Origin: Methanohalobium evestigatum Z-7303
GTDB lineage: Archaea; Halobacteriota; Methanosarcinia; Methanosarcinales; Methanosarcinaceae
Length of the DNA stretch: 64,000 nucleotides
Reading direction: 5' to 3'
Assembly (NCBI RefSeq): GCF_000196655.1
Contig: NC_014253.1
Location: 2,001,423 to 2,065,422 of the forward strand
The stretch's first letter is position 1; the number at the start of each line of letters is the position of its first letter. The notes beneath the pieces were generated by a model. That model did no database searches. It was not told where the DNA came from and saw nothing but the letters and a program-made list of their open reading frames with translations. Shown here one piece after another: positions 1 through 64,000 of the stretch. Position numbers and translations under genes: made by a program.

Positions 1-33
1 AAACTAAAACTGTTTTCCTGCAGACACACTCAA

Positions 34-1269
34 TTACATCGCATGTTCACCGATTTTATCTATAGTTTCGTTGATATCACTTTCCAGTTCCTCGGGTAGC
101 CCTTTGATACCAACATCAAGGAAACCACGAACAATCATACCAACTGCTTCATCTTCACTTAAACCGCGAGACATGAGGTATTCTACTTGGTCTCTGGCTA
201 TTTTACCTACTGCTGCTTCATGGGTCAGTTCAACATTCTGGAGATTTGCTTCCAGAATCGGTATAGCTCTTTGGGATCCATCATCGCTTAAAACCAGTCC
301 TCTGCATTCAAGGTGACCTTTTGCATTATCAGCATTACCTACCATTTCACCCCTTGCTACTACATTTCCACCAGTAGTAATAGTCCTTGAAATTAGTTCC
401 GCCTTTGTCTCCGGTGAATTGAATTCTACTTTGCTGCCAAGATCCAGTTCAGATCCGGGATGACCTACCGCAATAGTATTAAACCTGGCAACTGCTCCCT
501 TGCCGTCGAGAAAAGCAGTCGGGTAACTCTGGATTGATTTAACCGGTTTCAAGGCTATATAATTATTGATAAATGTGCCGCCTTCTTCAACTTTGATTTT
601 TGTTCTGGGTCTTACACCTATGTCTTCAGCCCAGTTATGAATCATAGTAAAGGTCAGTTTTCCGCCTTTTTTAACATACATCTCTGAAATTCCCAGATGA
701 AGCCCGCTCATAACTTCTTCCTTTGTTGTACAACCGGTAATGATTTCAAGTTCTGCATTCTCTTCCACGATTATAATATTGTGAACTGTCTGAGATACTT
801 CTTTATTACCAAGAAGCAGACAGGTCTGCACCGGTAGTGTTTCCTTTTTACCTGCATGTGCTCTTATGAAATAACCATTAGGCTGCTGGAGATAGGTTGC
901 AGCAGTATATTTATCAGTATCTACTGGAACAAGATTCCATGCATAATCATCCAGCCAGTCATATTTTTCTCTTGCCTGCTTTGTTGGTATAAGTTCTACA
1001 TTTTCGCTTTTTGTTGAACTGTAGGAAACTGCATTATTAAGAACTACAAGGCTTCCTGACCTGCCTTCTCCAGATGGTACCACTCCTGTATTAAGAAGCT
1101 GTTTCTGGGTCTTCTCATCCCATTCTGTAAGGGTTTCCACCTGCTCTGATTCACTGGGTGCTATTTCATATTCACTAAGGTCAAAATCCTGACCATATGA
1201 TGCCTTTTTATCAAGAGCTTTTTCAGCCCTTTCCTTTAAATCTTGTTTTAAATTTGATTTAGTTTGCAT
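34..1269 (-). CDS. sufB: SufB/SufD-family Fe-S cluster assembly scaffold
   Basis: The protein is a scaffold of the SUF system that, with the SufC ATPase, builds and transfers Fe-S clusters in the cytosol. At about 411 residues it has the length of the archaeal SufBD proteins, which do both the SufB and SufD job. The C-terminal half shows the repetitive beta-helix pattern and the family stretch around 'ECRGLVLSDDG' followed by 'EAAVGKI' and 'MSRGLSEDEA'. The start is placed at the ATG at 1269 because GAGGAG lies 8 nt before it; a GTG at 1278 is the longer option. It begins inside the 3' end of sufC, so the two are translationally coupled. Whether it behaves as SufB or SufD cannot be told from sequence alone. 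Confidence 0.9.
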   Translation of the reverse strand: MQTKSNLKQDLKERAEKALDKKASYGQDFDLSEYEIAPSESEQVETLTEWDEKTQKQLLNTGVVPSGEGRSGSLVVLNNAVSYSSTKSENVELIPTKQAREKYDWLDDYAWNLVPVDTDKYTAATYLQQPNGYFIRAHAGKKETLPVQTCLLLGNKEVSQTVHNIIIVEENAELEIITGCTTKEEVMSGLHLGISEMYVKKGGKLTFTMIHNWAEDIGVRPRTKIKVEEGGTFINNYIALKPVKSIQSYPTAFLDGKGAVARFNTIAVGHPGSELDLGSKVEFNSPETKAELISRTITTGGNVVARGEMVGNADNAKGHLECRGLVLSDDGSQRAIPILEANLQNVELTHEAAVGKIARDQVEYLMSRGLSEDEAVGMIVRGFLDVGIKGLPEELESDINETIDKIGEHAM

Positions 1270-2012
1270 CTGATACACTCCTCATATCCCTGTGTTTTGA
1301 TTTCATCTAAAAGTTTTCTTGGATTACCTGAACACATGATTTTGCCACTACACATTATATAGGCTCTGTCTGCTTCAAGATAATCAAGTATCTGTCCTGT
1401 ATGGGTGATAATAAGGGCTGATTTTCCTTTTACACTCCTCTCACCGATACATTCCAGGTTTGCATTTAACATCTCCTGGATTTTTGTACCTACTTTGTTT
1501 ATACTTACAAGATCTACCCCTGATTCAGGTTCATCGATAAGGTACATACAGGGATTCTGTGCTATCAGTTGCAACAGCTCTGAACGTTTTATTTCACCAC
1601 CTGAAAATCCGACATTGATTTCTCTGTCCATAAAACGTTTCATATCCAGGTCTTCTGCAACTTTATCAATATCCATGTTTTCTTTGGCTATTGCTTTTAT
1701 AAGACTGGATAGTTTAACTCCTGTCATATTGGGCGGTCTCTGAAGCATTATACCCAGACCTTTTTCAGCCCTTTCATCAACTGAAAGGTTGGTTATATCT
1801 TCACCGTTGAAAAGAATCCGACCTTCAACAACTTTATAATCGCCAAAACCCATGATCGCCCTTAAAAGTGCGGATTTGCCTGACCCATTGGGCCCGAACA
1901 GTACATTGGTGTAACCAAAATCCACTGTTAAATTAACATTGTTTAGTATTCTTTGCCCACCATCAGCAGGCTCAACTGACAGATTTTCTATTTCAAGCAT
2001 TGACATTGACAT
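1248..2012 (-). CDS. sufC: SufC, Fe-S assembly ABC-type ATPase
   Basis: This is the cytosolic ATPase of the SUF machine; it drives conformational change of the SufB/D scaffold and is not a transporter. Visible are Walker A (GPNGSGKS, near residue 40), the SufC-type signature 'GFSGGEIKRSE' and Walker B ending 'LIDEPESGVD'. The start at 2012 (MSMSMLEIEN) follows GGGGAG closely; the ATG at 2006 has better spacing (9 nt) and the frame is open up to 2042, so the N-terminus is uncertain by a few residues. It precedes sufB and overlaps it by about 22 nt. The SufC-SufBD pair without SufE/SufS nearby is the usual archaeal minimal arrangement. Confidence 0.93.
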   Translation of the reverse strand: MSMSMLEIENLSVEPADGGQRILNNVNLTVDFGYTNVLFGPNGSGKSALLRAIMGFGDYKVVEGRILFNGEDITNLSVDERAEKGLGIMLQRPPNMTGVKLSSLIKAIAKENMDIDKVAEDLDMKRFMDREINVGFSGGEIKRSELLQLIAQNPCMYLIDEPESGVDLVSINKVGTKIQEMLNANLECIGERSVKGKSALIITHTGQILDYLEADRAYIMCSGKIMCSGNPRKLLDEIKTQGYEECIRCKLNQI

Positions 2013-2154
2013 ATTCTCCCCTGTTATAGGACATATAAACAAAATTTTTAAGATAATGCGGTAGATTGAATGATTTTTAGTGTATACCAGTAAATTAAAA
2101 TTGTGATAGGAGTACTTAAATCAATCCCTGATAAGGTTTAATCAAAAATATAAT

Positions 2155-2385
2155 TCAAGTATTCTGGCAAAAATAACCACCCTCAAGCCTGAATTTTTTA
2201 TACAATTCACATTCGCTACATAAACAGCCTAATTCCTTACCCGATGGTTTATTTGTTCCTCTTGCACAAAACATCATTTCTCCTGTTTGCGGATACGATG
2301 GACAAACAGTACATTTACAAGCTTTAGCATGATGATAGGAAGGACATATTCCAAAATATCTTCCATGATTATTTGAATTAACCAT
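2155..2385 (-). CDS. DUF2769-type cysteine-rich small protein
   Basis: A 76-residue protein rich in cysteine, with the order C-x-CP-x4 ... FCARG ... GCLCSEC ... YFC that I recognise as the DUF2769 pattern of methanogens. Eight to nine conserved Cys suggest metal (zinc or Fe-S) binding; no function is known to me. It stands alone, more than 100 nt after the suf operon start and about 50 nt downstream of the hydantoinase-like gene on the same strand, so it could be the last gene of that transcript. Confidence 0.7.
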   Translation of the reverse strand: MVNSNNHGRYFGICPSYHHAKACKCTVCPSYPQTGEMMFCARGTNKPSGKELGCLCSECELYKKFRLEGGYFCQNT

Positions 2386-2438
2386 TTTACATCCCGTTTA
2401 TTTAAAAAAAGATAGAAAAAAGTATCTATTGGTTATAT

Positions 2439-4367
2439 TTAGGACTTTTCACCATGTTTAGCCAACCCGAAAACAACCACTCTTGACTCCATAGGGGTTT
2501 CCCAGCCGTCAGGAGTGATTTCTTTTTTATCCATATCTATCTGGATATGGTCCGGGTCAATACCAATATCTTCCATATAATCCAGAATTATTGATTCACC
2601 CAGTTTTCGTGCATAATCCAGTGCTTCATGGTAACCATTACACTCTGCACGTCCATTTTCAGAGAAAACATAATAATCCCAACCTGGTGCGAAAATAGAT
2701 GTACGTCTTATCAGAACTTCAACTCTTCTCATACCTTTCGCAGATAGCGCCCCTACAGCGTTACCAACACTGGAGTTATCAGGAACTTTTATATCTGCAT
2801 CGATTAATTCTTTTAAATCCTCTGAAAACGCACTCACAGGACCACCGATTAAAACAACCGGTATATTGATTTTATATTGTACTGGTGATTCAATATCAAA
2901 TGATTTGCGTATTTCATTTTTTGATATCCCTTCAAAGAAGAAGGAAACTAAATTGGATGCCATATTCTTGGTAAATTCCTGTTTGACAAATTTGCAGAAC
3001 TGGTATTTATCATCCATCTTTGTCAGTGAGGCGAGGTAATCAGCCCCTATATTTGCAGCCTCCACATTGCGTTCAGTATAATTTCCAAGAACATGGAGTG
3101 CATCTGTTGGTGTAAATCCAATCGGCTGTACCAAACGTTTTTTTATGAGGGATTTGAGAAGTTTTCTTGAAGGGTATTTGTTAATTCTGTTCTTTATTTC
3201 AGAAATTGATGTTGGTTCATCCTTTATCGCATCAAAAATTTCTCTTTCACCTTCATCTATTTCAAGTGGTTGGTATCCACTTTTAATAAAAAACCTTGTT
3301 GGCTGATAGTTTTCGCTTTCAAGGTTGACAGGTGAAAGTGGGTTTCGCTTTAACAGGTTCAAAAAATCAGGATACATCACGGCTGCTCTACATAAAGGGA
3401 TTACTCGCCCAGAACCAAAATTAACCTCATTTTCCTTGACCCAAATATGGCTATCTCCTCCCATTGCAGATGTTTCCATTTTGATGGCTTTTACTTTGGT
3501 TTCCCAACCACCTACAACTGCTCCTTTTTCACTCATTTCCGGTACACTATTGTAGATAACAGAAATATCTGTACTTGTACCTCCTACATCAATCACCGCA
3601 CATGAATCGTTTTCTGTCAGAAAAGCGCCACCAACAAGACTTGCTGCAGGTCCTGAAAAAATAGACTCTATTGGTTTTTCTAATGCTTTTTTGATTCCAA
3701 CAACTGAACCGTCGCATTTGAGCATGAAGATATTGGCATCCATACCTCTGGATTTTATTTCGGATTCAACTGTATGCATGAATTTGTCTGTCACCGGAAT
3801 CAATTGTGCATTGAAAAAGGCAGTAACAGCCCGTTCAAATGCACCAAGGTCCTGTGATAGTTCATGTGAACAGACAACTGGATGGTCTGTTACCATATTT
3901 ATCCATTCCCTGACATCTTCCTCATGGTCTGGATTTCTATTGCTGAAAAAAGATGAAATGGCAAAGGCAGAAACCTTATCTTTTACCTTATATACAAAAT
4001 CTTCAATCGATTCAATATCAAGAGGTGCTTTTTCACCACCTTTATGATTATGTCCCCCTGAAACCTGTATGTAATGTTTTGTAGGCAATTCCTGTTTAAA
4101 ATCAAAATCACCTATAAGTATCAATCCTACAGGGAAACCTGTGCCTTCAAGGATACTGTTTGTGGAAAGTGTTGTGGAAACAGAAACTGTTTTTACAGAT
4201 TTAAGGTAGCTTTCATCCAAACCATCTATTGCATTTTTAATACCTGCCATAGGATCAGGATAGGTTGTCAGTGCTTTATTAGCTCCTATTATTTTTTCAT
4301 CCGAATTCCTTAAAATCACAGCATCTGTATAAGTTCCACCGGCATCAATTCCAAGACTGTATTTCAT
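2439..4367 (-). CDS. Hydantoinase/oxoprolinase (HyuA)-family protein
   Basis: A 642-residue member of the ASKHA ATPase superfamily. The N-terminus 'GIDAGGTYTDAVI' is the phosphate-binding motif of the hydantoinase A/oxoprolinase N-terminal domain, and 'AVIDVGGTSTDISVI' near residue 260 is the second glycine-rich nucleotide-binding motif. Known relatives use ATP to open hydantoin, oxoproline or acetone-type substrates, normally with a HyuB partner. No HyuB lies next to it here, which fits the stand-alone version found in many methanogens whose substrate is not established. The start ATG at 4367 is the first residue of the family alignment. The region upstream carries two palindromes (4451-4474 and 4498-4512) that may be operators. 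Confidence 0.82.
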   Translation of the reverse strand: MKYSLGIDAGGTYTDAVILRNSDEKIIGANKALTTYPDPMAGIKNAIDGLDESYLKSVKTVSVSTTLSTNSILEGTGFPVGLILIGDFDFKQELPTKHYIQVSGGHNHKGGEKAPLDIESIEDFVYKVKDKVSAFAISSFFSNRNPDHEEDVREWINMVTDHPVVCSHELSQDLGAFERAVTAFFNAQLIPVTDKFMHTVESEIKSRGMDANIFMLKCDGSVVGIKKALEKPIESIFSGPAASLVGGAFLTENDSCAVIDVGGTSTDISVIYNSVPEMSEKGAVVGGWETKVKAIKMETSAMGGDSHIWVKENEVNFGSGRVIPLCRAAVMYPDFLNLLKRNPLSPVNLESENYQPTRFFIKSGYQPLEIDEGEREIFDAIKDEPTSISEIKNRINKYPSRKLLKSLIKKRLVQPIGFTPTDALHVLGNYTERNVEAANIGADYLASLTKMDDKYQFCKFVKQEFTKNMASNLVSFFFEGISKNEIRKSFDIESPVQYKINIPVVLIGGPVSAFSEDLKELIDADIKVPDNSSVGNAVGALSAKGMRRVEVLIRRTSIFAPGWDYYVFSENGRAECNGYHEALDYARKLGESIILDYMEDIGIDPDHIQIDMDKKEITPDGWETPMESRVVVFGLAKHGEKS

Positions 4368-4450
4368 TTTAATTACCTCATTAAATTAATGTAGATAACA
4401 AGAACATAAAAAGATTTTACATAAATGTATCGTGTTTCTACATCGATGTT

Positions 4451-4512
4451 AACTTTTAAAAATAATTAAAAGTTATCAATGCTTTATAAAAATTATATGA
4501 AACTGAGTTTCA
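4451..4512. promoter_or_regulatory. Two palindromes upstream of hyuA-like gene and zinc-ribbon ORF
   Basis: Between the divergent genes at 4367 (-) and 4586 (+) lie AACTTTTAA/TTAAAAGTT (4451-4459 and 4466-4474, 6-nt loop) and TGAAAC/GTTTCA (4498-4503 and 4507-4512, 3-nt loop). Both are perfect. Position between divergent starts makes them candidate operators; no binding protein is known. Confidence 0.35.
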
Positions 4513-4585
4513 AAAATAATATTAGAAATTAAAAACAGTATCTAATAATTAACTTTAATAATTTATTAAACATGGGGGTTTGTAA

Positions 4586-4753
4586 ATGGGAGATGAATAC
4601 ATATGTTTAGCCTGTGGGTCTATCATAGACTCCGAATCAAAAATTGAAAACTATAGTAAATCAATAGAAATATGTGAATGTTGTGGCAAACCGGTTACAA
4701 AAAAAGTGGCAACAAACAAAACATCAAAAACACCAGAAGCTATACCAAGATAA
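4586..4753 (+). CDS. Small zinc-ribbon-like protein (55 aa)
   Basis: ATG at 4586 opens a 55-codon frame, MGDEYICLACG ..., preceded by GGGGG about 7-12 nt upstream, a plausible ribosome binding site. The product has two CxxC knuckles, CLAC near residue 7 and CECC near residue 30, the layout of a small zinc ribbon, followed by a Lys/Thr-rich tail. Such proteins in archaea are often nucleic-acid or protein-binding adaptors, but I recognise no named family. It is too short for many gene callers. The next small ORF follows after an inverted repeat. Confidence 0.55.
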   Translation: MGDEYICLACGSIIDSESKIENYSKSIEICECCGKPVTKKVATNKTSKTPEAIPR

Positions 4754-4787
4754 ATTAGCTTTTGGAAATAAACAGCAATTACAAATC

Positions 4788-4885
4788 AAACTCTGTTTAA
4801 TTAATCCGGAGCATAGGACATAGATTTCATCTCGTTCTGGCAAAAAGTTATTATGTCTGATTGCTGTAGATTAATTACAGAGTTT
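4788..4885. repeat. 98-nt imperfect inverted repeat, possible structured RNA or MITE
   Basis: The left arm 4788-4806 (AAACTCTGTTTAATTAATC) pairs with the right arm 4869-4885 (GATTAATTACAGAGTTT) over 17 bp with a 2-nt bulge. Inside, GACATA (4817-4822) can pair with TATGTC (4852-4857). It sits between two 55-codon ORFs. It could be a folded transcript, a terminator/leader, or a tiny mobile element; no target-site duplication is evident. Confidence 0.5.
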
Positions 4886-4917
4886 TATATCTCAAACTTT
4901 TTTTAGAGGGATTCATC

Positions 4918-5085
4918 ATGGGTCTTGCTGACAGAGAATACACCAAAAGAGATAAAGACGGCAGAGTTGAATACCTCTCAAAAGATACGAATAAATCATC
5001 TGCCGGTAATATAACCCAACCCGAGAGTATAACTGATAAAATCCGATGTTTTTTACAATCACTAATACAAAAAATTAAAAAATAA
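4918..5085 (+). CDS. Small protein with MGLxDREY N-terminus (55 aa)
   Basis: ATG at 4918, preceded by TTAGAGGGA, opens 55 codons starting MGLADREYTKRDKDG. The N-terminal M-G-[LI]-x-D-R-E-Y motif recurs at the start of various prokaryotic proteins (often ahead of membrane or zinc-binding domains), which supports it being a real start. The rest is charged with a short amphipathic C-terminus (KIRCFLQSLIQKIKK). Function unknown. It converges on the adenylate-kinase-like gene 17 nt downstream. Confidence 0.5.
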   Translation: MGLADREYTKRDKDGRVEYLSKDTNKSSAGNITQPESITDKIRCFLQSLIQKIKK

Positions 5086-5102
5086 TTTTAAGACCTGAAC
5101 AA

Positions 5103-5660
5103 TCAACTGTACCAACCCGATGTCCAGTCCACTGAACCAGGTTTATATTTTGATTCTATATCTTTAATATTATCATTTAACAATGCTGTTATAATTTCAT
5201 CTACATTTGATACAATATTGTTTAGAGGTCTGTTGGTTGTGTCCACTTCAAAAACCCTGCTGCACCACTCTACTGATTCAAAAAGGATTACATCCAGCTC
5301 TTCTGCATCTACATTCTCCTGTATTTTTTCATTGGAGTAACCACGCGATGTCAACCTTTTTTCCAGCTCTTCAGGTGATGCCCGGAGTACAATAATATTA
5401 TCTGCTATATAGTGCGATAAATGGCTTTCAAGTATGGTTACAGATTTATCGTTATTTTCTTCTGTTATTTCTGACACTCTTTCAGATATCTTATCCATGT
5501 CTGCAACCACAGAATCCCGTTCTTCATCCTCATATTTGTACAGATTCTCGTTTTTAATCATCTCGTTTAGATGGATGATATTGTACCCTAAATTTGTTTC
5601 AAGAAAATTACTCAAAGAACTTTTTCCTGTTCCCGGTGTGCCTGTCAGTCCAATCAACAT
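5103..5660 (-). CDS. AK6/Fap7-like adenylate kinase family protein
   Basis: A 185-residue P-loop kinase: Walker A 'GTPGTGKSS' at residues 7-15 and the NMP-binding and LID-like region 'LTSRGYSNEKIQENVDAE', typical of archaeal homologues of Fap7/hCINAP (AK6). Members phosphorylate nucleoside monophosphates and, in yeast and some archaea, act in small-subunit ribosome assembly with uS11. It follows trpG by 25 nt on the same strand and is probably cotranscribed with the trp operon, although nothing in the protein links it to tryptophan. The exact substrate is not readable from sequence. Confidence 0.85.
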   Translation of the reverse strand: MLIGLTGTPGTGKSSLSNFLETNLGYNIIHLNEMIKNENLYKYEDEERDSVVADMDKISERVSEITEENNDKSVTILESHLSHYIADNIIVLRASPEELEKRLTSRGYSNEKIQENVDAEELDVILFESVEWCSRVFEVDTTNRPLNNIVSNVDEIITALLNDNIKDIESKYKPGSVDWTSGWYS

Positions 5661-5685
5661 GGTTAAAGAGAAAGTTTTTCAGATA

Positions 5686-6276
5686 TTAATTTTTATGGAA
5701 ATTCCGAGCTATATTTAAAAAATTTCCAATCAATTTCAATCCATCAGGTGTAAGCACCGATTCTGGATGAAACTGCAACCCATAAACAGGATGATTTTTG
5801 TGTCTTACAGCCATGATAATACCATCTTTCGTAGTTGCAATCGCTTCCAGTTCAGACGATAATTTTTCAATTCCCAGAGAATGGTAGCGTCCTGCTGTCA
5901 TGGGACTGGATATACCTTCAAAAATAGGTGAATTGTCATGTAGAACCTGATGACCTTTACCATGAACTGGTCCTCCTGTAGAGTGACTTACCGTCCCTCC
6001 AAAAGCCGTGTTTATTGCCTGATTTCCAAGACATATACCAAGTACTGGGATTTCTGCACAAAATTCACGTATTATGTCAGTACACGAACCAATATCATTT
6101 TTATTTTCAGGAGTTCCCGGACCCGGAGATATCACAATTACATCCGGATTAATGGACTTTACTTCTTCAAGTGTTATTTTGTTGGACATAACAACTATAT
6201 CTGGTTCATACATGGAAAAATAATCTACCAAATTCCACACAAATGAATCCTTGTTGTTTATAAAAAGTATTTTCAT
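5686..6276 (-). CDS. trpG: Anthranilate synthase component II (glutamine amidotransferase)
   Basis: A class I glutamine amidotransferase of 196 residues that supplies ammonia to TrpE for anthranilate synthesis. Visible are the oxyanion region 'SPGPGTPE', the nucleophile elbow 'GICLGNQA' (catalytic Cys) and 'LQFHPESV' (catalytic His and Glu). The elbow has Asn where many homologues have His after Gly. It starts 2 nt after the trpE stop, so translation is coupled. A role shared with 4-amino-4-deoxychorismate synthesis (PabA) is possible, as in many organisms. Confidence 0.93.
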   Translation of the reverse strand: MKILFINNKDSFVWNLVDYFSMYEPDIVVMSNKITLEEVKSINPDVIVISPGPGTPENKNDIGSCTDIIREFCAEIPVLGICLGNQAINTAFGGTVSHSTGGPVHGKGHQVLHDNSPIFEGISSPMTAGRYHSLGIEKLSSELEAIATTKDGIIMAVRHKNHPVYGLQFHPESVLTPDGLKLIGNFLNIARNFHKN

Positions 6277-6278
6277 AT

Positions 6279-7847
6279 TTATCCCCTTATTGCACTAAGC
6301 ATTGCAGCCATCTTTCGCTCGGTCTCCTTGTATTCATATTCAGGACTGGAATCCGATACCACCCCAGCACCTGCCTGTACATAGGCAGTACTTTTGTTTA
6401 TAAGTACAGTTCTGATAACTATCGCAAAATCCGCATCGCTGTTCCATGAATAATACCCTACTCCTCCGCCGTAGATTCCACGTGGTGATTTTTCCATTTT
6501 ATCGATTATTTCCATCGCCCTGATTTTGGGAGCTCCTGACAATGTTCCTGCAGGAAATATTGCTCTGGTTGCATCGAACTGGTCGCACTCATCACGTAAT
6601 GTTCCTTTTACAGTACTTTCGATATGCTGGACATGAGAATATTTAACAACCTTCATGAAATTTTCAAGTTTTACAGATCCACTTCTTGAAACCATACGTA
6701 CATCATTTCTGCCAAGGTCTACAAGCATAACATGTTCCGCACGTTCTTTTTCATCATTCAACATAGAAGATGCATATTCTTTGTCTTTATTTTCATCTTT
6801 ACCACGTGAACACGTTCCTGCGATAGGATTGGTAATAACTTCTTTATTATGAACTGTCATAAGAGTTTCAGGACTTGCACCGACAATACTCAAATCCCTG
6901 AAATTGAAAATATACATATAGGGGCTGGGATTGATATTTCTCAGTTTTTTGTAAAGGTCAAGTGGTGTTTGTTCTATATTAACTGCATATCTTCGGGATA
7001 GCACAACCTGGAATATATCCCCATCAAGGATATGCTGTTTTGCATTTTCTACCGCCTTCTCAAAATCATTTCTGTCTATATTACAAACCGGTTCCATTGA
7101 ATCTGTTTTTGATTCGGGTAATGTAGATATTTCAAGACCTGATGCATCATAGAGAGAATTGTATAACTCTTCTGCCTCTGATAATGCTGTATTATATACT
7201 GATTCTGGACTGCTGTTTCTTGATATAAACGGTGTTACCACAATATACACATCACCTGTGAGATGGTCAAAAACAAAGGTTTTTGTTGTGAGAGCATACT
7301 GTAAATCTGGTGTATCAGTTTCGTATTTTTTATCCATATCAAGCCAGCAGTCATATACAATATCATATCCGTTGTAACCGATTGCTCCCCCGAGAAACGT
7401 CTGTCTGTCAAATTTCTTCTGATTTAAAAGGTTTACTCCATCAGCAGTGGGAAATACCGCTCTTAATGCGTCCAGTACATCATAACCTTCTTTTATTCTT
7501 CCCTGACAGAAATTGTTATTACCTGATTCATCAGTGCAAACATGTCCGATTTTAGAACCGAGGTAGTCCACAAAATCCGAGTTTTTAAAAAATTCCAGTT
7601 TCAGATTTCTATCACTTATTGTAAGCAATGCATCTGGGTCAAAACCAACAAACGAAAACCTTGCATGTTTTTTCTCTTTTTCAACAGACTCAAGTAAATA
7701 GGAACACCTGGATTTTTGTAGCAGTGTATATAGCTGCAGGGGTGTGCATTCAGTTTCAACTTTTGCCATTAGCTGGATTATTGCAGGTTTTTCAGAATTT
7801 TCAACCAGATTGATGAATTCGTTTTTGTTTAAATCAAAAGAAAGCAT
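6279..7847 (-). CDS. trpE: Anthranilate synthase component I
   Basis: The 522-residue chorismate-binding subunit converts chorismate plus ammonia to anthranilate. The N-terminal part keeps the 'YLLES' motif (after residue 48) that in characterised TrpE proteins forms part of the tryptophan feedback site. The C-terminal catalytic domain shows 'GDIFQVVLSRRY', 'GASPETLM', 'PIAGTCSRG' and 'FPAGTLSGAPK', all canonical. Retention of the LLES motif argues for TrpE rather than PabB. Its ATG shares a base with the trpF stop codon, and trpG follows, giving one operon. Confidence 0.94.
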   Translation of the reverse strand: MLSFDLNKNEFINLVENSEKPAIIQLMAKVETECTPLQLYTLLQKSRCSYLLESVEKEKKHARFSFVGFDPDALLTISDRNLKLEFFKNSDFVDYLGSKIGHVCTDESGNNNFCQGRIKEGYDVLDALRAVFPTADGVNLLNQKKFDRQTFLGGAIGYNGYDIVYDCWLDMDKKYETDTPDLQYALTTKTFVFDHLTGDVYIVVTPFISRNSSPESVYNTALSEAEELYNSLYDASGLEISTLPESKTDSMEPVCNIDRNDFEKAVENAKQHILDGDIFQVVLSRRYAVNIEQTPLDLYKKLRNINPSPYMYIFNFRDLSIVGASPETLMTVHNKEVITNPIAGTCSRGKDENKDKEYASSMLNDEKERAEHVMLVDLGRNDVRMVSRSGSVKLENFMKVVKYSHVQHIESTVKGTLRDECDQFDATRAIFPAGTLSGAPKIRAMEIIDKMEKSPRGIYGGGVGYYSWNSDADFAIVIRTVLINKSTAYVQAGAGVVSDSSPEYEYKETERKMAAMLSAIRG

Positions 7848-8530
7848 TATGCATTCCTCGCCTCATGTATGAATCTATGGATTTTATCAATGTCTTTTGT
7901 ATTATTGGTTTCCACGCCTGATGCAACATCAACTGCATAGGGAAATACTGTCTGGACTGCTTCTTTTACATTATCGGGATTGAGTCCCCCTGCCAGAATC
8001 ACAGGTATATCCACATTGTTCATAATGGTTTTACTAATTTCCCAGTTATGTACAGTCCCGCTTCCACCGGATTTTGTGTCGGTTTTTGAATCCAGCAAAA
8101 TTGCGTCCAGAAGCCCCTGATTTTTTAGGTTATTAATTGTATTTTCAAATTCACAAATAACTCCGGATGATGATTCTGAATTTCCAACTGGAACTGAGCA
8201 GGTTTTTACAATCGGTATGTCTAAACGGTTTTTCATGTATTCCAGATCATCAGCATTGATGTTTCCGTGTATCTGCACAATGTCAGGTCTGACTGTTTCA
8301 ACCATTGATACCGCCTGTACTCCTGAATCCGGCATGATAACAAGTACTGAATCCATAAACAATGGCACAGAATGTATAAGTTCTGCTGCTTTCTGGATAT
8401 TGATTTTTCTGGGGGTATCAACAGGTACATCCACTATAAAACCCACAGCATCCGCTCCGCATATGGATGCTTTTTTTATATCATCAGTGGATTTCATACC
8501 GCAGATTTTGATACGTATTGCAGGTTTCAT
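7847..8530 (-). CDS. trpF: Phosphoribosylanthranilate isomerase
   Basis: A TIM-barrel enzyme that isomerises N-(5-phosphoribosyl)anthranilate. 'KICGMK' at the N-terminus holds the catalytic Cys; 'VDVASGVETN' near the C-terminus is the phosphate-binding end with the catalytic region's conserved Asp. The start is placed at 8530 (MKPAIRIKICG) because family members begin a few residues before KICG; the frame is open to 8572. This start lies about 47 nt inside the end of trpD, an unusually long coding overlap. At 227 residues the length is normal. Confidence 0.9.
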   Translation of the reverse strand: MKPAIRIKICGMKSTDDIKKASICGADAVGFIVDVPVDTPRKINIQKAAELIHSVPLFMDSVLVIMPDSGVQAVSMVETVRPDIVQIHGNINADDLEYMKNRLDIPIVKTCSVPVGNSESSSGVICEFENTINNLKNQGLLDAILLDSKTDTKSGGSGTVHNWEISKTIMNNVDIPVILAGGLNPDNVKEAVQTVFPYAVDVASGVETNNTKDIDKIHRFIHEARNA

Positions 8531-9548
8531 TTGTTGACCCTGAATTTGCTTTCTGGAAAGATCTAAATTCATCCAGTTTTTTCAACGCCTTTCCACTATC
8601 GATTGTTTCTTCAACAATAGATACTCCTTCATTAATTGACCCTGCAACACCTCCCACATAGAGAGCCGCTGCTGTGTTTAGGACAACTATATCTCTCTTT
8701 GGTCCTTTTTCACCGTTTAAAATATAGAGTATGTCCTGTGCATTTTCACCGGGTGTACCTCCCACTATTTCATGCGGACCTGCACGTTTAAACCCGAAAT
8801 CTTCAGGTGTCAATGTATAGGTATGTATCATACCATCCTTTAATTCTGCAACATAGGTTTCGGCTATGTTGGAGATTTCATCCATACCTTCACCATGTAC
8901 TACAAGTGCATGTTTTATACCCAGTTTTTTCAGTGTCAGTGCCATAGGTTTACAGAGTTTTTTATCATAAACACCTATAATCTGTGAATTTGCTCCTGCC
9001 GGGTTGGTTAATGGCCCCAAAATGTTGAAGATGGTCTGCATTCCCAGACTTTTCCTAATTGGTGCTACTTTCTTCATTGAGGGATGGAACACCGGTGCAA
9101 GCATAAAACCAAAACCAACGTTTTCAATGCAGTTACAAACTTCATCTGGTGTCTGGTCTGTCATGATGCCAAGTTCACTTAACACATCAGCACTCCCTGA
9201 CAATGAGGTTACTGAGTGGTTGCCGTGTTTTGCTACTGTTACTCCTGAAGCAGAAGCAATGATTGACGATGCTGTTGATATATTGATTGTATTATGTCGA
9301 TCTCCACCTGTTCCACAGGTATCTACAAGTGTTCCGCTAACCTTGGGATAAATGAGGTTTGCAGCCTTTTTCATACCTCTTGCAAATCCAGCCAACTCAT
9401 CGATTGTCTCCCCTTTTATCTTCAACGCTGTCAGAAGTGCCCCTATCTGGGCCTCTGTAGATTCATTAAATATGTCTATAACAGCATTTTCTGATTCTTC
9501 TATTGTCAGGTTCTTACCTTCAGTTAATTTTTGAATATATGATTCCAT
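8484..9548 (-). CDS. trpD: Anthranilate phosphoribosyltransferase
   Basis: First gene of the operon; 354 residues. It joins anthranilate and PRPP. Diagnostic stretches are 'VDTCGTGGDRHNTINIST' (PRPP/Mg binding, near residue 77), 'KHGNHSVTSLSGSADVLS' and 'FNILGPLTNPA'. The C-terminus, about 16 residues beyond the usual end, runs over the beginning of trpF. Upstream of 9548 are a good TATA box and TGTACA-like boxes. The genes trpC, trpB and trpA are not in this window, so the pathway is split. Confidence 0.94.
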   Translation of the reverse strand: MESYIQKLTEGKNLTIEESENAVIDIFNESTEAQIGALLTALKIKGETIDELAGFARGMKKAANLIYPKVSGTLVDTCGTGGDRHNTINISTASSIIASASGVTVAKHGNHSVTSLSGSADVLSELGIMTDQTPDEVCNCIENVGFGFMLAPVFHPSMKKVAPIRKSLGMQTIFNILGPLTNPAGANSQIIGVYDKKLCKPMALTLKKLGIKHALVVHGEGMDEISNIAETYVAELKDGMIHTYTLTPEDFGFKRAGPHEIVGGTPGENAQDILYILNGEKGPKRDIVVLNTAAALYVGGVAGSINEGVSIVEETIDSGKALKKLDEFRSFQKANSGSTNETCNTYQNLRYEIH

Positions 9549-9571
9549 GATAGACCCAAATTATACTTTAA

Positions 9572-9619
9572 TGTACATATATATACAAAATAGTACAATG
9601 TTGTGACAAGATATAAAGG
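9572..9619 (-). promoter_or_regulatory. trp operon promoter with TGTACA (TRP-box-like) sites
   Basis: Read on the minus strand, CTTTATATC (about 9611-9619) is a convincing TATA box with an A/C-rich BRE before it. About 25 nt downstream, the expected start site, lie TGTACT (9592-9597) and the perfect TGTACA palindrome (9572-9577), separated by an AT run. TGTACA is the core of the TRP boxes bound by TrpY in Methanothermobacter. Use of a TrpY-type repressor here is inference; no trpY gene is in the window. Confidence 0.5.
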
Positions 9620-9769
9620 TTATTGTTTAAAAATTTTTACAGTTTGTCGATGATTAAAGTAAAATAGGCTTAAAGAGAATATAATATACAGCTAAAAACT
9701 CCAGTTTAGTAATGAAATTAGTATCTTTAATAAATAAGTTCAAAATAATTGCCCAATGGAACTATAAAC

Positions 9770-9994
9770 ATGGCTGACAAGAAAATTAAACTTTCAGATA
9801 ATGTGCCTGGGTCATACTACGTAGATGTCAAATGCATTGCATGTCATTTATGCGTGCAGATTGCACCTAATAATTTTAAAATGAAAAATGGATATGCTTA
9901 TGTTTATAAACAACCGGAAAATGAAGAAGAGAGAAACTCCTGTGAAGATGCTGTCATGATTTGTCCTGTAGAAGCAATCGGAAATGACGGCTGA
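9770..9994 (+). CDS. Single [4Fe-4S] ferredoxin
   Basis: A 74-residue electron carrier. The cluster ligands are CIACHLC (three Cys) and the distant CP in 'MICPVEAI'; a further Cys in 'SCEDAV' matches the disulfide position in monocluster ferredoxins of the Thermococcus/Desulfovibrio type. The start at 9770 (MADKKIKLSD) is preferred over the TTG at 9749 because the usual length then fits. It is transcribed divergently from trpD and is monocistronic. The partner enzyme cannot be read from context. Confidence 0.88.
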   Translation: MADKKIKLSDNVPGSYYVDVKCIACHLCVQIAPNNFKMKNGYAYVYKQPENEEERNSCEDAVMICPVEAIGNDG

Positions 9995-10160
9995 ATAGGA
10001 TAATAAATAACAAGAATCTATCCAAAATTAATGTTAGGGTTCAGGCTAACAAAAAGAATAAATTAATATTGTTGAATGCAAACTTATCCTGCGTCCATTA
10101 GTTTGATGGTATGGATATAAATCATTTATAAATCCCTGTACAAGAAATAGATGGTTCGGC

Positions 10161-11141
10161 ATGGATAAATCAAATCCTATATCTGCAATTGGTGAAAAAT
10201 CGCTTATAGCAAATATATCAGGTATATTTAATACTTCAAAAAATGCCTGTATAGCAAAAGGTGCTGGCGAGGATGATTGTGCTGTAATAGACCTTAACAA
10301 TGAAGAGTTTATGGTTGTTACAACAGATATGCTCCACATGAAAACTGATTTCCCTCTCCAGATGTCAGCGTGGCAGATTGGATGGATGTCTGCGGCTGTT
10401 AATTTTAGCGATATTGCTGCAATGGGTGCCTGTCCCATGGGTTTGCTTGCTGCTTTTGGATTGCCTGAAAATATGGAACTGGGGTTTATAGAGGATGTCT
10501 CACAGGGTATGAATGATTGTGCAAAATACTGTAATACTTCTGTGGTGGGTGGAGATATAGACAAGCACGATGAACTGACCATAACAGGCACTGCACTGGG
10601 TCGTGTTGATAAAAATAATTTATTAACGCGAAGCGGTGCAAAAACAGGAGATTTGGTATGTGTTACCGGTCATACGGGGTCTGCAGGTGCAGCTCTTTAT
10701 GCGATAAAGAACAATATTGAAGTCGATGACGAGTTTTTAAAAGCACTCTTTGAACCTGTTCCCAGAACACATGAAGCACAAAAACTTGCACAATCTGGTG
10801 CTGTAACCTCAATGATTGATACAAGCGATGGTCTTGCTATGTCCCTCTATGACCTCGCTTTGAGCAGTCAGGTCGGATTCAGAATATATGAAGATAAACT
10901 TCCTGTTTCAAATGAAATCTATTCTATTGCAGATAAAAAGAAAGCTATTTATTTTGCACTGTATTCAAGTGGTGATTTTGAACTGCTGTTTACAATATCA
11001 TCTGAATTAAAATCTAATGCAGTCAATTCTTGTGATTTCAGTATAATCGGAGAAGTAATAGACTCAGAGAAAGGAATTGTACTGGAACGTACTGATAAAA
11101 ATCAAGAGGTAATAAATAGAAAAGGATATGAACAGTTATAA
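10161..11141 (+). CDS. thiL: Thiamine-monophosphate kinase
   Basis: ThiL phosphorylates thiamine monophosphate to thiamine diphosphate. The protein (326 residues) belongs to the PurM/ThiL/HypE fold: 'GAGEDDCAVI' is the Mg-ATP loop, 'DMLHMKTDFP' and 'AVNFSDIAAMGA' are the family signatures, 'VVGGDIDK' and 'MIDTSDGLAM' follow in the right order. The TATA-like ATTTATAAATC lies about 40 nt upstream. No TPP riboswitch is visible in the leader. It is followed after 50 nt by the S-layer-type gene on the same strand. Confidence 0.92.
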   Translation: MDKSNPISAIGEKSLIANISGIFNTSKNACIAKGAGEDDCAVIDLNNEEFMVVTTDMLHMKTDFPLQMSAWQIGWMSAAVNFSDIAAMGACPMGLLAAFGLPENMELGFIEDVSQGMNDCAKYCNTSVVGGDIDKHDELTITGTALGRVDKNNLLTRSGAKTGDLVCVTGHTGSAGAALYAIKNNIEVDDEFLKALFEPVPRTHEAQKLAQSGAVTSMIDTSDGLAMSLYDLALSSQVGFRIYEDKLPVSNEIYSIADKKKAIYFALYSSGDFELLFTISSELKSNAVNSCDFSIIGEVIDSEKGIVLERTDKNQEVINRKGYEQL

Positions 11142-11191
11142 GTCATAAATCATACTAACAAAATTAACAAATAATTGTGGAAGGTTAAACT

Positions 11192-14100
11192 ATGAAAGGA
11201 TATTTTAAATTTATTTTAATCGGATTGTTATTTTTTGGGATGTTTACCGGGATTGCAGAGGCTCAAACTGAACCATCTATAAATAACAGTAGTATAAGTG
11301 TTGATAGTGTAACTCTTGATAGTGCCACTATAACTTTTGAAGTTAATCAAAGTGATGCTAATACATATATAAAATATGGAGAAAATGGAACTTCTCTAAA
11401 CAGCCAATCTGATCCTGTTAGTGATGCCCCTTATGAAATCACATTGTCCGGATTATCAGCAAGTACTAAATACGATTTTGAAATCTACGCTGAAAACAGC
11501 ACCGACCCTGCTAAAAATACTACATCAGAAATTAATCACTTCACAACTACTACACCTACTAGTCCATCTATAAATAACAGTAGTATAAGTGTTAATAATT
11601 TAACTGGGAAAAAAGTAAGGATTACTTTCGAAGTTAATCAGAGTGATGCTAATACATATATAAAATATGGAACTAATAAATCATCATTAGATAGTCAATC
11701 TGATGCTGATAATGATGATCCTTACGAAATTATATTATCAGAATTGTCTGGTGGTACAAAATACTATTTTAAAATATATGCTGAAAATAAAGTCTTCTCA
11801 AATTATAATTCAACCTCAGAAAAGAATGATTTCACAACTTTATCAATAAAAGGGAATAGAATTTGGGAAGAAGGAATGTCTGATTATTATGAATGGACTG
11901 CAGAAAGTTATTCTGGATTCTATTATGACCTCGATTCTGGTATAAGTTCAGAGACAATGTCAATAAGTGACATCAATAGTAATATCGGTGAAGGTGAGCT
12001 TGAATATACCACATCACCGATTGAAACCGATTTTGAACACAGCGGTTTTGGTTCCTATGAAGTCATCGGATTCATGGCTGAAAGATACTTTGCCGGGTAT
12101 ATAGGAGAGAATACATCTTTTGTTAATGAAGATATCAGCATGATGGGTGATGGTCAGTTATCCAAAGTATTGATGGATAGCGATGAAAGGAAATCCGTAT
12201 TCTCTGGATCGGCTCTTACACTTGAAGAAGGATATCGGCTTAATATCGTTGAAGTCGACCTTCAGGGTGATAGTGTACTTGTGAGGTTGACAAAGAACGG
12301 TGAAGAAATTGAAACTACTGTCGTATCTGCTGATGATTACTATGTATATAAAAAAGACCTTGGTTCTACTGATGATGTCCCAATAATAGCAGTCAATTTT
12401 GCTAATGTTTTCCGTGGAACCGAAACAAACGCTGTATTTGTTGAAGGAATATTCCAGATTACTGATGAATACACTGAAATTAGCGAGGGCGATGATTACG
12501 GCAAAATGGAAATTGAAAGTGTAGGTTTAAATGAAATCCAAATGGACAATGAAGATTCTATATCCTTAGAAGAAGGGGACACCATAGACATAATGGGCAA
12601 TTTGAAAATCGTTGTTGCTGATGATGCCGATACTTTAAGATTTGCACCTTTTGTAGACAGAACTGAACCCGGTACATATGAAGTTCGTGGTACTGTATTT
12701 GAAAAAAATGGTATGACGGTCGATAAATGGACACCACTCAACTTTGAAGGGTTCTATTATGATATTGATGAAGGACTTCAAACCGAATCGTTTGAAGTTA
12801 CAGACAGAAGTAATAGTAACATTCAAGAAAACGGCCTTGAATACATAAGTGATGCAGTAAAAGTTGAATTTGAATATGATGATTGGGGTAAATATAAGGT
12901 CGTCGGGTTCATGGCTGAAAAATATTTTGCAGGTTACCACGAAAGCAATGATGAAAACAACACTGAATTTACAAATGATGACATTAGTCCATTATCAGAT
13001 GGTCAGTTATCCAAAGTGCTGATAGATAGCGAAGAACAGAAGTCCATCTATACAGGCTCATCACTAATACTTGAAGAAGGATACACACTGAATATAAACG
13101 AAGTAGATGTTAACGGAGATAATGTTTTCATAGAACTTAGAAAAGGCGGAGAACTGATGGAACAGGACATCATATCCAGTGGTGAAGAATACGTATATGA
13201 AAAAGATCTCGGTTCTACTGATGATGTCCCAATAATTGCAGTCCATTTCTCCGAGATATTTAGAGGTCAGGAAACAAATGCCGTCTTTGTTGATGGAATA
13301 TTCCAGATTTCTGATGAATATACAGAAATCGAAAATGGTGATTCCTATGGAAAAATGGAAATTGACAATATAGACTCTAATAGAATAAAGATGACAAATG
13401 ATAATTCCATCAATCTCGGTGAAGGAGATACCATTAATATAATGGGAGATATCAAGTTCAAGGTTGCTGACTCCGACACACTGAGATACTACCCCTTTGT
13501 AGAAGTTACAACCAAACGTGGTGATTCACTGAATCTTGATATACCTGATACCGCAATAAAAGGTGAACCATTCACAATATCTGTTACCTCACGCGGTGCA
13601 GCAATTGAGAACGCCGAAATCAGTTACAATGGTGAAAATGTAGGAGAAACATCCACAGATGGAACTTTAGAATACACTCCCGAAGACACCGGAACCTACA
13701 CAATAACAGCTGAGAAACAGGGATACGTATCTGTAAGCGGTCAGGTTGATGTGGAAATCCCAGAAGAAGCAAAAGAAAAAATGAGTATCAGTGTCGATTC
13801 AGAAGACATCTTTGAAGGTGATGTTATAAATATAACAGTTACAAGAGCTATCGGCAACGAACCGATTGAAAATGCTGATGTTTTCTTTGACCAGAGCCGC
13901 ATTGGAAAAACCAATGAAAATGGAAAGCTCTCCTACACTACAACAGAAACTGGATTCCATAAAATAACAGTATCCAAACAGGGATATAAAGAAGCCGAAG
14001 AAAACATCGAAGTTCTTGAATTGATGGCTGATTTTGAATTTTCAAACCTGCAAATTAATCCATCCACAGTAAGTCCCGATGAAAATGTAAAGATTTCAGC

Positions 14101-14434
14101 CAACGCCACAAACACTGGAGAAGTATCAGGTGATTATAATGTTGAACTTGTAGTAAACGGCAGTGTTGTGGACTCAAAGCAGATTAACCTTGATGTTGGT
14201 GATAATACCACAGTGCAGTTTAATCATTCAGAAGAACAAGCAGGTAACTACTCGGTAGAAATCGGTGAACTTACAGGTTCATTCAAAGTAGAAGAAAGTT
14301 CCAACATCATACTGTATTCAATAGGTATAATCGGTGCTATTGCTGCCGGACTTGGATATATGTTTACAAAAGGAGGATGGACGATTGAAATGGTAAGAGG
14401 AAGGATAACAGAACTTATCGGAAGAATCCGGTAA
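11192..14434 (+). CDS. S-layer-type surface protein with two FN3-like and two DUF1608 domains
   Basis: A 1080-residue exported protein. Order: signal peptide (about 1-24, ending AEA), two fibronectin-III-like repeats (about 28-122 and 127-218), two S-layer duplication domains of the DUF1608 type (about 220-490 and 495-785), two carboxypeptidase-regulatory/PEGA-like beta domains (about 790-965, each with 'KQGY'), a CARDB-like domain (about 970-1045), a transmembrane helix ('IILYSIGIIGAIAAGLGYMF') and a short basic tail. N-x-S/T sequons are frequent, suggesting glycosylation. In Methanosarcina, tandem DUF1608 proteins form the S-layer lattice; here the extra domains suggest an accessory or adhesive surface protein rather than the main lattice subunit. 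It ends 3 nt from the convergent HTH gene. Confidence 0.85.
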   Translation: MKGYFKFILIGLLFFGMFTGIAEAQTEPSINNSSISVDSVTLDSATITFEVNQSDANTYIKYGENGTSLNSQSDPVSDAPYEITLSGLSASTKYDFEIYAENSTDPAKNTTSEINHFTTTTPTSPSINNSSISVNNLTGKKVRITFEVNQSDANTYIKYGTNKSSLDSQSDADNDDPYEIILSELSGGTKYYFKIYAENKVFSNYNSTSEKNDFTTLSIKGNRIWEEGMSDYYEWTAESYSGFYYDLDSGISSETMSISDINSNIGEGELEYTTSPIETDFEHSGFGSYEVIGFMAERYFAGYIGENTSFVNEDISMMGDGQLSKVLMDSDERKSVFSGSALTLEEGYRLNIVEVDLQGDSVLVRLTKNGEEIETTVVSADDYYVYKKDLGSTDDVPIIAVNFANVFRGTETNAVFVEGIFQITDEYTEISEGDDYGKMEIESVGLNEIQMDNEDSISLEEGDTIDIMGNLKIVVADDADTLRFAPFVDRTEPGTYEVRGTVFEKNGMTVDKWTPLNFEGFYYDIDEGLQTESFEVTDRSNSNIQENGLEYISDAVKVEFEYDDWGKYKVVGFMAEKYFAGYHESNDENNTEFTNDDISPLSDGQLSKVLIDSEEQKSIYTGSSLILEEGYTLNINEVDVNGDNVFIELRKGGELMEQDIISSGEEYVYEKDLGSTDDVPIIAVHFSEIFRGQETNAVFVDGIFQISDEYTEIENGDSYGKMEIDNIDSNRIKMTNDNSINLGEGDTINIMGDIKFKVADSDTLRYYPFVEVTTKRGDSLNLDIPDTAIKGEPFTISVTSRGAAIENAEISYNGENVGETSTDGTLEYTPEDTGTYTITAEKQGYVSVSGQVDVEIPEEAKEKMSISVDSEDIFEGDVINITVTRAIGNEPIENADVFFDQSRIGKTNENGKLSYTTTETGFHKITVSKQGYKEAEENIEVLELMADFEFSNLQINPSTVSPDENVKISANATNTGEVSGDYNVELVVNGSVVDSKQINLDVGDNTTVQFNHSEEQAGNYSVEIGELTGSFKVEESSNIILYSIGIIGAIAAGLGYMFTKGGWTIEMVRGRITELIGRIR
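11273..11593 (+). repeat. Near-identical direct repeats from FN3 domain duplication
   Basis: Within the S-layer-type gene, a 30-nt block at 11273-11302 recurs exactly at 11564-11593, and the block starting AGTGATGCTAATACATAT near 11350 recurs 291 nt later. The 291-nt (97-codon) period equals one FN3-like unit, so the second unit is a recent tandem duplication or is kept alike by gene conversion. Confidence 0.75.
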
Positions 14435-14437
14435 GTT

Positions 14438-14971
14438 TTACATCCAATACCTTCCACCTATTTTTTGAACTGCGATTTCAATTGCTTCAACAATACTTTT
14501 TCGTGGCATTATGGTTGTTACCGGCACCCTGATAATTTTTTCAACTGTTGAACTGACAATTGGAGCACATACCAGTGCTTTTGCTCCTTCCCTTTCCGCC
14601 TGTACCGCAACTATAATAGCATCTTCTATAGAAGTAGCTGAATACTCCCTGATTGTAATGTTTTTGCCCTGTACCTTCCTTTTTGTCTCGTTGATATTAT
14701 CCAGCACAGGCCGGGCTGCAATTACACCAATAAATTCTTCAGGCTCTGATTTTGTTAAATTATCCGCGGTTTTTACAATCTGGCGTAATGTTTTCAAATT
14801 GGGTTCTCTGTTACCGGACAAGATTTTATAAAGTGTGCTTACCGGAACATCTGCCTTTTCCGAAAACTCAGCTATCGTCAAACCAAGTTCATCTTTAACC
14901 ACTTTTGAAAGCGTATTTTGAAAGGATTCATCCGATTCAAAGGCTGCTTCTATAATTTTGTTTGCAGGCAT
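14438..14971 (-). CDS. XRE-type HTH transcriptional regulator with C-terminal ligand-like domain
   Basis: A 177-residue archaeal regulator. Residues 25-80 form a Cro/XRE helix-turn-helix ('LTIAEFSEKADVPVSTLYKI', then 'SGNREPNLKTL'); the C-terminal 90 residues ('TIREYSATSIEDAIIVAVQA' ... 'PVTTIMPRKS') look like an alpha/beta sensor domain found in the archaeal COG1709-like regulators. The start at 14971 (MPANK) or 14974 is equivalent. It is divergent from the ABC transporter at 15138, with an inverted repeat CGCTTAC/TAAGCG between them, so control of that transporter is the simplest inference. Confidence 0.8.
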   Translation of the reverse strand: MPANKIIEAAFESDESFQNTLSKVVKDELGLTIAEFSEKADVPVSTLYKILSGNREPNLKTLRQIVKTADNLTKSEPEEFIGVIAARPVLDNINETKRKVQGKNITIREYSATSIEDAIIVAVQAEREGAKALVCAPIVSSTVEKIIRVPVTTIMPRKSIVEAIEIAVQKIGGRYWM

Positions 14972-15056
14972 CATTTTAAATTCTCATTTTTACAAACTAA
15001 TTATCCTTATTAGGCTTTAAAGCAATATTATTAATACTTTAAGGTCAAAAACGTGA

Positions 15057-15091
15057 CGCTTACGGTAAATCATATATAAGGTGTATAAGCG
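15057..15091 (+). promoter_or_regulatory. ABC transporter promoter with flanking inverted repeat
   Basis: CGCTTAC (15057-15063) and TAAGCG (15086-15091) form an inverted repeat that brackets the TATA box CATATATAAG (15071-15080). The predicted start site is near 15105, about 30 nt before the TTG start. A regulator bound to both arms would cover the TATA element, so repression by the divergent HTH protein is plausible. Confidence 0.45.
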
Positions 15092-15137
15092 ATAATTTAC
15101 AATTACTTAACCAATAATTTAAAAAGAGGTGGAACCA

Positions 15138-16136
15138 TTGAAAAATTACACCAAATTAATATCCATTTCCGTCATAATCCTTACTGCTATACTCCTTTCA
15201 GGATGTGCTGGTGACGGTGAACAGGATATAAACCAGCTAACTTTTGGATACCAACCAAGTACTCACCAGATCGCCTATATGACTGCTGCAGAAAAAGGAT
15301 GGTGGGAAGACAATCTTGAACCCCACGGTATAGAGACTATTAATGAAAATGAATTCCCTACTGGTTCACCGGAAATGCAGGCTATGCTTGCAGGTGACAT
15401 CGATGTTGCCTATGTAGGTGCTGCACCTTTTGTTTCTGCTGTTGATAAAGGCCTGAACGCAAAAATTGTTGCAGGTGTACAGATACAAGGATCAAGTCTG
15501 GTACTGCGCCCTGAATTTGCCGAAAATTATGAAGAACCACAAGACCTTGAAGGACTAAAAATTGCAACCTTCCCTCCGGGCACTATTCAGGATACAATAC
15601 TTCGAAACTGGCTGAAAGATAACGGTCTTGATCCCGACAAAGATGTTGATATTGTAGGCATGGGTCCCGGTGACGCTATTTCAGCCATATCCGCTGAGCG
15701 TGTAGATGGTGTATTTCTACCGCATCCTGCACCGGCAATTATTGAAAGCGAAAATAATGGACAGAGTGTGGTAGACTCCGGTGAAATGTGGAACAATCAT
15801 GCTTGCTGTGTATTGGTTGTTAGTGATGAACTCATAAATAACTACCCTGAAGTCACCAGAGAAATTGTAAAAACCCATGTTGAAGCAACCGAATATAACA
15901 AAAATCATATGGATGATGCCGCCCAAATATATGCCAATTATACAGGATGGGATGTATCACAGGTTAAAAAATCCCTAAATGAATGGGATGGACAATGGAT
16001 TGCAGACCCCAAAACAATTGTTGACCCAACTGTAAATTACGCACAGGTACAGTATGAACTTGGATACATAGACAAAGATCTTAAAAGAAGTGACATGTTT
16101 AACACAAGTTTTTATGAATCCATAAATACATCCTGA
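15138..16136 (+). CDS. ABC transporter substrate-binding lipoprotein (nitrate/sulfonate/taurine type)
   Basis: An extracytoplasmic solute receptor of the SsuA/TauA/NrtA class, about 332 residues. The N-terminus is a lipoprotein signal with lipobox 'LLSGC'; the mature part has 'LTFGYQPSTHQIAYMTAAEK', 'GDIDVAYVGAAPFVSA' and 'DGVFLPHPAPA', all characteristic. The TTG at 15138 is chosen because AGAGGTGG ends 5 nt before it; the GTG at 15129 lies inside that Shine-Dalgarno. First gene of a three-gene transporter. The substrate (sulfonate, nitrate, thiamine precursor, other) is not determined by sequence. Confidence 0.88.
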   Translation: MKNYTKLISISVIILTAILLSGCAGDGEQDINQLTFGYQPSTHQIAYMTAAEKGWWEDNLEPHGIETINENEFPTGSPEMQAMLAGDIDVAYVGAAPFVSAVDKGLNAKIVAGVQIQGSSLVLRPEFAENYEEPQDLEGLKIATFPPGTIQDTILRNWLKDNGLDPDKDVDIVGMGPGDAISAISAERVDGVFLPHPAPAIIESENNGQSVVDSGEMWNNHACCVLVVSDELINNYPEVTREIVKTHVEATEYNKNHMDDAAQIYANYTGWDVSQVKKSLNEWDGQWIADPKTIVDPTVNYAQVQYELGYIDKDLKRSDMFNTSFYESINTS

Positions 16137-16202
16137 AAAAATAGAAATGAATAAATAAATTAGAATTATTTACCGGTGTTAAAATAAACCAATGTGGTAA
16201 TA

Positions 16203-16985
16203 ATGAAACTTAAAGAGGTAGCTCAAAAAAACGCTCCCGAAATTACATCGCTGATTGTAGCAGTTACACTGTGGCAGATTGTGGCAGAATATATAATAAG
16301 GAGAGAGCTGCTTCTTCCAAGTTTTTTTGATGTGGTCACATCATTTATAAGTACTGTTGAAAGCGGCACTTTATTCATTGATTTTTCAATCAGTCTGATG
16401 CATTTTGGAATTGGTGTTATCGCTGCACTGCTTATAGGAATTCCTGTAGGAATCGTGATGGGATGGTTTAAAACTGTAAATCGTATTTCTGACCCGATAA
16501 TTGAAATCCTTAGACCTATACCTCCCCTTGCATGGATTCCCTTTGCACTGGTATGGCTGGGGCTTACACATACAGCCGCAGGATTTGTAATTTTTGTAGG
16601 AGCAGTATTTCCTATAATTATAAACACTTATACAGGTTTTAAAAGTGTTCCAAAAATAAATGTTGAAGCGGCAAAAGTTCTTGGATGTGTAAAACAGCGA
16701 AGCCTTATAAGGCATATTGCATTTCCTTCATCACTACCATCCATAACAGCAGGAATAAGAATTGGAATGGGTGTAGGATGGATGTGTCTGGTTGCCGCAG
16801 AATTTTTCGGAGTCAGTAAAAACGGGCTTGGATATAAACTCTGGTGGCATTATGGTCTGCATCAGATGGATTTTGTTCTCATGTACATGTTCATGCTCGG
16901 TATACTGGGTCTTATCATTGATAAAGTGTTCCGAAAGTACATTGACAAACGACTTCTTAAATGGCAATCCGGTGTTGTGGTATAA
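16203..16985 (+). CDS. ABC transporter permease (SsuC/TauC type)
   Basis: A membrane protein of about 260 residues with five to six hydrophobic segments and the BPD permease 'EAA' loop 'EAAKVLGCVKQRSLIRHIAFP', the docking site for the ATPase. 'WIPFALVWLG' and 'GWMCLVAAEFFG' are typical of the nitrate/sulfonate branch. The ATG at 16203 is preferred to the GTG at 16194. It follows the binding protein after a 66-nt AT-rich gap and directly abuts the ATPase gene. Confidence 0.9.
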   Translation: MKLKEVAQKNAPEITSLIVAVTLWQIVAEYIIRRELLLPSFFDVVTSFISTVESGTLFIDFSISLMHFGIGVIAALLIGIPVGIVMGWFKTVNRISDPIIEILRPIPPLAWIPFALVWLGLTHTAAGFVIFVGAVFPIIINTYTGFKSVPKINVEAAKVLGCVKQRSLIRHIAFPSSLPSITAGIRIGMGVGWMCLVAAEFFGVSKNGLGYKLWWHYGLHQMDFVLMYMFMLGILGLIIDKVFRKYIDKRLLKWQSGVVV

Positions 16986-17747
16986 TTGGGAAAAGTAAGT
17001 GTTGAAAACGTCTCACAATATTTTATCAATCGGGAAGGGTACAAAACCCAAGCACTTAAAGACTTGAATCTGGAAATAAAAGATAAAGAATTTGTATGCA
17101 TAATAGGACCTTCCGGCTGTGGTAAAACTACCTTACTAAGGATTATTGCAGGGCTTGAAAATCCAAGTAACGGAGAGGTTACTCTTGATGGTGAAAAAAT
17201 CATCGAACCTGACCCAAAACGCGGAATGGTTTTTCAGGAATACTCACTGTTTCCCTGGAGAACCGTTATACGAAACATTACATTTGGACCTGAAATGCAG
17301 GGCATGGATAAAAACAAATCACAGGAAATTGCTGAAGAATATCTAAAACTTGTAGGTCTTGAACAATTCAAAAACAGTTACCCATACGAATTATCAGGAG
17401 GAATGAGGCAGAGAGTCGCAATCGCAAGAGCTCTTGCAAATGACCCCGAAGTATTACTCATGGATGAACCTTTCGGGTCGCTGGATGCACAGACAAGAAA
17501 TGTGCTTCAGAGCGAATTACTGGATATATGGGAGAAAAAACAGATAACTATTGCATTTGTAACACACAGTGTAGATGAAGCAGTATTTCTTGCAGATAAA
17601 ATCGTTATGTTAACTTCAAGACCCGGAAAAATCAAAGATATAATTGATGTGAACTTGCCGAGACCACGTAACCGTACAAGCCCCGATACTAACCAGTTCA
17701 GAGACAGGGTTTTAAAAATACTGGCAGAAGAAAGAGTTAAAGAATAA
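16986..17747 (+). CDS. ABC transporter ATP-binding protein (SsuB/TauB type)
   Basis: A 253-residue ABC ATPase with Walker A 'GPSGCGKTT', Q-loop 'VFQEYSLFPWRTV', signature 'LSGGMRQRVAIARAL', Walker B 'LLMDEPFGSLD' and switch His in 'FVTHSVDEA'. The start is a TTG that immediately follows the permease stop codon, so translation is coupled. 'FPWRTV' in the Q-loop is typical for the nitrate/sulfonate/taurine family. It completes the transporter. Confidence 0.92.
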   Translation: MGKVSVENVSQYFINREGYKTQALKDLNLEIKDKEFVCIIGPSGCGKTTLLRIIAGLENPSNGEVTLDGEKIIEPDPKRGMVFQEYSLFPWRTVIRNITFGPEMQGMDKNKSQEIAEEYLKLVGLEQFKNSYPYELSGGMRQRVAIARALANDPEVLLMDEPFGSLDAQTRNVLQSELLDIWEKKQITIAFVTHSVDEAVFLADKIVMLTSRPGKIKDIIDVNLPRPRNRTSPDTNQFRDRVLKILAEERVKE

Positions 17748-17751
17748 TATT

Positions 17752-18180
17752 TTATTCTGGACGTACAATTACCCTTGTACCGCGTTCTATTTCTTTGACA
17801 TCCACGTTGCCTATCAGTTCCAGAGTTTTTTCAGCTTTCACAAACCCTAATCTACATCCTGGTCTTACACTCATTTCCCCACTGCATATCACAGATTTTA
17901 CCACAGCACCATCAAGAATTTTTACGGTATTTTTTATTTCCAGATTGCCGTCTATTTTTGAATATGGACCTATAAGTACATCCTCTGCTCTAACGTTACC
18001 TCTTATCACAGAACCTTTTCCAAGTTTTAGAGAGCCGTTAACATCTAAATCTTTCCAAAAATTTACCCCTATACCTGTTATCAGGTTACCGTTAATATTC
18101 ACATCATCTTCAAAAAACGCCTGTTTCCTGATAATATAGGTATTGGATTCGGGATGATACTTTAAAAAATTAAGATTCAT
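17752..18180 (-). CDS. Bactofilin-like polymer-forming protein
   Basis: About 142 residues dominated by short beta-strand repeats ('VNINGNLITGIGV', 'LDVNGSLKLGKGSVIRGNV', 'IDGNLEIKNTV'), the right-handed beta-helix pattern of the bactofilin/polymer-forming family. In bacteria bactofilins form cytoskeletal filaments; archaeal homologues are uncharacterised. No membrane segment is seen. The start is set at 18180 (MNLNFLKYHPE); the frame continues to 18231 without a better signal. It converges on the ABC ATPase. A second beta-helix protein of this kind begins at the right edge of the window. Confidence 0.72.
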   Translation of the reverse strand: MNLNFLKYHPESNTYIIRKQAFFEDDVNINGNLITGIGVNFWKDLDVNGSLKLGKGSVIRGNVRAEDVLIGPYSKIDGNLEIKNTVKILDGAVVKSVICSGEMSVRPGCRLGFVKAEKTLELIGNVDVKEIERGTRVIVRPE

Positions 18181-18264
18181 AAAAATCACATGTTCCCTGA
18201 ATATAGATATTACCATGACCCGAAAATCCATAATACAACCGGTTGATGGGTAGTGGATACAGGA

Positions 18265-18558
18265 TTATTTGCCACCTTCCCGGTTTTCTTTGATTATTTT
18301 TGCTATCTGTTTTAAAAGATATGATTTTGGAGCTGTTTTATCAACCATCACTCTTCCGCTTACTTCCCACCATGACCTGGGATAAGCTTTATCTTCTTCT
18401 ACTTCAGGGTTCAACCCCAATTTGGATGCAGCTTTTTCGATTTCTTTAAGTTCTGGTTCTCTAACGGACTTTTTCTTTGATATGATTCGACCATCGCTTC
18501 TCGTTCTTGTCCGGTCCAGATATACCGGCCAGATTACCAATTTTCCTCTATCGCGCAT
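18265..18558 (-). CDS. srp19: Signal recognition particle protein SRP19
   Basis: SRP19 binds helices 6 and 8 of 7S RNA and organises the archaeal SRP for SRP54 binding. The sequence shows 'LVIWPVYLDRTRTRSDGR' at the N-terminus and the hallmark 'YPRSWWEVSGRVMVD'. The ATG at 18558 (MRDRGKLVIWP) matches the usual family start; the frame extends to 18585 through two further Met codons. A TATA-like tract about 30 nt upstream suggests a leaderless or nearly leaderless mRNA. 7S RNA itself is not in the window. Confidence 0.92.
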   Translation of the reverse strand: MRDRGKLVIWPVYLDRTRTRSDGRIISKKKSVREPELKEIEKAASKLGLNPEVEEDKAYPRSWWEVSGRVMVDKTAPKSYLLKQIAKIIKENREGGK

Positions 18559-18671
18559 TAACATATTAGACAAATGTAACTTCATTAAATTTAAAGTTGG
18601 TTGATGTTTTTAACCCAGTGATGCCATAAGTACCAAAATATATATAATTATTTAAACGTTAGTAAATTTAC

Positions 18672-18929
18672 ATGATTGACCCGGAAACAAACATTACAGT
18701 AGAACCAGACCTTGAAGAATTTATACTTAACAATGATAAGGATTTCCGATTGTCCACAACCTGTGGTGGACCTATCCTGATACCTACTTCACTGAAACCC
18801 CCTAAACCATCGGATATAAAAATCGATATAGGTGAAAATACTCTATATATATCAAGGGTTCAGGCACGGTATGTGAGCCATCTAAACAAATCTATGATAC
18901 TCAATTCTCCAATATGCGAACTTGACTGA
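18672..18929 (+). CDS. Conserved small archaeal protein of unknown function
   Basis: An 85-residue acidic protein, compact alpha/beta in appearance, with 'TTCGGPILIPTSLKPPKP' and 'GENTLYISRVQARYVSHLNKSML'-like hydrophobic spacing. I do not recognise a family. A TATA-like run lies about 30 nt upstream of the ATG, consistent with a leaderless transcript, and the composition matches real genes nearby. Its stop codon abuts the stop of the convergent isomerase-like gene (18929/18930). Confidence 0.6.
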   Translation: MIDPETNITVEPDLEEFILNNDKDFRLSTTCGGPILIPTSLKPPKPSDIKIDIGENTLYISRVQARYVSHLNKSMILNSPICELD

Positions 18930-19736
18930 TTAAACTTTCAAATTATTTATTATTTTTTTGCCGGCAACTACATCATCAATTGAAAATACTTCCAGATTAT
19001 AAATACCTCTATATCCTTTAATATCTTCAAGTATCGAAAAATCTATCATGCATTTTCCAGGCGCCTGATGTAGATCACCGTCATAATCCTCTGTCCATAC
19101 TCCATAATTATCATGAAGATGCATATGAACTACATAATCTGATATTCTGTTTGCAAAATACCGCAGTTTTTGATTATCTCCACCACATGTAAGATTTGCA
19201 TGACCGATATCAAATGTCACACCAAGATTATCTGAATTTACTTCTTCTACTGCCTGTAAAAGTTCATCAGCATCGCAGCATAAATTGTTTGTATCAGTAC
19301 CTTCTTTGTTTTCAAGACCCAACATTACTCCATAATCTGATGCTGTTGATGCAAGTGATTTGAGATTATCCAACATTTTTGCAAACGATTTATATCTGTC
19401 CTGATGGATCTTACCCGGATGAATTACTACTACTCTTGTATCCAGTTTATTGGCAAGATTAATCGATTCTTCCATTAATCCAAACTGCTTATCATCCATG
19501 ATTGTAGTATCAACAAGCAAATCGTCAGGATAGGTATCCACATCTGCAAAATATGGAGCATGCATGGATGTTAAGGCGCTGGATGTGGACAATTCATCAT
19601 ATACTTTTTTGAATTCATCATCCTGTAATTTCGAACCGTTATAAAGCCCCATTTTTGGTATATAGAGTTCTATAGAATCCACTTCATGCTTTAACTGGTA
19701 TATACTTCCTGCCAGTGATGATGCTCCGATTATCAT
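18930..19736 (-). CDS. Sugar phosphate isomerase/epimerase-like TIM-barrel protein
   Basis: A 268-residue protein of the xylose-isomerase-like / AP endonuclease 2 superfamily. Metal-binding positions are readable: His in 'VVVIHPGK', Glu in 'LGLENKEG', 'DIGHANL', 'VVHMHLHDN' and Glu in 'YNLEVFS' near the end. Archaeal members are often labelled sugar phosphate isomerase/epimerase with no proven substrate; endonuclease IV is less likely given the missing DNA-binding insertions. Divergent from the mtr operon; the 293-nt gap between them holds the mtr promoter and leader. Confidence 0.78.
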   Translation of the reverse strand: MIIGASSLAGSIYQLKHEVDSIELYIPKMGLYNGSKLQDDEFKKVYDELSTSSALTSMHAPYFADVDTYPDDLLVDTTIMDDKQFGLMEESINLANKLDTRVVVIHPGKIHQDRYKSFAKMLDNLKSLASTASDYGVMLGLENKEGTDTNNLCCDADELLQAVEEVNSDNLGVTFDIGHANLTCGGDNQKLRYFANRISDYVVHMHLHDNYGVWTEDYDGDLHQAPGKCMIDFSILEDIKGYRGIYNLEVFSIDDVVAGKKIINNLKV

Positions 19737-19805
19737 ACCTAAAAAACTGGTAACTGGTTAAATAATGGTTTTGGTTAATAGGAAATCAAAATAACAAAAA
19801 ATTTG

Positions 19806-20029
19806 TTATATAAAATTGAAGAAATATAAAGTTTAAATATTTAAAAACAATATTATCGGGTGTTGATTTTAAATCAAAAACCAAAAGCTTTATGAATGAT
19901 TTGAGATTATCCAATCAAGTTAACAAAGTCTATTCCCTATCGATTATAATACAGCATACCCACACCAGGAGATGCTTATTACAGTTTTTTATACTGATTT
20001 ATAATCATAAAAAGAAAGGAGGAAAATGA
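19806..20029 (+). promoter_or_regulatory. mtr operon promoter and long 5' leader
   Basis: TTATATAAAA (19806-19815) is the best TATA box in the 293-nt gap, giving a start near 19840 and a leader of about 190 nt. The leader contains the palindrome TGATTT-T-AAATCA (about 19863-19875), an 18-nt copy of sequence from the neighbouring gene (19897-19914) and a strong Shine-Dalgarno GAAAGGAGG (about 20014-20022) before the mtrE ATG. Long leaders are common for methanogenesis operons in Methanosarcinales. Confidence 0.5.
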
Positions 20030-20944
20030 ATGGACCCACTCTTAGGTATGGGTGTACTGGCACTTATGGGAGCTGCAGCAACCATTGCTGGCGCTACAGA
20101 GGATCTTGAATCTGATGTTGGATCGCAAAGTAATCCCAACTCTCAAGTGCAACTTGCACCCCAAATGATGCATCCACATAGAATATACAACAAAGCTATT
20201 TCTGGAGAACCACCATCAAACGCTCTAATGTGTGCGATTGGAGGTACCATAGCTTCAGTTATGATGAGTGCATATGGATTGTCTGTGGTTTTTGCAATTA
20301 CATTTGGTGCAGCAATTGCCGCAGTTGTACACGGAACATATGCAGCATCATCATTTATGGGTAGAGTTTCCAGTCAGAAACGTTTTAAACAGCCTTTGTA
20401 CCTTGATATTGTTAGGTCGCATACACCTGTTATCATAGGATATGCATTTTTAACCACATTCTTTATACTGGTTATATCCTATCTAATGTCATCGGTACTC
20501 AATCATCCATTCCCATTGCCGCTTCTTGCGTTTATATGGGGCATTACTGTTGGTGCTATTGGTTCATCCACTGGTGATGTACACTACGGTGCTGAACGAG
20601 AATACCAGAACGTTGAATTCGGGTCTGGTATAAACGCTGCCAATTCTGGAGATATCGTTAGATATGGAGAATCAGGCCTCAGGAACGGTATCGACAACGC
20701 TTGGTTCTGTTCAAAATTTGGAGGACCAGTCACAGGAATTGCATTTGGTATGACCGTTTTCCTCAGTGGATGGGTAACAACCGTATTCAATCCCGGAGAA
20801 AGTATTACAATGGGCTGGCTTTCAGTAATTGCCGGCTTGTTAATAGTTGCTATTTTGATAATCGGAAATCGAGTCATTGAAACCTGGGCACGCAGTACCT
20901 ATGGTCCCTACCAAGAAGATGAAAGTGAAGAGGTGACTGCATGA
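20030..20944 (+). CDS. mtrE: Tetrahydromethanopterin S-methyltransferase subunit E
   Basis: Integral membrane subunit (304 residues) of the Na+-pumping complex that transfers the methyl group from methyl-H4MPT/H4SPT to coenzyme M. The N-terminus 'MDPLLGMGVLALMGAAATIAGATEDLESDVGSQSNPNSQVQ' region, summarised here by its first helix and the conserved 'ESDVGSQSNPNSQV', is specific to MtrE. About six hydrophobic segments follow. First gene of the operon behind a strong Shine-Dalgarno; its stop overlaps the mtrD start by 4 nt. MtrE with MtrC and MtrD forms the Na+-conducting part of the complex. Confidence 0.96.
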   Translation: MDPLLGMGVLALMGAAATIAGATEDLESDVGSQSNPNSQVQLAPQMMHPHRIYNKAISGEPPSNALMCAIGGTIASVMMSAYGLSVVFAITFGAAIAAVVHGTYAASSFMGRVSSQKRFKQPLYLDIVRSHTPVIIGYAFLTTFFILVISYLMSSVLNHPFPLPLLAFIWGITVGAIGSSTGDVHYGAEREYQNVEFGSGINAANSGDIVRYGESGLRNGIDNAWFCSKFGGPVTGIAFGMTVFLSGWVTTVFNPGESITMGWLSVIAGLLIVAILIIGNRVIETWARSTYGPYQEDESEEVTA

Positions 20945-21660
20945 TAGATATCGTTGGAATTCTTTCAGCCAACCTATTATATGTGCTTCTTATTACTATC
21001 GGGGGCACACTTGTTTCGTTTAGTGTTCATTTTGTTCCTGTCGGTGGTGCACCTGCAGCAATGGCACAGGCACCAGGTATTGGAACTGGTACTGTGCAAT
21101 TGGCTGCCGGTGCGGGTTTAACTGGATTAATTACCGCCGGTACAGTTTTGGGACTGACAAACAGTATTGCAATCGTCCTTGCATCTGGTGCAGTCGGTGC
21201 AATGTTAATGATTGGAAGTACCATGATCATTGGACAGATGGTATACGTTTTTGGAGTTGGTGTACCCCCAGCCGGTGGTAAATCCAAATATGACCCTATT
21301 ACAAAAGACAAGCAAGACATCTATTCCTCTCAAGGTACTGAAGGACACGGTCTTCCGACTGCATCCTATATCAGTGGAATAATCGGCGGTGGTCTTGGTG
21401 GTCTTGGTGGATCACTGGTTTACTATTCACTGGTTAACGTCACCAATAATATAGGTATGACAGACCTTGCCGGTTTAGCAGGTATTTTTGCTGTTGGTAT
21501 TTTCTTCATAAATGCAGTTATACCATCATACAACATCGGAGGGACCACAGAAGGTTTCCACGACCCCAAATTCAAAAGATGGTACAGAGCAGTAATTTCA
21601 TCCATAATTGCAACATTTATGTGTGCAATTATAGGCGTACTCGCTATAGGAGGTCTGTAA
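20941..21660 (+). CDS. mtrD: Tetrahydromethanopterin S-methyltransferase subunit D
   Basis: Hydrophobic 239-residue membrane subunit with six or so transmembrane stretches rich in Gly and Ala. 'HFVPVGGAPAAMAQAPGIGT' and 'GVGVPPAGGKSKYDPITKD' are characteristic MtrD segments. The ATG overlaps the mtrE stop (ATGA). It lies one base ahead of mtrC. It contributes to the Na+ translocation module. Confidence 0.96.
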   Translation: MIDIVGILSANLLYVLLITIGGTLVSFSVHFVPVGGAPAAMAQAPGIGTGTVQLAAGAGLTGLITAGTVLGLTNSIAIVLASGAVGAMLMIGSTMIIGQMVYVFGVGVPPAGGKSKYDPITKDKQDIYSSQGTEGHGLPTASYISGIIGGGLGGLGGSLVYYSLVNVTNNIGMTDLAGLAGIFAVGIFFINAVIPSYNIGGTTEGFHDPKFKRWYRAVISSIIATFMCAIIGVLAIGGL

Positions 21661-21661
21661 A

Positions 21662-22474
21662 ATGTCTGCAGGAGGATCTGGCGGACCAGCAACAGGTGGA
21701 ATTGACCACAACAAAATAATAATATTCGGTATAATAGGCGCTCTCGTAGGAATTTATGCAGCTTATTTCCTCGTAGATACAATCGGGCCAGCGTTTTCGT
21801 TTATCGCTGGACTGGGCGCGATATGCTCCATTGTATGGGGTGCATCTGCTGTAAGAAGAGTCAGTAATTATGGACTTGGTACAGGTGTTCCGTCAATAGG
21901 AATGTTGGCAATTGGTACTGGTATGGTTGCATCCCTTTTTGGAATGGCGGTAGGAAGTATAGCAGGACCTGTGATATCATTTGCTACTGCATGTGTCATC
22001 GGTCTGGTGATTGGTATTCTTGCCAACCGTATCATTGGCATGGGCATTCCTATCATGGAACAATCCATGACTGAAATTGCAGGCGCTGGAAGCCTTACCA
22101 TTGTTGCTCTCAGTACTACTATGTCAGGCACATTCATGATTGAAACTGTACTACCCAATGTCATTGGTACTGGGTATATCGCCATGATATTCATAATCGG
22201 TGCTCTTTCTATACTGCATCCGTTTAATGCCAATCTTGGACCCGATGAACACCAAGACCGTACATTGTCGACTGCTTTTGAAAAAGGTGCTATAGCTGTA
22301 ATTATTGCAGGAATTGTAGCAACAACTACAGCTGGAGCCGCATCAATACCAACAATTCTGGTTGGTGCATTCATCTGGTACACTGCATTCTCGAAATTCT
22401 ATGAGTACATCAAAAGAGATGCACACAAAGTAGTTGGAACCGGACTACTACCAACCGAGGAGGAGTTAGAATGA
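21662..22474 (+). CDS. mtrC: Tetrahydromethanopterin S-methyltransferase subunit C
   Basis: A 270-residue membrane protein with about seven hydrophobic segments and the conserved soluble loop 'HPFNANLGPDEHQDRTLS'. The N-terminal 'SAGGSGGPATGG' linker is cytosolic. Third gene of the operon; its stop overlaps mtrB (ATGA). With MtrD and MtrE it forms the membrane globule of the complex. Confidence 0.96.
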   Translation: MSAGGSGGPATGGIDHNKIIIFGIIGALVGIYAAYFLVDTIGPAFSFIAGLGAICSIVWGASAVRRVSNYGLGTGVPSIGMLAIGTGMVASLFGMAVGSIAGPVISFATACVIGLVIGILANRIIGMGIPIMEQSMTEIAGAGSLTIVALSTTMSGTFMIETVLPNVIGTGYIAMIFIIGALSILHPFNANLGPDEHQDRTLSTAFEKGAIAVIIAGIVATTTAGAASIPTILVGAFIWYTAFSKFYEYIKRDAHKVVGTGLLPTEEELE

Positions 22475-22797
22475 CCACCGTACATGTAGCACCTGAAGTG
22501 AATCTGGTAATGGACCCGATGAGCGGTTTGGTAGCAACAGAAAGAGAAGACATAATATCATACTCCATGGATCCAATACTGGAACAACTGGATGAACTGG
22601 ATAAAGTTGCAGATGATATGGTTAATTCATTGTCACCGAATATGCCGTTGCTTAATTCCAACCCCGGGCGTGAACGCACCTCATATTATGCAGGAATTGC
22701 ATCTAACGCCTTCTACGGCATAATCGTGGGACTGATATTTGCAACAATTATCATCATAGCTCTGTACGCCATGGGCCAGTTCGGAGGAGGTTTATAA
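22471..22797 (+). CDS. mtrB: Tetrahydromethanopterin S-methyltransferase subunit B
   Basis: A 108-residue small subunit with a mostly soluble N-terminal part ('VAPEVNLVMDPMSGLVA') and one C-terminal transmembrane helix ('GIIVGLIFATIIIIALYAMG'). In the solved complex MtrB, A, F and G helices form the stalk that links the corrinoid domain to the membrane. Overlaps mtrC by 4 nt and precedes mtrA by 1 nt. Confidence 0.95.
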   Translation: MTTVHVAPEVNLVMDPMSGLVATEREDIISYSMDPILEQLDELDKVADDMVNSLSPNMPLLNSNPGRERTSYYAGIASNAFYGIIVGLIFATIIIIALYAMGQFGGGL

Positions 22798-22798
22798 A

Positions 22799-23524
22799 AT
22801 GGCAGAAAAAAAAGAACCTGCTGAAGGGTGGCCAATTCTTAAAGGTGAATACGAGGTAGGAGACCCCAATAACTGTGTTGCAGTTATTACATGTGGTTCC
22901 CATCTTGAAGGCCAGCCAATGCTTGATGCAGGAGCTTCTATCGTCGGACCCTGTAAAACAGAAAATCTGGGTCTTGAAAAAGTGGTCTCACACATCATAT
23001 CAAATCCAAACATCCGCTACCTGATTGTCACCGGTGCAGAGGTTAAGGGACATATCACCGGTGAAGCAATGATGATGCTTCATAAAAATGGTGTTAAAGA
23101 CAACAGAATTGTAGGCGCTACTGGTGCAATTCCATACGTTGAAAATCTTACAGAAGAATCTGTAGAAAGACTCCAACAACAACTTGAAGAATGTGTAGAT
23201 TTATTAGGTACTGAAGACCTTAACACCATCACATCAAAAATCAAAGAACTTGCTGAAAAAGATCCTGGTGCCTTTGATGCCGAGCCAATGATTATACAGC
23301 TCGAAGAAGAAGAGGAAGAAGAAGAGGAAGGCGGAATCAAACCGATGTCCGCTGAAATCGCGACTATACAGGCAAGAATCAGGAATATTGAAAAGGATAT
23401 GATCAATGCAGGTGAAATGAACAAACTTCATTCTGGTGTACTTGCCGGTAAAATCGAAGGCATCATGGTAGGACTGGTCCTATCACTGTTTGTCCTTGGA
23501 CTCCTGTTGTTTGGAGGTATGTAA
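22799..23524 (+). CDS. mtrA: Tetrahydromethanopterin S-methyltransferase subunit A (corrinoid protein)
   Basis: The 241-residue subunit carrying the corrinoid that shuttles the methyl group. His85 in '[11 protein letters not shown]' is the expected lower ligand of cobalt (His84 in the Methanothermobacter protein). The globular domain (about 1-170) is followed by an acidic linker with a run of Glu (about 162-178) and a single C-terminal transmembrane helix ('[20 protein letters not shown]'). The Glu run is longer than I would expect for a non-halophile. MtrF starts 1 nt later. Confidence 0.96.
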
Positions 23525-23525
23525 T

Positions 23526-23756
23526 ATGGCAGAAGAAGAGGAATACGGACAGGGTGTACCCAAAGTTATAAACCCATTAATGGGACCCATCGAATCCGTT
23601 GTAGAAAAGATTCGTTACAGAGGTCAATTAATTGCAAGGAACCAGAAATTAGATTCCGGTGTATCTGCAACTGGTACTATAGGGTTTGCAATTGGTTTTA
23701 TAATTACAATGATTTTGACACTTGTAATCCCATTCTTGGTTTGGCAGGTGGTATAA
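23526..23756 (+). CDS. mtrF: Tetrahydromethanopterin S-methyltransferase subunit F
   Basis: A 76-residue subunit starting [18 protein letters not shown] at 23526, right after the mtrA stop; the longer open frame from 23490 lies within mtrA and is not used. The '[29 protein letters not shown]' region resembles the N-terminal helix segment shared with MtrA in some species, followed by one transmembrane helix. Adjacent to mtrG with no gap. Confidence 0.94.
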
Positions 23757-23987
23757 ATGAGCGACAGTAATGAAAATAGGAGCATACCGAGTGTAATTGT
23801 AGACCCTGATGAATATAATGAAGTGGTTAAAAGACTCGACCGTATAGATGAGAAGGTTGAGTTTGCCAATAGTGAAATAGCACAGCGTATAGGTAAAAAG
23901 ATAGGCAGAGATATAGGAATCCTGTATGGAGCAGTCACTGGAATACTGATATTTTTAATCTATATTTCAGTATCATCAATGTTCTGA
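23757..23987 (+). CDS. mtrG: Tetrahydromethanopterin S-methyltransferase subunit G
   Basis: A 76-residue subunit with 'SVIVDPDEYNEVVKRLDRIDEKVEFANSEI', a coiled-coil-prone helix, then a transmembrane helix 'ILYGAVTGILIFLIYISVS'. Directly follows mtrF. Small single-span subunits B, F and G stabilise the complex around MtrA. Confidence 0.94.
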   Translation: MSDSNENRSIPSVIVDPDEYNEVVKRLDRIDEKVEFANSEIAQRIGKKIGRDIGILYGAVTGILIFLIYISVSSMF

Positions 23988-24002
23988 TTAAGAGGTGTTT
24001 AA

Positions 24003-24941
24003 ATGTTTAGATTTGATAAAAAACAGGAAGTCTTCAAAGTAGGAGATGTCCATTTTGGAGGACAACCCGGCGAATACCCTACTGTTCTGGTAGGCACAAT
24101 GTTTTATAACCGACATAAAATCGTAACTGATGAAGATAAAGGAGAATTTGACAAAGAAGCCGCCGAAGAACTCTGGAAAACACAGGAAGAGATGGGAGAT
24201 ATTACCGGCAATCCCTATGTTAACCAGATTGTTGGGGAAACAAAAGAAGCTATCAGGAATTACATAGACTGGTTTGTAGAAGTAGATGACAGTACACCAT
24301 TTTTGATAGATTCTTCTGATGGAAGTGTACGTGCAGAAGCCGCCAGATATGTTACAGAAATTGGAGTTGCTGACCGTGCAATCCACAACTCAATTAATGC
24401 AAGCATCCACGAAGATGAAATTGAGGCTGTTAGCCAGAGTGACATGGAAGCTTCAATTGTACTTGCATTCAATGCAACTGATCCATCTGTAAAAGGTAAA
24501 ATGGATATACTTGAAGAAGGCGGCGGTGGTATAGAAAAAGGATTGCTTGAAATTGCAAGAGAAAGTGGTATCACCAAACCACTGGTAGATGTAGCAGCAA
24601 CTCCACTCGGTGCAGGTGCAGGTGCTTCAATGAGAAGCGTTACCACTGTTAAAGGTCACTTAGGACTTCCTGCCGGTGGAGGATACCACAATATGTCATC
24701 AGCATGGGATTGGATGAAGCAGTTCAAAAAAGAACACAAAGAAGCATATATGCCTGCTGATGTAGGTACAAATCTTGTTGCCCAGACACTCGGATCCAAT
24801 TTCCAGCTATATGGTCCGATAGAAAACGCAAAGACTGTATTCCCTGCCACTGCAATGGTTGACATTATACTTGGTGAAAACGCCAAGGAACTTGGTATAG
24901 AACTTGCAATGGAAGACCATCCATTATACAAACTGGTATAA
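24003..24941 (+). CDS. mtrH: Tetrahydromethanopterin S-methyltransferase subunit H (methyltransferase)
   Basis: The soluble 312-residue TIM-barrel subunit that moves the methyl group from methyl-H4MPT/H4SPT to the Co(I) corrinoid of MtrA. 'FGGQPGEYPTVLVGTMFY' at the N-terminus, 'DSTPFLIDSSDGSVRAEA' and 'DVGTNLVAQTLGSNFQLYG' are conserved MtrH blocks. Last gene of the operon; the stop codon lies in the stem of a strong terminator hairpin. AGAGGTG precedes the ATG. Confidence 0.96.
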   Translation: MFRFDKKQEVFKVGDVHFGGQPGEYPTVLVGTMFYNRHKIVTDEDKGEFDKEAAEELWKTQEEMGDITGNPYVNQIVGETKEAIRNYIDWFVEVDDSTPFLIDSSDGSVRAEAARYVTEIGVADRAIHNSINASIHEDEIEAVSQSDMEASIVLAFNATDPSVKGKMDILEEGGGGIEKGLLEIARESGITKPLVDVAATPLGAGAGASMRSVTTVKGHLGLPAGGGYHNMSSAWDWMKQFKKEHKEAYMPADVGTNLVAQTLGSNFQLYGPIENAKTVFPATAMVDIILGENAKELGIELAMEDHPLYKLV

Positions 24942-24957
24942 ATACCAGTTTCTTTTT
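24930..24957 (+). terminator. mtr operon terminator
   Basis: AAACTGGTAT (24930-24939) and ATACCAGTTT (24942-24951) form a perfect 10-bp stem with a 2-nt loop (likely 4-5 bp effective loop after breathing), followed by CTTTTTC. The mtrH stop codon is in the stem. The U-rich tract fits archaeal termination. Confidence 0.7.
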
Positions 24958-25008
24958 CTACTCTTTTAAAACAAATACTTTATAAGAGCATAACCCTACA
25001 CTCAGTTC

Positions 25009-25575
25009 ATGACAGACATTATGCTTTTATGGGATACAAAAACATTATTTGAGAAACTTTTTCAGGAAAATGAGCTTGGCTGTAAACGGGTCATCTCCAG
25101 TTCACTGGGGACACCTTTTCTACCCCCATGCAAATCGGTTATAATTCCCACTGGTTTTGCCAACCCACAGTACACTACAATTTCTTCAGGTATTGAACAG
25201 AACAATAAATCATTTGAAAAATTCCTGAAAAACGGTGGTATGGTTACAGTATTTGGACCTATGGTATCTGAATATCATTATCAGTGGTTACCTGTACAGC
25301 TCACCTATATACAGAGACACAAGTCCACACCGCTTCAAAATGTAGGAGAACATGAAGCACAATCCATAATTGAAGACCTCAGCGAACCGGTCGAATGCGA
25401 TGGATATTTTTCAGAAACAGATGGACAAGTATTGTATAAAAACGATGAAAATCAACCTGTAATGGTTGTCAGGGAATACGGTGATGGATTAATAATCGCA
25501 ACCACTATACACGAATTTCCTTCCAGTAAATTCCTTACATGGATAAAAAATAGCGGTAGAAAAACACAGATTTAA
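25009..25575 (+). CDS. Conserved hypothetical protein, possible class I amidotransferase-like fold
   Basis: A 188-residue soluble protein, starting at the ATG at 25009 behind a TATA-like CTTTATAAG about 30 nt upstream (leaderless or short leader). I do not recognise a family with certainty. 'KSVIIPTGFANPQY' and 'KFLKNGGMVTVFGP' followed by 'VVREYGDGLIIATTIHEFPS' resemble the layout of ThuA/amidotransferase-like domains (strand, GG turn, then a GxGxII/HE segment), but no catalytic Cys elbow is visible. Position right after mtr may be incidental since the terminator separates them. Confidence 0.6.
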   Translation: MTDIMLLWDTKTLFEKLFQENELGCKRVISSSLGTPFLPPCKSVIIPTGFANPQYTTISSGIEQNNKSFEKFLKNGGMVTVFGPMVSEYHYQWLPVQLTYIQRHKSTPLQNVGEHEAQSIIEDLSEPVECDGYFSETDGQVLYKNDENQPVMVVREYGDGLIIATTIHEFPSSKFLTWIKNSGRKTQI

Positions 25576-25577
25576 AC

Positions 25578-25871
25578 TTATTTTTTGGTTTTTACCGTTT
25601 TATCCGAACGCAAACGTTTTAATTCATCAGGTTCGTTTCTAATTCTTAGTACAAATAGCCCTGAACACGGTTTGACATACTGGAAAAGCAGGTCAGAATC
25701 CTTCACACCAACCGGTATTTCATGACCACCTCTTAATACCACTCCCAGCAGTTTATATCCACCCGGTACATAGAATATTTCATCTGAATTTTGTTTTATG
25801 TATTTTTCACTTTCTGAAGGTGTCACACCGCTCAGGACGATTTCGTAGGGTAGGTCACTTATACATGTCAT
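25578..25871 (-). CDS. Conserved hypothetical protein (97 aa)
   Basis: A 97-residue protein with 'YEIVLSGVTPSESEKYIKQ', 'GGYKLLGVVLRGGHEIPVGVK' and a Lys-rich tail. No family recognised. It is downstream of purM on the same strand (16-nt gap to the purM stop) and converges on the preceding gene, their stops being 2 nt apart, so it is likely the last gene of the lysC-purM transcript. Confidence 0.6.
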   Translation of the reverse strand: MTCISDLPYEIVLSGVTPSESEKYIKQNSDEIFYVPGGYKLLGVVLRGGHEIPVGVKDSDLLFQYVKPCSGLFVLRIRNEPDELKRLRSDKTVKTKK

Positions 25872-25887
25872 ATTATTGAATCCTTAT

Positions 25888-26880
25888 TCATGGTTGTTCG
25901 ATTACAAGATCTGAAACTCGTATTCCACTTTCAACAATCCTGCCCACTACTTTACCATCCACCATATCGGCAGCTTCGTCAGCCTGCTCTTCTGGAAGGA
26001 TTATCACAAATCCCATTCCCATGTTAAAGGTTTTATACATTTCCAAATCTTCAATATTACCTTTTTCTTGCAGGAATTTAAAAATGTCGCTTACTTCAAA
26101 CGGGTCGTAAAAATCAAATCCCAGCTCTGTAATCCTGTTAAGTTTCAAAAGTCCACTACCTGTAATATGAGCAAGGCCGTGTACTTCCAGTTTTTTAACC
26201 ACATCGAGTACTTCCAGATAAATACGGGTTGGTTTTAGTAATTCTTCACCTATTGTAGTGGATGTATTATAGGGGAACTGGTCAGAATAGGAATAACCAG
26301 AGTTTTCGACCACTTTTCTTGCCAATGTGTATCCATTACTGTGGATCCCATTACTTGGTATCCCTACTATTGCATCCCCCTGCTGAATATTATCCCCGGT
26401 GATTATCGAGGATTTGTCAACCATTCCAAGACAGGTACCTGCAAGGTCAAATCCTTTGATAATATCCGGCAGGGTAGCCGTTTCCCCGCCTACTATCGAA
26501 ATATTTGCTATTTCTGCTCCTTTTGCAAGACCTTCCCCTACCTGTTCAGCAAATTCTTTGCTATAGGATTCCACTGCAAGATAATCAACAAAAGAAAGAG
26601 GTTCAGCACCAATAGCAAGTAGATCGTTTACATTCATTGCAATACAATCAATACCTACCGTGTTCCATTTCTGCATTTCATTGGCAATCAGAACCTTTGT
26701 ACCAACACCATCGGTTGTCAATGCGAGTGCATATTCACCAAAATCAATAAGACCGGAATAATGACCGATTTCACTCAGTGGTGCACCTATTCCCTCACGT
26801 TTATATTTCATCTTGCTGGTAATAGATTTGATGGAATCCTCTTCTTTTTTAATATCAACACCTGAATCCGAATATGTCAT
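25888..26880 (-). CDS. purM: Phosphoribosylformylglycinamidine cyclo-ligase (AIR synthetase)
   Basis: PurM closes the imidazole ring in purine synthesis using ATP. The 330-residue protein has 'TYSDSGVDIKKEEDSIKSI', 'ALTTDGVGTKVLIA', 'GIDCIAMNVNDLLAIGAEPL', 'VGGETATLPDII' and 'AHITGSGLLKLNRI', all family signatures. The start is set to 26880 (MTYSDSGVD), the usual N-terminus; the frame is open 15 codons further into lysC. The gene follows lysC after 13 nt. Confidence 0.95.
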   Translation of the reverse strand: MTYSDSGVDIKKEEDSIKSITSKMKYKREGIGAPLSEIGHYSGLIDFGEYALALTTDGVGTKVLIANEMQKWNTVGIDCIAMNVNDLLAIGAEPLSFVDYLAVESYSKEFAEQVGEGLAKGAEIANISIVGGETATLPDIIKGFDLAGTCLGMVDKSSIITGDNIQQGDAIVGIPSNGIHSNGYTLARKVVENSGYSYSDQFPYNTSTTIGEELLKPTRIYLEVLDVVKKLEVHGLAHITGSGLLKLNRITELGFDFYDPFEVSDIFKFLQEKGNIEDLEMYKTFNMGMGFVIILPEEQADEAADMVDGKVVGRIVESGIRVSDLVIEQP

Positions 26881-26893
26881 ACGGTCTCCCAAT

Positions 26894-28303
26894 TTATTCC
26901 TCCCGCTTCTTTGATTCAAGTTCAAACTCTTTATGCAATACCCTTACAGCGTCAAATGCTTCCTCTTCACTGACTACAAATGAAATATTATGCTGGGACG
27001 AACCCTGACTGATGGCAACCACATTGATATTATCTTTTCCAAGAGAACTAAATACTCTACCAGATACTCCCGGTATGCCTGCCATGCCTGCACCTACAAC
27101 TGCAACCACACAAATATTGTTATCATAGGTCACATCCTTTATAACATTTTTATCAAATTCTGAATTGATGGCATTTACTGCTGCTTCCAGATGGTCTTCA
27201 TCGACCACTATAGACATATTGGATTCAGAAGATGCCTGACTTATCATTATAATGTTTACGTTGGCATCTGCAAGAGAATTAAATACTCTGGCTGCTGTAC
27301 CGATAGTACCTACCATTCCGGCACCAGATATATTGACAAGTGATACCTTTTTAATAAGGGTAACAGCTTTTACCACATCTTCTGTTGGTTTTTGTTCGGA
27401 TACTACCAGAGTTCCAGAAAAATTAGGTTCAAAAGTGTTTTTGACCCTAACCGGTATTCCGTTCCTTATTGCAGGTTCAATTGCTCTGGGATGAAGCACT
27501 CTTGCTCCAAAATATGAAAGTTCCATTGCTTCTGCATAAGATATCCAGGACATTGACCTTGCTTCAGGTACTATCTTTGGGTCTGTAGTCATTATACCGT
27601 GAACTTCTTTCCACAACCAGATTTCATCTGCGTCGATGGATGCTCCTATGATTGATGCACTAAAATCAGACCCCCCTCTTCCGAGGGTGGTTATTACTCC
27701 ATCTTTGTTTTCGGCAATAAACCCTGTCACAACAGGTATACATTCAGAAAGATCTGTCCTGAGTGTTTCACCCACTCTCTGATAACTCTGTTCAAGTGGT
27801 TTGGCACTTCCATATTCATTATCGGTTACTATCCCTACATCTCCACCTGTGTACATTTTTGATTTGATTCCAATAGACCTGATTGCTCCTGATACTATAG
27901 GAGCGGCAAGACGTTCACCATAGGAGGAGATATAATCTATTGAACGAGGTGTAAGTTCACCCAGATAACATATACCAATAAGCGCCTTTTCCAGTTCATC
28001 AACCCTGCAGTCAATTGTCTGGATAGTTTCATCAATAATTTCTTCATCATCTATAGCTTCATGAACAGCGCTGTAATGTTTATGAGTAAGGTCAGAGATA
28101 AATTCTTTAATCTGTGAAACCTTGCCTTTTTTGGATACTTCAATTGCATTAGAAAGCAATCCATCAGTTACACTTCCCAATGCAGATGTTACCGCAACTA
28201 CCTCATAACCAGAGTTATAATAATCTTTCAAAAGTTGTGCTACATACCTTATGTTATTGCCATCTGCAATGGATGTTCCTCCAAATTTCATCACAATTCT
28301 CAT
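26894..28303 (-). CDS. lysC: Aspartate kinase
   Basis: Phosphorylates aspartate, the first step to lysine, threonine and methionine. 'MKFGGTSIADGNNI' at the N-terminus is the kinase signature; 'TLGRGGSDFSASIIGA' is the second. Two ACT domains fill the C-terminal 160 residues ('VNISGAGMVGTIGTAARVFN' and 'VAVVGAGMAGIPGVSGRVFS'), implying allosteric control by an amino acid, probably threonine or lysine. At 469 residues the length is normal for a monofunctional enzyme. Confidence 0.94.
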   Translation of the reverse strand: MRIVMKFGGTSIADGNNIRYVAQLLKDYYNSGYEVVAVTSALGSVTDGLLSNAIEVSKKGKVSQIKEFISDLTHKHYSAVHEAIDDEEIIDETIQTIDCRVDELEKALIGICYLGELTPRSIDYISSYGERLAAPIVSGAIRSIGIKSKMYTGGDVGIVTDNEYGSAKPLEQSYQRVGETLRTDLSECIPVVTGFIAENKDGVITTLGRGGSDFSASIIGASIDADEIWLWKEVHGIMTTDPKIVPEARSMSWISYAEAMELSYFGARVLHPRAIEPAIRNGIPVRVKNTFEPNFSGTLVVSEQKPTEDVVKAVTLIKKVSLVNISGAGMVGTIGTAARVFNSLADANVNIIMISQASSESNMSIVVDEDHLEAAVNAINSEFDKNVIKDVTYDNNICVVAVVGAGMAGIPGVSGRVFSSLGKDNINVVAISQGSSQHNISFVVSEEEAFDAVRVLHKEFELESKKREE

Positions 28304-28424
28304 TATTTAATCCCGTCACAGCAATTCGTTATTTTAATAAAAGTTAAAGATATAAATTATCCGCTGTATTATAGATAGCTCAATCAATCTGTGTTTATAA
28401 TAGTTTTTCCATTCACAACCATAT

Positions 28425-29693
28425 TTATCTGAGCAAACTCAGGATGAAAAACGCCAGAATAGAAAACACAACAACTGTTATAACAGCCGACAAAGCTGTA
28501 ACTAACCCGCTATTTTCAGATATTCCTGCTGAATTTGAACCTTCCGAATTTATACTGGAATTTATCTCTGTACTATTAGTTGTCAGTCTGTCAAACACTG
28601 AACCTGCTAAATTTTTCAGTTTATTACCTATCTTTGAAGAATTATCAGATAGATTCAAACTTGATTCATTCGAATTATCAGATGTGGATTTGACCACAAA
28701 CTCTGTTGTTTGTTTTTTATTAACACCTTCTTCAGAAACGGCTGTAATAGTTGTATTATGAACACCACCGGTTAGATTACCAGTTAAAGTCACATAAGTA
28801 CCTGAATCCACATCATTTCTAAAGTCTATCTGTTTATCATCAAGTTCAACCATCACTTCAGAAAAGTTGCCGTTTTTAAGTGTGTAGGAAACAATCGCCT
28901 TGTCACCCTTGGTAAGCCCATCACCATCCAAATCCTTTACTGTTGTGTTTAAAGTAATATCAGAATCAATACCTGAACTGGAATCAAAATTGTAATCCTT
29001 TCTGAGAGTCATCTTTTCAAGGAAAACTGTATTGTAATCTTTACTTGTAAACAATTCACTCAATTTAGCCAAAAATATTGTTGTACTATCTTTGCTGGTC
29101 TTTCTTGTGTATGTAAAATAATCGCCTACATTAGTCTCTGTTTCTTTAACAGTAGAACCATCCTTTTTTAATGTTAAAACTGCTGATTCCTGACCAAAAT
29201 TACCAACATGAAGTGTATAATTGTTTTTAAGCTCCAGTGGATTGATATTATTAACTGATTCTGTATCATCAATTATAAGGTAATTATCGGTTTCTATTTC
29301 AGGGTCTAAATGTTGTTCAATTTTGTATTTTACCGATACATCATTTGATGTTTTTATTAATTCAATTGGAGTGATACGAATTATAAGATATTGTTTTTCA
29401 TCTCCATTTTCAGTTACAGTTTTTCTATATTCAAATGGGTCGTTTTCTTTGCTAAACTGGTCATCTGTATCAACTTTTTCACCGTTAAAATAGAGTTCTA
29501 TCCAGCTATTACCTGTTCCATCATTGATATCACGCACTTTGAAGGAATAACCCTGCTCCAGTGAATAGGTATCTCCGATATCCAGTGAATCCTTACAATA
29601 GTGTATCATTACATCTGATTCCTGTGCAGATACTGTTGTAGATGCCAAACCAGATAATACTAAAGCTATAAGTACAAAATATATATATCTCAT
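28425..29693 (-). CDS. Membrane-anchored surface protein with one S-layer (DUF1608-like) domain
   Basis: A 422-residue exported protein: signal peptide (1-23, ending VSA), a beta-rich region whose 'LEQGYSFKVRDIND' and 'IELYFNGEKVD' match the 'LEEGYRLNIVEVD' and 'VRLTKNGEEIE' positions of the DUF1608 domains in the 1080-residue protein, then an Ig-like domain (about 240-335), a Ser/Asn-rich sequon-dense stalk and a C-terminal transmembrane helix ('VTALSAVITVVVFSILAFFI'). It resembles a half-length S-layer relative, probably anchored in the membrane beneath or beside the lattice. The next gene upstream (29803) is divergent. Confidence 0.75.
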   Translation of the reverse strand: MRYIYFVLIALVLSGLASTTVSAQESDVMIHYCKDSLDIGDTYSLEQGYSFKVRDINDGTGNSWIELYFNGEKVDTDDQFSKENDPFEYRKTVTENGDEKQYLIIRITPIELIKTSNDVSVKYKIEQHLDPEIETDNYLIIDDTESVNNINPLELKNNYTLHVGNFGQESAVLTLKKDGSTVKETETNVGDYFTYTRKTSKDSTTIFLAKLSELFTSKDYNTVFLEKMTLRKDYNFDSSSGIDSDITLNTTVKDLDGDGLTKGDKAIVSYTLKNGNFSEVMVELDDKQIDFRNDVDSGTYVTLTGNLTGGVHNTTITAVSEEGVNKKQTTEFVVKSTSDNSNESSLNLSDNSSKIGNKLKNLAGSVFDRLTTNSTEINSSINSEGSNSAGISENSGLVTALSAVITVVVFSILAFFILSLLR

Positions 29694-29802
29694 AGATAAA
29701 TCAACATCTATTATTTGTTGGAATTATTTTAATGTCCTTTTTATATTTAGGGCATTGATAAATTAATTTATTGGTGTTATACTCTGCAATCAAGGTGAAC
29801 AG

Positions 29803-31008
29803 ATGAAATACATAGTACTTATAGGAGACGGAATGGGTGATTATCCCATCAAAGAACTGGACAACCAAACTATCCTGCAAAACGCAAAAACCCCGAATAT
29901 GGACTATATTGCAAAACACGGCATTACCGGACTTGCTAAAAATGTTCCCGAGGGCATGCATCCTGGAAGTGATATTGCCAACATGTCTATTATCGGCTAT
30001 GACACAAAAAAATACTACACAGGAAGAGCGCCTCTTGAAGCGGCAAGCATGGGTATAACACTTGAAAAAGATGACGTAGCTTTCAGATGCAACCTTATTA
30101 CAATAAATAATGATATTATAAAAGACTACAGTGCAGGACATATAGCAACTGAAGACGCAAAAATTTTGGTTAAAGAGATAAACCAGCAACTTGGAAACGC
30201 TAATATTCAATTCTATCCAGGTATGAGTTACAAACATCTCATGGTTGCCAAAAATAACATTGGTGCAGATGCAAACTGTACACCCCCGCATGACATAATG
30301 GGTAAAGACAAAAATACCCATATGCCTTCAGGAAAAGATTCAGGAACTCTTTCTGATTTGATTGACAGGTCGTACATGGTTCTCAAAGACCACTGGGTAA
30401 ATACTGACCGCATTAACAGCGGTAAATCTCCAGCAAATTCAATATGGCTATGGGGTCAGGGTTATGCACCAGAAATTCCGCATTTTAAAAAACTCTATGG
30501 ATTGTCCGGGTCTATAATATCAGCTGTTGACCTCATAAAAGGGATAGGAACATATGCAGGTCTTGATGTCATAGATGTACCCGGTGCAACCGGATATCTG
30601 GACACAAACTATTCAGGAAAAGCAGAATACGCCATTGAATCACTCCAAAACCACGACATTGCTATTGTACATGTTGAAGCTCCCGATGAAGCGGGTCATA
30701 TGGGAAGTATCGATGCCAAAACACAAGCAATTGAAGATTTTGACAGAATGGTAGTCGGCAAAATCCTTGAATTTGTACAGAATGATAAATTGAATGAGGA
30801 TTACACAATATTGGTAACACCCGACCATCCCACCCCTATATCTCTGAATACCCATACATCAGATCCTGTTCCTTTTGCAATTTATTCCACTATAATTAAA
30901 CATCCCGATGAAGTCGAATCGTTTAATGAAAAATCCATGATAAACGGATGCCTGGAAACAGTAAATGGCAACAACATTATAAATCTGATGTTAGACCTCA
31001 ACCAATAA
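29803..31008 (+). CDS. apgM: 2,3-bisphosphoglycerate-independent phosphoglycerate mutase (archaeal type)
   Basis: Interconverts 3- and 2-phosphoglycerate. A 401-residue alkaline-phosphatase-superfamily protein with '[14 protein letters not shown]' (metal-binding Asp and context of the phosphorylated residue), '[15 protein letters not shown]' (catalytic Ser in SDxANMS), '[12 protein letters not shown]' and '[10 protein letters not shown]'. This arrangement is specific for the archaeal aPGAM family rather than bacterial GpmI. Monocistronic. The long antisense frame on the other strand is a shadow. Confidence 0.93.
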
Positions 31009-31139
31009 TAAACAGTATCTATCACCCTTTTTTTATAATTATTTAACCAAAATTTTTTTATAGTATCACTGACAATTGGAATAATGGTTCAAACTTGAAC
31101 GAAGTAATAATAGGGGACATAACGCAAGGAGTGGAGACT

Positions 31140-31544
31140 ATGGCACGTGGTATAATCAGATGGGATCCAGTAGAAGATATAACACGAGCACTGGATAAAT
31201 TTGCACCGGGTGGAGAAATGCTTGCTGGAAGAACATTAGCTCCGCTGGTAGATATCAAAGATGATGATAACAACATTATAATCAACGCCGATTTACCGGG
31301 AGTTAATAAAGAAGACATTGATATAACGGTCAGTGATAACACTGTACAGATTAATGCAAAATGTAGTAAAGAATCCACTGAAGAAGTATATTACAGGCAG
31401 GAACGTACCTATGAAGGATTCTCAAGAACTATAGTATTACCAGAAGCAGTTACTGAAGAAGGTGCAAGTGCAAAACTTGAAAACGGTGTACTAAAAGTTA
31501 CACTACCCAAATTAGAAAAAGAACATAAAATAACCGTACAATAA
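31140..31544 (+). CDS. Small heat shock protein Hsp20 (copy 1)
   Basis: An alpha-crystallin-type chaperone of about 134 residues that holds unfolding proteins. The ATG at 31140 (MARGIIRWDPVED) is preferred because AAGGAGTGG ends 6 nt before it. The alpha-crystallin domain runs from about residue 35: 'APLVDIKDDDNNIIINADLPGV', 'RQERTYEGFSRTIVLPE' and the C-terminal 'LENGVLKVTLPK'. A TATA-like TTTTTTATAG lies about 80 nt upstream. First of three tandem hsp20 genes and the most divergent. Confidence 0.92.
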   Translation: MARGIIRWDPVEDITRALDKFAPGGEMLAGRTLAPLVDIKDDDNNIIINADLPGVNKEDIDITVSDNTVQINAKCSKESTEEVYYRQERTYEGFSRTIVLPEAVTEEGASAKLENGVLKVTLPKLEKEHKITVQ

Positions 31545-31559
31545 AAGGGGGAATTATAA

Positions 31560-32057
31560 ATGGCTGAAATGATAAGAAGAGGACCTACAGGAATGAGAAG
31601 AAGGAGACCAACAGGAATCGCAAGAGGACCGTCGTTATTCTCATGGGATCCCTTTGAAGAACTCAGAGAGACCCAGCAGCATTTAAGTGATTTATTCGAG
31701 AACCTTATGCCTGCCGAATGGGCAGAAAGTGAAACCTTTGCACCACTTGTAGATGTAAAAGAAGAGGATAACAACGTTGTTGTTACCGCTGACATGCCGG
31801 GCGTAAACAAAGAAGATGTGGACATCAATGTCAGAGACGACATGGTAGAAATCAATGCCCAGCATAAAGAAGAATCCGAATCTGAAGAAGAAGGATTTTA
31901 CAGGAAAGAACGTACATATAAAGCATTTTCCAGAGCTGTACCACTGCCAGCATCTGTAACTGAAGAGGGTGCAAGTGCAAAACTTGAAGATGGTGTCCTG
32001 AAAATTACTCTACCAAAAGCCAGTGGGAAAGAAGAAAAGAAAATTACAGTCGAATAA
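31560..32057 (+). CDS. Small heat shock protein Hsp20 (copy 2)
   Basis: A 165-residue Hsp20 with an Arg/Gly-rich N-terminus (MAEMIRRGPTGMRRRRPTG) and a domain near-identical in wording to copy 3 ('APLVDVKEEDNNVVVTADMPG'). 'FYRKERTYKAFSRAVPLP' and 'LEDGVLKITLPK' follow. Starts 15 nt after copy 1 behind GGGGG, so cotranscribed. The N-terminal arm, which sets oligomer size in this family, is longer than in the other two copies. Confidence 0.92.
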   Translation: MAEMIRRGPTGMRRRRPTGIARGPSLFSWDPFEELRETQQHLSDLFENLMPAEWAESETFAPLVDVKEEDNNVVVTADMPGVNKEDVDINVRDDMVEINAQHKEESESEEEGFYRKERTYKAFSRAVPLPASVTEEGASAKLEDGVLKITLPKASGKEEKKITVE

Positions 32058-32078
32058 ACAAAAAGGAGGTAATATACA

Positions 32079-32540
32079 ATGGCTGAAATGATAAGACGAG
32101 GACCCTCTGGAATGAAACGAAGAGACCCCTTTGAAGAAATCAGAGAAACTCAGGATTATTTAAGTGATTTATTCAACCGATTTGCACTTGGAGGATTCAG
32201 CGGGGTTACAGGTACAACATTCTCGCCGCTTGTAGATGTAAAAGAAGAGGACAACAATGTTGTCGTTACCGCTGACATGCCGGGTATCGATAAAGATGGC
32301 GTTGATATTACAGTAAGAGACGATATCTTAGAAATAAGTGCCAAACGCAGTGAAGAGTCAGAAACCGAAGAAAAAGGATATTACCGCAAAGAGAGAACCT
32401 ACAGTGAATTTTATAGAACCGTCCCATTACCGGTTACTGTAGATGAAGAAAGTGCAAGTGCAAAACTTGAAGACGGTGTCCTGAAAGTCACTCTGCCCAA
32501 ATCTGAAAAAGAGAAAGAACGCAAAATCACTGTTGAATAA
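32079..32540 (+). CDS. Small heat shock protein Hsp20 (copy 3)
   Basis: A 153-residue Hsp20 with N-terminus MAEMIRRGPSGMKRRDPFEE and the same alpha-crystallin core ('SPLVDVKEEDNNVVVTADMPG', 'YYRKERTYSEFYRTVPLP', 'LEDGVLKVTLPK'). Preceded by AAAAGGAGG and 21 nt from copy 2. DNA identity with copy 2 is high across the core, pointing to a recent tandem duplication. A terminator hairpin follows its stop codon. Confidence 0.92.
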   Translation: MAEMIRRGPSGMKRRDPFEEIRETQDYLSDLFNRFALGGFSGVTGTTFSPLVDVKEEDNNVVVTADMPGIDKDGVDITVRDDILEISAKRSEESETEEKGYYRKERTYSEFYRTVPLPVTVDEESASAKLEDGVLKVTLPKSEKEKERKITVE

Positions 32541-32580
32541 AGTGGATAATCAATTGAATCGATTTATCCACTAATTTTTT
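32541..32580 (+). terminator. hsp20 cluster terminator
   Basis: AGTGGATAA (32541-32549) pairs perfectly with TTATCCACT (32564-32572), followed by AATTTTTT. It starts at the end of the third hsp20 stop codon and is a convincing hairpin plus U-run. Confidence 0.7.
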
Positions 32581-32732
32581 GATTAATATTGGCGGCATCA
32601 GACATTATAATTTCATCATATTTTTGCTCAGTCGGGGTAACTTTCATCATCGCCGCACAATAGATGTTATATAGATGATATTATATAGTCCTACTGCTAT
32701 TTTTAATTCTATAATCTAAAAGAGGAAGATAA

Positions 32733-33500
32733 TTGAAATTAGAAGCGTTTACTGTAGATAATATACCCCTGATTAAAAAGGGCGATGATCTTGCAGAAAT
32801 AATAAGTAATAACATCGAGTTAGATGACGGAGATATTGCTGTAATCGCTTCCACAATTGTAGCCAAATCCGAAGGTCAGGTATTCAAACTTGAAGATATA
32901 AATCCTTCTGAAAACGCAGTAAGAATTGCAAACAAAAACCGTTTTAATCCTGCTTTTGTACAGGCGGTTCTTAACAGAAGTAGAGAATGCCTTGTCGAAT
33001 CCCCAATAATGCTTGTTGAAACATATAATGGAAACGTCTGTATAAATGCTGGAATAGATGACTCAAATATAGAAAAAGGTTTTATTCTTGACCTGCCGGA
33101 AAACCCCGATGAAAGTGCTGAACTGATTGGTTCACGTCTTAAAGAACTTACCGGCAAACAGTTAGGAGTAATCATTACTGATACAAACGGCAGGGCTTTT
33201 AAAACCGGACAGACAGGCGTAGCAGTGGGTGTATATCAACTTCCAGCAATCAAAAACTGGCGCGGTGAAACAGACCTTTACGGTCATGCTCTTGAAATCA
33301 CAGAAGAGGCTGTTGCGGATGAAATTGCCGGTACTGCCAATTTGTTGATGGGAGAAGGAGACGGTGGTAACCCTGTGATAATTGTAAGAGGGATGAATAT
33401 CTTAACCGAGGAAAAAAGAACGGTTAAAGAGATGCATCGTCCAGACGACGAAGATATAATCAAAAAGGGTTTACGCTGTTTGAATCAGTCAAATTCCTGA
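32733..33500 (+). CDS. cofE: Coenzyme F420-0:L-glutamate ligase
   Basis: CofE adds L-glutamate residues to F420-0 with GTP. The 255-residue protein has 'DGDIAVIASTIVAKSEGQ', 'NAGIDDSNIEKG', 'GVIITDTNGRAFKTGQTGVAVG' and 'EIAGTANLLMGEGDGG', all CofE blocks. The start is a TTG (LKLEAFTVDNIPLI) after AGAGGAAG. The 3' end overlaps the convergent deaminase-like gene by 16 nt. F420 is the central hydride carrier of methanogens. Confidence 0.94.
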   Translation: MKLEAFTVDNIPLIKKGDDLAEIISNNIELDDGDIAVIASTIVAKSEGQVFKLEDINPSENAVRIANKNRFNPAFVQAVLNRSRECLVESPIMLVETYNGNVCINAGIDDSNIEKGFILDLPENPDESAELIGSRLKELTGKQLGVIITDTNGRAFKTGQTGVAVGVYQLPAIKNWRGETDLYGHALEITEEAVADEIAGTANLLMGEGDGGNPVIIVRGMNILTEEKRTVKEMHRPDDEDIIKKGLRCLNQSNS

Positions 33501-33955
33501 CTGAAATTAATGGTTTCGATTCCCGCATCGGAAAGGAATTTCAGTGCTTCATCATCGGGATAATCTGAAAAATAAATCACCTTTTTTATATTGGCATTGA
33601 TTATCATTTTTGCACAAAGTATACATGGCTGATGTGTACAGTAGATAGTTGCATTGTCGGTACTCACGCCATGAAGAGCCGCCTGGATAATAGCGTTTTG
33701 TTCGGCATGAACTGCACGACATTTTTCATGCTGTGTTCCTGACTCTATATTATACTGCTGTCTAATACAACCAATATCAAGACAATGTTCAAGGTTGCTA
33801 GGTGCTCCGTTATAACCGGTGGATATAATTCGCTTGTCCCTTACAATAACAGCGCCTACTTTGTTACGCAGGCATGTAGCTCGTTTTGCAACAACCGATG
33901 CTATCTCAAGAAAATATTCATCTATACTGAGTCTATCCTCATTATCTGTCATCAA
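33485..33955 (-). CDS. dCMP/cytidine deaminase family protein
   Basis: A zinc-dependent deaminase of 156 residues. 'CRAVHAEQNAI' gives the Zn-binding His and catalytic Glu, and 'THQPCILCAKMI' the two Zn-binding Cys, the dCMP deaminase (ComEB) arrangement. An additional Cys/His set ('HCLDIGCIRQQ') resembles the second zinc site of bacterial and phage dCMP deaminases. It probably makes dUMP for thymidylate synthesis. Overlaps cofE tail-to-tail. Confidence 0.88.
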   Translation of the reverse strand: MMTDNEDRLSIDEYFLEIASVVAKRATCLRNKVGAVIVRDKRIISTGYNGAPSNLEHCLDIGCIRQQYNIESGTQHEKCRAVHAEQNAIIQAALHGVSTDNATIYCTHQPCILCAKMIINANIKKVIYFSDYPDDEALKFLSDAGIETINFSQEFD

Positions 33956-34114
33956 TATTCATAAAATAAAAAGTGGTATATATAATTATAAGTGTTTAAT
34001 CACCCAAACAATTGGAAGGAAATTTTTAAAAATATATCATGTCCTTTACAGTATCAGAGGTTTGAAGAGTATGAAGGATTACTTTAAAATTTAGTTAATG
34101 TGGAGTTATTAACC

Positions 34115-35017
34115 ATGAGATTTGGTCTGATAGAAAACCTGGATTCATTTGTAAAAAATCATAACGACCGGCAGGTTATAATGCTACCTGTTGCAGTTTT
34201 TCTGGTTTCACTTTTAATTATAGGAATGATGTTTTTTAGCAGTGGTTCCCCCGTTAGACTCGGAATGGAATTTGAAGGTGGTTCCATGATTGCCATGACC
34301 ACTGAGGATTCTACCGATTATCTGGAAGAACAGTATTCCGAGTTTCCTATACAGGATTTGCGTAAGTCTGGTGGAAGAGTAACAATGCAGTTTGGACCCA
34401 TGGATAGTGAGCAACAAATTGCTATTGAAGATGAGATATCCTCCAAGTATTCAAATGTAGAAATACGACAGATTGGACCTGTTTACGGGGAATCCCTACA
34501 AAGGCAGGCACTGATGGCACTACTTATTTCGTTTATAGGTATGGCTGCTGTGGTTTATTTGATTTTCAGAACCCTTGTACCCTCATTTGTAGTTATTGCT
34601 TCTGCTGTTTCTGATATAACAATTGCTGTCGCACTTATGAACCTTACAGGAATTGAACTATCTTTTGGCACTGTTGCAGCATTATTAATGATTATAGGGT
34701 ACTCTGTAGACAGTGATATATTGCTCAACAATCGTTTGTTAAAGAGAAAGGGTAACCTTGATGAAAAAATAACCAGAGCAATGCATACTGGAGTTATCAT
34801 GACAACTACTACACTTTCAGCAGTTGTTATGCTCTATCTCATATCAACCTATACATATCTTATCATACCCTGGATTTCTCAGGTGAGTATATTATCCGAC
34901 ATATCCGTAGTGCTTATCTTCGGATTAGCCGCAGACCTGTTGAATACATGGGTGTTCAACACCGGGGTACTGAGATGGCATCTTGGAAAAGGTAAAGGCA
35001 GGAGGTCAAAAGCATGA
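34115..35017 (+). CDS. secF: Protein translocase subunit SecF
   Basis: Six-span membrane subunit of the SecDF complex that assists Sec-dependent export. About 300 residues with 'GMEFEGGSMIAMTT' (the SecF equivalent of the conserved DFxGG motif), 'QALMALLISFIGMAAVVYLIFR' and 'LLMIIGYSVDSDILL' (transmembrane 4, GYSVxDxI). The ATG at 34115 is preferred to the GTG at 34100. As in other archaea, secF precedes secD and overlaps it by 4 nt. Confidence 0.94.
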   Translation: MRFGLIENLDSFVKNHNDRQVIMLPVAVFLVSLLIIGMMFFSSGSPVRLGMEFEGGSMIAMTTEDSTDYLEEQYSEFPIQDLRKSGGRVTMQFGPMDSEQQIAIEDEISSKYSNVEIRQIGPVYGESLQRQALMALLISFIGMAAVVYLIFRTLVPSFVVIASAVSDITIAVALMNLTGIELSFGTVAALLMIIGYSVDSDILLNNRLLKRKGNLDEKITRAMHTGVIMTTTTLSAVVMLYLISTYTYLIIPWISQVSILSDISVVLIFGLAADLLNTWVFNTGVLRWHLGKGKGRRSKA

Positions 35018-36723
35018 GTGATGATGAAGAAAACGGTAGTCTGCTGAGAGACAGAAGAGTTCAGATTTTTATAGTAGCTATTATAGCGTCCCTTATTGCT
35101 ATACAGCCTATATACATCCCCGGTGAAGGTGCACAATCAAACCTTAATTATGGACTCGACCTTGAAGGTGGTTCATGGCTCCAGTTACAGCTTCAGGGTG
35201 CTATCGCTCAGGTTGATGGTGACTCCGGTGAAATGGTGAAAAAGATTGTAGAATCGTCAATAGATGCAGATATTACGATAACCAATGTGAATATACCTCC
35301 CGATGACAGTACCACTGGAACTGTGACATTTGTTACAAACAGCACCCTTACCCAGTCGCAGATAAACCTTTTAAATATTGGTCAGGCTTCTATAAACAGA
35401 GAAGATAACCAAACCAATGTAGAAATCCAGACCACAAAGCAAAGACTGATTACTTCTTATTTATCCAATGCTTTGGATACTGAAGTAGTACCCTTGCCCC
35501 GTCAGGACAGTACAGAGTATGAAATACGAACTTCTGTTTCACACCAAGAACTACAGAACCTGATGCAAGAAGTTGATGGATCAATTGTAACAGGTCCAGA
35601 AGGGTCTCCACTATACCGAGAAGGCGTTACTGAAGATACAAGAGAACTTACCAAAGAAACACTGAGTGAAAAACTGAACGCCCTTGGTCTGAAAGATATA
35701 CCCGTACGCAGTGCCGGTGAAAATTACATTCTGATTGATTTTGCCGGTGTTGATCTTGCCACTGCAAAAGAGGTTGCTCAGCAACCCGGTAAATTCGAAA
35801 TACGGATTGTTACCGAAGGCAACAGAACCCGTCATGTCCTGTATGGAGAAGAGATAAAAAGTGTAGGAGTACCAAGTTTCCAGAATCAGCAATGGAATGT
35901 TCCGTTTACTCTATCAGACCCGGGTGCAAAATCACTCCAGAAAGCCGCTATAGAAACAGGTGCAATCAATAATCCTTCTGAACATCCTCTAAAGATGTAT
36001 CTTGATAATGAGCAGATATATAGTGCTCCGTTAAGTCCATCCGCTGCCAATACTCTGCAGGATTCACTTATCTACTCCTGGCAATCATCAGTCGGCGGAG
36101 GAGAAGAAGGAAAAGACGAAGCCGAACAGCTCCAAATACACCTAAGAGCAGGTGCATTACCGGTAAATGTTGAAATCGTCGGTTCTGGACACATCGATGC
36201 ATCACTTGGTGAGCAATTCAAAACACTGGCAGTTTTAGCAGGTTTATTTGCTCTGATAGGAGTTGCAGGTGTTATATACAACAAATACCGGGAAAAGCGT
36301 ATTCTTATTCCAATGGTTGGAATATCCTTCAGTGAAGCGGTCATGATACTGGGATTCTCCGCTGCTATCGGATGGCAGCTTGATCTTCCAAGTATTGCAG
36401 GTATTATAGCCGCCATTGGTACAGGTATAGACCATCTGGTAATCATAACAGATGAGGTATTATACGAAGGAAAATTGCCTCCCACAAAGATATATCTTTC
36501 AAGGATTACCAAAGCCTTTGGAATTATAATAGGTGCAGCAGCAACAACAATTATAGCCATGTCGCCTCTGATGGTTCTTGGTTTTGGTGCACTGAGAGGT
36601 TTTGCACTTACAACTATTGTAGGCGTATTAATCGGTGTGTTCATTGCAAGACCGGTTTACGGAAAAATCATAAAAGAGGTGCTTAAAGATACCACCACGG
36701 ACGGTACTGATATACAAGAATAA
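35014..36723 (+). CDS. secD: Protein translocase subunit SecD
   Basis: A 569-residue partner of SecF: N-terminal span, large external domain, then five spans. 'YGLDLEGGSWLQLQLQG' is the SecD D-L-x-GG motif, and 'AAIGTGIDHLVIITDEVLYE' is the conserved transmembrane 4 region with the charged residues of the proton/ion path. ATG overlaps the secF stop. A gene for an RFC-like clamp loader subunit follows 12 nt later, likely by chance of gene order. Confidence 0.94.
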   Translation: MSDDEENGSLLRDRRVQIFIVAIIASLIAIQPIYIPGEGAQSNLNYGLDLEGGSWLQLQLQGAIAQVDGDSGEMVKKIVESSIDADITITNVNIPPDDSTTGTVTFVTNSTLTQSQINLLNIGQASINREDNQTNVEIQTTKQRLITSYLSNALDTEVVPLPRQDSTEYEIRTSVSHQELQNLMQEVDGSIVTGPEGSPLYREGVTEDTRELTKETLSEKLNALGLKDIPVRSAGENYILIDFAGVDLATAKEVAQQPGKFEIRIVTEGNRTRHVLYGEEIKSVGVPSFQNQQWNVPFTLSDPGAKSLQKAAIETGAINNPSEHPLKMYLDNEQIYSAPLSPSAANTLQDSLIYSWQSSVGGGEEGKDEAEQLQIHLRAGALPVNVEIVGSGHIDASLGEQFKTLAVLAGLFALIGVAGVIYNKYREKRILIPMVGISFSEAVMILGFSAAIGWQLDLPSIAGIIAAIGTGIDHLVIITDEVLYEGKLPPTKIYLSRITKAFGIIIGAAATTIIAMSPLMVLGFGALRGFALTTIVGVLIGVFIARPVYGKIIKEVLKDTTTDGTDIQE

Positions 36724-36735
36724 GGTGTGGATTAG

Positions 36736-37773
36736 ATGAAGGATATCTGGACTGTAAAATACAAACCGAAAAAACTTGATGATATAGCAGGTAATGAGTT
36801 TTCTATCAATACATTGAAAAAAATATTAAAGTCCAATAACCTTCCACACCTTATTTTTCAGGGTCCTGTCAATTCCGGTAAATCATCCACTGCTTTTGCA
36901 CTTGCAAATGAACTCTATGGCAAACATTACGAAAACAATTTTACGTATTTCAATGCTTCTGATTTTTTTGACCAGGGAAAACGATATCTAGTCAGAGATA
37001 GGCGATTTGCACGTATAATCGGTACTCAAGACCCCAAAAAAATACGCATGAGCGTATTATCCATATTCAAACAAATTATCAATGAATATGCGAGTATGCG
37101 ACCTATTGATTCTGATTATAAAATCATATTCATAGATGATGCACAATCTCTGGATTCCAGTTCCCAACAAGCTCTTCGACGTATCATGGAAAAATACACC
37201 TCAACCTGCAGGTTCATACTTTCTACAACCCAACCGTCAAAACTTATACAGCCATTAAAGTCCCGGGGTTTAAGGTTGTTTTTCACCTATGTAACCGAAA
37301 AAGAGCTTAAAAATTATATTCAACCAATTGCTGAAAACGAAGACATACAATTTACAGAAGACGGTCTCGAAGCACTGTGGTATGTATCCAGAGGAAACAT
37401 TTCCAGAGCATTAACCACAACACAAATAGCGTATTTGCATTCAAAGGATGAGGATACAAATATATCCCTGCAGGACATTTATGAAGCTGTATTGAATGAA
37501 ATTCCTGAAAAAGAAAATATCGACCAGCTTTTTAGTGCAGCTGTTAACAAAGATATCGACACAGCACGCAAAATTATAGACAATTTGCTGATTGAAAGCG
37601 GTTTTTCAGGATACGAAATACTGGAATCTCTTTATGATGTAGCGGTTGAATCCGGTGACAACGACCTGAAAGTTGCTGATATGGTTAAAAAAATCGCAGA
37701 AATTGATTTCCACATGCTTGATGCCGCAAATGCACGTATACAGTTGGAATATCTGATAACTGATTTGTATTGA
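36736..37773 (+). CDS. Replication factor C small subunit, atypical (RfcS2-like)
   Basis: A clamp-loader AAA+ protein of 345 residues. 'WTVKYKPKKLDDIAGNE' (RFC box II-like) and Walker A 'GPVNSGKSS' are clear, but Walker B is 'IIFIDDAQSL' instead of DEADSL and the SRC motif is 'SRGLRLFF', with Gly for Cys; the arginine finger Arg is kept. Methanosarcinales carry a second small subunit (RfcS2) alongside a canonical RfcS1 and RfcL, and this fits that class. The degenerate Walker B suggests weak or no ATP hydrolysis at this position. The canonical subunits are not in the window. Confidence 0.85.
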   Translation: MKDIWTVKYKPKKLDDIAGNEFSINTLKKILKSNNLPHLIFQGPVNSGKSSTAFALANELYGKHYENNFTYFNASDFFDQGKRYLVRDRRFARIIGTQDPKKIRMSVLSIFKQIINEYASMRPIDSDYKIIFIDDAQSLDSSSQQALRRIMEKYTSTCRFILSTTQPSKLIQPLKSRGLRLFFTYVTEKELKNYIQPIAENEDIQFTEDGLEALWYVSRGNISRALTTTQIAYLHSKDEDTNISLQDIYEAVLNEIPEKENIDQLFSAAVNKDIDTARKIIDNLLIESGFSGYEILESLYDVAVESGDNDLKVADMVKKIAEIDFHMLDAANARIQLEYLITDLY

Positions 37774-37834
37774 AAAACTTTAATTACCCTTACTAATTAA
37801 TCCTTCATGTAAAAGTAACCTTTTTTGAATAAAA

Positions 37835-39478
37835 ATGTCAGAAAATACAGATGATTTTAACCGGGTGTGCAGACAACTTCTTGAAATGGTGCTGGATGGT
37901 ACAATAACCAGCAACACAGAATTGAACAAAGCCAAGAAAAGATTGAGTTCAGCCTATCGGTTTTCCTCGCTTCCGAGAAATTCAGACATTATAACGGTGG
38001 GTACTGAAGAAGAACAAAAACAGGCAATGGAGATACTTCGCCGTAAACCTGTACGCACTATTTCCGGTGTAGCAGTGGTTGCTGCAATGACCTCTCCCGC
38101 CCCATGTCCTCATGGTGTATGTGTCCCATGTCCCGGTGGTCCGGATTCAGAATTTAATTCCCCCCAAAGCTACATGGGCCTTGAACCTGCAACCAGACGT
38201 GCTATTCGTAATGAATACGACCCATATAAACTGGTCACATCGCGTTTATCCCAGTTAAAAGAAATCGGACACGATGTAGACAAGGCTGAACTTATCGTTA
38301 TGGGTGGTACATTTACATCAAGGTCTATAGATTATCAGGAATGGTATACCAAAAAATGCATTGAAGCAATGAACGATTTCTATGACACTTCATGGAGAAA
38401 TAACGCCCATACAATCGGTAAAACCCAGCCATATATACCTCTTGAAGAGGTGCAGAAGGCAAATGAAAACGCCCCTATAAGAAACATAGGCATAACCTTT
38501 GAAACCAGACCTGACTGGACAAATACTCAACATATAGACAGAATCTTGGAACTGGGTGCTACAAAAGTAGAAATCGGTGTCCAAAGTGTATACGATTTTG
38601 TACTTTCAAGGATTAATCGGGGACATACCGTCAATGATACTGCTGAAGCAAACCGTATGTTAAGAGATAGCGGGCTTAAAGTTGGATTTCACATGATGCC
38701 AAACCTTCCAGGCATGGGTTATGAGCGCGAACTTCGAGGATTTGAGAGGTTGTTTGATGATTCGCGGTTTATGCCTGATTACCTAAAGATTTATCCAACT
38801 CTTGTAACAGAAGGTACTGAACTCTATAAGATGTGGGAAAGAGGTGAATACACCGCTCTTGATGACGATGAAGCCGTAGAACTGATTTCAGATGTTAAAG
38901 CAATGCTTCCAAAATGGGTGCGTTTGCAGAGAATCCAGCGAGATATACCATCCCAGCAGATATTTGCCGGTGTTAGAAAAAGCAATATCCGCCAACTTGC
39001 AAGAGAACGTCTCCAGGAAAAAGGTGGAAAATGCCGGTGTATCAGATGCAGGGAAGTGGGACACAACATCCTGAAAGGTATTGAACCCAGTGATGAAAAT
39101 ATCGAATTTACTGTAGAATCCTACAATTCCTGTGGAGGAGTAGAACATTTTCTTGCTTTTGAAGATGTAAAACAGGACATACTAATAGGATTCCTGAGGC
39201 TTCGATTTCCTGCAAGACCCCACCGAAATGAACTGCATGATGCAGCTGTTGTAAGGGAATTGCATGTTTATGGTTCAATGGCACCGTTTGGAAGTTCAGA
39301 AAATAAATACTGGCAGCACAGAGGTTACGGTTCCGAACTGCTCGAACAGGCAGAGAAAATATCATATAATAGCGGCCACAAAAAACTGGCAATCATAAGT
39401 GGTATTGGCGCTCGCGAATATTATCGAAAATTTGGATATCACCTTGATGGGGTCTACATGTCAAAACGTCTTTATTAA
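37835..39478 (+). CDS. elp3: Elp3-family tRNA uridine(34) acetyltransferase
   Basis: A 547-residue radical SAM/GNAT enzyme that starts the cm5U modification at tRNA wobble uridine. The [4Fe-4S] ligands are in 'CPHGVCVPC' (C-x4-C-x2-C, near residue 91), 'ETRPDWTN' and 'GVQSVYDFVL' are rSAM/Elp3 blocks, the Cys-rich 'CRCIRCREVG' lies near residue 395, and the C-terminal 110 residues are an acetyl-CoA-binding GNAT domain ('HRGYGSELLEQAE'). In archaea Elp3 works alone. The start follows a weak ribosome binding site. Confidence 0.94.
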   Translation: MSENTDDFNRVCRQLLEMVLDGTITSNTELNKAKKRLSSAYRFSSLPRNSDIITVGTEEEQKQAMEILRRKPVRTISGVAVVAAMTSPAPCPHGVCVPCPGGPDSEFNSPQSYMGLEPATRRAIRNEYDPYKLVTSRLSQLKEIGHDVDKAELIVMGGTFTSRSIDYQEWYTKKCIEAMNDFYDTSWRNNAHTIGKTQPYIPLEEVQKANENAPIRNIGITFETRPDWTNTQHIDRILELGATKVEIGVQSVYDFVLSRINRGHTVNDTAEANRMLRDSGLKVGFHMMPNLPGMGYERELRGFERLFDDSRFMPDYLKIYPTLVTEGTELYKMWERGEYTALDDDEAVELISDVKAMLPKWVRLQRIQRDIPSQQIFAGVRKSNIRQLARERLQEKGGKCRCIRCREVGHNILKGIEPSDENIEFTVESYNSCGGVEHFLAFEDVKQDILIGFLRLRFPARPHRNELHDAAVVRELHVYGSMAPFGSSENKYWQHRGYGSELLEQAEKISYNSGHKKLAIISGIGAREYYRKFGYHLDGVYMSKRLY

Positions 39479-39592
39479 TGGTGCAAAAAACGATATCTAT
39501 ATAAACAGATTATTAGGGTTGGTTAAAAATGCTATTAATGTATTATATACCAGTAATCCATTATCGAAACTACATTGACAGTCATGATTACA

Positions 39593-39949
39593 ATGTCTGA
39601 AAAAGATACATTTGACCAAATATTTGACAAACTGAACGAAATCAACGACAAACTGGACAGACTATTACAGGATACAAACAACAGCAACATAAATGAGAAA
39701 GACAAAGAAAGCATAATATCAAATTCTATGGATGTGATGACACTTATATCACTTCCAGAACACCTTCGCACTACAGCAACCACATTACTTAAACTGGAAC
39801 AGGCGACTGCCAATGAAATAGCAGAGATAACTGAAAAAGAAAGGGCGGTTGAAAGTAATTATCTAAACCAGTTGGTTAAACTGGGATATGCTTACAAATT
39901 CAGGAAGGGAAAACAGATATACTTTAAATTCGATGATAACGTGAATTAA
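39593..39949 (+). CDS. Winged-helix DNA-binding protein
   Basis: About 118 residues: an N-terminal coiled-coil-prone helix ('FDQIFDKLNEINDKLDRLLQ') and a C-terminal winged helix ('LRTTATTLLKLEQATANEIA' ... 'LVKLGYAYKFRKGKQIYF'). The ATG at 39593 (MSEKDTF) is preferred over the upstream TTG/ATG. It lies 37 nt ahead of the MinD/ParA-type gene on the same strand and is likely cotranscribed, which raises the idea that it is the DNA-binding partner of that ATPase. No named family recognised. Confidence 0.7.
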   Translation: MSEKDTFDQIFDKLNEINDKLDRLLQDTNNSNINEKDKESIISNSMDVMTLISLPEHLRTTATTLLKLEQATANEIAEITEKERAVESNYLNQLVKLGYAYKFRKGKQIYFKFDDNVN

Positions 39950-39986
39950 CAATAATTTTAATAAATATTAATTGAGTGGGAATTAT

Positions 39987-40733
39987 ATGAGTTTTACACT
40001 GGCGGTTCATTCTTCTAAAGGGGGCACTGGAAAAACCAGTATTGCTATAAATCTTGCAGGTGCATATGCATCAGAAGGTTACAACGTATGCCTTCTTGAT
40101 TTTGATTTCAAAGCACCATCATTTACCAATTTTTTCAAAATAAAACCCAGATACTGGATTAATGATGTCCTTCATGACAGATGCAGTATTAAAGATGCAG
40201 TAAATGATATTAGCAACGATTTTGAAACATCTGGACATTTATATGTAGGTCTTACAGACCCGGATATAGAATCCATCCGCGAGATTTCAAGTAAAGACCG
40301 TGACTGGCAGTCAAAAGCCCTGAGATACCTTATAAGAGCAAAAAAAGAACTTATTGATTCAGGAATAGACATCGTTATACTGGATACAAGCCCGGGTATT
40401 GACTATGAGTCAATCAATGCTGTTGCAACATCCGATTATATCGCGGTTGTGGTTAAACAAAACTATACATGCATCAAAAGTACTGAACAGGTAATAGACG
40501 GCATCTACAACATACTTCACAAAAATTGTGCCATAATTGAAAACATGTGCCATGATGGATATTTATACCCTAAAAATAGTAAAAATCAAAACACACCTGT
40601 TATAGAATCAATTCCATGTATGTGCGATATAACTGCAAAAACCGACAATGACCTCATCGTATTTTCTGAACCTGACCATGTTTTTTCAAGGGCGATGTAT
40701 AAAATATCACAAAATATTATACAAAGCAGTTAA
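39987..40733 (+). CDS. MinD/ParA-type P-loop ATPase
   Basis: A 248-residue deviant-Walker ATPase: 'HSSKGGTGKTSIAINLAGA' (signature Lys in KGGTGKT), 'LLDFDFKAPSF' (Walker A' region) and 'VILDTSPGIDYESINAV' (Walker B). No C-terminal amphipathic membrane-targeting helix of MinD is obvious. The ATG at 39987 follows GAGTGGGA; a TTG at 39972 is less likely. A Cys-containing 'NMCHDG' and 'PCMCD' in the C-terminal half is unusual and could hint at metal binding. It overlaps the convergent membrane gene by 4 nt. Confidence 0.8.
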   Translation: MSFTLAVHSSKGGTGKTSIAINLAGAYASEGYNVCLLDFDFKAPSFTNFFKIKPRYWINDVLHDRCSIKDAVNDISNDFETSGHLYVGLTDPDIESIREISSKDRDWQSKALRYLIRAKKELIDSGIDIVILDTSPGIDYESINAVATSDYIAVVVKQNYTCIKSTEQVIDGIYNILHKNCAIIENMCHDGYLYPKNSKNQNTPVIESIPCMCDITAKTDNDLIVFSEPDHVFSRAMYKISQNIIQSS

Positions 40734-41575
40734 TCTTTATTTTTGTCCTCCAAATCCTTATTTTTCTCTTCCTGTTCTTCATCCAGTATGCGTTTGACAT
40801 CATACTGTGCATAATTTATCAGATTCTCCATTTGCATATCATCGATTTCACCATTGGTCTTTTTAAGTTCCATAATGGAATACTGGAGTGCAGCCACGAG
40901 AATAAACATCATAAATGCCGCTCCAAATGCAAGTATCGCCCGTTCAATCGGGTAAACAGTAACACTTGACTCAAATAACCTTACAGGCAAATCCATCATC
41001 AGTAGTGCAGTGATATTACCTGCCATATGGTCGGTTAATATTGCCATGAGTGAGCCCATAAACAGCAGTAAAAACGTGTATACACTTACATGCATTAGCT
41101 TATGTTGATATCGTTTATAGAATATGATGAATGCAAAAAGAACCAATATATGAAACCATGGTAAATAGAAAACTTCTCGACCGGTGTCAAAAAAATACCA
41201 CAATACAATCAGAGATGAAAAAATATACAGTGCCGGTTTTTCTTTTCTTGTAATTACAAGTCCAGAAACAACCGAAGATAACATGACAAATACAGGAGTT
41301 GCAAAATGGAATAAATTGGCACTGATATGGCTGGTATCGGTCACAACATGCGTCATAATACCAAAAAACGATACAATAGGTCCAATATAAGGTCCAAGAA
41401 GCATACCGTTTAAAGGACCAAAAGCTGCGACTGAACTAATATCAACTCCTTCCATCCCCTGCAAGTGGAAATCTGGAAGCCAGCTTGCAAAATATGTAAG
41501 GATAAATGCCAATGTAATATAGATTAATTTCAATTTTCTTTTTTTAAGCAGTTGGTAGTGGTATTGTATAGACAC
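40730..41575 (-). CDS. Multispan membrane protein, ECF-transporter S-component-like
   Basis: A 281-residue protein with six to seven hydrophobic segments and a charged cytosolic tail ending in repeats of 'EDKNKD'. 'SVAAFGPLNGMLLGPYIGPIVS' followed by 'FHFATPVFVMLS' resembles the substrate-binding subunits of ECF vitamin transporters, where a GxxxGPxxG turn lies between helices 1-3. No ECF ATPases are nearby. Assignment to ECF-S is inference; an unknown integral membrane family is possible. Confidence 0.6.
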   Translation of the reverse strand: MSIQYHYQLLKKRKLKLIYITLAFILTYFASWLPDFHLQGMEGVDISSVAAFGPLNGMLLGPYIGPIVSFFGIMTHVVTDTSHISANLFHFATPVFVMLSSVVSGLVITRKEKPALYIFSSLIVLWYFFDTGREVFYLPWFHILVLFAFIIFYKRYQHKLMHVSVYTFLLLFMGSLMAILTDHMAGNITALLMMDLPVRLFESSVTVYPIERAILAFGAAFMMFILVAALQYSIMELKKTNGEIDDMQMENLINYAQYDVKRILDEEQEEKNKDLEDKNKD

Positions 41576-41778
41576 TATATCAATCCTGAAACTGATATAC
41601 TTATATAATTTGGCATTAATTATTAGTTTTTACAGAATTATTTTCACTATATACTATCGCTATTTTACTTTAAAGAGAATAATCTTTAAATAGTATCGTG
41701 TATATACAGAAAGAATGTATTGTATAAATTTTTTATGCAATATAACAAAAAAACCACTGATGAATAGTAAGGGATATT

Positions 41779-42213
41779 ATGAAAATTCGAGTCGTAAGTT
41801 CAAAAGAAGAAATCGAAAACGTAGATGAAAGCGAAGAAATAGTACACATGGCTTTCAGACCATCCAATACTGATATATTTTCACTGGTAATGAGATGTCC
41901 AAACCTTAAAGCACTGCATATTCCAAGTTCATACAAGCGGACTATTTCAAGCTCTGCCAAGATGTTTCTTGAAATGCAGGGAATCTCATTACTGGAAGGT
42001 GACGTCTGGGGACACAGAAAAGACATCAACGAATATTCTGAAGTATCCAGAAATGTATACAACAGAATAAAGGATTTAAGAGAAAACAATCTCTCTGATG
42101 AAGAAATCGTTGATAAAATGGTCAAAGAAACCAGACTAAGCACCGATTTTATCCAGTTCCTTATGAAACAGCAGGAGTCACAGGATACTCAAAAAGCTGC
42201 TTCCACAAAATAA
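41779..42213 (+). CDS. DUF1699 family protein
   Basis: A 144-residue soluble protein that I recognise as DUF1699, restricted as far as I know to Methanosarcinales. The blocks 'MKIRVVSSKEEIEN', 'VHMAFRPSNTDIFSLVMRCP', 'LHIPSSYKRTISSSAKMFLE' and 'LLEGDVWGHRKDINEY' are the family core; the C-terminal third has 'LSDEEIVDKMVKETRLSTDFI', a helical segment that may bind DNA. Function unknown. A hairpin follows the stop codon. Confidence 0.82.
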   Translation: MKIRVVSSKEEIENVDESEEIVHMAFRPSNTDIFSLVMRCPNLKALHIPSSYKRTISSSAKMFLEMQGISLLEGDVWGHRKDINEYSEVSRNVYNRIKDLRENNLSDEEIVDKMVKETRLSTDFIQFLMKQQESQDTQKAASTK

Positions 42214-42229
42214 ACAAAATATCAGTGTT

Positions 42230-42254
42230 TGTCCAATCCTTAAATGATTGGACA
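42230..42254. terminator. Bidirectional terminator between DUF1699 and yjbQ
   Basis: TGTCCAATC (42230-42238) pairs perfectly with GATTGGACA (42246-42254) around a 7-nt loop, between two convergent genes. The + side is followed by TTAACTGTTTTTA. It could serve both genes. Confidence 0.6.
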
Positions 42255-42264
42255 TTAACTGTTT

Positions 42265-42684
42265 TTATTCGCCATAAATCTGGAGTATAAGTTCCCTATA
42301 TCTTGGTCTGTTGTCCAGATTTATCAATACAACCTGTTGCCACGGACCGTTAGCCAGCTCGCTGTTAATTATAGGAAATGTTTCACTCTGACCCAATAAA
42401 GAAGCGCGAACATGAGAAAATCCGTTGCCGTCGTGCCATTTTTTATCATGCTGATATTCAACATCACTTGGTGCTATTTTTTCCAGTACACTGGTCAAAT
42501 CAGAAATCAGCCCCGGTTCATATTCCATACTGGTTACTGCCGCTGTAGAACCGGGTACAAAAACTGTCACAAATCCATTTTTAATTCCTGAATTGTCGAT
42601 TGCACTGGACACGTCCGAAGTGATGTTTACTATATCGATATTGGCTTCTGTTTCGTATTTTAGTCGTCTTGTCAATACACTCAT
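42265..42684 (-). CDS. YjbQ-family protein (UPF0047)
   Basis: A 139-residue beta-rich protein: 'NGFVTVFVPGSTAAVTSMEYEPG', 'WHDGNGFSHVRASLLGQSETFP' and 'GPWQQVVLINLDNRPR' are the YjbQ signatures with conserved His and Glu. E. coli YjbQ has weak thiamine phosphate synthase activity in vitro; the native role in archaea is open. ATG at 42684. The small membrane protein at 42707 lies just upstream on the same strand. Confidence 0.9.
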   Translation of the reverse strand: MSVLTRRLKYETEANIDIVNITSDVSSAIDNSGIKNGFVTVFVPGSTAAVTSMEYEPGLISDLTSVLEKIAPSDVEYQHDKKWHDGNGFSHVRASLLGQSETFPIINSELANGPWQQVVLINLDNRPRYRELILQIYGE

Positions 42685-42706
42685 AACAAATCAACCCTTT
42701 AGAGCA

Positions 42707-42892
42707 TTATTCTCCATAATCGACTTTCACAAGTTTCAGTCCCAACACCGTAGAAAGCAATACAAATACCAAAAATGAAACAATATAACCTTCTGGTGTT
42801 AGTCCTGTCTCCTCTACCAGCACCAATGATATTATTAAGATTACTACTGAGCCTATCGCCGACAGAATTTCAAAGCTTTTTTTATTCATCAA
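42707..42892 (-). CDS. Small two-span membrane protein
   Basis: A 61-residue protein with two hydrophobic helices ('ILSAIGSVVILIISLVLV' and 'GYIVSFLVFVLLSTVLGLKL') joined by a short polar turn. The frame sits in line ahead of yjbQ with a 22-nt gap, so it may be part of that transcript. No family recognised. Coding status rests on the clear membrane pattern and absence of a competing gene. Confidence 0.5.
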   Translation of the reverse strand: MMNKKSFEILSAIGSVVILIISLVLVEETGLTPEGYIVSFLVFVLLSTVLGLKLVKVDYGE

Positions 42893-43001
42893 TTACCAGA
42901 TGAAATATATTATACATCAAGTTAACGCAAATTTAAAAAGAATACAATGTTTATAGTAATGCAGGAATTAATATAAGAAAAACAGATATTCTGGTTCATC
43001 C

Positions 43002-43493
43002 ATGACAGAATTTGAAAGAGTACTTGTACAATCATTCAACACATTTTTTGAGCAAAACGGTATTAAAGGTATTGCACATCGGCTCAAGCAGCATAGATTC
43101 GCCCAGCAATTTCTGGATGTACTTGTGGATTCACTCGACCCTGACTATTATCTGGGTATAGAATGCAAAAGCATATCAGTTGATAAAGGAGCAAATGCAC
43201 TTTACTTCACCCAGCATTTCACAACGGACAAAAACGACATGCATCAAATAAATCGTATATCAGATTTTTTGAATAAATCAGGCAGAACTGGGTTTCTTGC
43301 TGTAGAACTCAGGATGGGTTCAGGATGTTCCAGAAAAGCTCATATCATTCCGTGGACAGAACTTGTTGAACGCTTTCATAACGGTGAATCTAAGTATACA
43401 GTTTCTGAAATACAGGCTTTTCCAGAAATCGAAAGAGATGGCAGCGGATATGTAATAGACCCCAAAAAGTGGATATTGGGAAGTAGAATTTAA
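43002..43493 (+). CDS. PD-(D/E)XK nuclease family protein, Hjc-like
   Basis: A 163-residue protein with a nuclease-like core: 'FERVLVQSFNTFFEQNG' (the N-terminal Glu of Hjc-type enzymes), 'QQFLDVLVDSLDPDYYLGIECKSI' (D...ExK active site) and later 'GRTGFLAVELRM'. This resembles archaeal Holliday junction resolvases but the C-terminal part differs, so I keep it at family level. It lies 19 nt upstream of a DHH/RecJ-like nuclease gene on the same strand, which supports a role in DNA repair or replication. Confidence 0.75.
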   Translation: MTEFERVLVQSFNTFFEQNGIKGIAHRLKQHRFAQQFLDVLVDSLDPDYYLGIECKSISVDKGANALYFTQHFTTDKNDMHQINRISDFLNKSGRTGFLAVELRMGSGCSRKAHIIPWTELVERFHNGESKYTVSEIQAFPEIERDGSGYVIDPKKWILGSRI

Positions 43494-43512
43494 ACAGAGG
43501 TCAGATACAAAA

Positions 43513-44928
43513 ATGGATTTCAATCAGGTAATGCAGGAAATGCGAAATCATGCTGTTAAGTGTGTAGAAGAAATAACAAAATACGACACCGTACATGTAG
43601 TATCCCATATAGATGCAGATGGTCTGACATCTGCAGGAATTATCTGTAAAGCTCTTCAACGCAGAGGTATTAATTATTCTACCCGTTTTTTGAAACAGCT
43701 GGATGAAAGTGCCATTGAAGATATCGCCAGTGAAAACCATGAACTTGTTATATTTACAGATCTTGGCAGTGGTATGATTGAAGAAATAAAGTCAGCAGGT
43801 ATTAATGCTGTGATATCAGACCACCACCAACCCAAAGGAGACACAAAGATACTGCAAACCCATCTCAATCCGCACATTTTTGGAGTAAATGGTTCATCAG
43901 AACTTAGCGGTTCAGGTACAACCTACATCCTTGCATCGGTCCTTGGCGACAATAACGACCTTGCAGACCTTGCTATAGTTGGTGCTACAGGCGATTTTCA
44001 ACACTCTAAAAAAGGGTACCTAACCGGTATTAACCGTTTGATACTACAGGAAGGTGCTGAAAACGGTGTATTGCATTACAAAAAGGATTTAACACTTTTT
44101 GGAAAACAGACACGTCCTGTTTTCAAATTACTCCAGTTTTCATCCGACCCTTTCCTTCCCGGACTTACAGGTGATGAAGATGCATGTATAGAATTTTTAC
44201 ACAATCTTGGTATCCGGTTCAGAGGTGATGAACGCTGGAGAAGATGGATTGATTGTACACAGGATGAAAAACAGCATATAGTTTCTGCACTTATGCAACA
44301 CTGTGTAAGGTCAGGTGTCCCGTCCTACAAAATAGAAAGGCTTGTGTCTGAAGTATATGTCCTTTTAAAAGAGCAGGAAGGGACAGAAATGCGCGATAGT
44401 TCTGAATTTTCCACCCTTCTTAACGCAACTGCACGATATGACCATGCTGATATAGGTCTTGCTGTCTGTATAGGTGACCGTGGTGAAGCCTATGAAAAAG
44501 CCAGCAAACTATTAAGTGAACATAGACAGAATCTTGTCAATGGGTTGATGTTTGTTAAGGAGAATGGTGTTACAAAACTCAACAACCTGCAATATTTTGA
44601 TTCAGGGTCAAATATAAAAGAAACAATAGTAGGCATTATTGCTGGTATGAGTACAACTGTTGTCGGTGACCGGTCCTACCCTATAATTGGTTTTGCAGAT
44701 ACTGATGATGGTGTTAAAGTATCGGCAAGAGGAACACAAGATCTTTTAAGACAGGGTCTTAACCTTTCAGAAGCCATATCCAAAACCTGCGAAGAAGTAG
44801 GTGGTGTAGGAGGAGGGCATGATATAGCATCCGGTGCTACAATACCGCATGAAGTAAAAGGAGAGTTCATATATAAACTGGACGAAATTATTGGTTCACA
44901 GATAGGAAGATATAAGAAAAAACAGTAA
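43513..44928 (+). CDS. DHH-family nuclease, RecJ/GAN-like
   Basis: A 471-residue phosphoesterase with 'VVSHIDADGLTSAGI' (motif I), 'VIFTDLGSG' (II), 'AVISDHHQP' (DHH, III) and 'GATGDF' (IV), then a DHHA1 domain ending 'GGVGGGHDIASGATIP'. Archaeal members include GAN, which binds GINS in the CMG helicase, and RecJ-like single-strand exonucleases. Length and motif order fit. The Hjc-like gene upstream is probably cotranscribed. Confidence 0.9.
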   Translation: MDFNQVMQEMRNHAVKCVEEITKYDTVHVVSHIDADGLTSAGIICKALQRRGINYSTRFLKQLDESAIEDIASENHELVIFTDLGSGMIEEIKSAGINAVISDHHQPKGDTKILQTHLNPHIFGVNGSSELSGSGTTYILASVLGDNNDLADLAIVGATGDFQHSKKGYLTGINRLILQEGAENGVLHYKKDLTLFGKQTRPVFKLLQFSSDPFLPGLTGDEDACIEFLHNLGIRFRGDERWRRWIDCTQDEKQHIVSALMQHCVRSGVPSYKIERLVSEVYVLLKEQEGTEMRDSSEFSTLLNATARYDHADIGLAVCIGDRGEAYEKASKLLSEHRQNLVNGLMFVKENGVTKLNNLQYFDSGSNIKETIVGIIAGMSTTVVGDRSYPIIGFADTDDGVKVSARGTQDLLRQGLNLSEAISKTCEEVGGVGGGHDIASGATIPHEVKGEFIYKLDEIIGSQIGRYKKKQ

Positions 44929-45036
44929 CCAATCGATGTGAAAGTAACCAGAGTATTTAAAATAATCAGGAACAAAAGGTTTAATACCAATAATTTCTAA
45001 TTTTTAGTCTTAAAATATACTAATGTAGCGTTTTCT

Positions 45037-45579
45037 ATGGATGAATATAGCGACATCAATGAGATAAAGAATTTTTTTATGTTTGCTGGTAAAGAACAAT
45101 ACCTTATCAAAGAATTAGGTTTGCCGGAAGAATCCATACTTCCACTAATGCTATCTTTAAAATCGGGTGGTTCATGGAGTTATTCTACTGAAGCACTATC
45201 AGTTATGTCTATAAAAAATCCTTCAACACAATACGATGAAAATGAAGACACAGGGTATACATTAGAGGATATCTACCTGTTTTTAAACCCTGAAATTATA
45301 AACAAACAGGGAAGCGTTTATCGGCTTGAAAAATGCAGTAAACGTGGTGAGCGAGTACTTGTAGAACGTCCCTACAGGATAACTGTTAAAGGTGAAAGGA
45401 TCATACTGGCACAGGTACATCCGGAAAAAAAGAAAATTGAGGTTTCTGAACCTGAATACAAATCCATTATATTCACAGGCTCTCCTGCATACAGTGCAGC
45501 ACATGAAATAGAACATCTAACAACAGGAGAAATAAATGGAGAACCTATCTGGAATTTTGAATTATCAAAATCACAATAA
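45037..45579 (+). CDS. Conserved hypothetical protein (180 aa)
   Basis: A soluble acidic protein of 180 residues with an N-terminal helical region ('DINEIKNFFMFAGKEQYLIKELG') and a beta-rich C-terminal half ('RPYRITVKGERIILAQVHPE'). No family recognised and no catalytic motif evident. It lies 12 nt upstream of the FdhD-like gene on the same strand, so the two may be an operon. Confidence 0.6.
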   Translation: MDEYSDINEIKNFFMFAGKEQYLIKELGLPEESILPLMLSLKSGGSWSYSTEALSVMSIKNPSTQYDENEDTGYTLEDIYLFLNPEIINKQGSVYRLEKCSKRGERVLVERPYRITVKGERIILAQVHPEKKKIEVSEPEYKSIIFTGSPAYSAAHEIEHLTTGEINGEPIWNFELSKSQ

Positions 45580-45591
45580 TTCGGGTTATAA

Positions 45592-46371
45592 ATGAGAGAT
45601 GATTATACAAAAACCTATCCTGTAACGAAAGTGGATAGGAAAAAAACAGCAACATGTACCAGTTTTTCAGTTGCCAGAGAAGAAAATGTTGAACTGTATA
45701 TTAACGGGTCAAAAATAGCCTCAATTCTCACCTCTCCTGTAGATATAAAAGAACTTGCAGTGGGTTATGTGATATGTGAGGGTATTGCTGATTTTGCAGA
45801 TATAACCAGAATCTATGAAAGTAAAAACAGAATTGACCTTGAAATTGTGGATGTGGACAGCAAAAGTTTATCATATGAATTACGGTCATCCGGATATATG
45901 GGTATCAGCGCAAAAGATTATCCGACAAAAATACAATCCGATGTGATTTTTGAACCAGAATCCATTTTTTCATCTCAAAAATTTCTTGAATCCGGTATAT
46001 ATCGCCTGACAAAAGGTACCCATCTTGCTGCACTTATTAATCAAAACGGGGAACTTGTAACACAGGCAGTGGATATAGGCAGACATAATGCAATTGATAA
46101 AGTAATAGGCTATTCCAGACTTGCAGGACTGGATGTTTCCAGTTTGTATCTTCTCTCGACTGGCAGACAATCTAATGGAATGGTGTTGAAGTGTTCAAGG
46201 TCAGGTGTATCGTTGTTAGTTACAAAAAGTGCACCTTTAGACAGTGGAATTGAAACTGCCAAAAAAACAGGATTGTGTCTTGTAGGCTTTGCCTCTGAAT
46301 CCAGGATGTATATTTTTGCTAATCCAGAACGTATTAACTTTGATGATAATACTGATAAAAATAAAGATTAA
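45592..46371 (+). CDS. FdhD-like sulfurtransferase homologue lacking the CxxC motif
   Basis: The family donates sulfur to the bis-MGD molybdenum/tungsten cofactor of formate dehydrogenases. The 259-residue protein has 'YINGSKIASILTSPVDIKELAVGYVICEGI', 'TKGTHLAALINQNGELV', 'VDIGRHNAIDKVIG' and 'LLSTGRQSNGMVLKCSRSGV', all FdhD blocks. The loop that carries the persulfide cysteines in E. coli FdhD (GCGVCG) reads 'SSGYMGISAKD' here, with neither Cys. No formate dehydrogenase gene is in the window. Either the homologue delivers another cofactor step or another Cys is used. Confidence 0.82.
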   Translation: MRDDYTKTYPVTKVDRKKTATCTSFSVAREENVELYINGSKIASILTSPVDIKELAVGYVICEGIADFADITRIYESKNRIDLEIVDVDSKSLSYELRSSGYMGISAKDYPTKIQSDVIFEPESIFSSQKFLESGIYRLTKGTHLAALINQNGELVTQAVDIGRHNAIDKVIGYSRLAGLDVSSLYLLSTGRQSNGMVLKCSRSGVSLLVTKSAPLDSGIETAKKTGLCLVGFASESRMYIFANPERINFDDNTDKNKD

Positions 46372-46420
46372 TATAATAAAACAAGTAATTTTTAAATGAT
46401 AAATAAAAGGAGATGCCCAT

Positions 46421-47530
46421 TTGAGTAAAGATATACTTTTGTGGGATGAAACGTTGTTCAAAAACGCTGAAGTCCTTGAAATCGACCACATTCCTGAACA
46501 TTTTGCCTACCGGGACAACCAGCTTCAGGCAATCAAATACAGCTTGAAACCTGTTATAAATGGTATGAATCCAATCAATTGTCTCATAAGTGGACCCCCT
46601 GGAACGGGTAAAACCACTGCTGTAATGAAAATATATAACGAAATACAGGAATATGTCGATGATGTTATCTTTTTAAAGGTTAACTGTCAGATTGATTCCA
46701 CACGCTTTGCTGTGATATCAAGAATTTATAAACAGGTAACAGGTGTCACACCTCCAACTTCCGGTGTTTCTTTCAGGTCACTTTTTGATAAAACAATGGA
46801 CAGTCTTGTAGAAAATGATAGTCGCCTTGTATTAACTCTTGATGATATTAATTACCTTTTCTATGAAAACCATGCTGATGAAGTTATGTATTCACTGCTT
46901 AGAGCACATGAACACTATCCTGGTGTAAAAATTGGTGTTATTGCAGTGGTCAGTGATACAGGGGCTTTCTATCAGTTCGATACAAAAGTGACTTCTGTAT
47001 TTCTTCCAGAAGAAATTGAGTTTCCCAGATATGAATACAGTGAATTGCAGGGTATTATAGATGACAGAATAAAAAATGCATTTTATCCCGATGTAATACC
47101 TGCAGAGGTAAGAGACCATATCGTGCAGTATGTGGATGACCTCGGTGACCTGCGTATAGGCATTGACCTTCTCAAAAGAGCAGGTTTGAATGCTGAAAAA
47201 CGTGCAAGCAGATTTGTAACCAGAGATGATGTTGATAATGCATATGAATCATCCAAATTACTGCATATCTGCCGCAGTATAAGGTCACTTAATTCCAATG
47301 AAAAAAACCTTCTCAGGTTAATAGTGGATAACAATAATATATATGCTGGAAATCTTTATAAATCGTTCCATGAAGCAACCGAACATGGATACACCTACTT
47401 TTATAAACTGATAAACAGGTTATACGCAGCCCGGCACATAGATGTGGAATTTTCAGGACAGGGCAAAAGAGGCAGGTCACGGCTTATTAAACTTAAAACC
47501 AGTCCCAGTGATATTTTAAAATGTCTTTAA
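46421..47530 (+). CDS. cdc6: Orc1/Cdc6-type replication initiator
   Basis: A 369-residue AAA+ initiator that binds origins and loads MCM. 'YRDNQLQAIKYSLKPVI' (Orc1/Cdc6 box), Walker A 'SGPPGTGKTT', Walker B 'VLTLDDINYLF' (DD-N rather than the usual DE), sensor 2 'GDLRIGIDLLKRAG' and a C-terminal winged helix ('YTYFYKLINRLYAARHIDVEF', then 'GRSRLIKL') are seen. The start is a TTG after AAAGGAG. Archaea often carry several paralogues; whether an active origin is nearby is not shown, since I saw no clear origin recognition boxes. Confidence 0.92.
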   Translation: MSKDILLWDETLFKNAEVLEIDHIPEHFAYRDNQLQAIKYSLKPVINGMNPINCLISGPPGTGKTTAVMKIYNEIQEYVDDVIFLKVNCQIDSTRFAVISRIYKQVTGVTPPTSGVSFRSLFDKTMDSLVENDSRLVLTLDDINYLFYENHADEVMYSLLRAHEHYPGVKIGVIAVVSDTGAFYQFDTKVTSVFLPEEIEFPRYEYSELQGIIDDRIKNAFYPDVIPAEVRDHIVQYVDDLGDLRIGIDLLKRAGLNAEKRASRFVTRDDVDNAYESSKLLHICRSIRSLNSNEKNLLRLIVDNNNIYAGNLYKSFHEATEHGYTYFYKLINRLYAARHIDVEFSGQGKRGRSRLIKLKTSPSDILKCL

Positions 47531-47537
47531 AAATAAA

Positions 47538-47565
47538 GAAAAAAAGAGCAGTTGTTAGAAACTGC
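47538..47565 (-). terminator. Thermosome gene terminator
   Basis: On the minus strand, just after the chaperonin stop, GCAGTT (47560-47565 in complement) and AACTGC (47548-47553 in complement) form a 6-bp stem followed by TCTTTTTTT. It lies between two convergent genes. Confidence 0.55.
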
Positions 47566-47578
47566 GTATCTAATTTAT

Positions 47579-49222
47579 TTACATCTGGGGCATTCCGCCC
47601 ATTCCACCGGAGGCTTCTGAGCCACCGCCGCTGGATGCTATTACATCATCGATTCTAAGAATCATTACTGCAGCTTCTGCGGCGGCATTGATTGCCTGTG
47701 TTTTGACTCTAAGGGGTTCAAATACACTTTTATCCCACATGTTTATAACGTTCCCACTGTAGACGTCAAGCCCAGCATTGACTTCTCCCTTTTCGTGATG
47801 GGCTCTCAAATCCATCAGAGTGTCAATCGGGTCAAGTCCTGCGTTTTCTGCCAGTGTCCTTGGGACCACTTCAATTGCTTCTGCAAATGCCTTGACTGAC
47901 AACTGTTCTCTACCGCTAAGACTTGTTGAATAATCATGGAGTTTAAAGGCGAGTTCTACTTCAGGTGATCCTCCACCTGCCACCAGTTTTTCGTCTTCGA
48001 TTGCAACTCCTACAACACGCAGTGCATCATGCAGTGCTCTTTCGACGTTATCGACTACATGTTCTGTTCCGCCGCGTAGCAGGATGGATACAGCCTTTGG
48101 ATTGTCACATCCTGTGATGAAAGTCATTTCGTCGCCGCCGACTTTCTTCTCCTCTACGAATTCAGCTTTACCAAGGTCATTTTCGGATATCTCCTCAAGG
48201 TTTGTTATCAGTCTACCACCGGTTGCGAGAGCAAGTTTTTCCATATCGCTCTTTTTGACACGCCTTACAGCATATATTCCGGCTTTTGCAAGGAAATGCT
48301 GTGCCATGTCATCGATGCCCTTCTGGCAGAATACTACATTTGCTCCACTATCAATAACTTTCTGCACCATGTCACGTATCATCTTTTCTTCCTGGTCAAG
48401 GAAGGACTGGAGCTGGTCTGGAGAGGTGATGGAAATCTCGGTTTCAGTTTCGGCTTCTTTGAGTTCAATTGCTTCATTGATAAGAGCGATTTTTGCACCT
48501 TCAACTTTCTTTGGCATGTTGGAATGTACACGCTCTTTATCGATAAGCATTCCCTGTATCAGTTCAGAATCGTCTATACGACCTCCAACTTTCTTTTCAA
48601 CCTTGATATTGTCCATATCAACGTATTTACCATCGCCTTCTTCAACAACATTGGTCGCTGCATCTACAACAATTTCTGCAAGTTCCATTTTGGATGCTTC
48701 AGCACCCTTACCCGTCATTGCGGTTTCTGCGATTTTAAGGAGCTGATCTCTGTCAGAAATAGTAATGTCACTTGCAATTGAATTTAAAATTTCACTGGCT
48801 TTTTCTGCTGCCATACGGTATCCTGATGCGATGATTGTGGGATGTATCTCCTGTTCAATCATTTCTTCCGCTTTTTTAAGTAATTCACCTGCAAGAACTG
48901 CAGCAGTTGTGGTACCGTCACCGACTTCATCGTCCTGTGTTTTGGCGACTTCCACAATCATTTTGGCAGCGGGATGCTCAATATCCATTTCTCTAAGGAT
49001 GGTAGCCCCGTCATTTGTTATCACTACATCACCCATAGAATCAACAAGCATCTTGTCCATTCCTTTTGGACCGAGTGTAGTCCTTACAGCGTTTGCAACT
49101 GCTTTACCTGCCATTATATTGTTGCTCTGTGCGTCTCTTCCACGGGTTCTCTGAGTTCCCTCTCTTAAAATGAAAATTGGTTGACCTGATGATTGCCCGC
49201 CGTATTGCATTTGACCTGCCAT
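47579..49222 (-). CDS. Thermosome subunit (group II chaperonin)
   Basis: A 547-residue subunit of the double-ring ATP-dependent chaperonin. '[24 protein letters not shown]', '[15 protein letters not shown]' (ATP binding and hydrolysis Asp), '[11 protein letters not shown]'-like '[15 protein letters not shown]' and the Gly/Met-rich C-terminal tail 'GGMGGMPQM' are all canonical. AAAGGAGGC precedes the ATG, and TTTTATATAG about 85 nt upstream is the likely TATA box. Other thermosome paralogues are expected elsewhere in the genome. Confidence 0.96.
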
Positions 49223-49394
49223 TTTATTTAGCCTCCTTTTTGTTATTGTTATCTTGATGATTCTGTTATCTCAAGCTAAGTTTTAGTTGTTTGAAGTTCT
49301 ATATAAAACTTGCTATTTTTGTTTAAACAGCAAATCTTGGCAGGCATTGCCAGTAGAACAAAAAAAAGTTTACAGTAAAGTCCAATTTAAAAAT

Positions 49395-49568
49395 TTACTT
49401 TACTATAGCTTTTGAAGAGCGTTTTTTAAACCTACGTTTGGTCCCATTTGAAGCGAACCTTTGAGCCGGTCCTGTATGTGTTTTATTTGCTCTCGATTCA
49501 GGTACCTTTATAGTGTTTCCGTTTCTGCCTTTTACTTTGACCCAGTTGATACTTCCTGTTTTGCCCAT
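49395..49568 (-). CDS. Small basic protein, DUF5350-like (57 aa)
   Basis: ATG at 49568 opens 57 codons ending TAA at 49395. The product begins [18 protein letters not shown], contains '[19 protein letters not shown]' and ends '[13 protein letters not shown]', strongly basic. I recognise it as the small conserved protein of methanogens labelled DUF5350. Charge and size suggest RNA or ribosome association, which is inference. A T-rich tract on its strand downstream (about 49358-49368) may terminate transcription. Confidence 0.75.
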
Positions 49569-49745
49569 ATTTTCATCCTCATTTATGTTTAATATTTATT
49601 ATCCAAAACTTTCAGATTTGTATATTCGTGCAAGATGTCATATATAGTTAAAAAGTTTGTGGGATACTCATCAACTGGAGAATAAGTAACTATATATAAA
49701 TAATGATATCCCTGTAAAAATACAATACTGATAGGGCTGATTATA

Positions 49746-50912
49746 ATGGGATTCATGGATAAGTTGGTGCTTTTTATCATATGCCTTGTTGCTTTTTTCG
49801 GCATGGCTGGCGGTGCACTGATGGGACCCGTGTTACCATCGATGGTCGAGCCGCTTAATACATCCCGTGAAGCAGTTGGATGGGTGCTTGGTGTATATAC
49901 GTTCTCTACTGCATTGTTTATGGTACTGTTAGGTGTGGTGACAGATAAAATAGGTCGCAAAAAAGTGCTAATACCCTGTCTTTTAATCAATGGTGTAGCT
50001 GGTCTGGCGGGTTATTTTGCACCAAACCTTCCAATACTTCTTGTATTCAGATTTATTCAGGGTATAGGTATTGCAGGCATGATGCCTGTGGTAATGACCA
50101 TGATAGGCGAAATCTATGATGGACTTGAAAGGGTTCATGCTATGGGCAGAATGAGCATGACCACAGCTGTAGGTTCGGTGTCTGCACCACTTATCGGGGG
50201 AACCCTTGCAGTTCTCGGCTGGAATTACCCCTTCCTGTTTTACGGATTGACTATTCCTCTTGCATTTATAGCAATGCTTGTCTTGCCCGAAACCATGAAC
50301 GCCAATCCTGAACAAAGAACAGGTTTTAAAAATATGTTCATGTCTCTCAAAGATATCAGAGTGGCATATACAGTGTTTTTAAGTTTTGCAGTATTCTTCC
50401 TTTTATACACAATTGTAATTTATGTCCCATTTATATTGAAAGATAATTTTGGTTTTACGTCACAGGGTGCAGGTCTGGCTCTTGGTGTACAGGGTGCTTC
50501 TATGGTAATATTTGCATCCCAAGCAAAACGTCTGGCATCAAAATATCCAAAATATACCATACTTGGGATAGGGTTCACACTACTGGGTATTGCAGTTGTG
50601 GGCATGTCTGGTGTTTATTCTATACCACAGGTATTCATGTTATTGCTGGTTTTTGGTGTTGGTTTCGGGATGGTTCAACCGTTGCTAAACACACTTGTCA
50701 CTCAGGTGGCTCCCAATGATGCAATGGGGAGTGTTGTGTCACTGTTTAATACAATGAAGTATATCGGCCAAACTGCAGCACCTGCTGTACTTGGTGTAAT
50801 ACTGTTAAATTCCAACCTTGTTGTAGTATTTATATCCTCAGGTTTGCTGGGTTTTTGTGTTGCTATATCTACCTACATAATGAAACACAAAATCTATACA
50901 ACAGACACCTGA
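49746..50912 (+). CDS. Major facilitator superfamily transporter
   Basis: A 388-residue membrane protein with twelve predicted spans. The MFS motif A between helices 2 and 3 is 'GVVTDKIGRKKVLIPC' and the repeat-symmetric region 'RFIQGIGIAGMMPVVMTMIGE' is motif C-like, typical of the drug:H+ antiporter 1 group. The substrate is unknown; multidrug efflux is the default guess. The stop codon is 1 nt from the convergent S2P-like gene. Confidence 0.88.
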   Translation: MGFMDKLVLFIICLVAFFGMAGGALMGPVLPSMVEPLNTSREAVGWVLGVYTFSTALFMVLLGVVTDKIGRKKVLIPCLLINGVAGLAGYFAPNLPILLVFRFIQGIGIAGMMPVVMTMIGEIYDGLERVHAMGRMSMTTAVGSVSAPLIGGTLAVLGWNYPFLFYGLTIPLAFIAMLVLPETMNANPEQRTGFKNMFMSLKDIRVAYTVFLSFAVFFLLYTIVIYVPFILKDNFGFTSQGAGLALGVQGASMVIFASQAKRLASKYPKYTILGIGFTLLGIAVVGMSGVYSIPQVFMLLLVFGVGFGMVQPLLNTLVTQVAPNDAMGSVVSLFNTMKYIGQTAAPAVLGVILLNSNLVVVFISSGLLGFCVAISTYIMKHKIYTTDT

Positions 50913-50913
50913 A

Positions 50914-52017
50914 TCACTGCACAATAGTGAAAGGTACCAGTGTGAAGCAGAGTGCACCAAGAGCAAAAGTAACAATTCCTACTACAAGTCTTCCTTTATC
51001 AAGGTTTATACTGTCTTCAAGAGGTTCTGGATGTCCAACCATAGAAAAAAACGACAATATAAGCCCCCATACCAACCATATAGAACCGTTTTCATTTAAT
51101 ATATAATTCACATATATACCGATACCAAGAAGTAAAAACGGCATGATCGACGATATATATCTGGAATTGTTACCAAACATTGCTTTTAATATATGTCCAC
51201 CATCAAGTTGTCCTGCAGGAAGAAGATTCAACAGTGTAATAAACATACCTACCCATCCTGCAAAAGCAACCGGATGAATCGAGTTTCCAACTGTGCCTGT
51301 AAGTTCCATAAGAAATAAGAACATTGGTGGTAAGCCAAGTTCCAACATAACAGATTGTTGTGTTGTCTGTGAGACAGGATTTAATGACAACCCTACAACA
51401 GTTACAATTATTGACACTACAAGCCCTATAAGAGGTCCAGAAACCCCTACATCAAATAGTGATTTTCTGTCAGGTATCATTCCCCTGTGTTTTATAATCG
51501 CACCCATTGTTCCGATGATTGTGGGAAACGGTATAAAATAGGGCAGTGATGTACGCATCCCATGCCATTTTGCAGCAAAATAATGTCCCATTTCATGTGA
51601 ACCCAGTACAGCCATTATTGCTACTGTAAAAGGAAGTCCTTTAACAATCTGTAACGGGTTGCCGGTTATATCCACACCAAACATCGTTGCTCCTGCAAAC
51701 ATCGTGGTAAAAAACGTAGCTACAGCTAAACCAAGGTTAACATTAACATTTTCTTTTTTCTCCACATATGGAGTTGCTGCAATGATATGTTCTCCAAGTT
51801 CTGATTTGATATGGAGTTGATAACCTTTATTTGCAAAAAGTTTCCATAGACTCTTGTATATGGTCTTCAAGTCAAGTTTGGGATCTCCGTAAAAATATAG
51901 ACTGCTATTGTGTCCTTTCCTAATTTCATATACATTAAAAACTGGGTCTATGTACTTATGCATTTCACTGATAATGTTATCCTGTGATTGTTCCTTTCTA
52001 TCTGTGTCCGATTTCAT
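50914..52017 (-). CDS. Site-2 protease-like M50 metallopeptidase
   Basis: A 367-residue integral membrane zinc protease with 'GSHEMGHYFAAKWHG' (HExxH) near residue 145 and 'LLNLLPAGQLDGGHIL' (the LDG motif) near 270, embedded in about six to seven spans, plus an N-terminal soluble domain of about 90 residues. Such enzymes cut transmembrane segments of regulators. It is the last gene after the AcnX small subunit (7-nt gap) on the same strand, so it is likely cotranscribed with the mevalonate module. Confidence 0.88.
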   Translation of the reverse strand: MKSDTDRKEQSQDNIISEMHKYIDPVFNVYEIRKGHNSSLYFYGDPKLDLKTIYKSLWKLFANKGYQLHIKSELGEHIIAATPYVEKKENVNVNLGLAVATFFTTMFAGATMFGVDITGNPLQIVKGLPFTVAIMAVLGSHEMGHYFAAKWHGMRTSLPYFIPFPTIIGTMGAIIKHRGMIPDRKSLFDVGVSGPLIGLVVSIIVTVVGLSLNPVSQTTQQSVMLELGLPPMFLFLMELTGTVGNSIHPVAFAGWVGMFITLLNLLPAGQLDGGHILKAMFGNNSRYISSIMPFLLLGIGIYVNYILNENGSIWLVWGLILSFFSMVGHPEPLEDSINLDKGRLVVGIVTFALGALCFTLVPFTIVQ

Positions 52018-52024
52018 GTTAAAT

Positions 52025-52435
52025 TTAATTTTGATGATTATAGTCTTTTATCTCGATAAATCCATTACTTCCATCAACTTTTACACGGTAACCGTTTTTT
52101 AAAAGCGTATATGGGTCTCTTTCAAGTTTGTCCACCAATGGTATCCCGGATATAATAGCACCTACAGCTACAATAGGTTCAGATTCGATATTTATCATCG
52201 CAGCAGGAGCTACATCATTTTTGCTTAACTGGTATAATACATAAGAACCAACTGTAGAACCTTTCCCCTGCGGAAAAACAAGAACTTTATCCTTTATGGA
52301 TTTGTTGTAAAGTTCGTGACCCGGTTCAACTACAATTCCGGATTCTGGGTCTACGTTACCCAAAAATGAGATAGAATTATCAGTAATAAGCACTTCTCCC
52401 TCTGCAACTCCTCTGGATATCTTCCTGCAGTTAAT
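52025..52435 (-). CDS. Phosphomevalonate dehydratase small subunit (AcnX swivel domain)
   Basis: Small subunit of the aconitase X enzyme that dehydrates 5-phosphomevalonate to trans-anhydromevalonate 5-phosphate in the archaeal mevalonate pathway. '[22 protein letters not shown]', '[17 protein letters not shown]' (active-site Ser) and '[13 protein letters not shown]' are the swivel-domain blocks. The first canonical start is GTG at 52393, but the residues before it read '[14 protein letters not shown]', the conserved family N-terminus, so the coding region should reach about 52435 (an ATT codon); no ATG/GTG/TTG precedes it before an in-frame stop. The start shown is therefore tentative. Confidence 0.85.
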
Positions 52436-53627
52436 TTTTGTTGTTTCTATTGTTAGCCCCCGCTTCCCTTATACAATCCTTAATACTACCAAATTTTGAA
52501 GGTATTTTGCACATACCCGGTACATAATTTAATGCTTTGCCTGAATTAACCATCATCATTTTGTAATTTTCACTTGCCGGAGACACTATCATACAGGTAT
52601 CACAGACCACCATCGCACCACTTTTTTCTATTCTGTCAACAATCTGTGGGTTTTTATCCGCAACCTCTTTGGAGGTGCATATCCATACATCCCTGTCAAC
52701 CTGTTTATTATCCAGCAACTGTGCAATGTATTCCAGTTCATCTCCCGAACAATGAGGACATCCAAAGGCTATGATTTCATCACTGTTCTGGATATCAGAA
52801 TTTGTATTATAGACTTCCTGTATCTGGTCAGCTTCGATTGTTATATTTTCTGACGGCTGTTCAAACCTTATATTTTGGGTTTCAGGGGTTACCCCATCTA
52901 CATGATACAGAGCAACCGCACCAGTAGCAGCCATTGATGCTCCAAGTGCCTTTAACTCATCAGAAGACGGTGTATTTTTCAGATGAAACAGTGGAACACG
53001 GTTACCAACCATCATTCCTGTCTGATACCCAAGCGCACCGTAATCAGAACCTGTGAGTTCGCAATCAACCGTTATGGATACATCAGGTATCCTGTTTTCA
53101 TCCAGATGATAGCCGTAATTTGCTGTTTTTCCTATAAGTGCAGCAGACAGTGCTGAAGGTCCACCTTCCCTGTTTGTTCTTGCTCCTATAACCGAATTGG
53201 CATATGATACAGCAGATGATTCACTCCATGCCAGATGGTCTCCATATTCTGTATCAAAGCCTTCAAGGTAATAGGGAGTGCAGGTGCACTTAGTATTGAC
53301 ACCGAGTTTCCTGTAAGCATCAATAATCTCCTGCTGTTTTCTGGCAAAATCTTTTGATATGCCCATTTCATTCCAGTTTTCAAGGTCCATTCCAGCAGGA
53401 TTCAGGATGGCAGGAACTTTGACCTCACCTTCAAGGTCGGATATCCATTCAAGTCCTGCATCACCGATGGTTTTGTAGGATACACCTGCAATCTGGGCAC
53501 TTTTTATAGGTATCAATCCATCGGCATCATAGATGTCACCAAGAGCTACAAGAATCTCAATCGCCTTTTGAAGTGTTTCTCCATGTTCTCCGTTTAATAT
53601 TTGCTCTTCTTCTTTTGTAAGATGCAT
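52431..53627 (-). CDS. Phosphomevalonate dehydratase large subunit (AcnX catalytic domain)
   Basis: The catalytic, Fe-S-containing subunit (398 residues, DUF521/AcnX). Blocks: '[20 protein letters not shown]', '[26 protein letters not shown]' (Cys ligand and active site), '[20 protein letters not shown]', '[10 protein letters not shown]' and '[10 protein letters not shown]'. The last two hold further cluster Cys ligands. In Aeropyrum and Methanosarcina this enzyme acts with the UbiD-type decarboxylase of the next gene. It follows that gene after 18 nt and runs into the small subunit. Confidence 0.92.
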
Positions 53628-53645
53628 ATTTGGATGTCCTTGATG

Positions 53646-54911
53646 TTATTCGGGTATTCTGGATCTTTCGAATTTTTCTGACTCTTTTAGTATTTTGGTT
53701 GCATCAAGTCCAATTTTAGTAGTGGTACCGTCTGATTCACCTCTGGGGTCAAGTGAACTACCGCGTACATTGGAGACAGTTAAAATATCGATATCTCCCT
53801 TTAATCTGGTCGCGATCGCAAATTCAATGTCACCTGAATCAAAAATGTCGATATCATCATCTACAACTACGACATGTTTCAGACTGCTATGTGCTGCAAA
53901 TGCAGCCATGATTGCATTTTTTCCATCCCCTTCTGTCTGTTTTTCAATCTGTACAACCGCATGTAAATAACAACAACCACCCTCAGTAAGAACTACATTT
54001 TTAACAGTAGTAACCTCATCAACAGCGTTATAGATTTTGGGTTCGTAAGGAACACCCATCATAAGAAGATGTTCAGCACCTGCTGGAAGAATTCCATGAT
54101 ATATTGGGTCTTTACGGTGCATGATTTTTGTAATAGTAATAACAGGTTCAGGTCTTACATGGTCATAGGTTCCTGTAATATCTACAAAAGGACCCTCTTC
54201 AGCTCTTTCTTCAGGTTCAATGTAACCTTCAAGCACGATTTCAGAATGCGGTACTTTGATACCATTATCACATTTAAATAATTCAATGGTGTCACCACGC
54301 AATGCCGCAGCATATTCAAACTCTTTGCCGGTGGGTACACGAGTAGTCGATGCAAAACCAATTACAGGGTCTGCTCCAATTACAATAGCAACCGGTAAAC
54401 GTTCACCATTTTCAGATGCTTTTTTGTGAAGAATATAAGTATGTCTTGGAGGAACAAGACGAGCAGCCAGTTTGTTTTTACCGACGACCATAAGTCTATG
54501 GATGGATGCATTAGTAGTATCCCCATATTCAGACACCACTATCCCCGAAGTGATATATGGCCCACCATCCTTTTCAAAATGGGTCATTATGGGATATTTT
54601 GTAAGGTCTACCTCATCATCAACGATTTGTTTTGTAGGTGATTCATCAACAATCCTTGTTTCTCCATTTGGTTTCACAGTTGAAAGTTTATGTATGATAT
54701 TGTCCTTTGAAATATTGAATAGCGATGCGAGTTCATCCCTTGAACCCAAAAGGTTCATAATTGCTTTATTGCCATCGATGTCATGGAACAATACTGGTGA
54801 ACCGATATTTCTGGCAATTTTTGGAGCTTCAAAGTTTCTGGATACAGGATATGTTATTTCTTCCAATTTTCCGTCGTTTTTGAGGCGGTCTATAAAATTT
54901 CTAAAACTCAT
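53646..54911 (-). CDS. UbiD-family decarboxylase, trans-anhydromevalonate 5-phosphate decarboxylase
   Basis: A 421-residue prenylated-FMN-dependent decarboxylase. 'ITSGIVVSEYGDTTNASIHR' and 'GADPVIGFASTTRVPTGKEFEYAAAL' with 'EGPFVDITGTYDHVRPEP' are UbiD signatures. Because the two AcnX genes follow directly, its substrate is most likely trans-anhydromevalonate 5-phosphate, giving isopentenyl phosphate for archaeal lipids; without context UbiD specificity cannot be read. First gene of the module; an 8-bp inverted repeat (54980-55003) lies in the divergent promoter region. Confidence 0.9.
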   Translation of the reverse strand: MSFRNFIDRLKNDGKLEEITYPVSRNFEAPKIARNIGSPVLFHDIDGNKAIMNLLGSRDELASLFNISKDNIIHKLSTVKPNGETRIVDESPTKQIVDDEVDLTKYPIMTHFEKDGGPYITSGIVVSEYGDTTNASIHRLMVVGKNKLAARLVPPRHTYILHKKASENGERLPVAIVIGADPVIGFASTTRVPTGKEFEYAAALRGDTIELFKCDNGIKVPHSEIVLEGYIEPEERAEEGPFVDITGTYDHVRPEPVITITKIMHRKDPIYHGILPAGAEHLLMMGVPYEPKIYNAVDEVTTVKNVVLTEGGCCYLHAVVQIEKQTEGDGKNAIMAAFAAHSSLKHVVVVDDDIDIFDSGDIEFAIATRLKGDIDILTVSNVRGSSLDPRGESDGTTTKIGLDATKILKESEKFERSRIPE

Positions 54912-54979
54912 TCTATCCTATCAATAAAAATCAGGTGAAACAATATATACATTGCCCTGTTAAAAGTATCTTTATTTTT

Positions 54980-55003
54980 ATCTAATATATTAAGATTAGA
55001 TAT
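54980..55003. promoter_or_regulatory. Operator-like palindrome in divergent promoter of the mevalonate module
   Basis: TATCTAAT (54980-54987) and ATTAGATA (54996-55003) are perfect inverted repeats with an 8-nt spacer, roughly 70-90 nt upstream of both the UbiD gene (-) and the phosphoesterase gene (+). The geometry suits a dimeric regulator. No evidence of the binding protein. Confidence 0.35.
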
Positions 55004-55065
55004 AGAATTAAACTTTATAGCAAGAATTTTGTACCTCTCGGTTCTATAGTTTGTAGGGGAATTAT

Positions 55066-55824
55066 ATGAAAATACTGGCGATTTCTGACTTTCATGGTGA
55101 AACCGAATTAATGAACAGTCTTGTTGAAAAGATTGAAGATAAATCACCTGACCTAATAATATTTACCGGTGATGTTGTAAAAGGTCAGGCAAGGGGTGAT
55201 GAATGGTTATCTGCACAGGAAGAAGGGCGAGAACCAGTAAAAGATAAAGAAGAAATCCTGAATGAAAAAAATGAGGATTTTAAACTTTATGATGAGTTCT
55301 ATGACACATTGGACACACTGGACATTCCGGTAATGTGTATACCCGGAAATATGGATGCCCCTGAAGATGTTTTCTTTTCGTATTTACTGGGCAAATACAT
55401 GAGATCAAATATCAAAATAGCTCAGGAGAACATATTTGAAAAAGAGGGTTATCTTATAAGCGGAATGGGTGGAGAAATAACAAATGGAAGTAAAGAGGAT
55501 TTTTTTACATTGCAGTACCCCTATAAAGAGGCAGATTTTGCACTAAGAAGGTTTAAATATGCTCCCCAGAAAAAAATACTTCTTCTACACTCACCACCCA
55601 CCGGTCAGCTTGACCTTGATAAAGGCAAACACAAAAGTGAAGATGTTGTCAATGAGCTTATAAGAGATATAAAACCCGAGATTGTTTTCTGCGGACATGC
55701 ACATAAGGCACAGGGTAAAGAGCAGATAGATAAAACACTGGTTGTAAATCCAGGCGCTTTAAAATACGGTGATTTCGCGGTTGTTAATACTGAAAACAAA
55801 GAAGTGGATTTTGGAACAGTTTGA
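55066..55824 (+). CDS. Calcineurin-like metallophosphoesterase
   Basis: A 252-residue phosphoesterase with the complete metal site: 'ISDFHGE' (D-x-H), 'FTGDVVKG' (GD), 'PGNMDAPE' (GN-D), 'LLHSPPTG' (H) and 'CGHAHKAQG' (GHxH). Related archaeal enzymes act on phosphodiesters (YfcE/MJ0936 type). An acidic insert (about 45-75) is rich in Lys/Glu. Monocistronic and divergent from the UbiD gene; no specific substrate can be assigned. Confidence 0.88.
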   Translation: MKILAISDFHGETELMNSLVEKIEDKSPDLIIFTGDVVKGQARGDEWLSAQEEGREPVKDKEEILNEKNEDFKLYDEFYDTLDTLDIPVMCIPGNMDAPEDVFFSYLLGKYMRSNIKIAQENIFEKEGYLISGMGGEITNGSKEDFFTLQYPYKEADFALRRFKYAPQKKILLLHSPPTGQLDLDKGKHKSEDVVNELIRDIKPEIVFCGHAHKAQGKEQIDKTLVVNPGALKYGDFAVVNTENKEVDFGTV

Positions 55825-55909
55825 GTATTCTAAATATCCTTTTTGTTTATACTACTGCTTTCTATTTTTTTGCTGAGTTTAAAAGATATATATGCGCCTT
55901 AATTTATTA

Positions 55910-56953
55910 TTATGGACTTGTATTGACATTATCCAGCGAACTATTCAACCCATCCATCATTGATGTGATATTATCTTTGTTTTCAGAATCTGAGATTCCG
56001 GTCAGGTTTTGAACCAGTCTGAAAGTCTGGTTGAGGTTATCATCCACTACTTTTATTGAGTCGGCTGTTTTGTTCAATGTATTTTTAGTATTGTTTTTAT
56101 CCGAACCGAATATATAACGGCTAACTTCAGAAAGGTTTTCAGGCACATTATTAGGCGTTTCAGGATTTAATGAGAAGTTGTTTGTTGTATCATATATGTA
56201 TCTTGCAGATTCAACAGGATTTATATTTTCTTCAAATTGTTTAGACAAAGATGATTCCATTTTGGATACTAAATTTACCACATCACCAGCTCTATCAGTT
56301 GTTTCGTAAGTAAAAGTTTTTAAACCGAAATCAAGAATCTTATTTTCAGGTACAGCCATTGATAATATGTTCTTTACCTTAGTATTATTGTTTTCCAGTA
56401 GTGTATACATAACAAGATAATTATTGTCTGATGACATTGTTTTTTTGTAATATGCTGTACTGTTATTTAGAACAGCATTGTAGGCATCATCTGGTATTGT
56501 TTTGAAAAGATTATTGGATACATTACCAGAGTTTAGTAAAACAGATACGCTTCTGTTGTTTTCAATCTTGAATATATTTGTGACTACATCATTATTATCT
56601 TTAAGATTACTTATAAAATCCGAGTTGTTCTTAAGGATTTCTCGGGTTACATTTTCAGAAGGCAGTTCATCTTTTGCTACCGATATTGCAGACTGCATTA
56701 TCTTTTTTTGAGCTCTTTCGATAATATATTCAGAATTTTCTGATAGATTGTCTTCTAATTTAGAACTAATATTTTCAGGTATAAACGCTTTCTCTACTAC
56801 ATATCCCCCTACTATCATTGTTGGAAGAATCACTGCCAGAACAAATGCAGCCGCAACACGTTTTCTATTTAAAGTTATACCTCCTAAAAATTTTAGGTAA
56901 AAGTCAGTTAATTTTGAAGATATGTAATACAAAAATAAAATATAATTGGTCAA
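55910..56953 (-). CDS. Membrane-anchored extracytoplasmic protein of unknown function
   Basis: An N-terminal transmembrane helix ('VAAAFVLAVILPTMIVGGYVV') followed by about 290 polar residues rich in Asn, Ser and sequons, with long helical stretches; the profile resembles a sensor or Cache-like extracellular domain without a cytosolic output. I recognise no family. The listed start is a TTG at 56953, but a near-perfect Shine-Dalgarno AGGAGGT lies inside the frame at 56879-56885 and is followed by ATA/ACT/TTA/AAT codons rather than ATG, GTG or TTG, so the true start is unclear. Confidence 0.6.
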   Translation of the reverse strand: MTNYILFLYYISSKLTDFYLKFLGGITLNRKRVAAAFVLAVILPTMIVGGYVVEKAFIPENISSKLEDNLSENSEYIIERAQKKIMQSAISVAKDELPSENVTREILKNNSDFISNLKDNNDVVTNIFKIENNRSVSVLLNSGNVSNNLFKTIPDDAYNAVLNNSTAYYKKTMSSDNNYLVMYTLLENNNTKVKNILSMAVPENKILDFGLKTFTYETTDRAGDVVNLVSKMESSLSKQFEENINPVESARYIYDTTNNFSLNPETPNNVPENLSEVSRYIFGSDKNNTKNTLNKTADSIKVVDDNLNQTFRLVQNLTGISDSENKDNITSMMDGLNSSLDNVNTSP

Positions 56954-56968
56954 TGAGCCAATTATCAG

Positions 56969-57550
56969 TTAGTATTCTTCACATTTTACTTCGAAATAGT
57001 TGTACGGATGGTCACATGAAGGACATTTTTCAGGTGGTTCTGTACCAGTATGCACATATCCGCATTTGCGGCATACCCACTGCACTTCTTTATCCTTCTT
57101 GTACACGCTATGGTTTTCCAATTCATTAAGAAGCTTTTTAAACCTTTCCTGATGATGTTTTTCAACCTCTCCAATTGCCCTAAACCTTTCAGCGATTTCT
57201 GGAAGATTTTCCTTATCAGCAGTATTGGCAAATTCAGGATACATGGAAGTTGTTTCGTATTCTTCTCCAGAGATAGAATCCTTGAGATTGTCTATAGTAC
57301 TTCCACATACCGGAATGTCCACATCAAGGTTTACCTTGTCCGGACTGTTTCCACTTTTGCTTTTAAGTTCGTTTATTAACTTCATCATCCATTTTGCATG
57401 TTCCCGTTCATTTTCGGCGGTATTGAGAAAAATTTCAGATATTTGTTCGTACCCTTCTTCTTTTGCTACTTTTGCAAAATTAGTATATCGGTTTCTTGCA
57501 AGACTTTCGCCTATAAAGGCTTTTGTCATATTTTCTATGGTTTTTTCCAT
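56969..57550 (-). CDS. Rubrerythrin
   Basis: A peroxide-reducing non-haem iron protein of 193 residues. The ferritin-like domain has the diiron ligands in '[12 protein letters not shown]', '[12 protein letters not shown]' and '[13 protein letters not shown]', and the C-terminal rubredoxin domain has two knuckles, 'CRKCGYVH' and 'CPSCDHPY'. The start at 57550 follows GGGGGATATT; the frame extends to 57568. It protects this anaerobe from oxidants. A TATA-like GTATAATAC lies about 35 nt upstream. Confidence 0.93.
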
Positions 57551-57608
57551 AATATCCCCCTTTATCAAACTATCCTACAATAGTATTATACTTTTCCCTT
57601 TCTTATTG

Positions 57609-57704
57609 CATGACCGGTTAAATCTATTATTTATGGTCATGAAATAGCAATACATGTTCACAAAATTCCATTAATTGATAAAATTGTGAACATAGGTTAT
57701 ATCT
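57609..57704. promoter_or_regulatory. Double-operator region upstream of rubrerythrin and the hairpin tract
   Basis: Two perfect inverted repeats lie in the gap: CATGACC/GGTCATG (57609-57615 and 57635-57641) and ATGTTCACAA/TTGTGAACAT (57654-57663 and 57684-57693). The second is followed at once by GGTTATATC (about 57695-57704), a TATA-like element reading rightwards. A regulator bound there would sit on the promoter of whatever is transcribed to the right. Confidence 0.45.
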
Positions 57705-57724
57705 ATTTGTCCATTGATATATAC

Positions 57725-57945
57725 AGATTGGAGATATAAAAACTGAGTTATAAAATCTCCCTGAAAAACGGAAAAACGGTTTGCTCCATTGTTGGATGGG
57801 CTCACTCCTCTTGCCCGTAAAACAAGTTGGATGGTGAAAAACGGAAAAACGGATGTTTAAGACTATACCCCCATAGTCTGATACCCCACTCCTCGCGAAA
57901 CAGGGTAAAGTCCCTGTTTCCGACTATTCTTGCTCTTATTTTTAA
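57725..57945 (+). ncRNA. Candidate non-coding RNA with two imperfect repeat units
   Basis: No convincing ORF fills 57551-58044. Within it: hairpin GGAGAT/ATCTCC (57730-57735, 57755-57760); TGAAAAACGGAAAAACGG at 57762-57779 and again at 57835-57852; CACTCCTC at 57803-57810 (in a GGGC/GCCC loop) and at 57887-57894 (between hairpins); AGACTAT/ATAGTCT (about 57860-57879); and GAAACAGGG/CCCTGTTTC (57897-57905, 57912-57920). A TATA-like element precedes and a U-rich CTTATTTTT (about 57935) follows. The exposed CACTCCTC is complementary to Shine-Dalgarno-type GGAGTG. RNA status, strand and ends are inference. Confidence 0.4.
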
Positions 57946-58044
57946 AATAATAATCACTCTAATTTTTATAGGAATTCAAGGGGAAATTATATATATAAGA
58001 ATATTGATGCTGTACTTCTTCACCAAGGATGCGGGGTGTACCAC

Positions 58045-58326
58045 ATGGATGACAAAAAAAATAACTTAGAACACCTGCTCAAAAACCTCATAAGATATCG
58101 GAATGGGTACTTAGCGTTTGAAGAGCTGGAGTACAGCATCAAAAAAATGATCCACAAATCCAATTCAGAGTTTATCGAAGATGAACTACCCTGTATTCTC
58201 TATACAATAAGGTTCTATCCTAACAGAATCGATATAATAAACAAAATTATTTCTTATATAGAAATTGAATTGTGGAATACAGAACTTAAACAGTATTCAC
58301 ATGATCTGATTTATATGGGTCAGTGA
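58045..58326 (+). CDS. Hypothetical protein (93 aa), 3' end within an IS605-type right end
   Basis: ATG at 58045 is preceded by GGGGTG (58033-58038) and a TATA-like AATTATATATATAAG about 50 nt upstream, so expression is plausible. The product is helical and charged ('NNLEHLLKNLIRYRNGYLAFEELEYSIKKMI'). No family recognised. Its TGA at 58324-58326 falls at the right end of the decayed tnpB element, so the native C-terminus may have been replaced by the insertion. Confidence 0.5.
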   Translation: MDDKKNNLEHLLKNLIRYRNGYLAFEELEYSIKKMIHKSNSEFIEDELPCILYTIRFYPNRIDIINKIISYIEIELWNTELKQYSHDLIYMGQ

Positions 58327-58500
58327 ACTACCGCTAAGATGAAGACTCAACAGCTTCGGAAGAAGTTTACCAGGAAAGTCTTACTCTTTAAATCAAAGAT
58401 TTAAAGATATTTGTAAATTTTCAATTTACAAAGTTCTTCCAGGAGAGTTCACATCCCCACTATCGACTATCCTTACAAGGGAATCGCCGATTACCTTTCT
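58324..58500 (-). mobile_element. IS605-type right end with hairpins (omega-RNA-like region)
   Basis: Downstream of the tnpB remnant on its strand lie two perfect hairpins, CTTTAAATC/GATTTAAAG (58386-58406) and TTTGTAAAT/ATTTACAAA (58410-58432), and the terminal sequence reads GCGGTAGTTCAC on the minus strand (58324-58335), very like archaeal IS200/IS605 right ends. In active elements this region is the omega RNA used by TnpB as guide. Here the protein is broken, so activity would need a TnpB in trans. Confidence 0.55.
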
Positions 58501-59283
58501 TATGATGACTGGAAGATACCTCTCTTAGGTCTTTTACCCAAATATTTCTTATGTTTTTTGATGGGTTCCAAAGCCAGTGCATCAACTTTACTGGTATAAG
58601 CCTCATCTACTTCTTGATACTTTATACCATGATATTCACACTTAGAAGCTAATTTCTGTTTAAATCTATCAAACGGTATAGTCTGGAAGTTCTGGGTGTC
58701 TTCCTTGCCAATATTTTGTTCTTGTTTTATTTCTTTCAGCTTTCCAATCACGACATTACCTATCCGATTTTCCAGACAGTGTTTAACGACGTGATTGACA
58801 CACTGGTTCATGAAATCGTTTATCTTCCAGAACCTCTTCATTGTGAATTGGTTCATCTTCAGACCATCATCCAGATCCTGTTTATCATAGACTGACTGTA
58901 ACCTGCTCTTCTCCTTGTTCCACCAGCGGTTGTAAGATTTGATACCCCTGCCATCTAATATGAAGGCAGTCACGCAGGTCGCAAAATTGTCTACGCCAAG
59001 ATCTCGAGAGATGCCTATTATAATCAAGTCCTACATCTTCTCTATATTCATGGTAAACGTATTCTATCTCGAACCATCTACCTTTGTATTTCGGTATTAT
59101 CCTGACCATACTGATATATTTACCAATTATATTATCAGGAATCTTGAAATACAGATACCTGGTTCCTTATGTTTTATAATAATCTAAACCTAAAGACAAT
59201 CTGATTTTGTCATCAATAACTTTCAGTTGATCTTTCTTAAATACACATAAGAAGTTGCCGTCTTTATCCAGATATTTAGGGGC
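58440..59283 (-). pseudogene. tnpB: Decayed IS605-type tnpB
   Basis: Readable TnpB segments with lesions, from 5' to 3' on the minus strand: N-terminal half missing; 'PKYLDKDGNFLCVFKKD' (from 59280); an in-frame stop (TAA) after 'LGLDYYKT'; 'IPKYKGRWFEIEYVYHEYREDVGLD' in one frame; a frameshift near 59027; 'IIGISRDLGVDNFATCVT' (RuvC I Asp) and 'YTSKVDALALEPIKKHKKYLGKR' in a second frame, ending at 58500; then 'RKVIGDSLVRIVDSG' in a third frame after a deletion that removes the NADVNGA block with the RuvC III Asp. It cannot encode an active nuclease. Confidence 0.85.
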
Positions 59284-59389
59284 ACTGTTCAGTTAAGACA
59301 ATTTTTCACCTGATTTACAGCTCTAAATCATTATTCTAAGAAATAATAAAAATCTAAAGTGGATTAATATGTTCCATTAACTGAACAGT
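59284..59389. mobile_element. 106-bp element with 13-bp terminal inverted repeats (MITE-like)
   Basis: ACTGTTCAGTTAA (59284-59296) and TTAACTGAACAGT (59377-59389) are perfect inverted repeats bounding 80 bp of AT-rich non-coding DNA. The left end coincides with the point where tnpB homology stops. The ends resemble those of IS6-type elements from memory; no transposase and no target-site duplication were seen. The following 98 nt up to the tRNA hold nothing recognisable. Confidence 0.55.
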
Positions 59390-59487
59390 ACCGATTTTAT
59401 TTATAAAAAAGCGAAAAATAAATACTGAAAATTGTTAAGGAAAAGAACTGTACATATACAACCAGTAGCCAAATAGCTGAAAATTAG

Positions 59488-59561
59488 AGCCCCGGGCGAG
59501 ATTCGAACTCGCGGCCTAGTGATTACAAATCACTCGCTCCTCCGGGCTGAGCTACCGAGGC
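59488..59561 (-). tRNA. tRNA-Thr (UGU anticodon)
   Basis: On the minus strand the acceptor stem GCCTCGG pairs with CCGGGGC (one G-U), the D arm region is TAGCTCAGCCCGGAGGAGC, the anticodon stem AGTGA/TCACT encloses TTTGTAA with anticodon TGT, and the T arm is GCGAG-TTCGAAT-CTCGC. Discriminator is U; CCA is not encoded. No intron. Confidence 0.95.
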
Positions 59562-59644
59562 ATATATTTTTATTGAAGCGAACTATTATACAGACAATCA
59601 TAGCACATAAATGTTATGGATGAAACAGAATAAATTTGGGTAAT

Positions 59645-60196
59645 ATGTGGCAGGAAATATCCAGAATAGGCAAAAAACTTGTAGAACACGGGCTTGTGGA
59701 ATCACATTTTGGTAACATTAGTGTTCGTGTTGGAAATAAAATGATAATAACAAGAAGCGGTTGCCCTCTTGACGAGGTGACAGAAGGGAATGTGGTTGAA
59801 ATTGATGTTGACAATCCCTGCAGCATGGATATAATAGCATCATCAGAATCCATTGTTCACCGGGAAATCTATAAAAATACATCAGCACTTGCTATAATCC
59901 ACGCACATTGTCCTTATGCTGTCACACAATCACTACTTAATGATAAAAATTCACTGGTACCAGTTGACAGTGAGGGGAAATATTTCCTCGATGAAATACC
60001 TGTTATCAAAGGAGATATAGGCACAGAAAAACTTGCATACAACACAGCAGATGCACTGGGCAAATATAAAGGAACAATTGTTTACAGTCATGGTACATTT
60101 GCCGCTGGAAAAATTCTGGATGATGCCTATATAACAACAACCCAGATAGAACACTCCTGCAAAATAAAATACCTGTATGATATGGCTAAAAAATAA
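59645..60196 (+). CDS. Class II aldolase/adducin family protein (FucA/AraD-like)
   Basis: A zinc-dependent aldolase-like protein of 183 residues. 'HGLVESHFGNISVRV' (substrate loop), 'ITRSGCPLDEVTE', 'ESIVHREIYKN' (catalytic Glu), 'AIIHAHCPYAV' (two Zn His) and 'VYSHGTFAAG' (third His) are in family order. Archaeal relatives split fuculose- or other sugar-phosphates. The ATG at 59645 follows GGGTAAT; a TTG at 59636 is possible. It stands alone next to the tRNA. Confidence 0.85.
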   Translation: MWQEISRIGKKLVEHGLVESHFGNISVRVGNKMIITRSGCPLDEVTEGNVVEIDVDNPCSMDIIASSESIVHREIYKNTSALAIIHAHCPYAVTQSLLNDKNSLVPVDSEGKYFLDEIPVIKGDIGTEKLAYNTADALGKYKGTIVYSHGTFAAGKILDDAYITTTQIEHSCKIKYLYDMAKK

Positions 60197-60262
60197 AAAA
60201 TGAATTTAAATATTAATATTCTATTATACAGTCCAATAAACAATTTGTATATGTGAGCAACG

Positions 60263-60871
60263 ATGACATCCGATTCATTGAGACCACTGGTGTCAAAAAT
60301 AATTGACCCGTTTGCAGAAAAAGCAGCCGATATTGGGTTATCACCCAACATTGTCTCATTTTTATCCCTTATATTTGCTATAATTGCAGGAGTTTTTTTT
60401 TATTACTCATATACAAATCCATTGTTTGTACTAATAGCAGGATTACTGGTGGCTTTAAACTCGTTCCTTGATGCAATGGACGGAATCATGGCAAGACATA
60501 TGCAAACAGCCAGTTCAAAAGGTGATTTTCTGGACCATGTGATTGACCGATATTCTGATATTTTTGTTATCTGCAGCATATTTTTAGCAGGTCATGTCCA
60601 GTGGCAAATAGGACTGACTGCAATCGTTGGTGTACTACTAACCAGTTATCTTGGAACACAGGCACAGGCACTGGATATAGGAAGATATTACGGCGGTATC
60701 ATGGGCAGAGCCGACAGACTCATTTTAATAATCGCAGCCTCATTAATATATTTCCTGTACCCATCTCTGATTTATGGGTTTTCAGTCCTTGGATGGGTTA
60801 TTGTTATAATTGCTGTGGGCAGTCATATCACTGCTATTCAAAGAATATACCACATATGGAAAAAGTTGTAA
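60263..60871 (+). CDS. CDP-alcohol phosphatidyltransferase family protein
   Basis: A 202-residue membrane enzyme with the complete catalytic motif D-x2-D-G-x2-A-R-x8-G-x3-D-x3-D starting at 'DAMDGIMAR' (residue 72) and ending 'DHVIDRYSD', plus about six spans. Archaeal members join CDP-archaeol to serine, glycerol or inositol phosphate; the archaetidylinositol phosphate synthase type is likely but not provable. The archease gene follows 65 nt downstream. Confidence 0.87.
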   Translation: MTSDSLRPLVSKIIDPFAEKAADIGLSPNIVSFLSLIFAIIAGVFFYYSYTNPLFVLIAGLLVALNSFLDAMDGIMARHMQTASSKGDFLDHVIDRYSDIFVICSIFLAGHVQWQIGLTAIVGVLLTSYLGTQAQALDIGRYYGGIMGRADRLILIIAASLIYFLYPSLIYGFSVLGWVIVIIAVGSHITAIQRIYHIWKKL

Positions 60872-60936
60872 AAACACCTGTTGGAAGTAAGGTGTTCGGT
60901 AAATTTAATGTAGCACAAGCTTCAATTTTATACCAT

Positions 60937-61380
60937 ATGTCTTATCATGGAACGGAAAAATTCGAGTTCTTGGAACATACAGCTGATGCACAATTCAGAG
61001 CATACGGAAACACGCTTGAAGAAGCTTTTGAAAACGCAGCACTTGCAATGTTTAATGTCATGGTCGATACAGATAATGTTTCCAACAATATATCAGAATC
61101 AATTAATATCGAATCACCAGATTTAGATATACTACTTGTGGATTGGCTGTCTGAACTGTTATATCTGTCTGATGTCAACCAGTCAGTTTATTCAACATTT
61201 AATGTAGATCCTATCAAAGAAAAAGATGATGGATATTTTTTATCAGCCCAGATTTATGGAGAAACTCTGAATTTGGACAAACATGAAATTGATACAGAAG
61301 TTAAGGCTGTTACCTACAACCAACTGGAAGTCAAAAACCTCCCAGATGGATGGATGTTACAGGTGGTTGTCGATATTTAA
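60937..61380 (+). CDS. Archease
   Basis: Archease activates RtcB, enabling multiple turnover and altering its NTP use. The ATG at 60937 (MSYHGTEKFEFLEHTAD) gives 147 residues, the family size; the frame runs further upstream inside the previous gene and is not used. 'FEFLEHTADAQFRAYG', 'LLVDWLSELLYL' and 'DLDKHEIDTEVKAVTYN'-like 'LNLDKHEIDTEVKAVTY' show the conserved Asp/His metal site. Located 62 nt before rtcB, the classical pairing. Confidence 0.94.
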   Translation: MSYHGTEKFEFLEHTADAQFRAYGNTLEEAFENAALAMFNVMVDTDNVSNNISESINIESPDLDILLVDWLSELLYLSDVNQSVYSTFNVDPIKEKDDGYFLSAQIYGETLNLDKHEIDTEVKAVTYNQLEVKNLPDGWMLQVVVDI

Positions 61381-61442
61381 TCCACAACTGTTTAATGGTA
61401 AATACCATAGATAATTTTGGTGCATAAGGGGAGGTAAATATA

Positions 61443-62906
61443 ATGAAAGGTGAAGATATTAAAGATAATAAAGTTTACCAGATACTTGAAAAAATCGATG
61501 ACAATACATGGGATGTACCGGTTACCTATAAATCAACAATGAACGTGCCAGGACGTATTTTTGTCTCCATTGAATTGATGAAAGATTTAGAGAAAGAAAC
61601 ACTTGACCAAATGGCAAATGTTGCATCTCTGCCGGGTATTCAGAAATATTCAATGGCAATGCCTGATGCTCATCTGGGTTATGGATTCCCCATCGGTGGA
61701 GTCGCTGCTTTTGACAAAGATGAAGGAGTTATTAGCCCCGGAGGGGTTGGTTTTGATATTAACTGCGGTGTAAGACTTCTTCGCACCAATTTGAAGATAG
61801 AGGATATCCGACCTCATATGAACCGACTTGTCAACAATCTTTTCAATAAAATCCCCTCAGGTCTGGGTTCAAAGAGTGGTTTAAAAGTATCAGATGCTGA
61901 ATTGGATGATGTATTTAGACATGGGGCTCAATGGGCGGTTGATAATGGATATGGAGTAAAAGCCGATGTTGAACATTGTGAAGGTAATGGTCTGATTAAA
62001 GGAGCTGACCCTTCACAGGTAAGCAAAGAAGCTCGCAAACGTGGAAGACCCCAACTTGGAACTCTGGGAAGTGGAAACCATTTTCTTGAAGTTCAATATG
62101 TAGACAAAATTTATGATGATGTCATAGCCTCTGATTTTGGTCTTGAAGAAGGACAGGTAACAGTTTCAATACACTGCGGATCAAGAGGTGCAGGTCATCA
62201 GATATGTTCAGACCATCTTCGGGAACTAACACAGGCTGTCAAAAAATATGGCATTCAATTACCGGACAAACAACTGGCATGTGCTCCTGCAAATTCAAGA
62301 GAGGCACAGAATTATTTCAAAGCAATGGCATGTGCTGCCAATTATGCATGGGCGAACAGACAGGTAATCAATCACTGGACAAGGGAAGTTTTTGAAAACA
62401 TATTCGGCAAAGATATTGATATGAACCTTGTCTATGATGTGGCACATAACGTAGCCAAACTCGAAGAACACACAATCAATGGAGAAAAGAAACAGGTTTA
62501 TGTACACCGTAAAGGAGCTACAAGAGCATTTCCACCAGAACATCCCGAACTATCAGATGACTACCAACAATCCGGTCAGCCAGTATTGATACCGGGTAGT
62601 ATGGGTACTCACTCGTTTGTACTCCATGGGACTAAGGATTCAATGGATATATCTTTTGGAAGTGCATGCCACGGTTCAGGACGTCTTATGAGCCGAAAAC
62701 ATGCCAAAAAAGAGTTATCAGGTGAAGAGATTCAAAAAGAACTTGCATCAAAAGGCATAACAGTTAAAGTGGCAAACCCAAGAATGATTTCTGAAGAAGC
62801 TCCTGAAGCATACAAATCCAGCAGTGAAGTAGTGGATGTTGTTCATGATGTAGGCATAGCCAGAAAAGTAGCAAGACTAAGTCCTGTTGGAGTGATAAAA
62901 GGTTAA
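61443..62906 (+). CDS. rtcB: RNA-splicing ligase RtcB
   Basis: RtcB joins RNA 2',3'-cyclic phosphate to 5'-OH ends using GTP and Mn2+, as in archaeal tRNA splicing. The 487-residue protein has 'PDAHLGYGFPIGGVAAFD', 'GGVGFDINCGVRLLRTN' (metal Cys), 'TLGSGNHFLEVQ', 'SIHCGSRGAGHQ', 'YDVAHNVAKLEEH' and 'FGSACHGSGRLMSR' (guanylation His nearby). GGGGAGG precedes the ATG. No intein or intron interrupts it. Confidence 0.96.
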   Translation: MKGEDIKDNKVYQILEKIDDNTWDVPVTYKSTMNVPGRIFVSIELMKDLEKETLDQMANVASLPGIQKYSMAMPDAHLGYGFPIGGVAAFDKDEGVISPGGVGFDINCGVRLLRTNLKIEDIRPHMNRLVNNLFNKIPSGLGSKSGLKVSDAELDDVFRHGAQWAVDNGYGVKADVEHCEGNGLIKGADPSQVSKEARKRGRPQLGTLGSGNHFLEVQYVDKIYDDVIASDFGLEEGQVTVSIHCGSRGAGHQICSDHLRELTQAVKKYGIQLPDKQLACAPANSREAQNYFKAMACAANYAWANRQVINHWTREVFENIFGKDIDMNLVYDVAHNVAKLEEHTINGEKKQVYVHRKGATRAFPPEHPELSDDYQQSGQPVLIPGSMGTHSFVLHGTKDSMDISFGSACHGSGRLMSRKHAKKELSGEEIQKELASKGITVKVANPRMISEEAPEAYKSSSEVVDVVHDVGIARKVARLSPVGVIKG

Positions 62907-62922
62907 GTGAAAAAGTAGGATA

Positions 62923-63003
62923 GAGGAAACGGTTTTTTGTTTTAAGAGGGGATGAATGGTTTGCTTGGTAACAGTGATATATGCAAGCAATTACCGTTTC
63001 CTC
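62923..63003 (+). other. Nested stem structure downstream of rtcB
   Basis: GAGGAAACGGT (62923-62933) pairs with ACCGTTTCCTC (62993-63003) over 11 perfect bp; inside it TTGCTTG (62961-62967) pairs with CAAGCAA (62984-62990) over 7 bp. The left strand of the internal loop contains a T-run directly after the outer arm. It could be a 3' UTR structure, processing site or separate small RNA; a simple terminator would not need the inner stem. Confidence 0.45.
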
Positions 63004-63141
63004 AACATAAGATAAGTTTATTATTATATTTAAAGTTGTTTGATACTTTAGTAATTAATTTATTTAGTATGACCGCTAAACTTATAGTATCCATGAATTG
63101 TTTCAAAAATTATGAACAAAAAATTATCAACGGTTAGGATT

Positions 63142-63576
63142 ATGGCAGATTATCAGTTCTGTAAAGGCTGTGGAGAAAAACTGTTTCCTGAAGATGTCTC
63201 TTTTTTATTGTCCAGAACCGGACGTATTAGACAAATTCTGTACAACAACGAAAGGATAGCAACTGTTAGAGCCAGCGATGGTGTGCTGACGTTGAGTATC
63301 AAAGGAGCAGATACAGTTCATAAATACCTATCAAAACCCAATCAACGAGTAACAATGTGTGAAGAAGCGGTTCCTTTTGTTTCTGCTGGAAAAACGGCTT
63401 TTTCAAAACACGTTATAGATATCGACCCCGAACTCCGTGCAGGTGAAGAAGTACTTGTTGTGGATGAATCCGATAATCTCCTGGCTACTGGACAGCTTAT
63501 ATTGTCACCCGAAGAAATCCATTCGATAGAAAGAGGAAGTGCAGTTGATATAAGGACAGGTGTTCAACAACAATAA
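63142..63576 (+). CDS. PUA-domain protein with N-terminal zinc-binding Cys pair
   Basis: About 144 residues. N-terminal 'FCKGCGEKLFPED' offers a CxxC pair (with other Cys possible partners); the C-terminal 80 residues ('RVTMCEEAVPFVSAGKTAFSKHVIDIDPELRAGEEVLVVDES' region and 'LLATGQLILSPEEI') have the PUA pattern of RNA-modifying enzymes such as archaeosine transglycosylase. Probable RNA-binding protein. The ATG at 63142 (MADYQFCKGCG) is preferred over 63112. It is the next gene after rtcB on the same strand but separated by about 235 nt. Confidence 0.75.
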   Translation: MADYQFCKGCGEKLFPEDVSFLLSRTGRIRQILYNNERIATVRASDGVLTLSIKGADTVHKYLSKPNQRVTMCEEAVPFVSAGKTAFSKHVIDIDPELRAGEEVLVVDESDNLLATGQLILSPEEIHSIERGSAVDIRTGVQQQ

Positions 63577-63727
63577 ATAATATTAATAAACCTATATATA
63601 TTATCCAATATTATATTACCCTTTGTAGAAATGTACAACCATGATTTAATTCTAAAAACGCTAAAACGGATTTCCAGGTGTCCGAGTTCTGGAGAGTGAG
63701 ACTATCACCGATACAAAAGAAGATTTT

Positions 63728-64000
63728 TTGAAAAACTTAGTAATTCCTGATAATACAAAAATGGAAGAACATAACATAGTTGTAGATGGTGGAGTCATTG
63801 TTGGGAGCCATTCCAATATCAATTATGGAATCATAGCAAATTCTGCAATACTGGGTGAGAGTGTACAGGTATCAGGTGATTTGACCACTACATCAGAAGT
63901 CAGAATCGATACATTATCAAAAATTGGCGGAAGCGTTAAAACTGACTCTAATGCCTATATTGGCGAACTTGTTTCCATAAATGGTAAACTGATAGTCAAT
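63728..64000 (+). CDS. Bactofilin/polymer-forming-like protein, partial at the window edge
   Basis: An open frame from about 63665 continues past the window. From the TTG at 63728 it reads LKNLVIPDNTKMEEHNIVVD, then repeating beta-strand units ('GGVIVGSHSNINYGIIANSA', 'LGESVQVSGDLTTTSEV', 'IGGSVKTDSNAYIGELV') as in the bactofilin-like protein at 17752. The start is uncertain: no ATG occurs before 63762 and the preceding GGAGAG is badly placed for either codon. The C-terminus is cut off. Confidence 0.65.
   Translation, partial: MKNLVIPDNTKMEEHNIVVDGGVIVGSHSNINYGIIANSAILGESVQVSGDLTTTSEVRIDTLSKIGGSVKTDSNAYIGELVSINGKLIVN

Follow-up and report, generated by a model that had tools for sequence, protein, structure and literature searches.

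To our knowledge, few archaeal small RNAs (sRNAs) have known targets, and we know of no established general archaeal sRNA partner like bacterial Hfq. Among bacteria, the staphylococcal UCCC-loop sRNAs expose C-rich loops that are proposed to pair with ribosome-binding sites (RBSs). The closest archaeal precedents come from Methanosarcina mazei, in which sRNA154 and sRNA41 mask RBSs (PMC5867862) and sRNA162 masks an RBS via its single-stranded linker (PMC3510493).

The locus that we describe lies in a window of 64,000 nucleotides, the whole stretch of DNA that was analysed, from Methanohalobium evestigatum. Our comparisons give good support to its reading as a member of a previously uncatalogued family of stand-alone small-RNA genes. 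Like the window RNA, sRNA162 and sRNA171 are described as intergenic archaeal sRNAs of similar length (191 nt), with three stem-loops and with paralogous copies that have their own promoters (PMC3510493). The resemblance to sRNA154 lies in an intergenic RNA with two loops, one of which carries an anti-RBS sequence that, in sRNA154, blocks glnA2 translation; the resemblance to sRNA41 would lie in its described masking of several RBSs of polycistronic mRNAs, which represses their translation (PMC5867862). The exposed C-rich loops have a bacterial parallel in mycobacterial B11, for which pairing with RBSs is reported to be proposed as well (PMC12395582, PMC10470900). There are differences as well. 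The published homologs of sRNA162 are from M. acetivorans and M. barkeri only, unlike those of the window family, and sRNA162 is not known to carry octamer tracts such as those of the window RNA. sRNA154 is controlled by nitrogen via an NrpR operator (PMC3177094), which sets it apart from the window RNA, and homology to it is ruled out: its M. mazei locus (L139), which we found through a published primer, has neither a AAAAACGG tract nor CUCC or CCCC in the transcript region. The bacterial sRNAs with C-rich loops have no octamer linkers, unlike the window RNA, and we do not claim homology with them.

Architecture of the tract

The gene-free interval that holds the tract measures about 467 nt (57569-58035), rather than the 490 nt given when the locus was first pointed out. 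Its elements, in window coordinates, are the following.

57654-57663 and 57684-57693, no strand: 10-bp inverted repeat ATGTTCACAA-N20-TTGTGAACAT, 100% complementary, 5' of the putative promoter block
57695-57712, + strand: TATA-like putative promoter block GGTTATATCTATTTGTCC, the strongest conservation 5' of the RNA, in 6/6 copies
57722-57945, + strand: predicted sRNA transcript, from the conserved extent in paralogs
57730-57760, + strand: 5' hairpin GGAGAUAUAAAAACUGAGUUAUAAAAUCUCC, which folds in the three variants tested at -5.0 to -8.2 kcal/mol
57762-57779, + strand: first octamer tract, TG(AAAAACGG)2, in full-length copies
57780-57834, + strand: unit 1 hairpin with apical loop UCACUCCUCUU, -17.9 kcal/mol, in 4/6 copies
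57803-57810, + strand: anti-SD-like CACUCCUC in the unit 1 apical loop; across the full-length copies, it or its variant is unpaired with a probability of 0.99-1.0
57835-57852, + strand: second octamer tract, TG(AAAAACGG)2; one octamer tract precedes the ACCCCC hairpin in 6/6 copies
57858-57880, + strand: hairpin AGACUAUACCCCCAUAGUCU presenting ACCCCC, near-invariant in the six copies and the best conserved element
57881-57897, + strand: C-rich linker GAUACCCCACUCCUCGC, unpaired probability about 0.5-0.8
57898-57921, + strand: terminal hairpin GAAACAGGGUAAAGUCCCUGUUUC with a U-rich stretch, -14.2 kcal/mol, z = -5.9

The original prediction described most of this layout correctly. The palindrome is found just 5' of the TATA-like block, the 18-nt repeat TGAAAAACGGAAAAACGG is exact in both octamer tracts, the four hairpins are where they had been placed (57730-57760, about 57785-57831, about 57858-57880 and 57898-57921), and a U-rich stretch follows the last of them. 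CACTCCTC does occur twice, once in the 11-nt apical loop of unit 1 (57803-57810, unpaired probability 1.0) and once between hairpins (57887-57894, about 0.5).

The position of the TATA-like block, that of an archaeal box A, suggests that it is a promoter, and we infer from it that transcription would start at about 57722-57724, some 25 nt 3' of the block. The predicted sRNA would then comprise a structured part up to 57921 and a U-rich tail to about 57945. The stem of unit 1 (about 57785-57831) has internal loops. The ACCCCC hairpin folds at -6.7 kcal/mol (z = -5.6) and leaves ACCCCC unpaired with a probability of 0.85-1.0. In the window copy, the C-rich linker between this hairpin and the terminal one, also written GAUACCCCACUCCUC, holds CACUCCUC at 57887-57894, where other copies have ACACCUC or CCACCUC. 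The fold of the whole 226-nt tract has an energy of -56.3 kcal/mol (z = -2.98), which none of 200 shuffles matched, and z of the single hairpins ranges from -2.0 to -5.9. AAAAACGG is found 11 times in the window when 2.15 are expected (0/100 shuffles); CACTCCTC alone is mildly unusual there (4 vs 1.0 expected).

Since the 10-bp inverted repeat is single in the genome and is not kept in the paralogs, where only its right half (TGAACAT-like) persists, it is, judged by sequence, not part of the conserved unit. It has no second occurrence anywhere in the genome and is thus also ruled out as the operator of a regulon.

Several other identities could be dismissed. A scan of the tract against Rfam gave no family above the gathering threshold, only tRNA, which rules out a known Rfam family, and the lack of any reading frame common to all copies rules out a small-protein gene. 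A viral origin is ruled out because the ACCCCC hairpin is unmatched in viral contigs, and plasmid records held no match to any of the tract. The octamer strings were not found as whole words in the literature searched, which was mainly that outside subscription journals and supplements, and the Methanosarcina octamer loci may already be listed among the M. mazei sRNAs.

A family of dispersed copies

The tract is one of four copies in the Methanohalobium genome, according to a BLAST search of the DNA of this genome and 59 relatives. Three are chromosomal and one is on the 164-kb replicon; outside the window, the 2.24-Mb contig has copies at 365.7 kb and 1659.4 kb, and the 164-kb contig has one at 140.2 kb. 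A sister species has two copies, in the gene contexts of the window copy and of the 1659-kb copy. A covariance search had been suggested as a check of the original prediction; a model built on the six copies (R1) gave exactly six matches at E of 1e-22 to 1e-46 among the 186 genomes of the order, namely the four copies of the genome itself and the two of the sister species, and it matches the window at 57730-57921 with 232 bits.

The similarity between paralogs starts at the putative promoter and stops after the terminal hairpin, with unrelated flanks on both sides. The copies are about 10-20% diverged, with promoter and loops conserved, and all of them keep the TATA-like block, the 5' hairpin, the AAAAACGG tract(s), the ACCCCC/ACCCUC hairpin, the C-rich linker, and the terminal hairpin. 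Between the window and the sister species, identity is 92-100% over 57700-57945 vs 55% over 57600-57650; the spacer 3' of the tract is also well kept, at 90% or more at least. In the six-copy alignment, 98.6% of the stem cells are paired (96.7-100% in the 5' hairpin), with pairs that hardly vary among copies too similar to each other. One pair, in the terminal hairpin, has changed on both sides, which 253/500 shuffles also reach, so there is no excess of covariation, and covariation speaks neither for nor against the fold. The terminal hairpin folds in the divergent plasmid and 365-kb copies as well, substitutions notwithstanding.

Unit 1 and one octamer tract are missing together from the 1659-kb copy and from one of the two sister-species copies. 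This is the outcome expected of a deletion between the two 18-nt repeats (or, the other way round, of an insertion there), and the 18-nt repeat is therefore the boundary of a module. The tract had been thought 'tandem or dimeric', which holds in part: there are two octamer tracts and unit 1 comes or goes as a whole, but the sequence of one hairpin unit is not that of the other.

The neighbourhood of the window copy includes, 3' of the tract, a conserved 96-aa ORF (58036-58326, + strand) with its own TATA-like stretch and with no Pfam or NCBIfam match. Beyond it, on the - strand (58460-59290), is a degraded IS605-type TnpB gene with OrfB_IS605 and Cas12f1-like_TNB domains. The 1659-kb copy has a TRAM-domain gene next to it, upstream and on its own strand, and an Hsp20-like gene nearby (L013, 2878-3090 and 1489-1752).

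The tract could in principle be a cis-acting leader or riboswitch of the 96-aa ORF, which is co-linear with it and has a conserved counterpart in the sister species (L014); in three genomes (G046, G109, and G086), what look like the leaders of multiheme cytochrome genes also contain an octamer tract. We nevertheless regard this as very improbable. The ORF is preceded by a TATA-like stretch of its own (about 57984-58000), the tract closes with the terminal hairpin and U-rich tail some 90-110 nt 5' of the ORF, and the 365-kb, 1659-kb, and plasmid copies are each followed by a gene that points toward the RNA. The convergent genes after these three of the four copies rule out such a leader for the family and argue for an RNA gene that stands on its own rather than the leader of an mRNA. 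Together with the TATA-like block conserved in all copies, they point to an independent intergenic gene.

The dispersal of the copies, one of them on the 164-kb replicon, and the TnpB remnant nearby (58500-59027, PF01385) might instead suggest a non-autonomous mobile element or a remnant of the IS605-type element, and a match to a transposon end had been raised as an objection to the original prediction. The objection fails. The shared segment ends without a terminal inverted repeat and the TnpB remnant is missing from the sister-species locus, which keeps the RNA; these two observations rule out an IS605/IS200 element or a MITE. The divergence of the copies around a conserved promoter and loops, and the presence of the window and 1659-kb copies at the same place in both species, also speak against mobility, which we consider extremely improbable as an explanation.

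The sRNA reading has as its observed basis a dispersed, non-coding family with a common promoter block, a conserved structure, and the modular loss of unit 1. The proposed non-coding regulatory RNA has good support from paralogs that have promoter and structure in common, from the high identity of the tract between the two species as against part of the adjoining spacer, from the lack of a conserved frame, and from the convergent genes.

Putative action on ribosome-binding sites

The best explanation overall, and one that we consider rather probable, is a structured trans-acting sRNA of about 200 nt that masks RBSs. Its own promoter would drive the transcription of an RNA of this length with a hairpin at either end, the 5' one probably protecting the 5' end and the 3' one ending the transcript or protecting its 3' end. 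The C-rich single-stranded motifs CACUCCUC, ACCCCC, and ACACCUC would be displayed in loops and linker, and would most likely pair with purine-rich RBSs of trans-encoded mRNAs, lowering their translation. The AAAAACGG tracts would be A-rich linkers between the hairpin units, to which an RNA-binding protein may bind. ACCUC is also found within the archaeal 16S rRNA anti-SD (AUCACCUCCU).

Because single-stranded parts of sRNAs mask RBSs in the related M. mazei, we infer by analogy that RBS masking by the C-rich loops is the most likely mode of action. With the 62 predicted RBSs of the window, the loops give a mean pairing energy of -7.96 vs -7.32 (sd 0.43) for shuffled loops, a difference that is not significant. 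The action on RBSs that had been proposed for this RNA is plausible in view of the M. mazei precedent, yet as a set the window RBSs pair no better with the real loops than with shuffled ones, and the partners there are candidates only. They include the hsp20 RBSs (-15.5 and -20.0 kcal/mol) and the sufBD RBSs (-16.5 and -16.9 kcal/mol). The GGAGTG reported ahead of an Hsp20 gene is present, in the RBS AAGGAGTGGAG of the gene at 31095-31544 (PF00011, E = 4e-23). The best window partner of the ACCCCC hairpin is the RBS GGGGGAUAU of the adjacent divergent rubrerythrin gene (-11.9 kcal/mol); the rubrerythrin GGGGGATAT is present in the sister species too. Since C-rich loops suit any purine-rich site, specific targets cannot be named.

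Octamer tracts in other genera

The strict 16-mer (AAAAACGG)2 has 87 matches in 32 of the 186 genomes of the order, vs 3 in 3 for the reversed control; these counts rest on the strict 16-mer, the gapped pattern being left out because some arrays have 18-nt, possibly coding, periods. Several octamer loci resemble the window RNA, with a promoter, a short 5' hairpin, octamers, a C-rich linker, and a terminal hairpin. One Methanosarcina locus (L153) reads ...AACAAGTTTTATAAAGACTTGG(AAAAACGG)2GACTCCCAATTGATTAACCCC..., and the promoter-hairpin-octamer block is found in 13/31 Methanosarcina genomes. Three loci of genus g11 (L023, L083, and L087) have octamer pairs between hairpins with loops AACCCC and AACACCUC. 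Model R1 matches octamer loci in three genomes (G011, G111, and G163) at per-genome E of 7.5e-4 to 5e-3. Much of this score comes from the octamers, so common descent with the window family is not demonstrated. The same grammar recurs in Methanosarcina and g11, with a likeness in sequence established for the octamer alone.

These loci bear on two further explanations. The AAAAACGG tracts might titrate an RNA-binding protein, as a sponge or scaffold in the manner of CsrB/RsmZ for CsrA in bacteria, with the C-rich loops being secondary. The recurrence of tandem tracts at non-coding loci in several genera of Methanosarcinales, far above the reversed control, would fit such a role, as would the 2 to about 20 octamer units right after the 5' hairpin, whose sequence is kept while their number varies. 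On the other hand, the C-rich loops of the window family are conserved at least as well as the octamers, octamer variants (AAAAACAG) exist, no binding protein is known, and A-rich linkers could merely space the hairpins; we think this explanation unlikely. The octamers could also act at the level of DNA, as short satellites or protein-binding repeats, the hairpins being incidental. Short satellites are abundant in Methanosarcina (PMC6749651), and the octamer arrays of this genus and of g11 expand in a similar way. Yet the octamers are a small part of the window family, whose conservation extends to promoter, hairpins, and loops, all on one strand and in a fixed order, making this quite improbable.

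The trans-acting sRNA that we favour might belong to a wider class across genera of Methanosarcinaceae, in which AAAAACRG tracts would alternate with C-rich anti-SD-like hairpins or linkers (ACCCC, ACACCUC, CUCC), the octamers would be bound by an archaeal RNA-binding protein, and the number of units would set the strength or the target range. We offer this as a tentative and rather doubtful extension.

Other loci deserve mention in their own right. Genus g11 has a separate multicopy sRNA-like family in which the linker TGATCCAACCCC joins two hairpins (L104, L108, L111-L114, L116, L118, L119, and L121-L125). The linker precedes the terminal hairpin, and the stem before it has two pairs with compensatory changes; these come from a subset of an alignment in which stems are misaligned and which gives no consensus structure overall. 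The related g11 loci that we scanned had no Rfam match. In another family of the order, octamer dimers lie where multiheme cytochrome c genes appear to have their leaders (L018, L020, and L021, from G086, G109, and G046, respectively). In G046 and G109, the cytochrome gene is preceded by octamers together with a hairpin, GCUCUAU/AUAGGGC, that resembles part of the window RNA. GGAAAAACGGTTTGCTC is exact in Methanohalobium and G046 only, among 394 genomes of the phylum. In three Methanosarcina loci (L090, L042, and L047), the (AAAAACRG)n arrays are very long, reaching about 20 units, and in most cases come straight after the 5' hairpin. A Cdc6/Orc1-like gene also opens with two AAAAACGG octamers (G000:C1:1204966-1204992; L092:967-993).

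Implications

A multicopy and modular sRNA family whose octamer is also found in the tractable Methanosarcina would offer the octamer as a bait for proteins and C-rich loops that can be mutated. Such a family could also account for some of the short satellites between Methanosarcina genes, which would then be parts of RNA genes.
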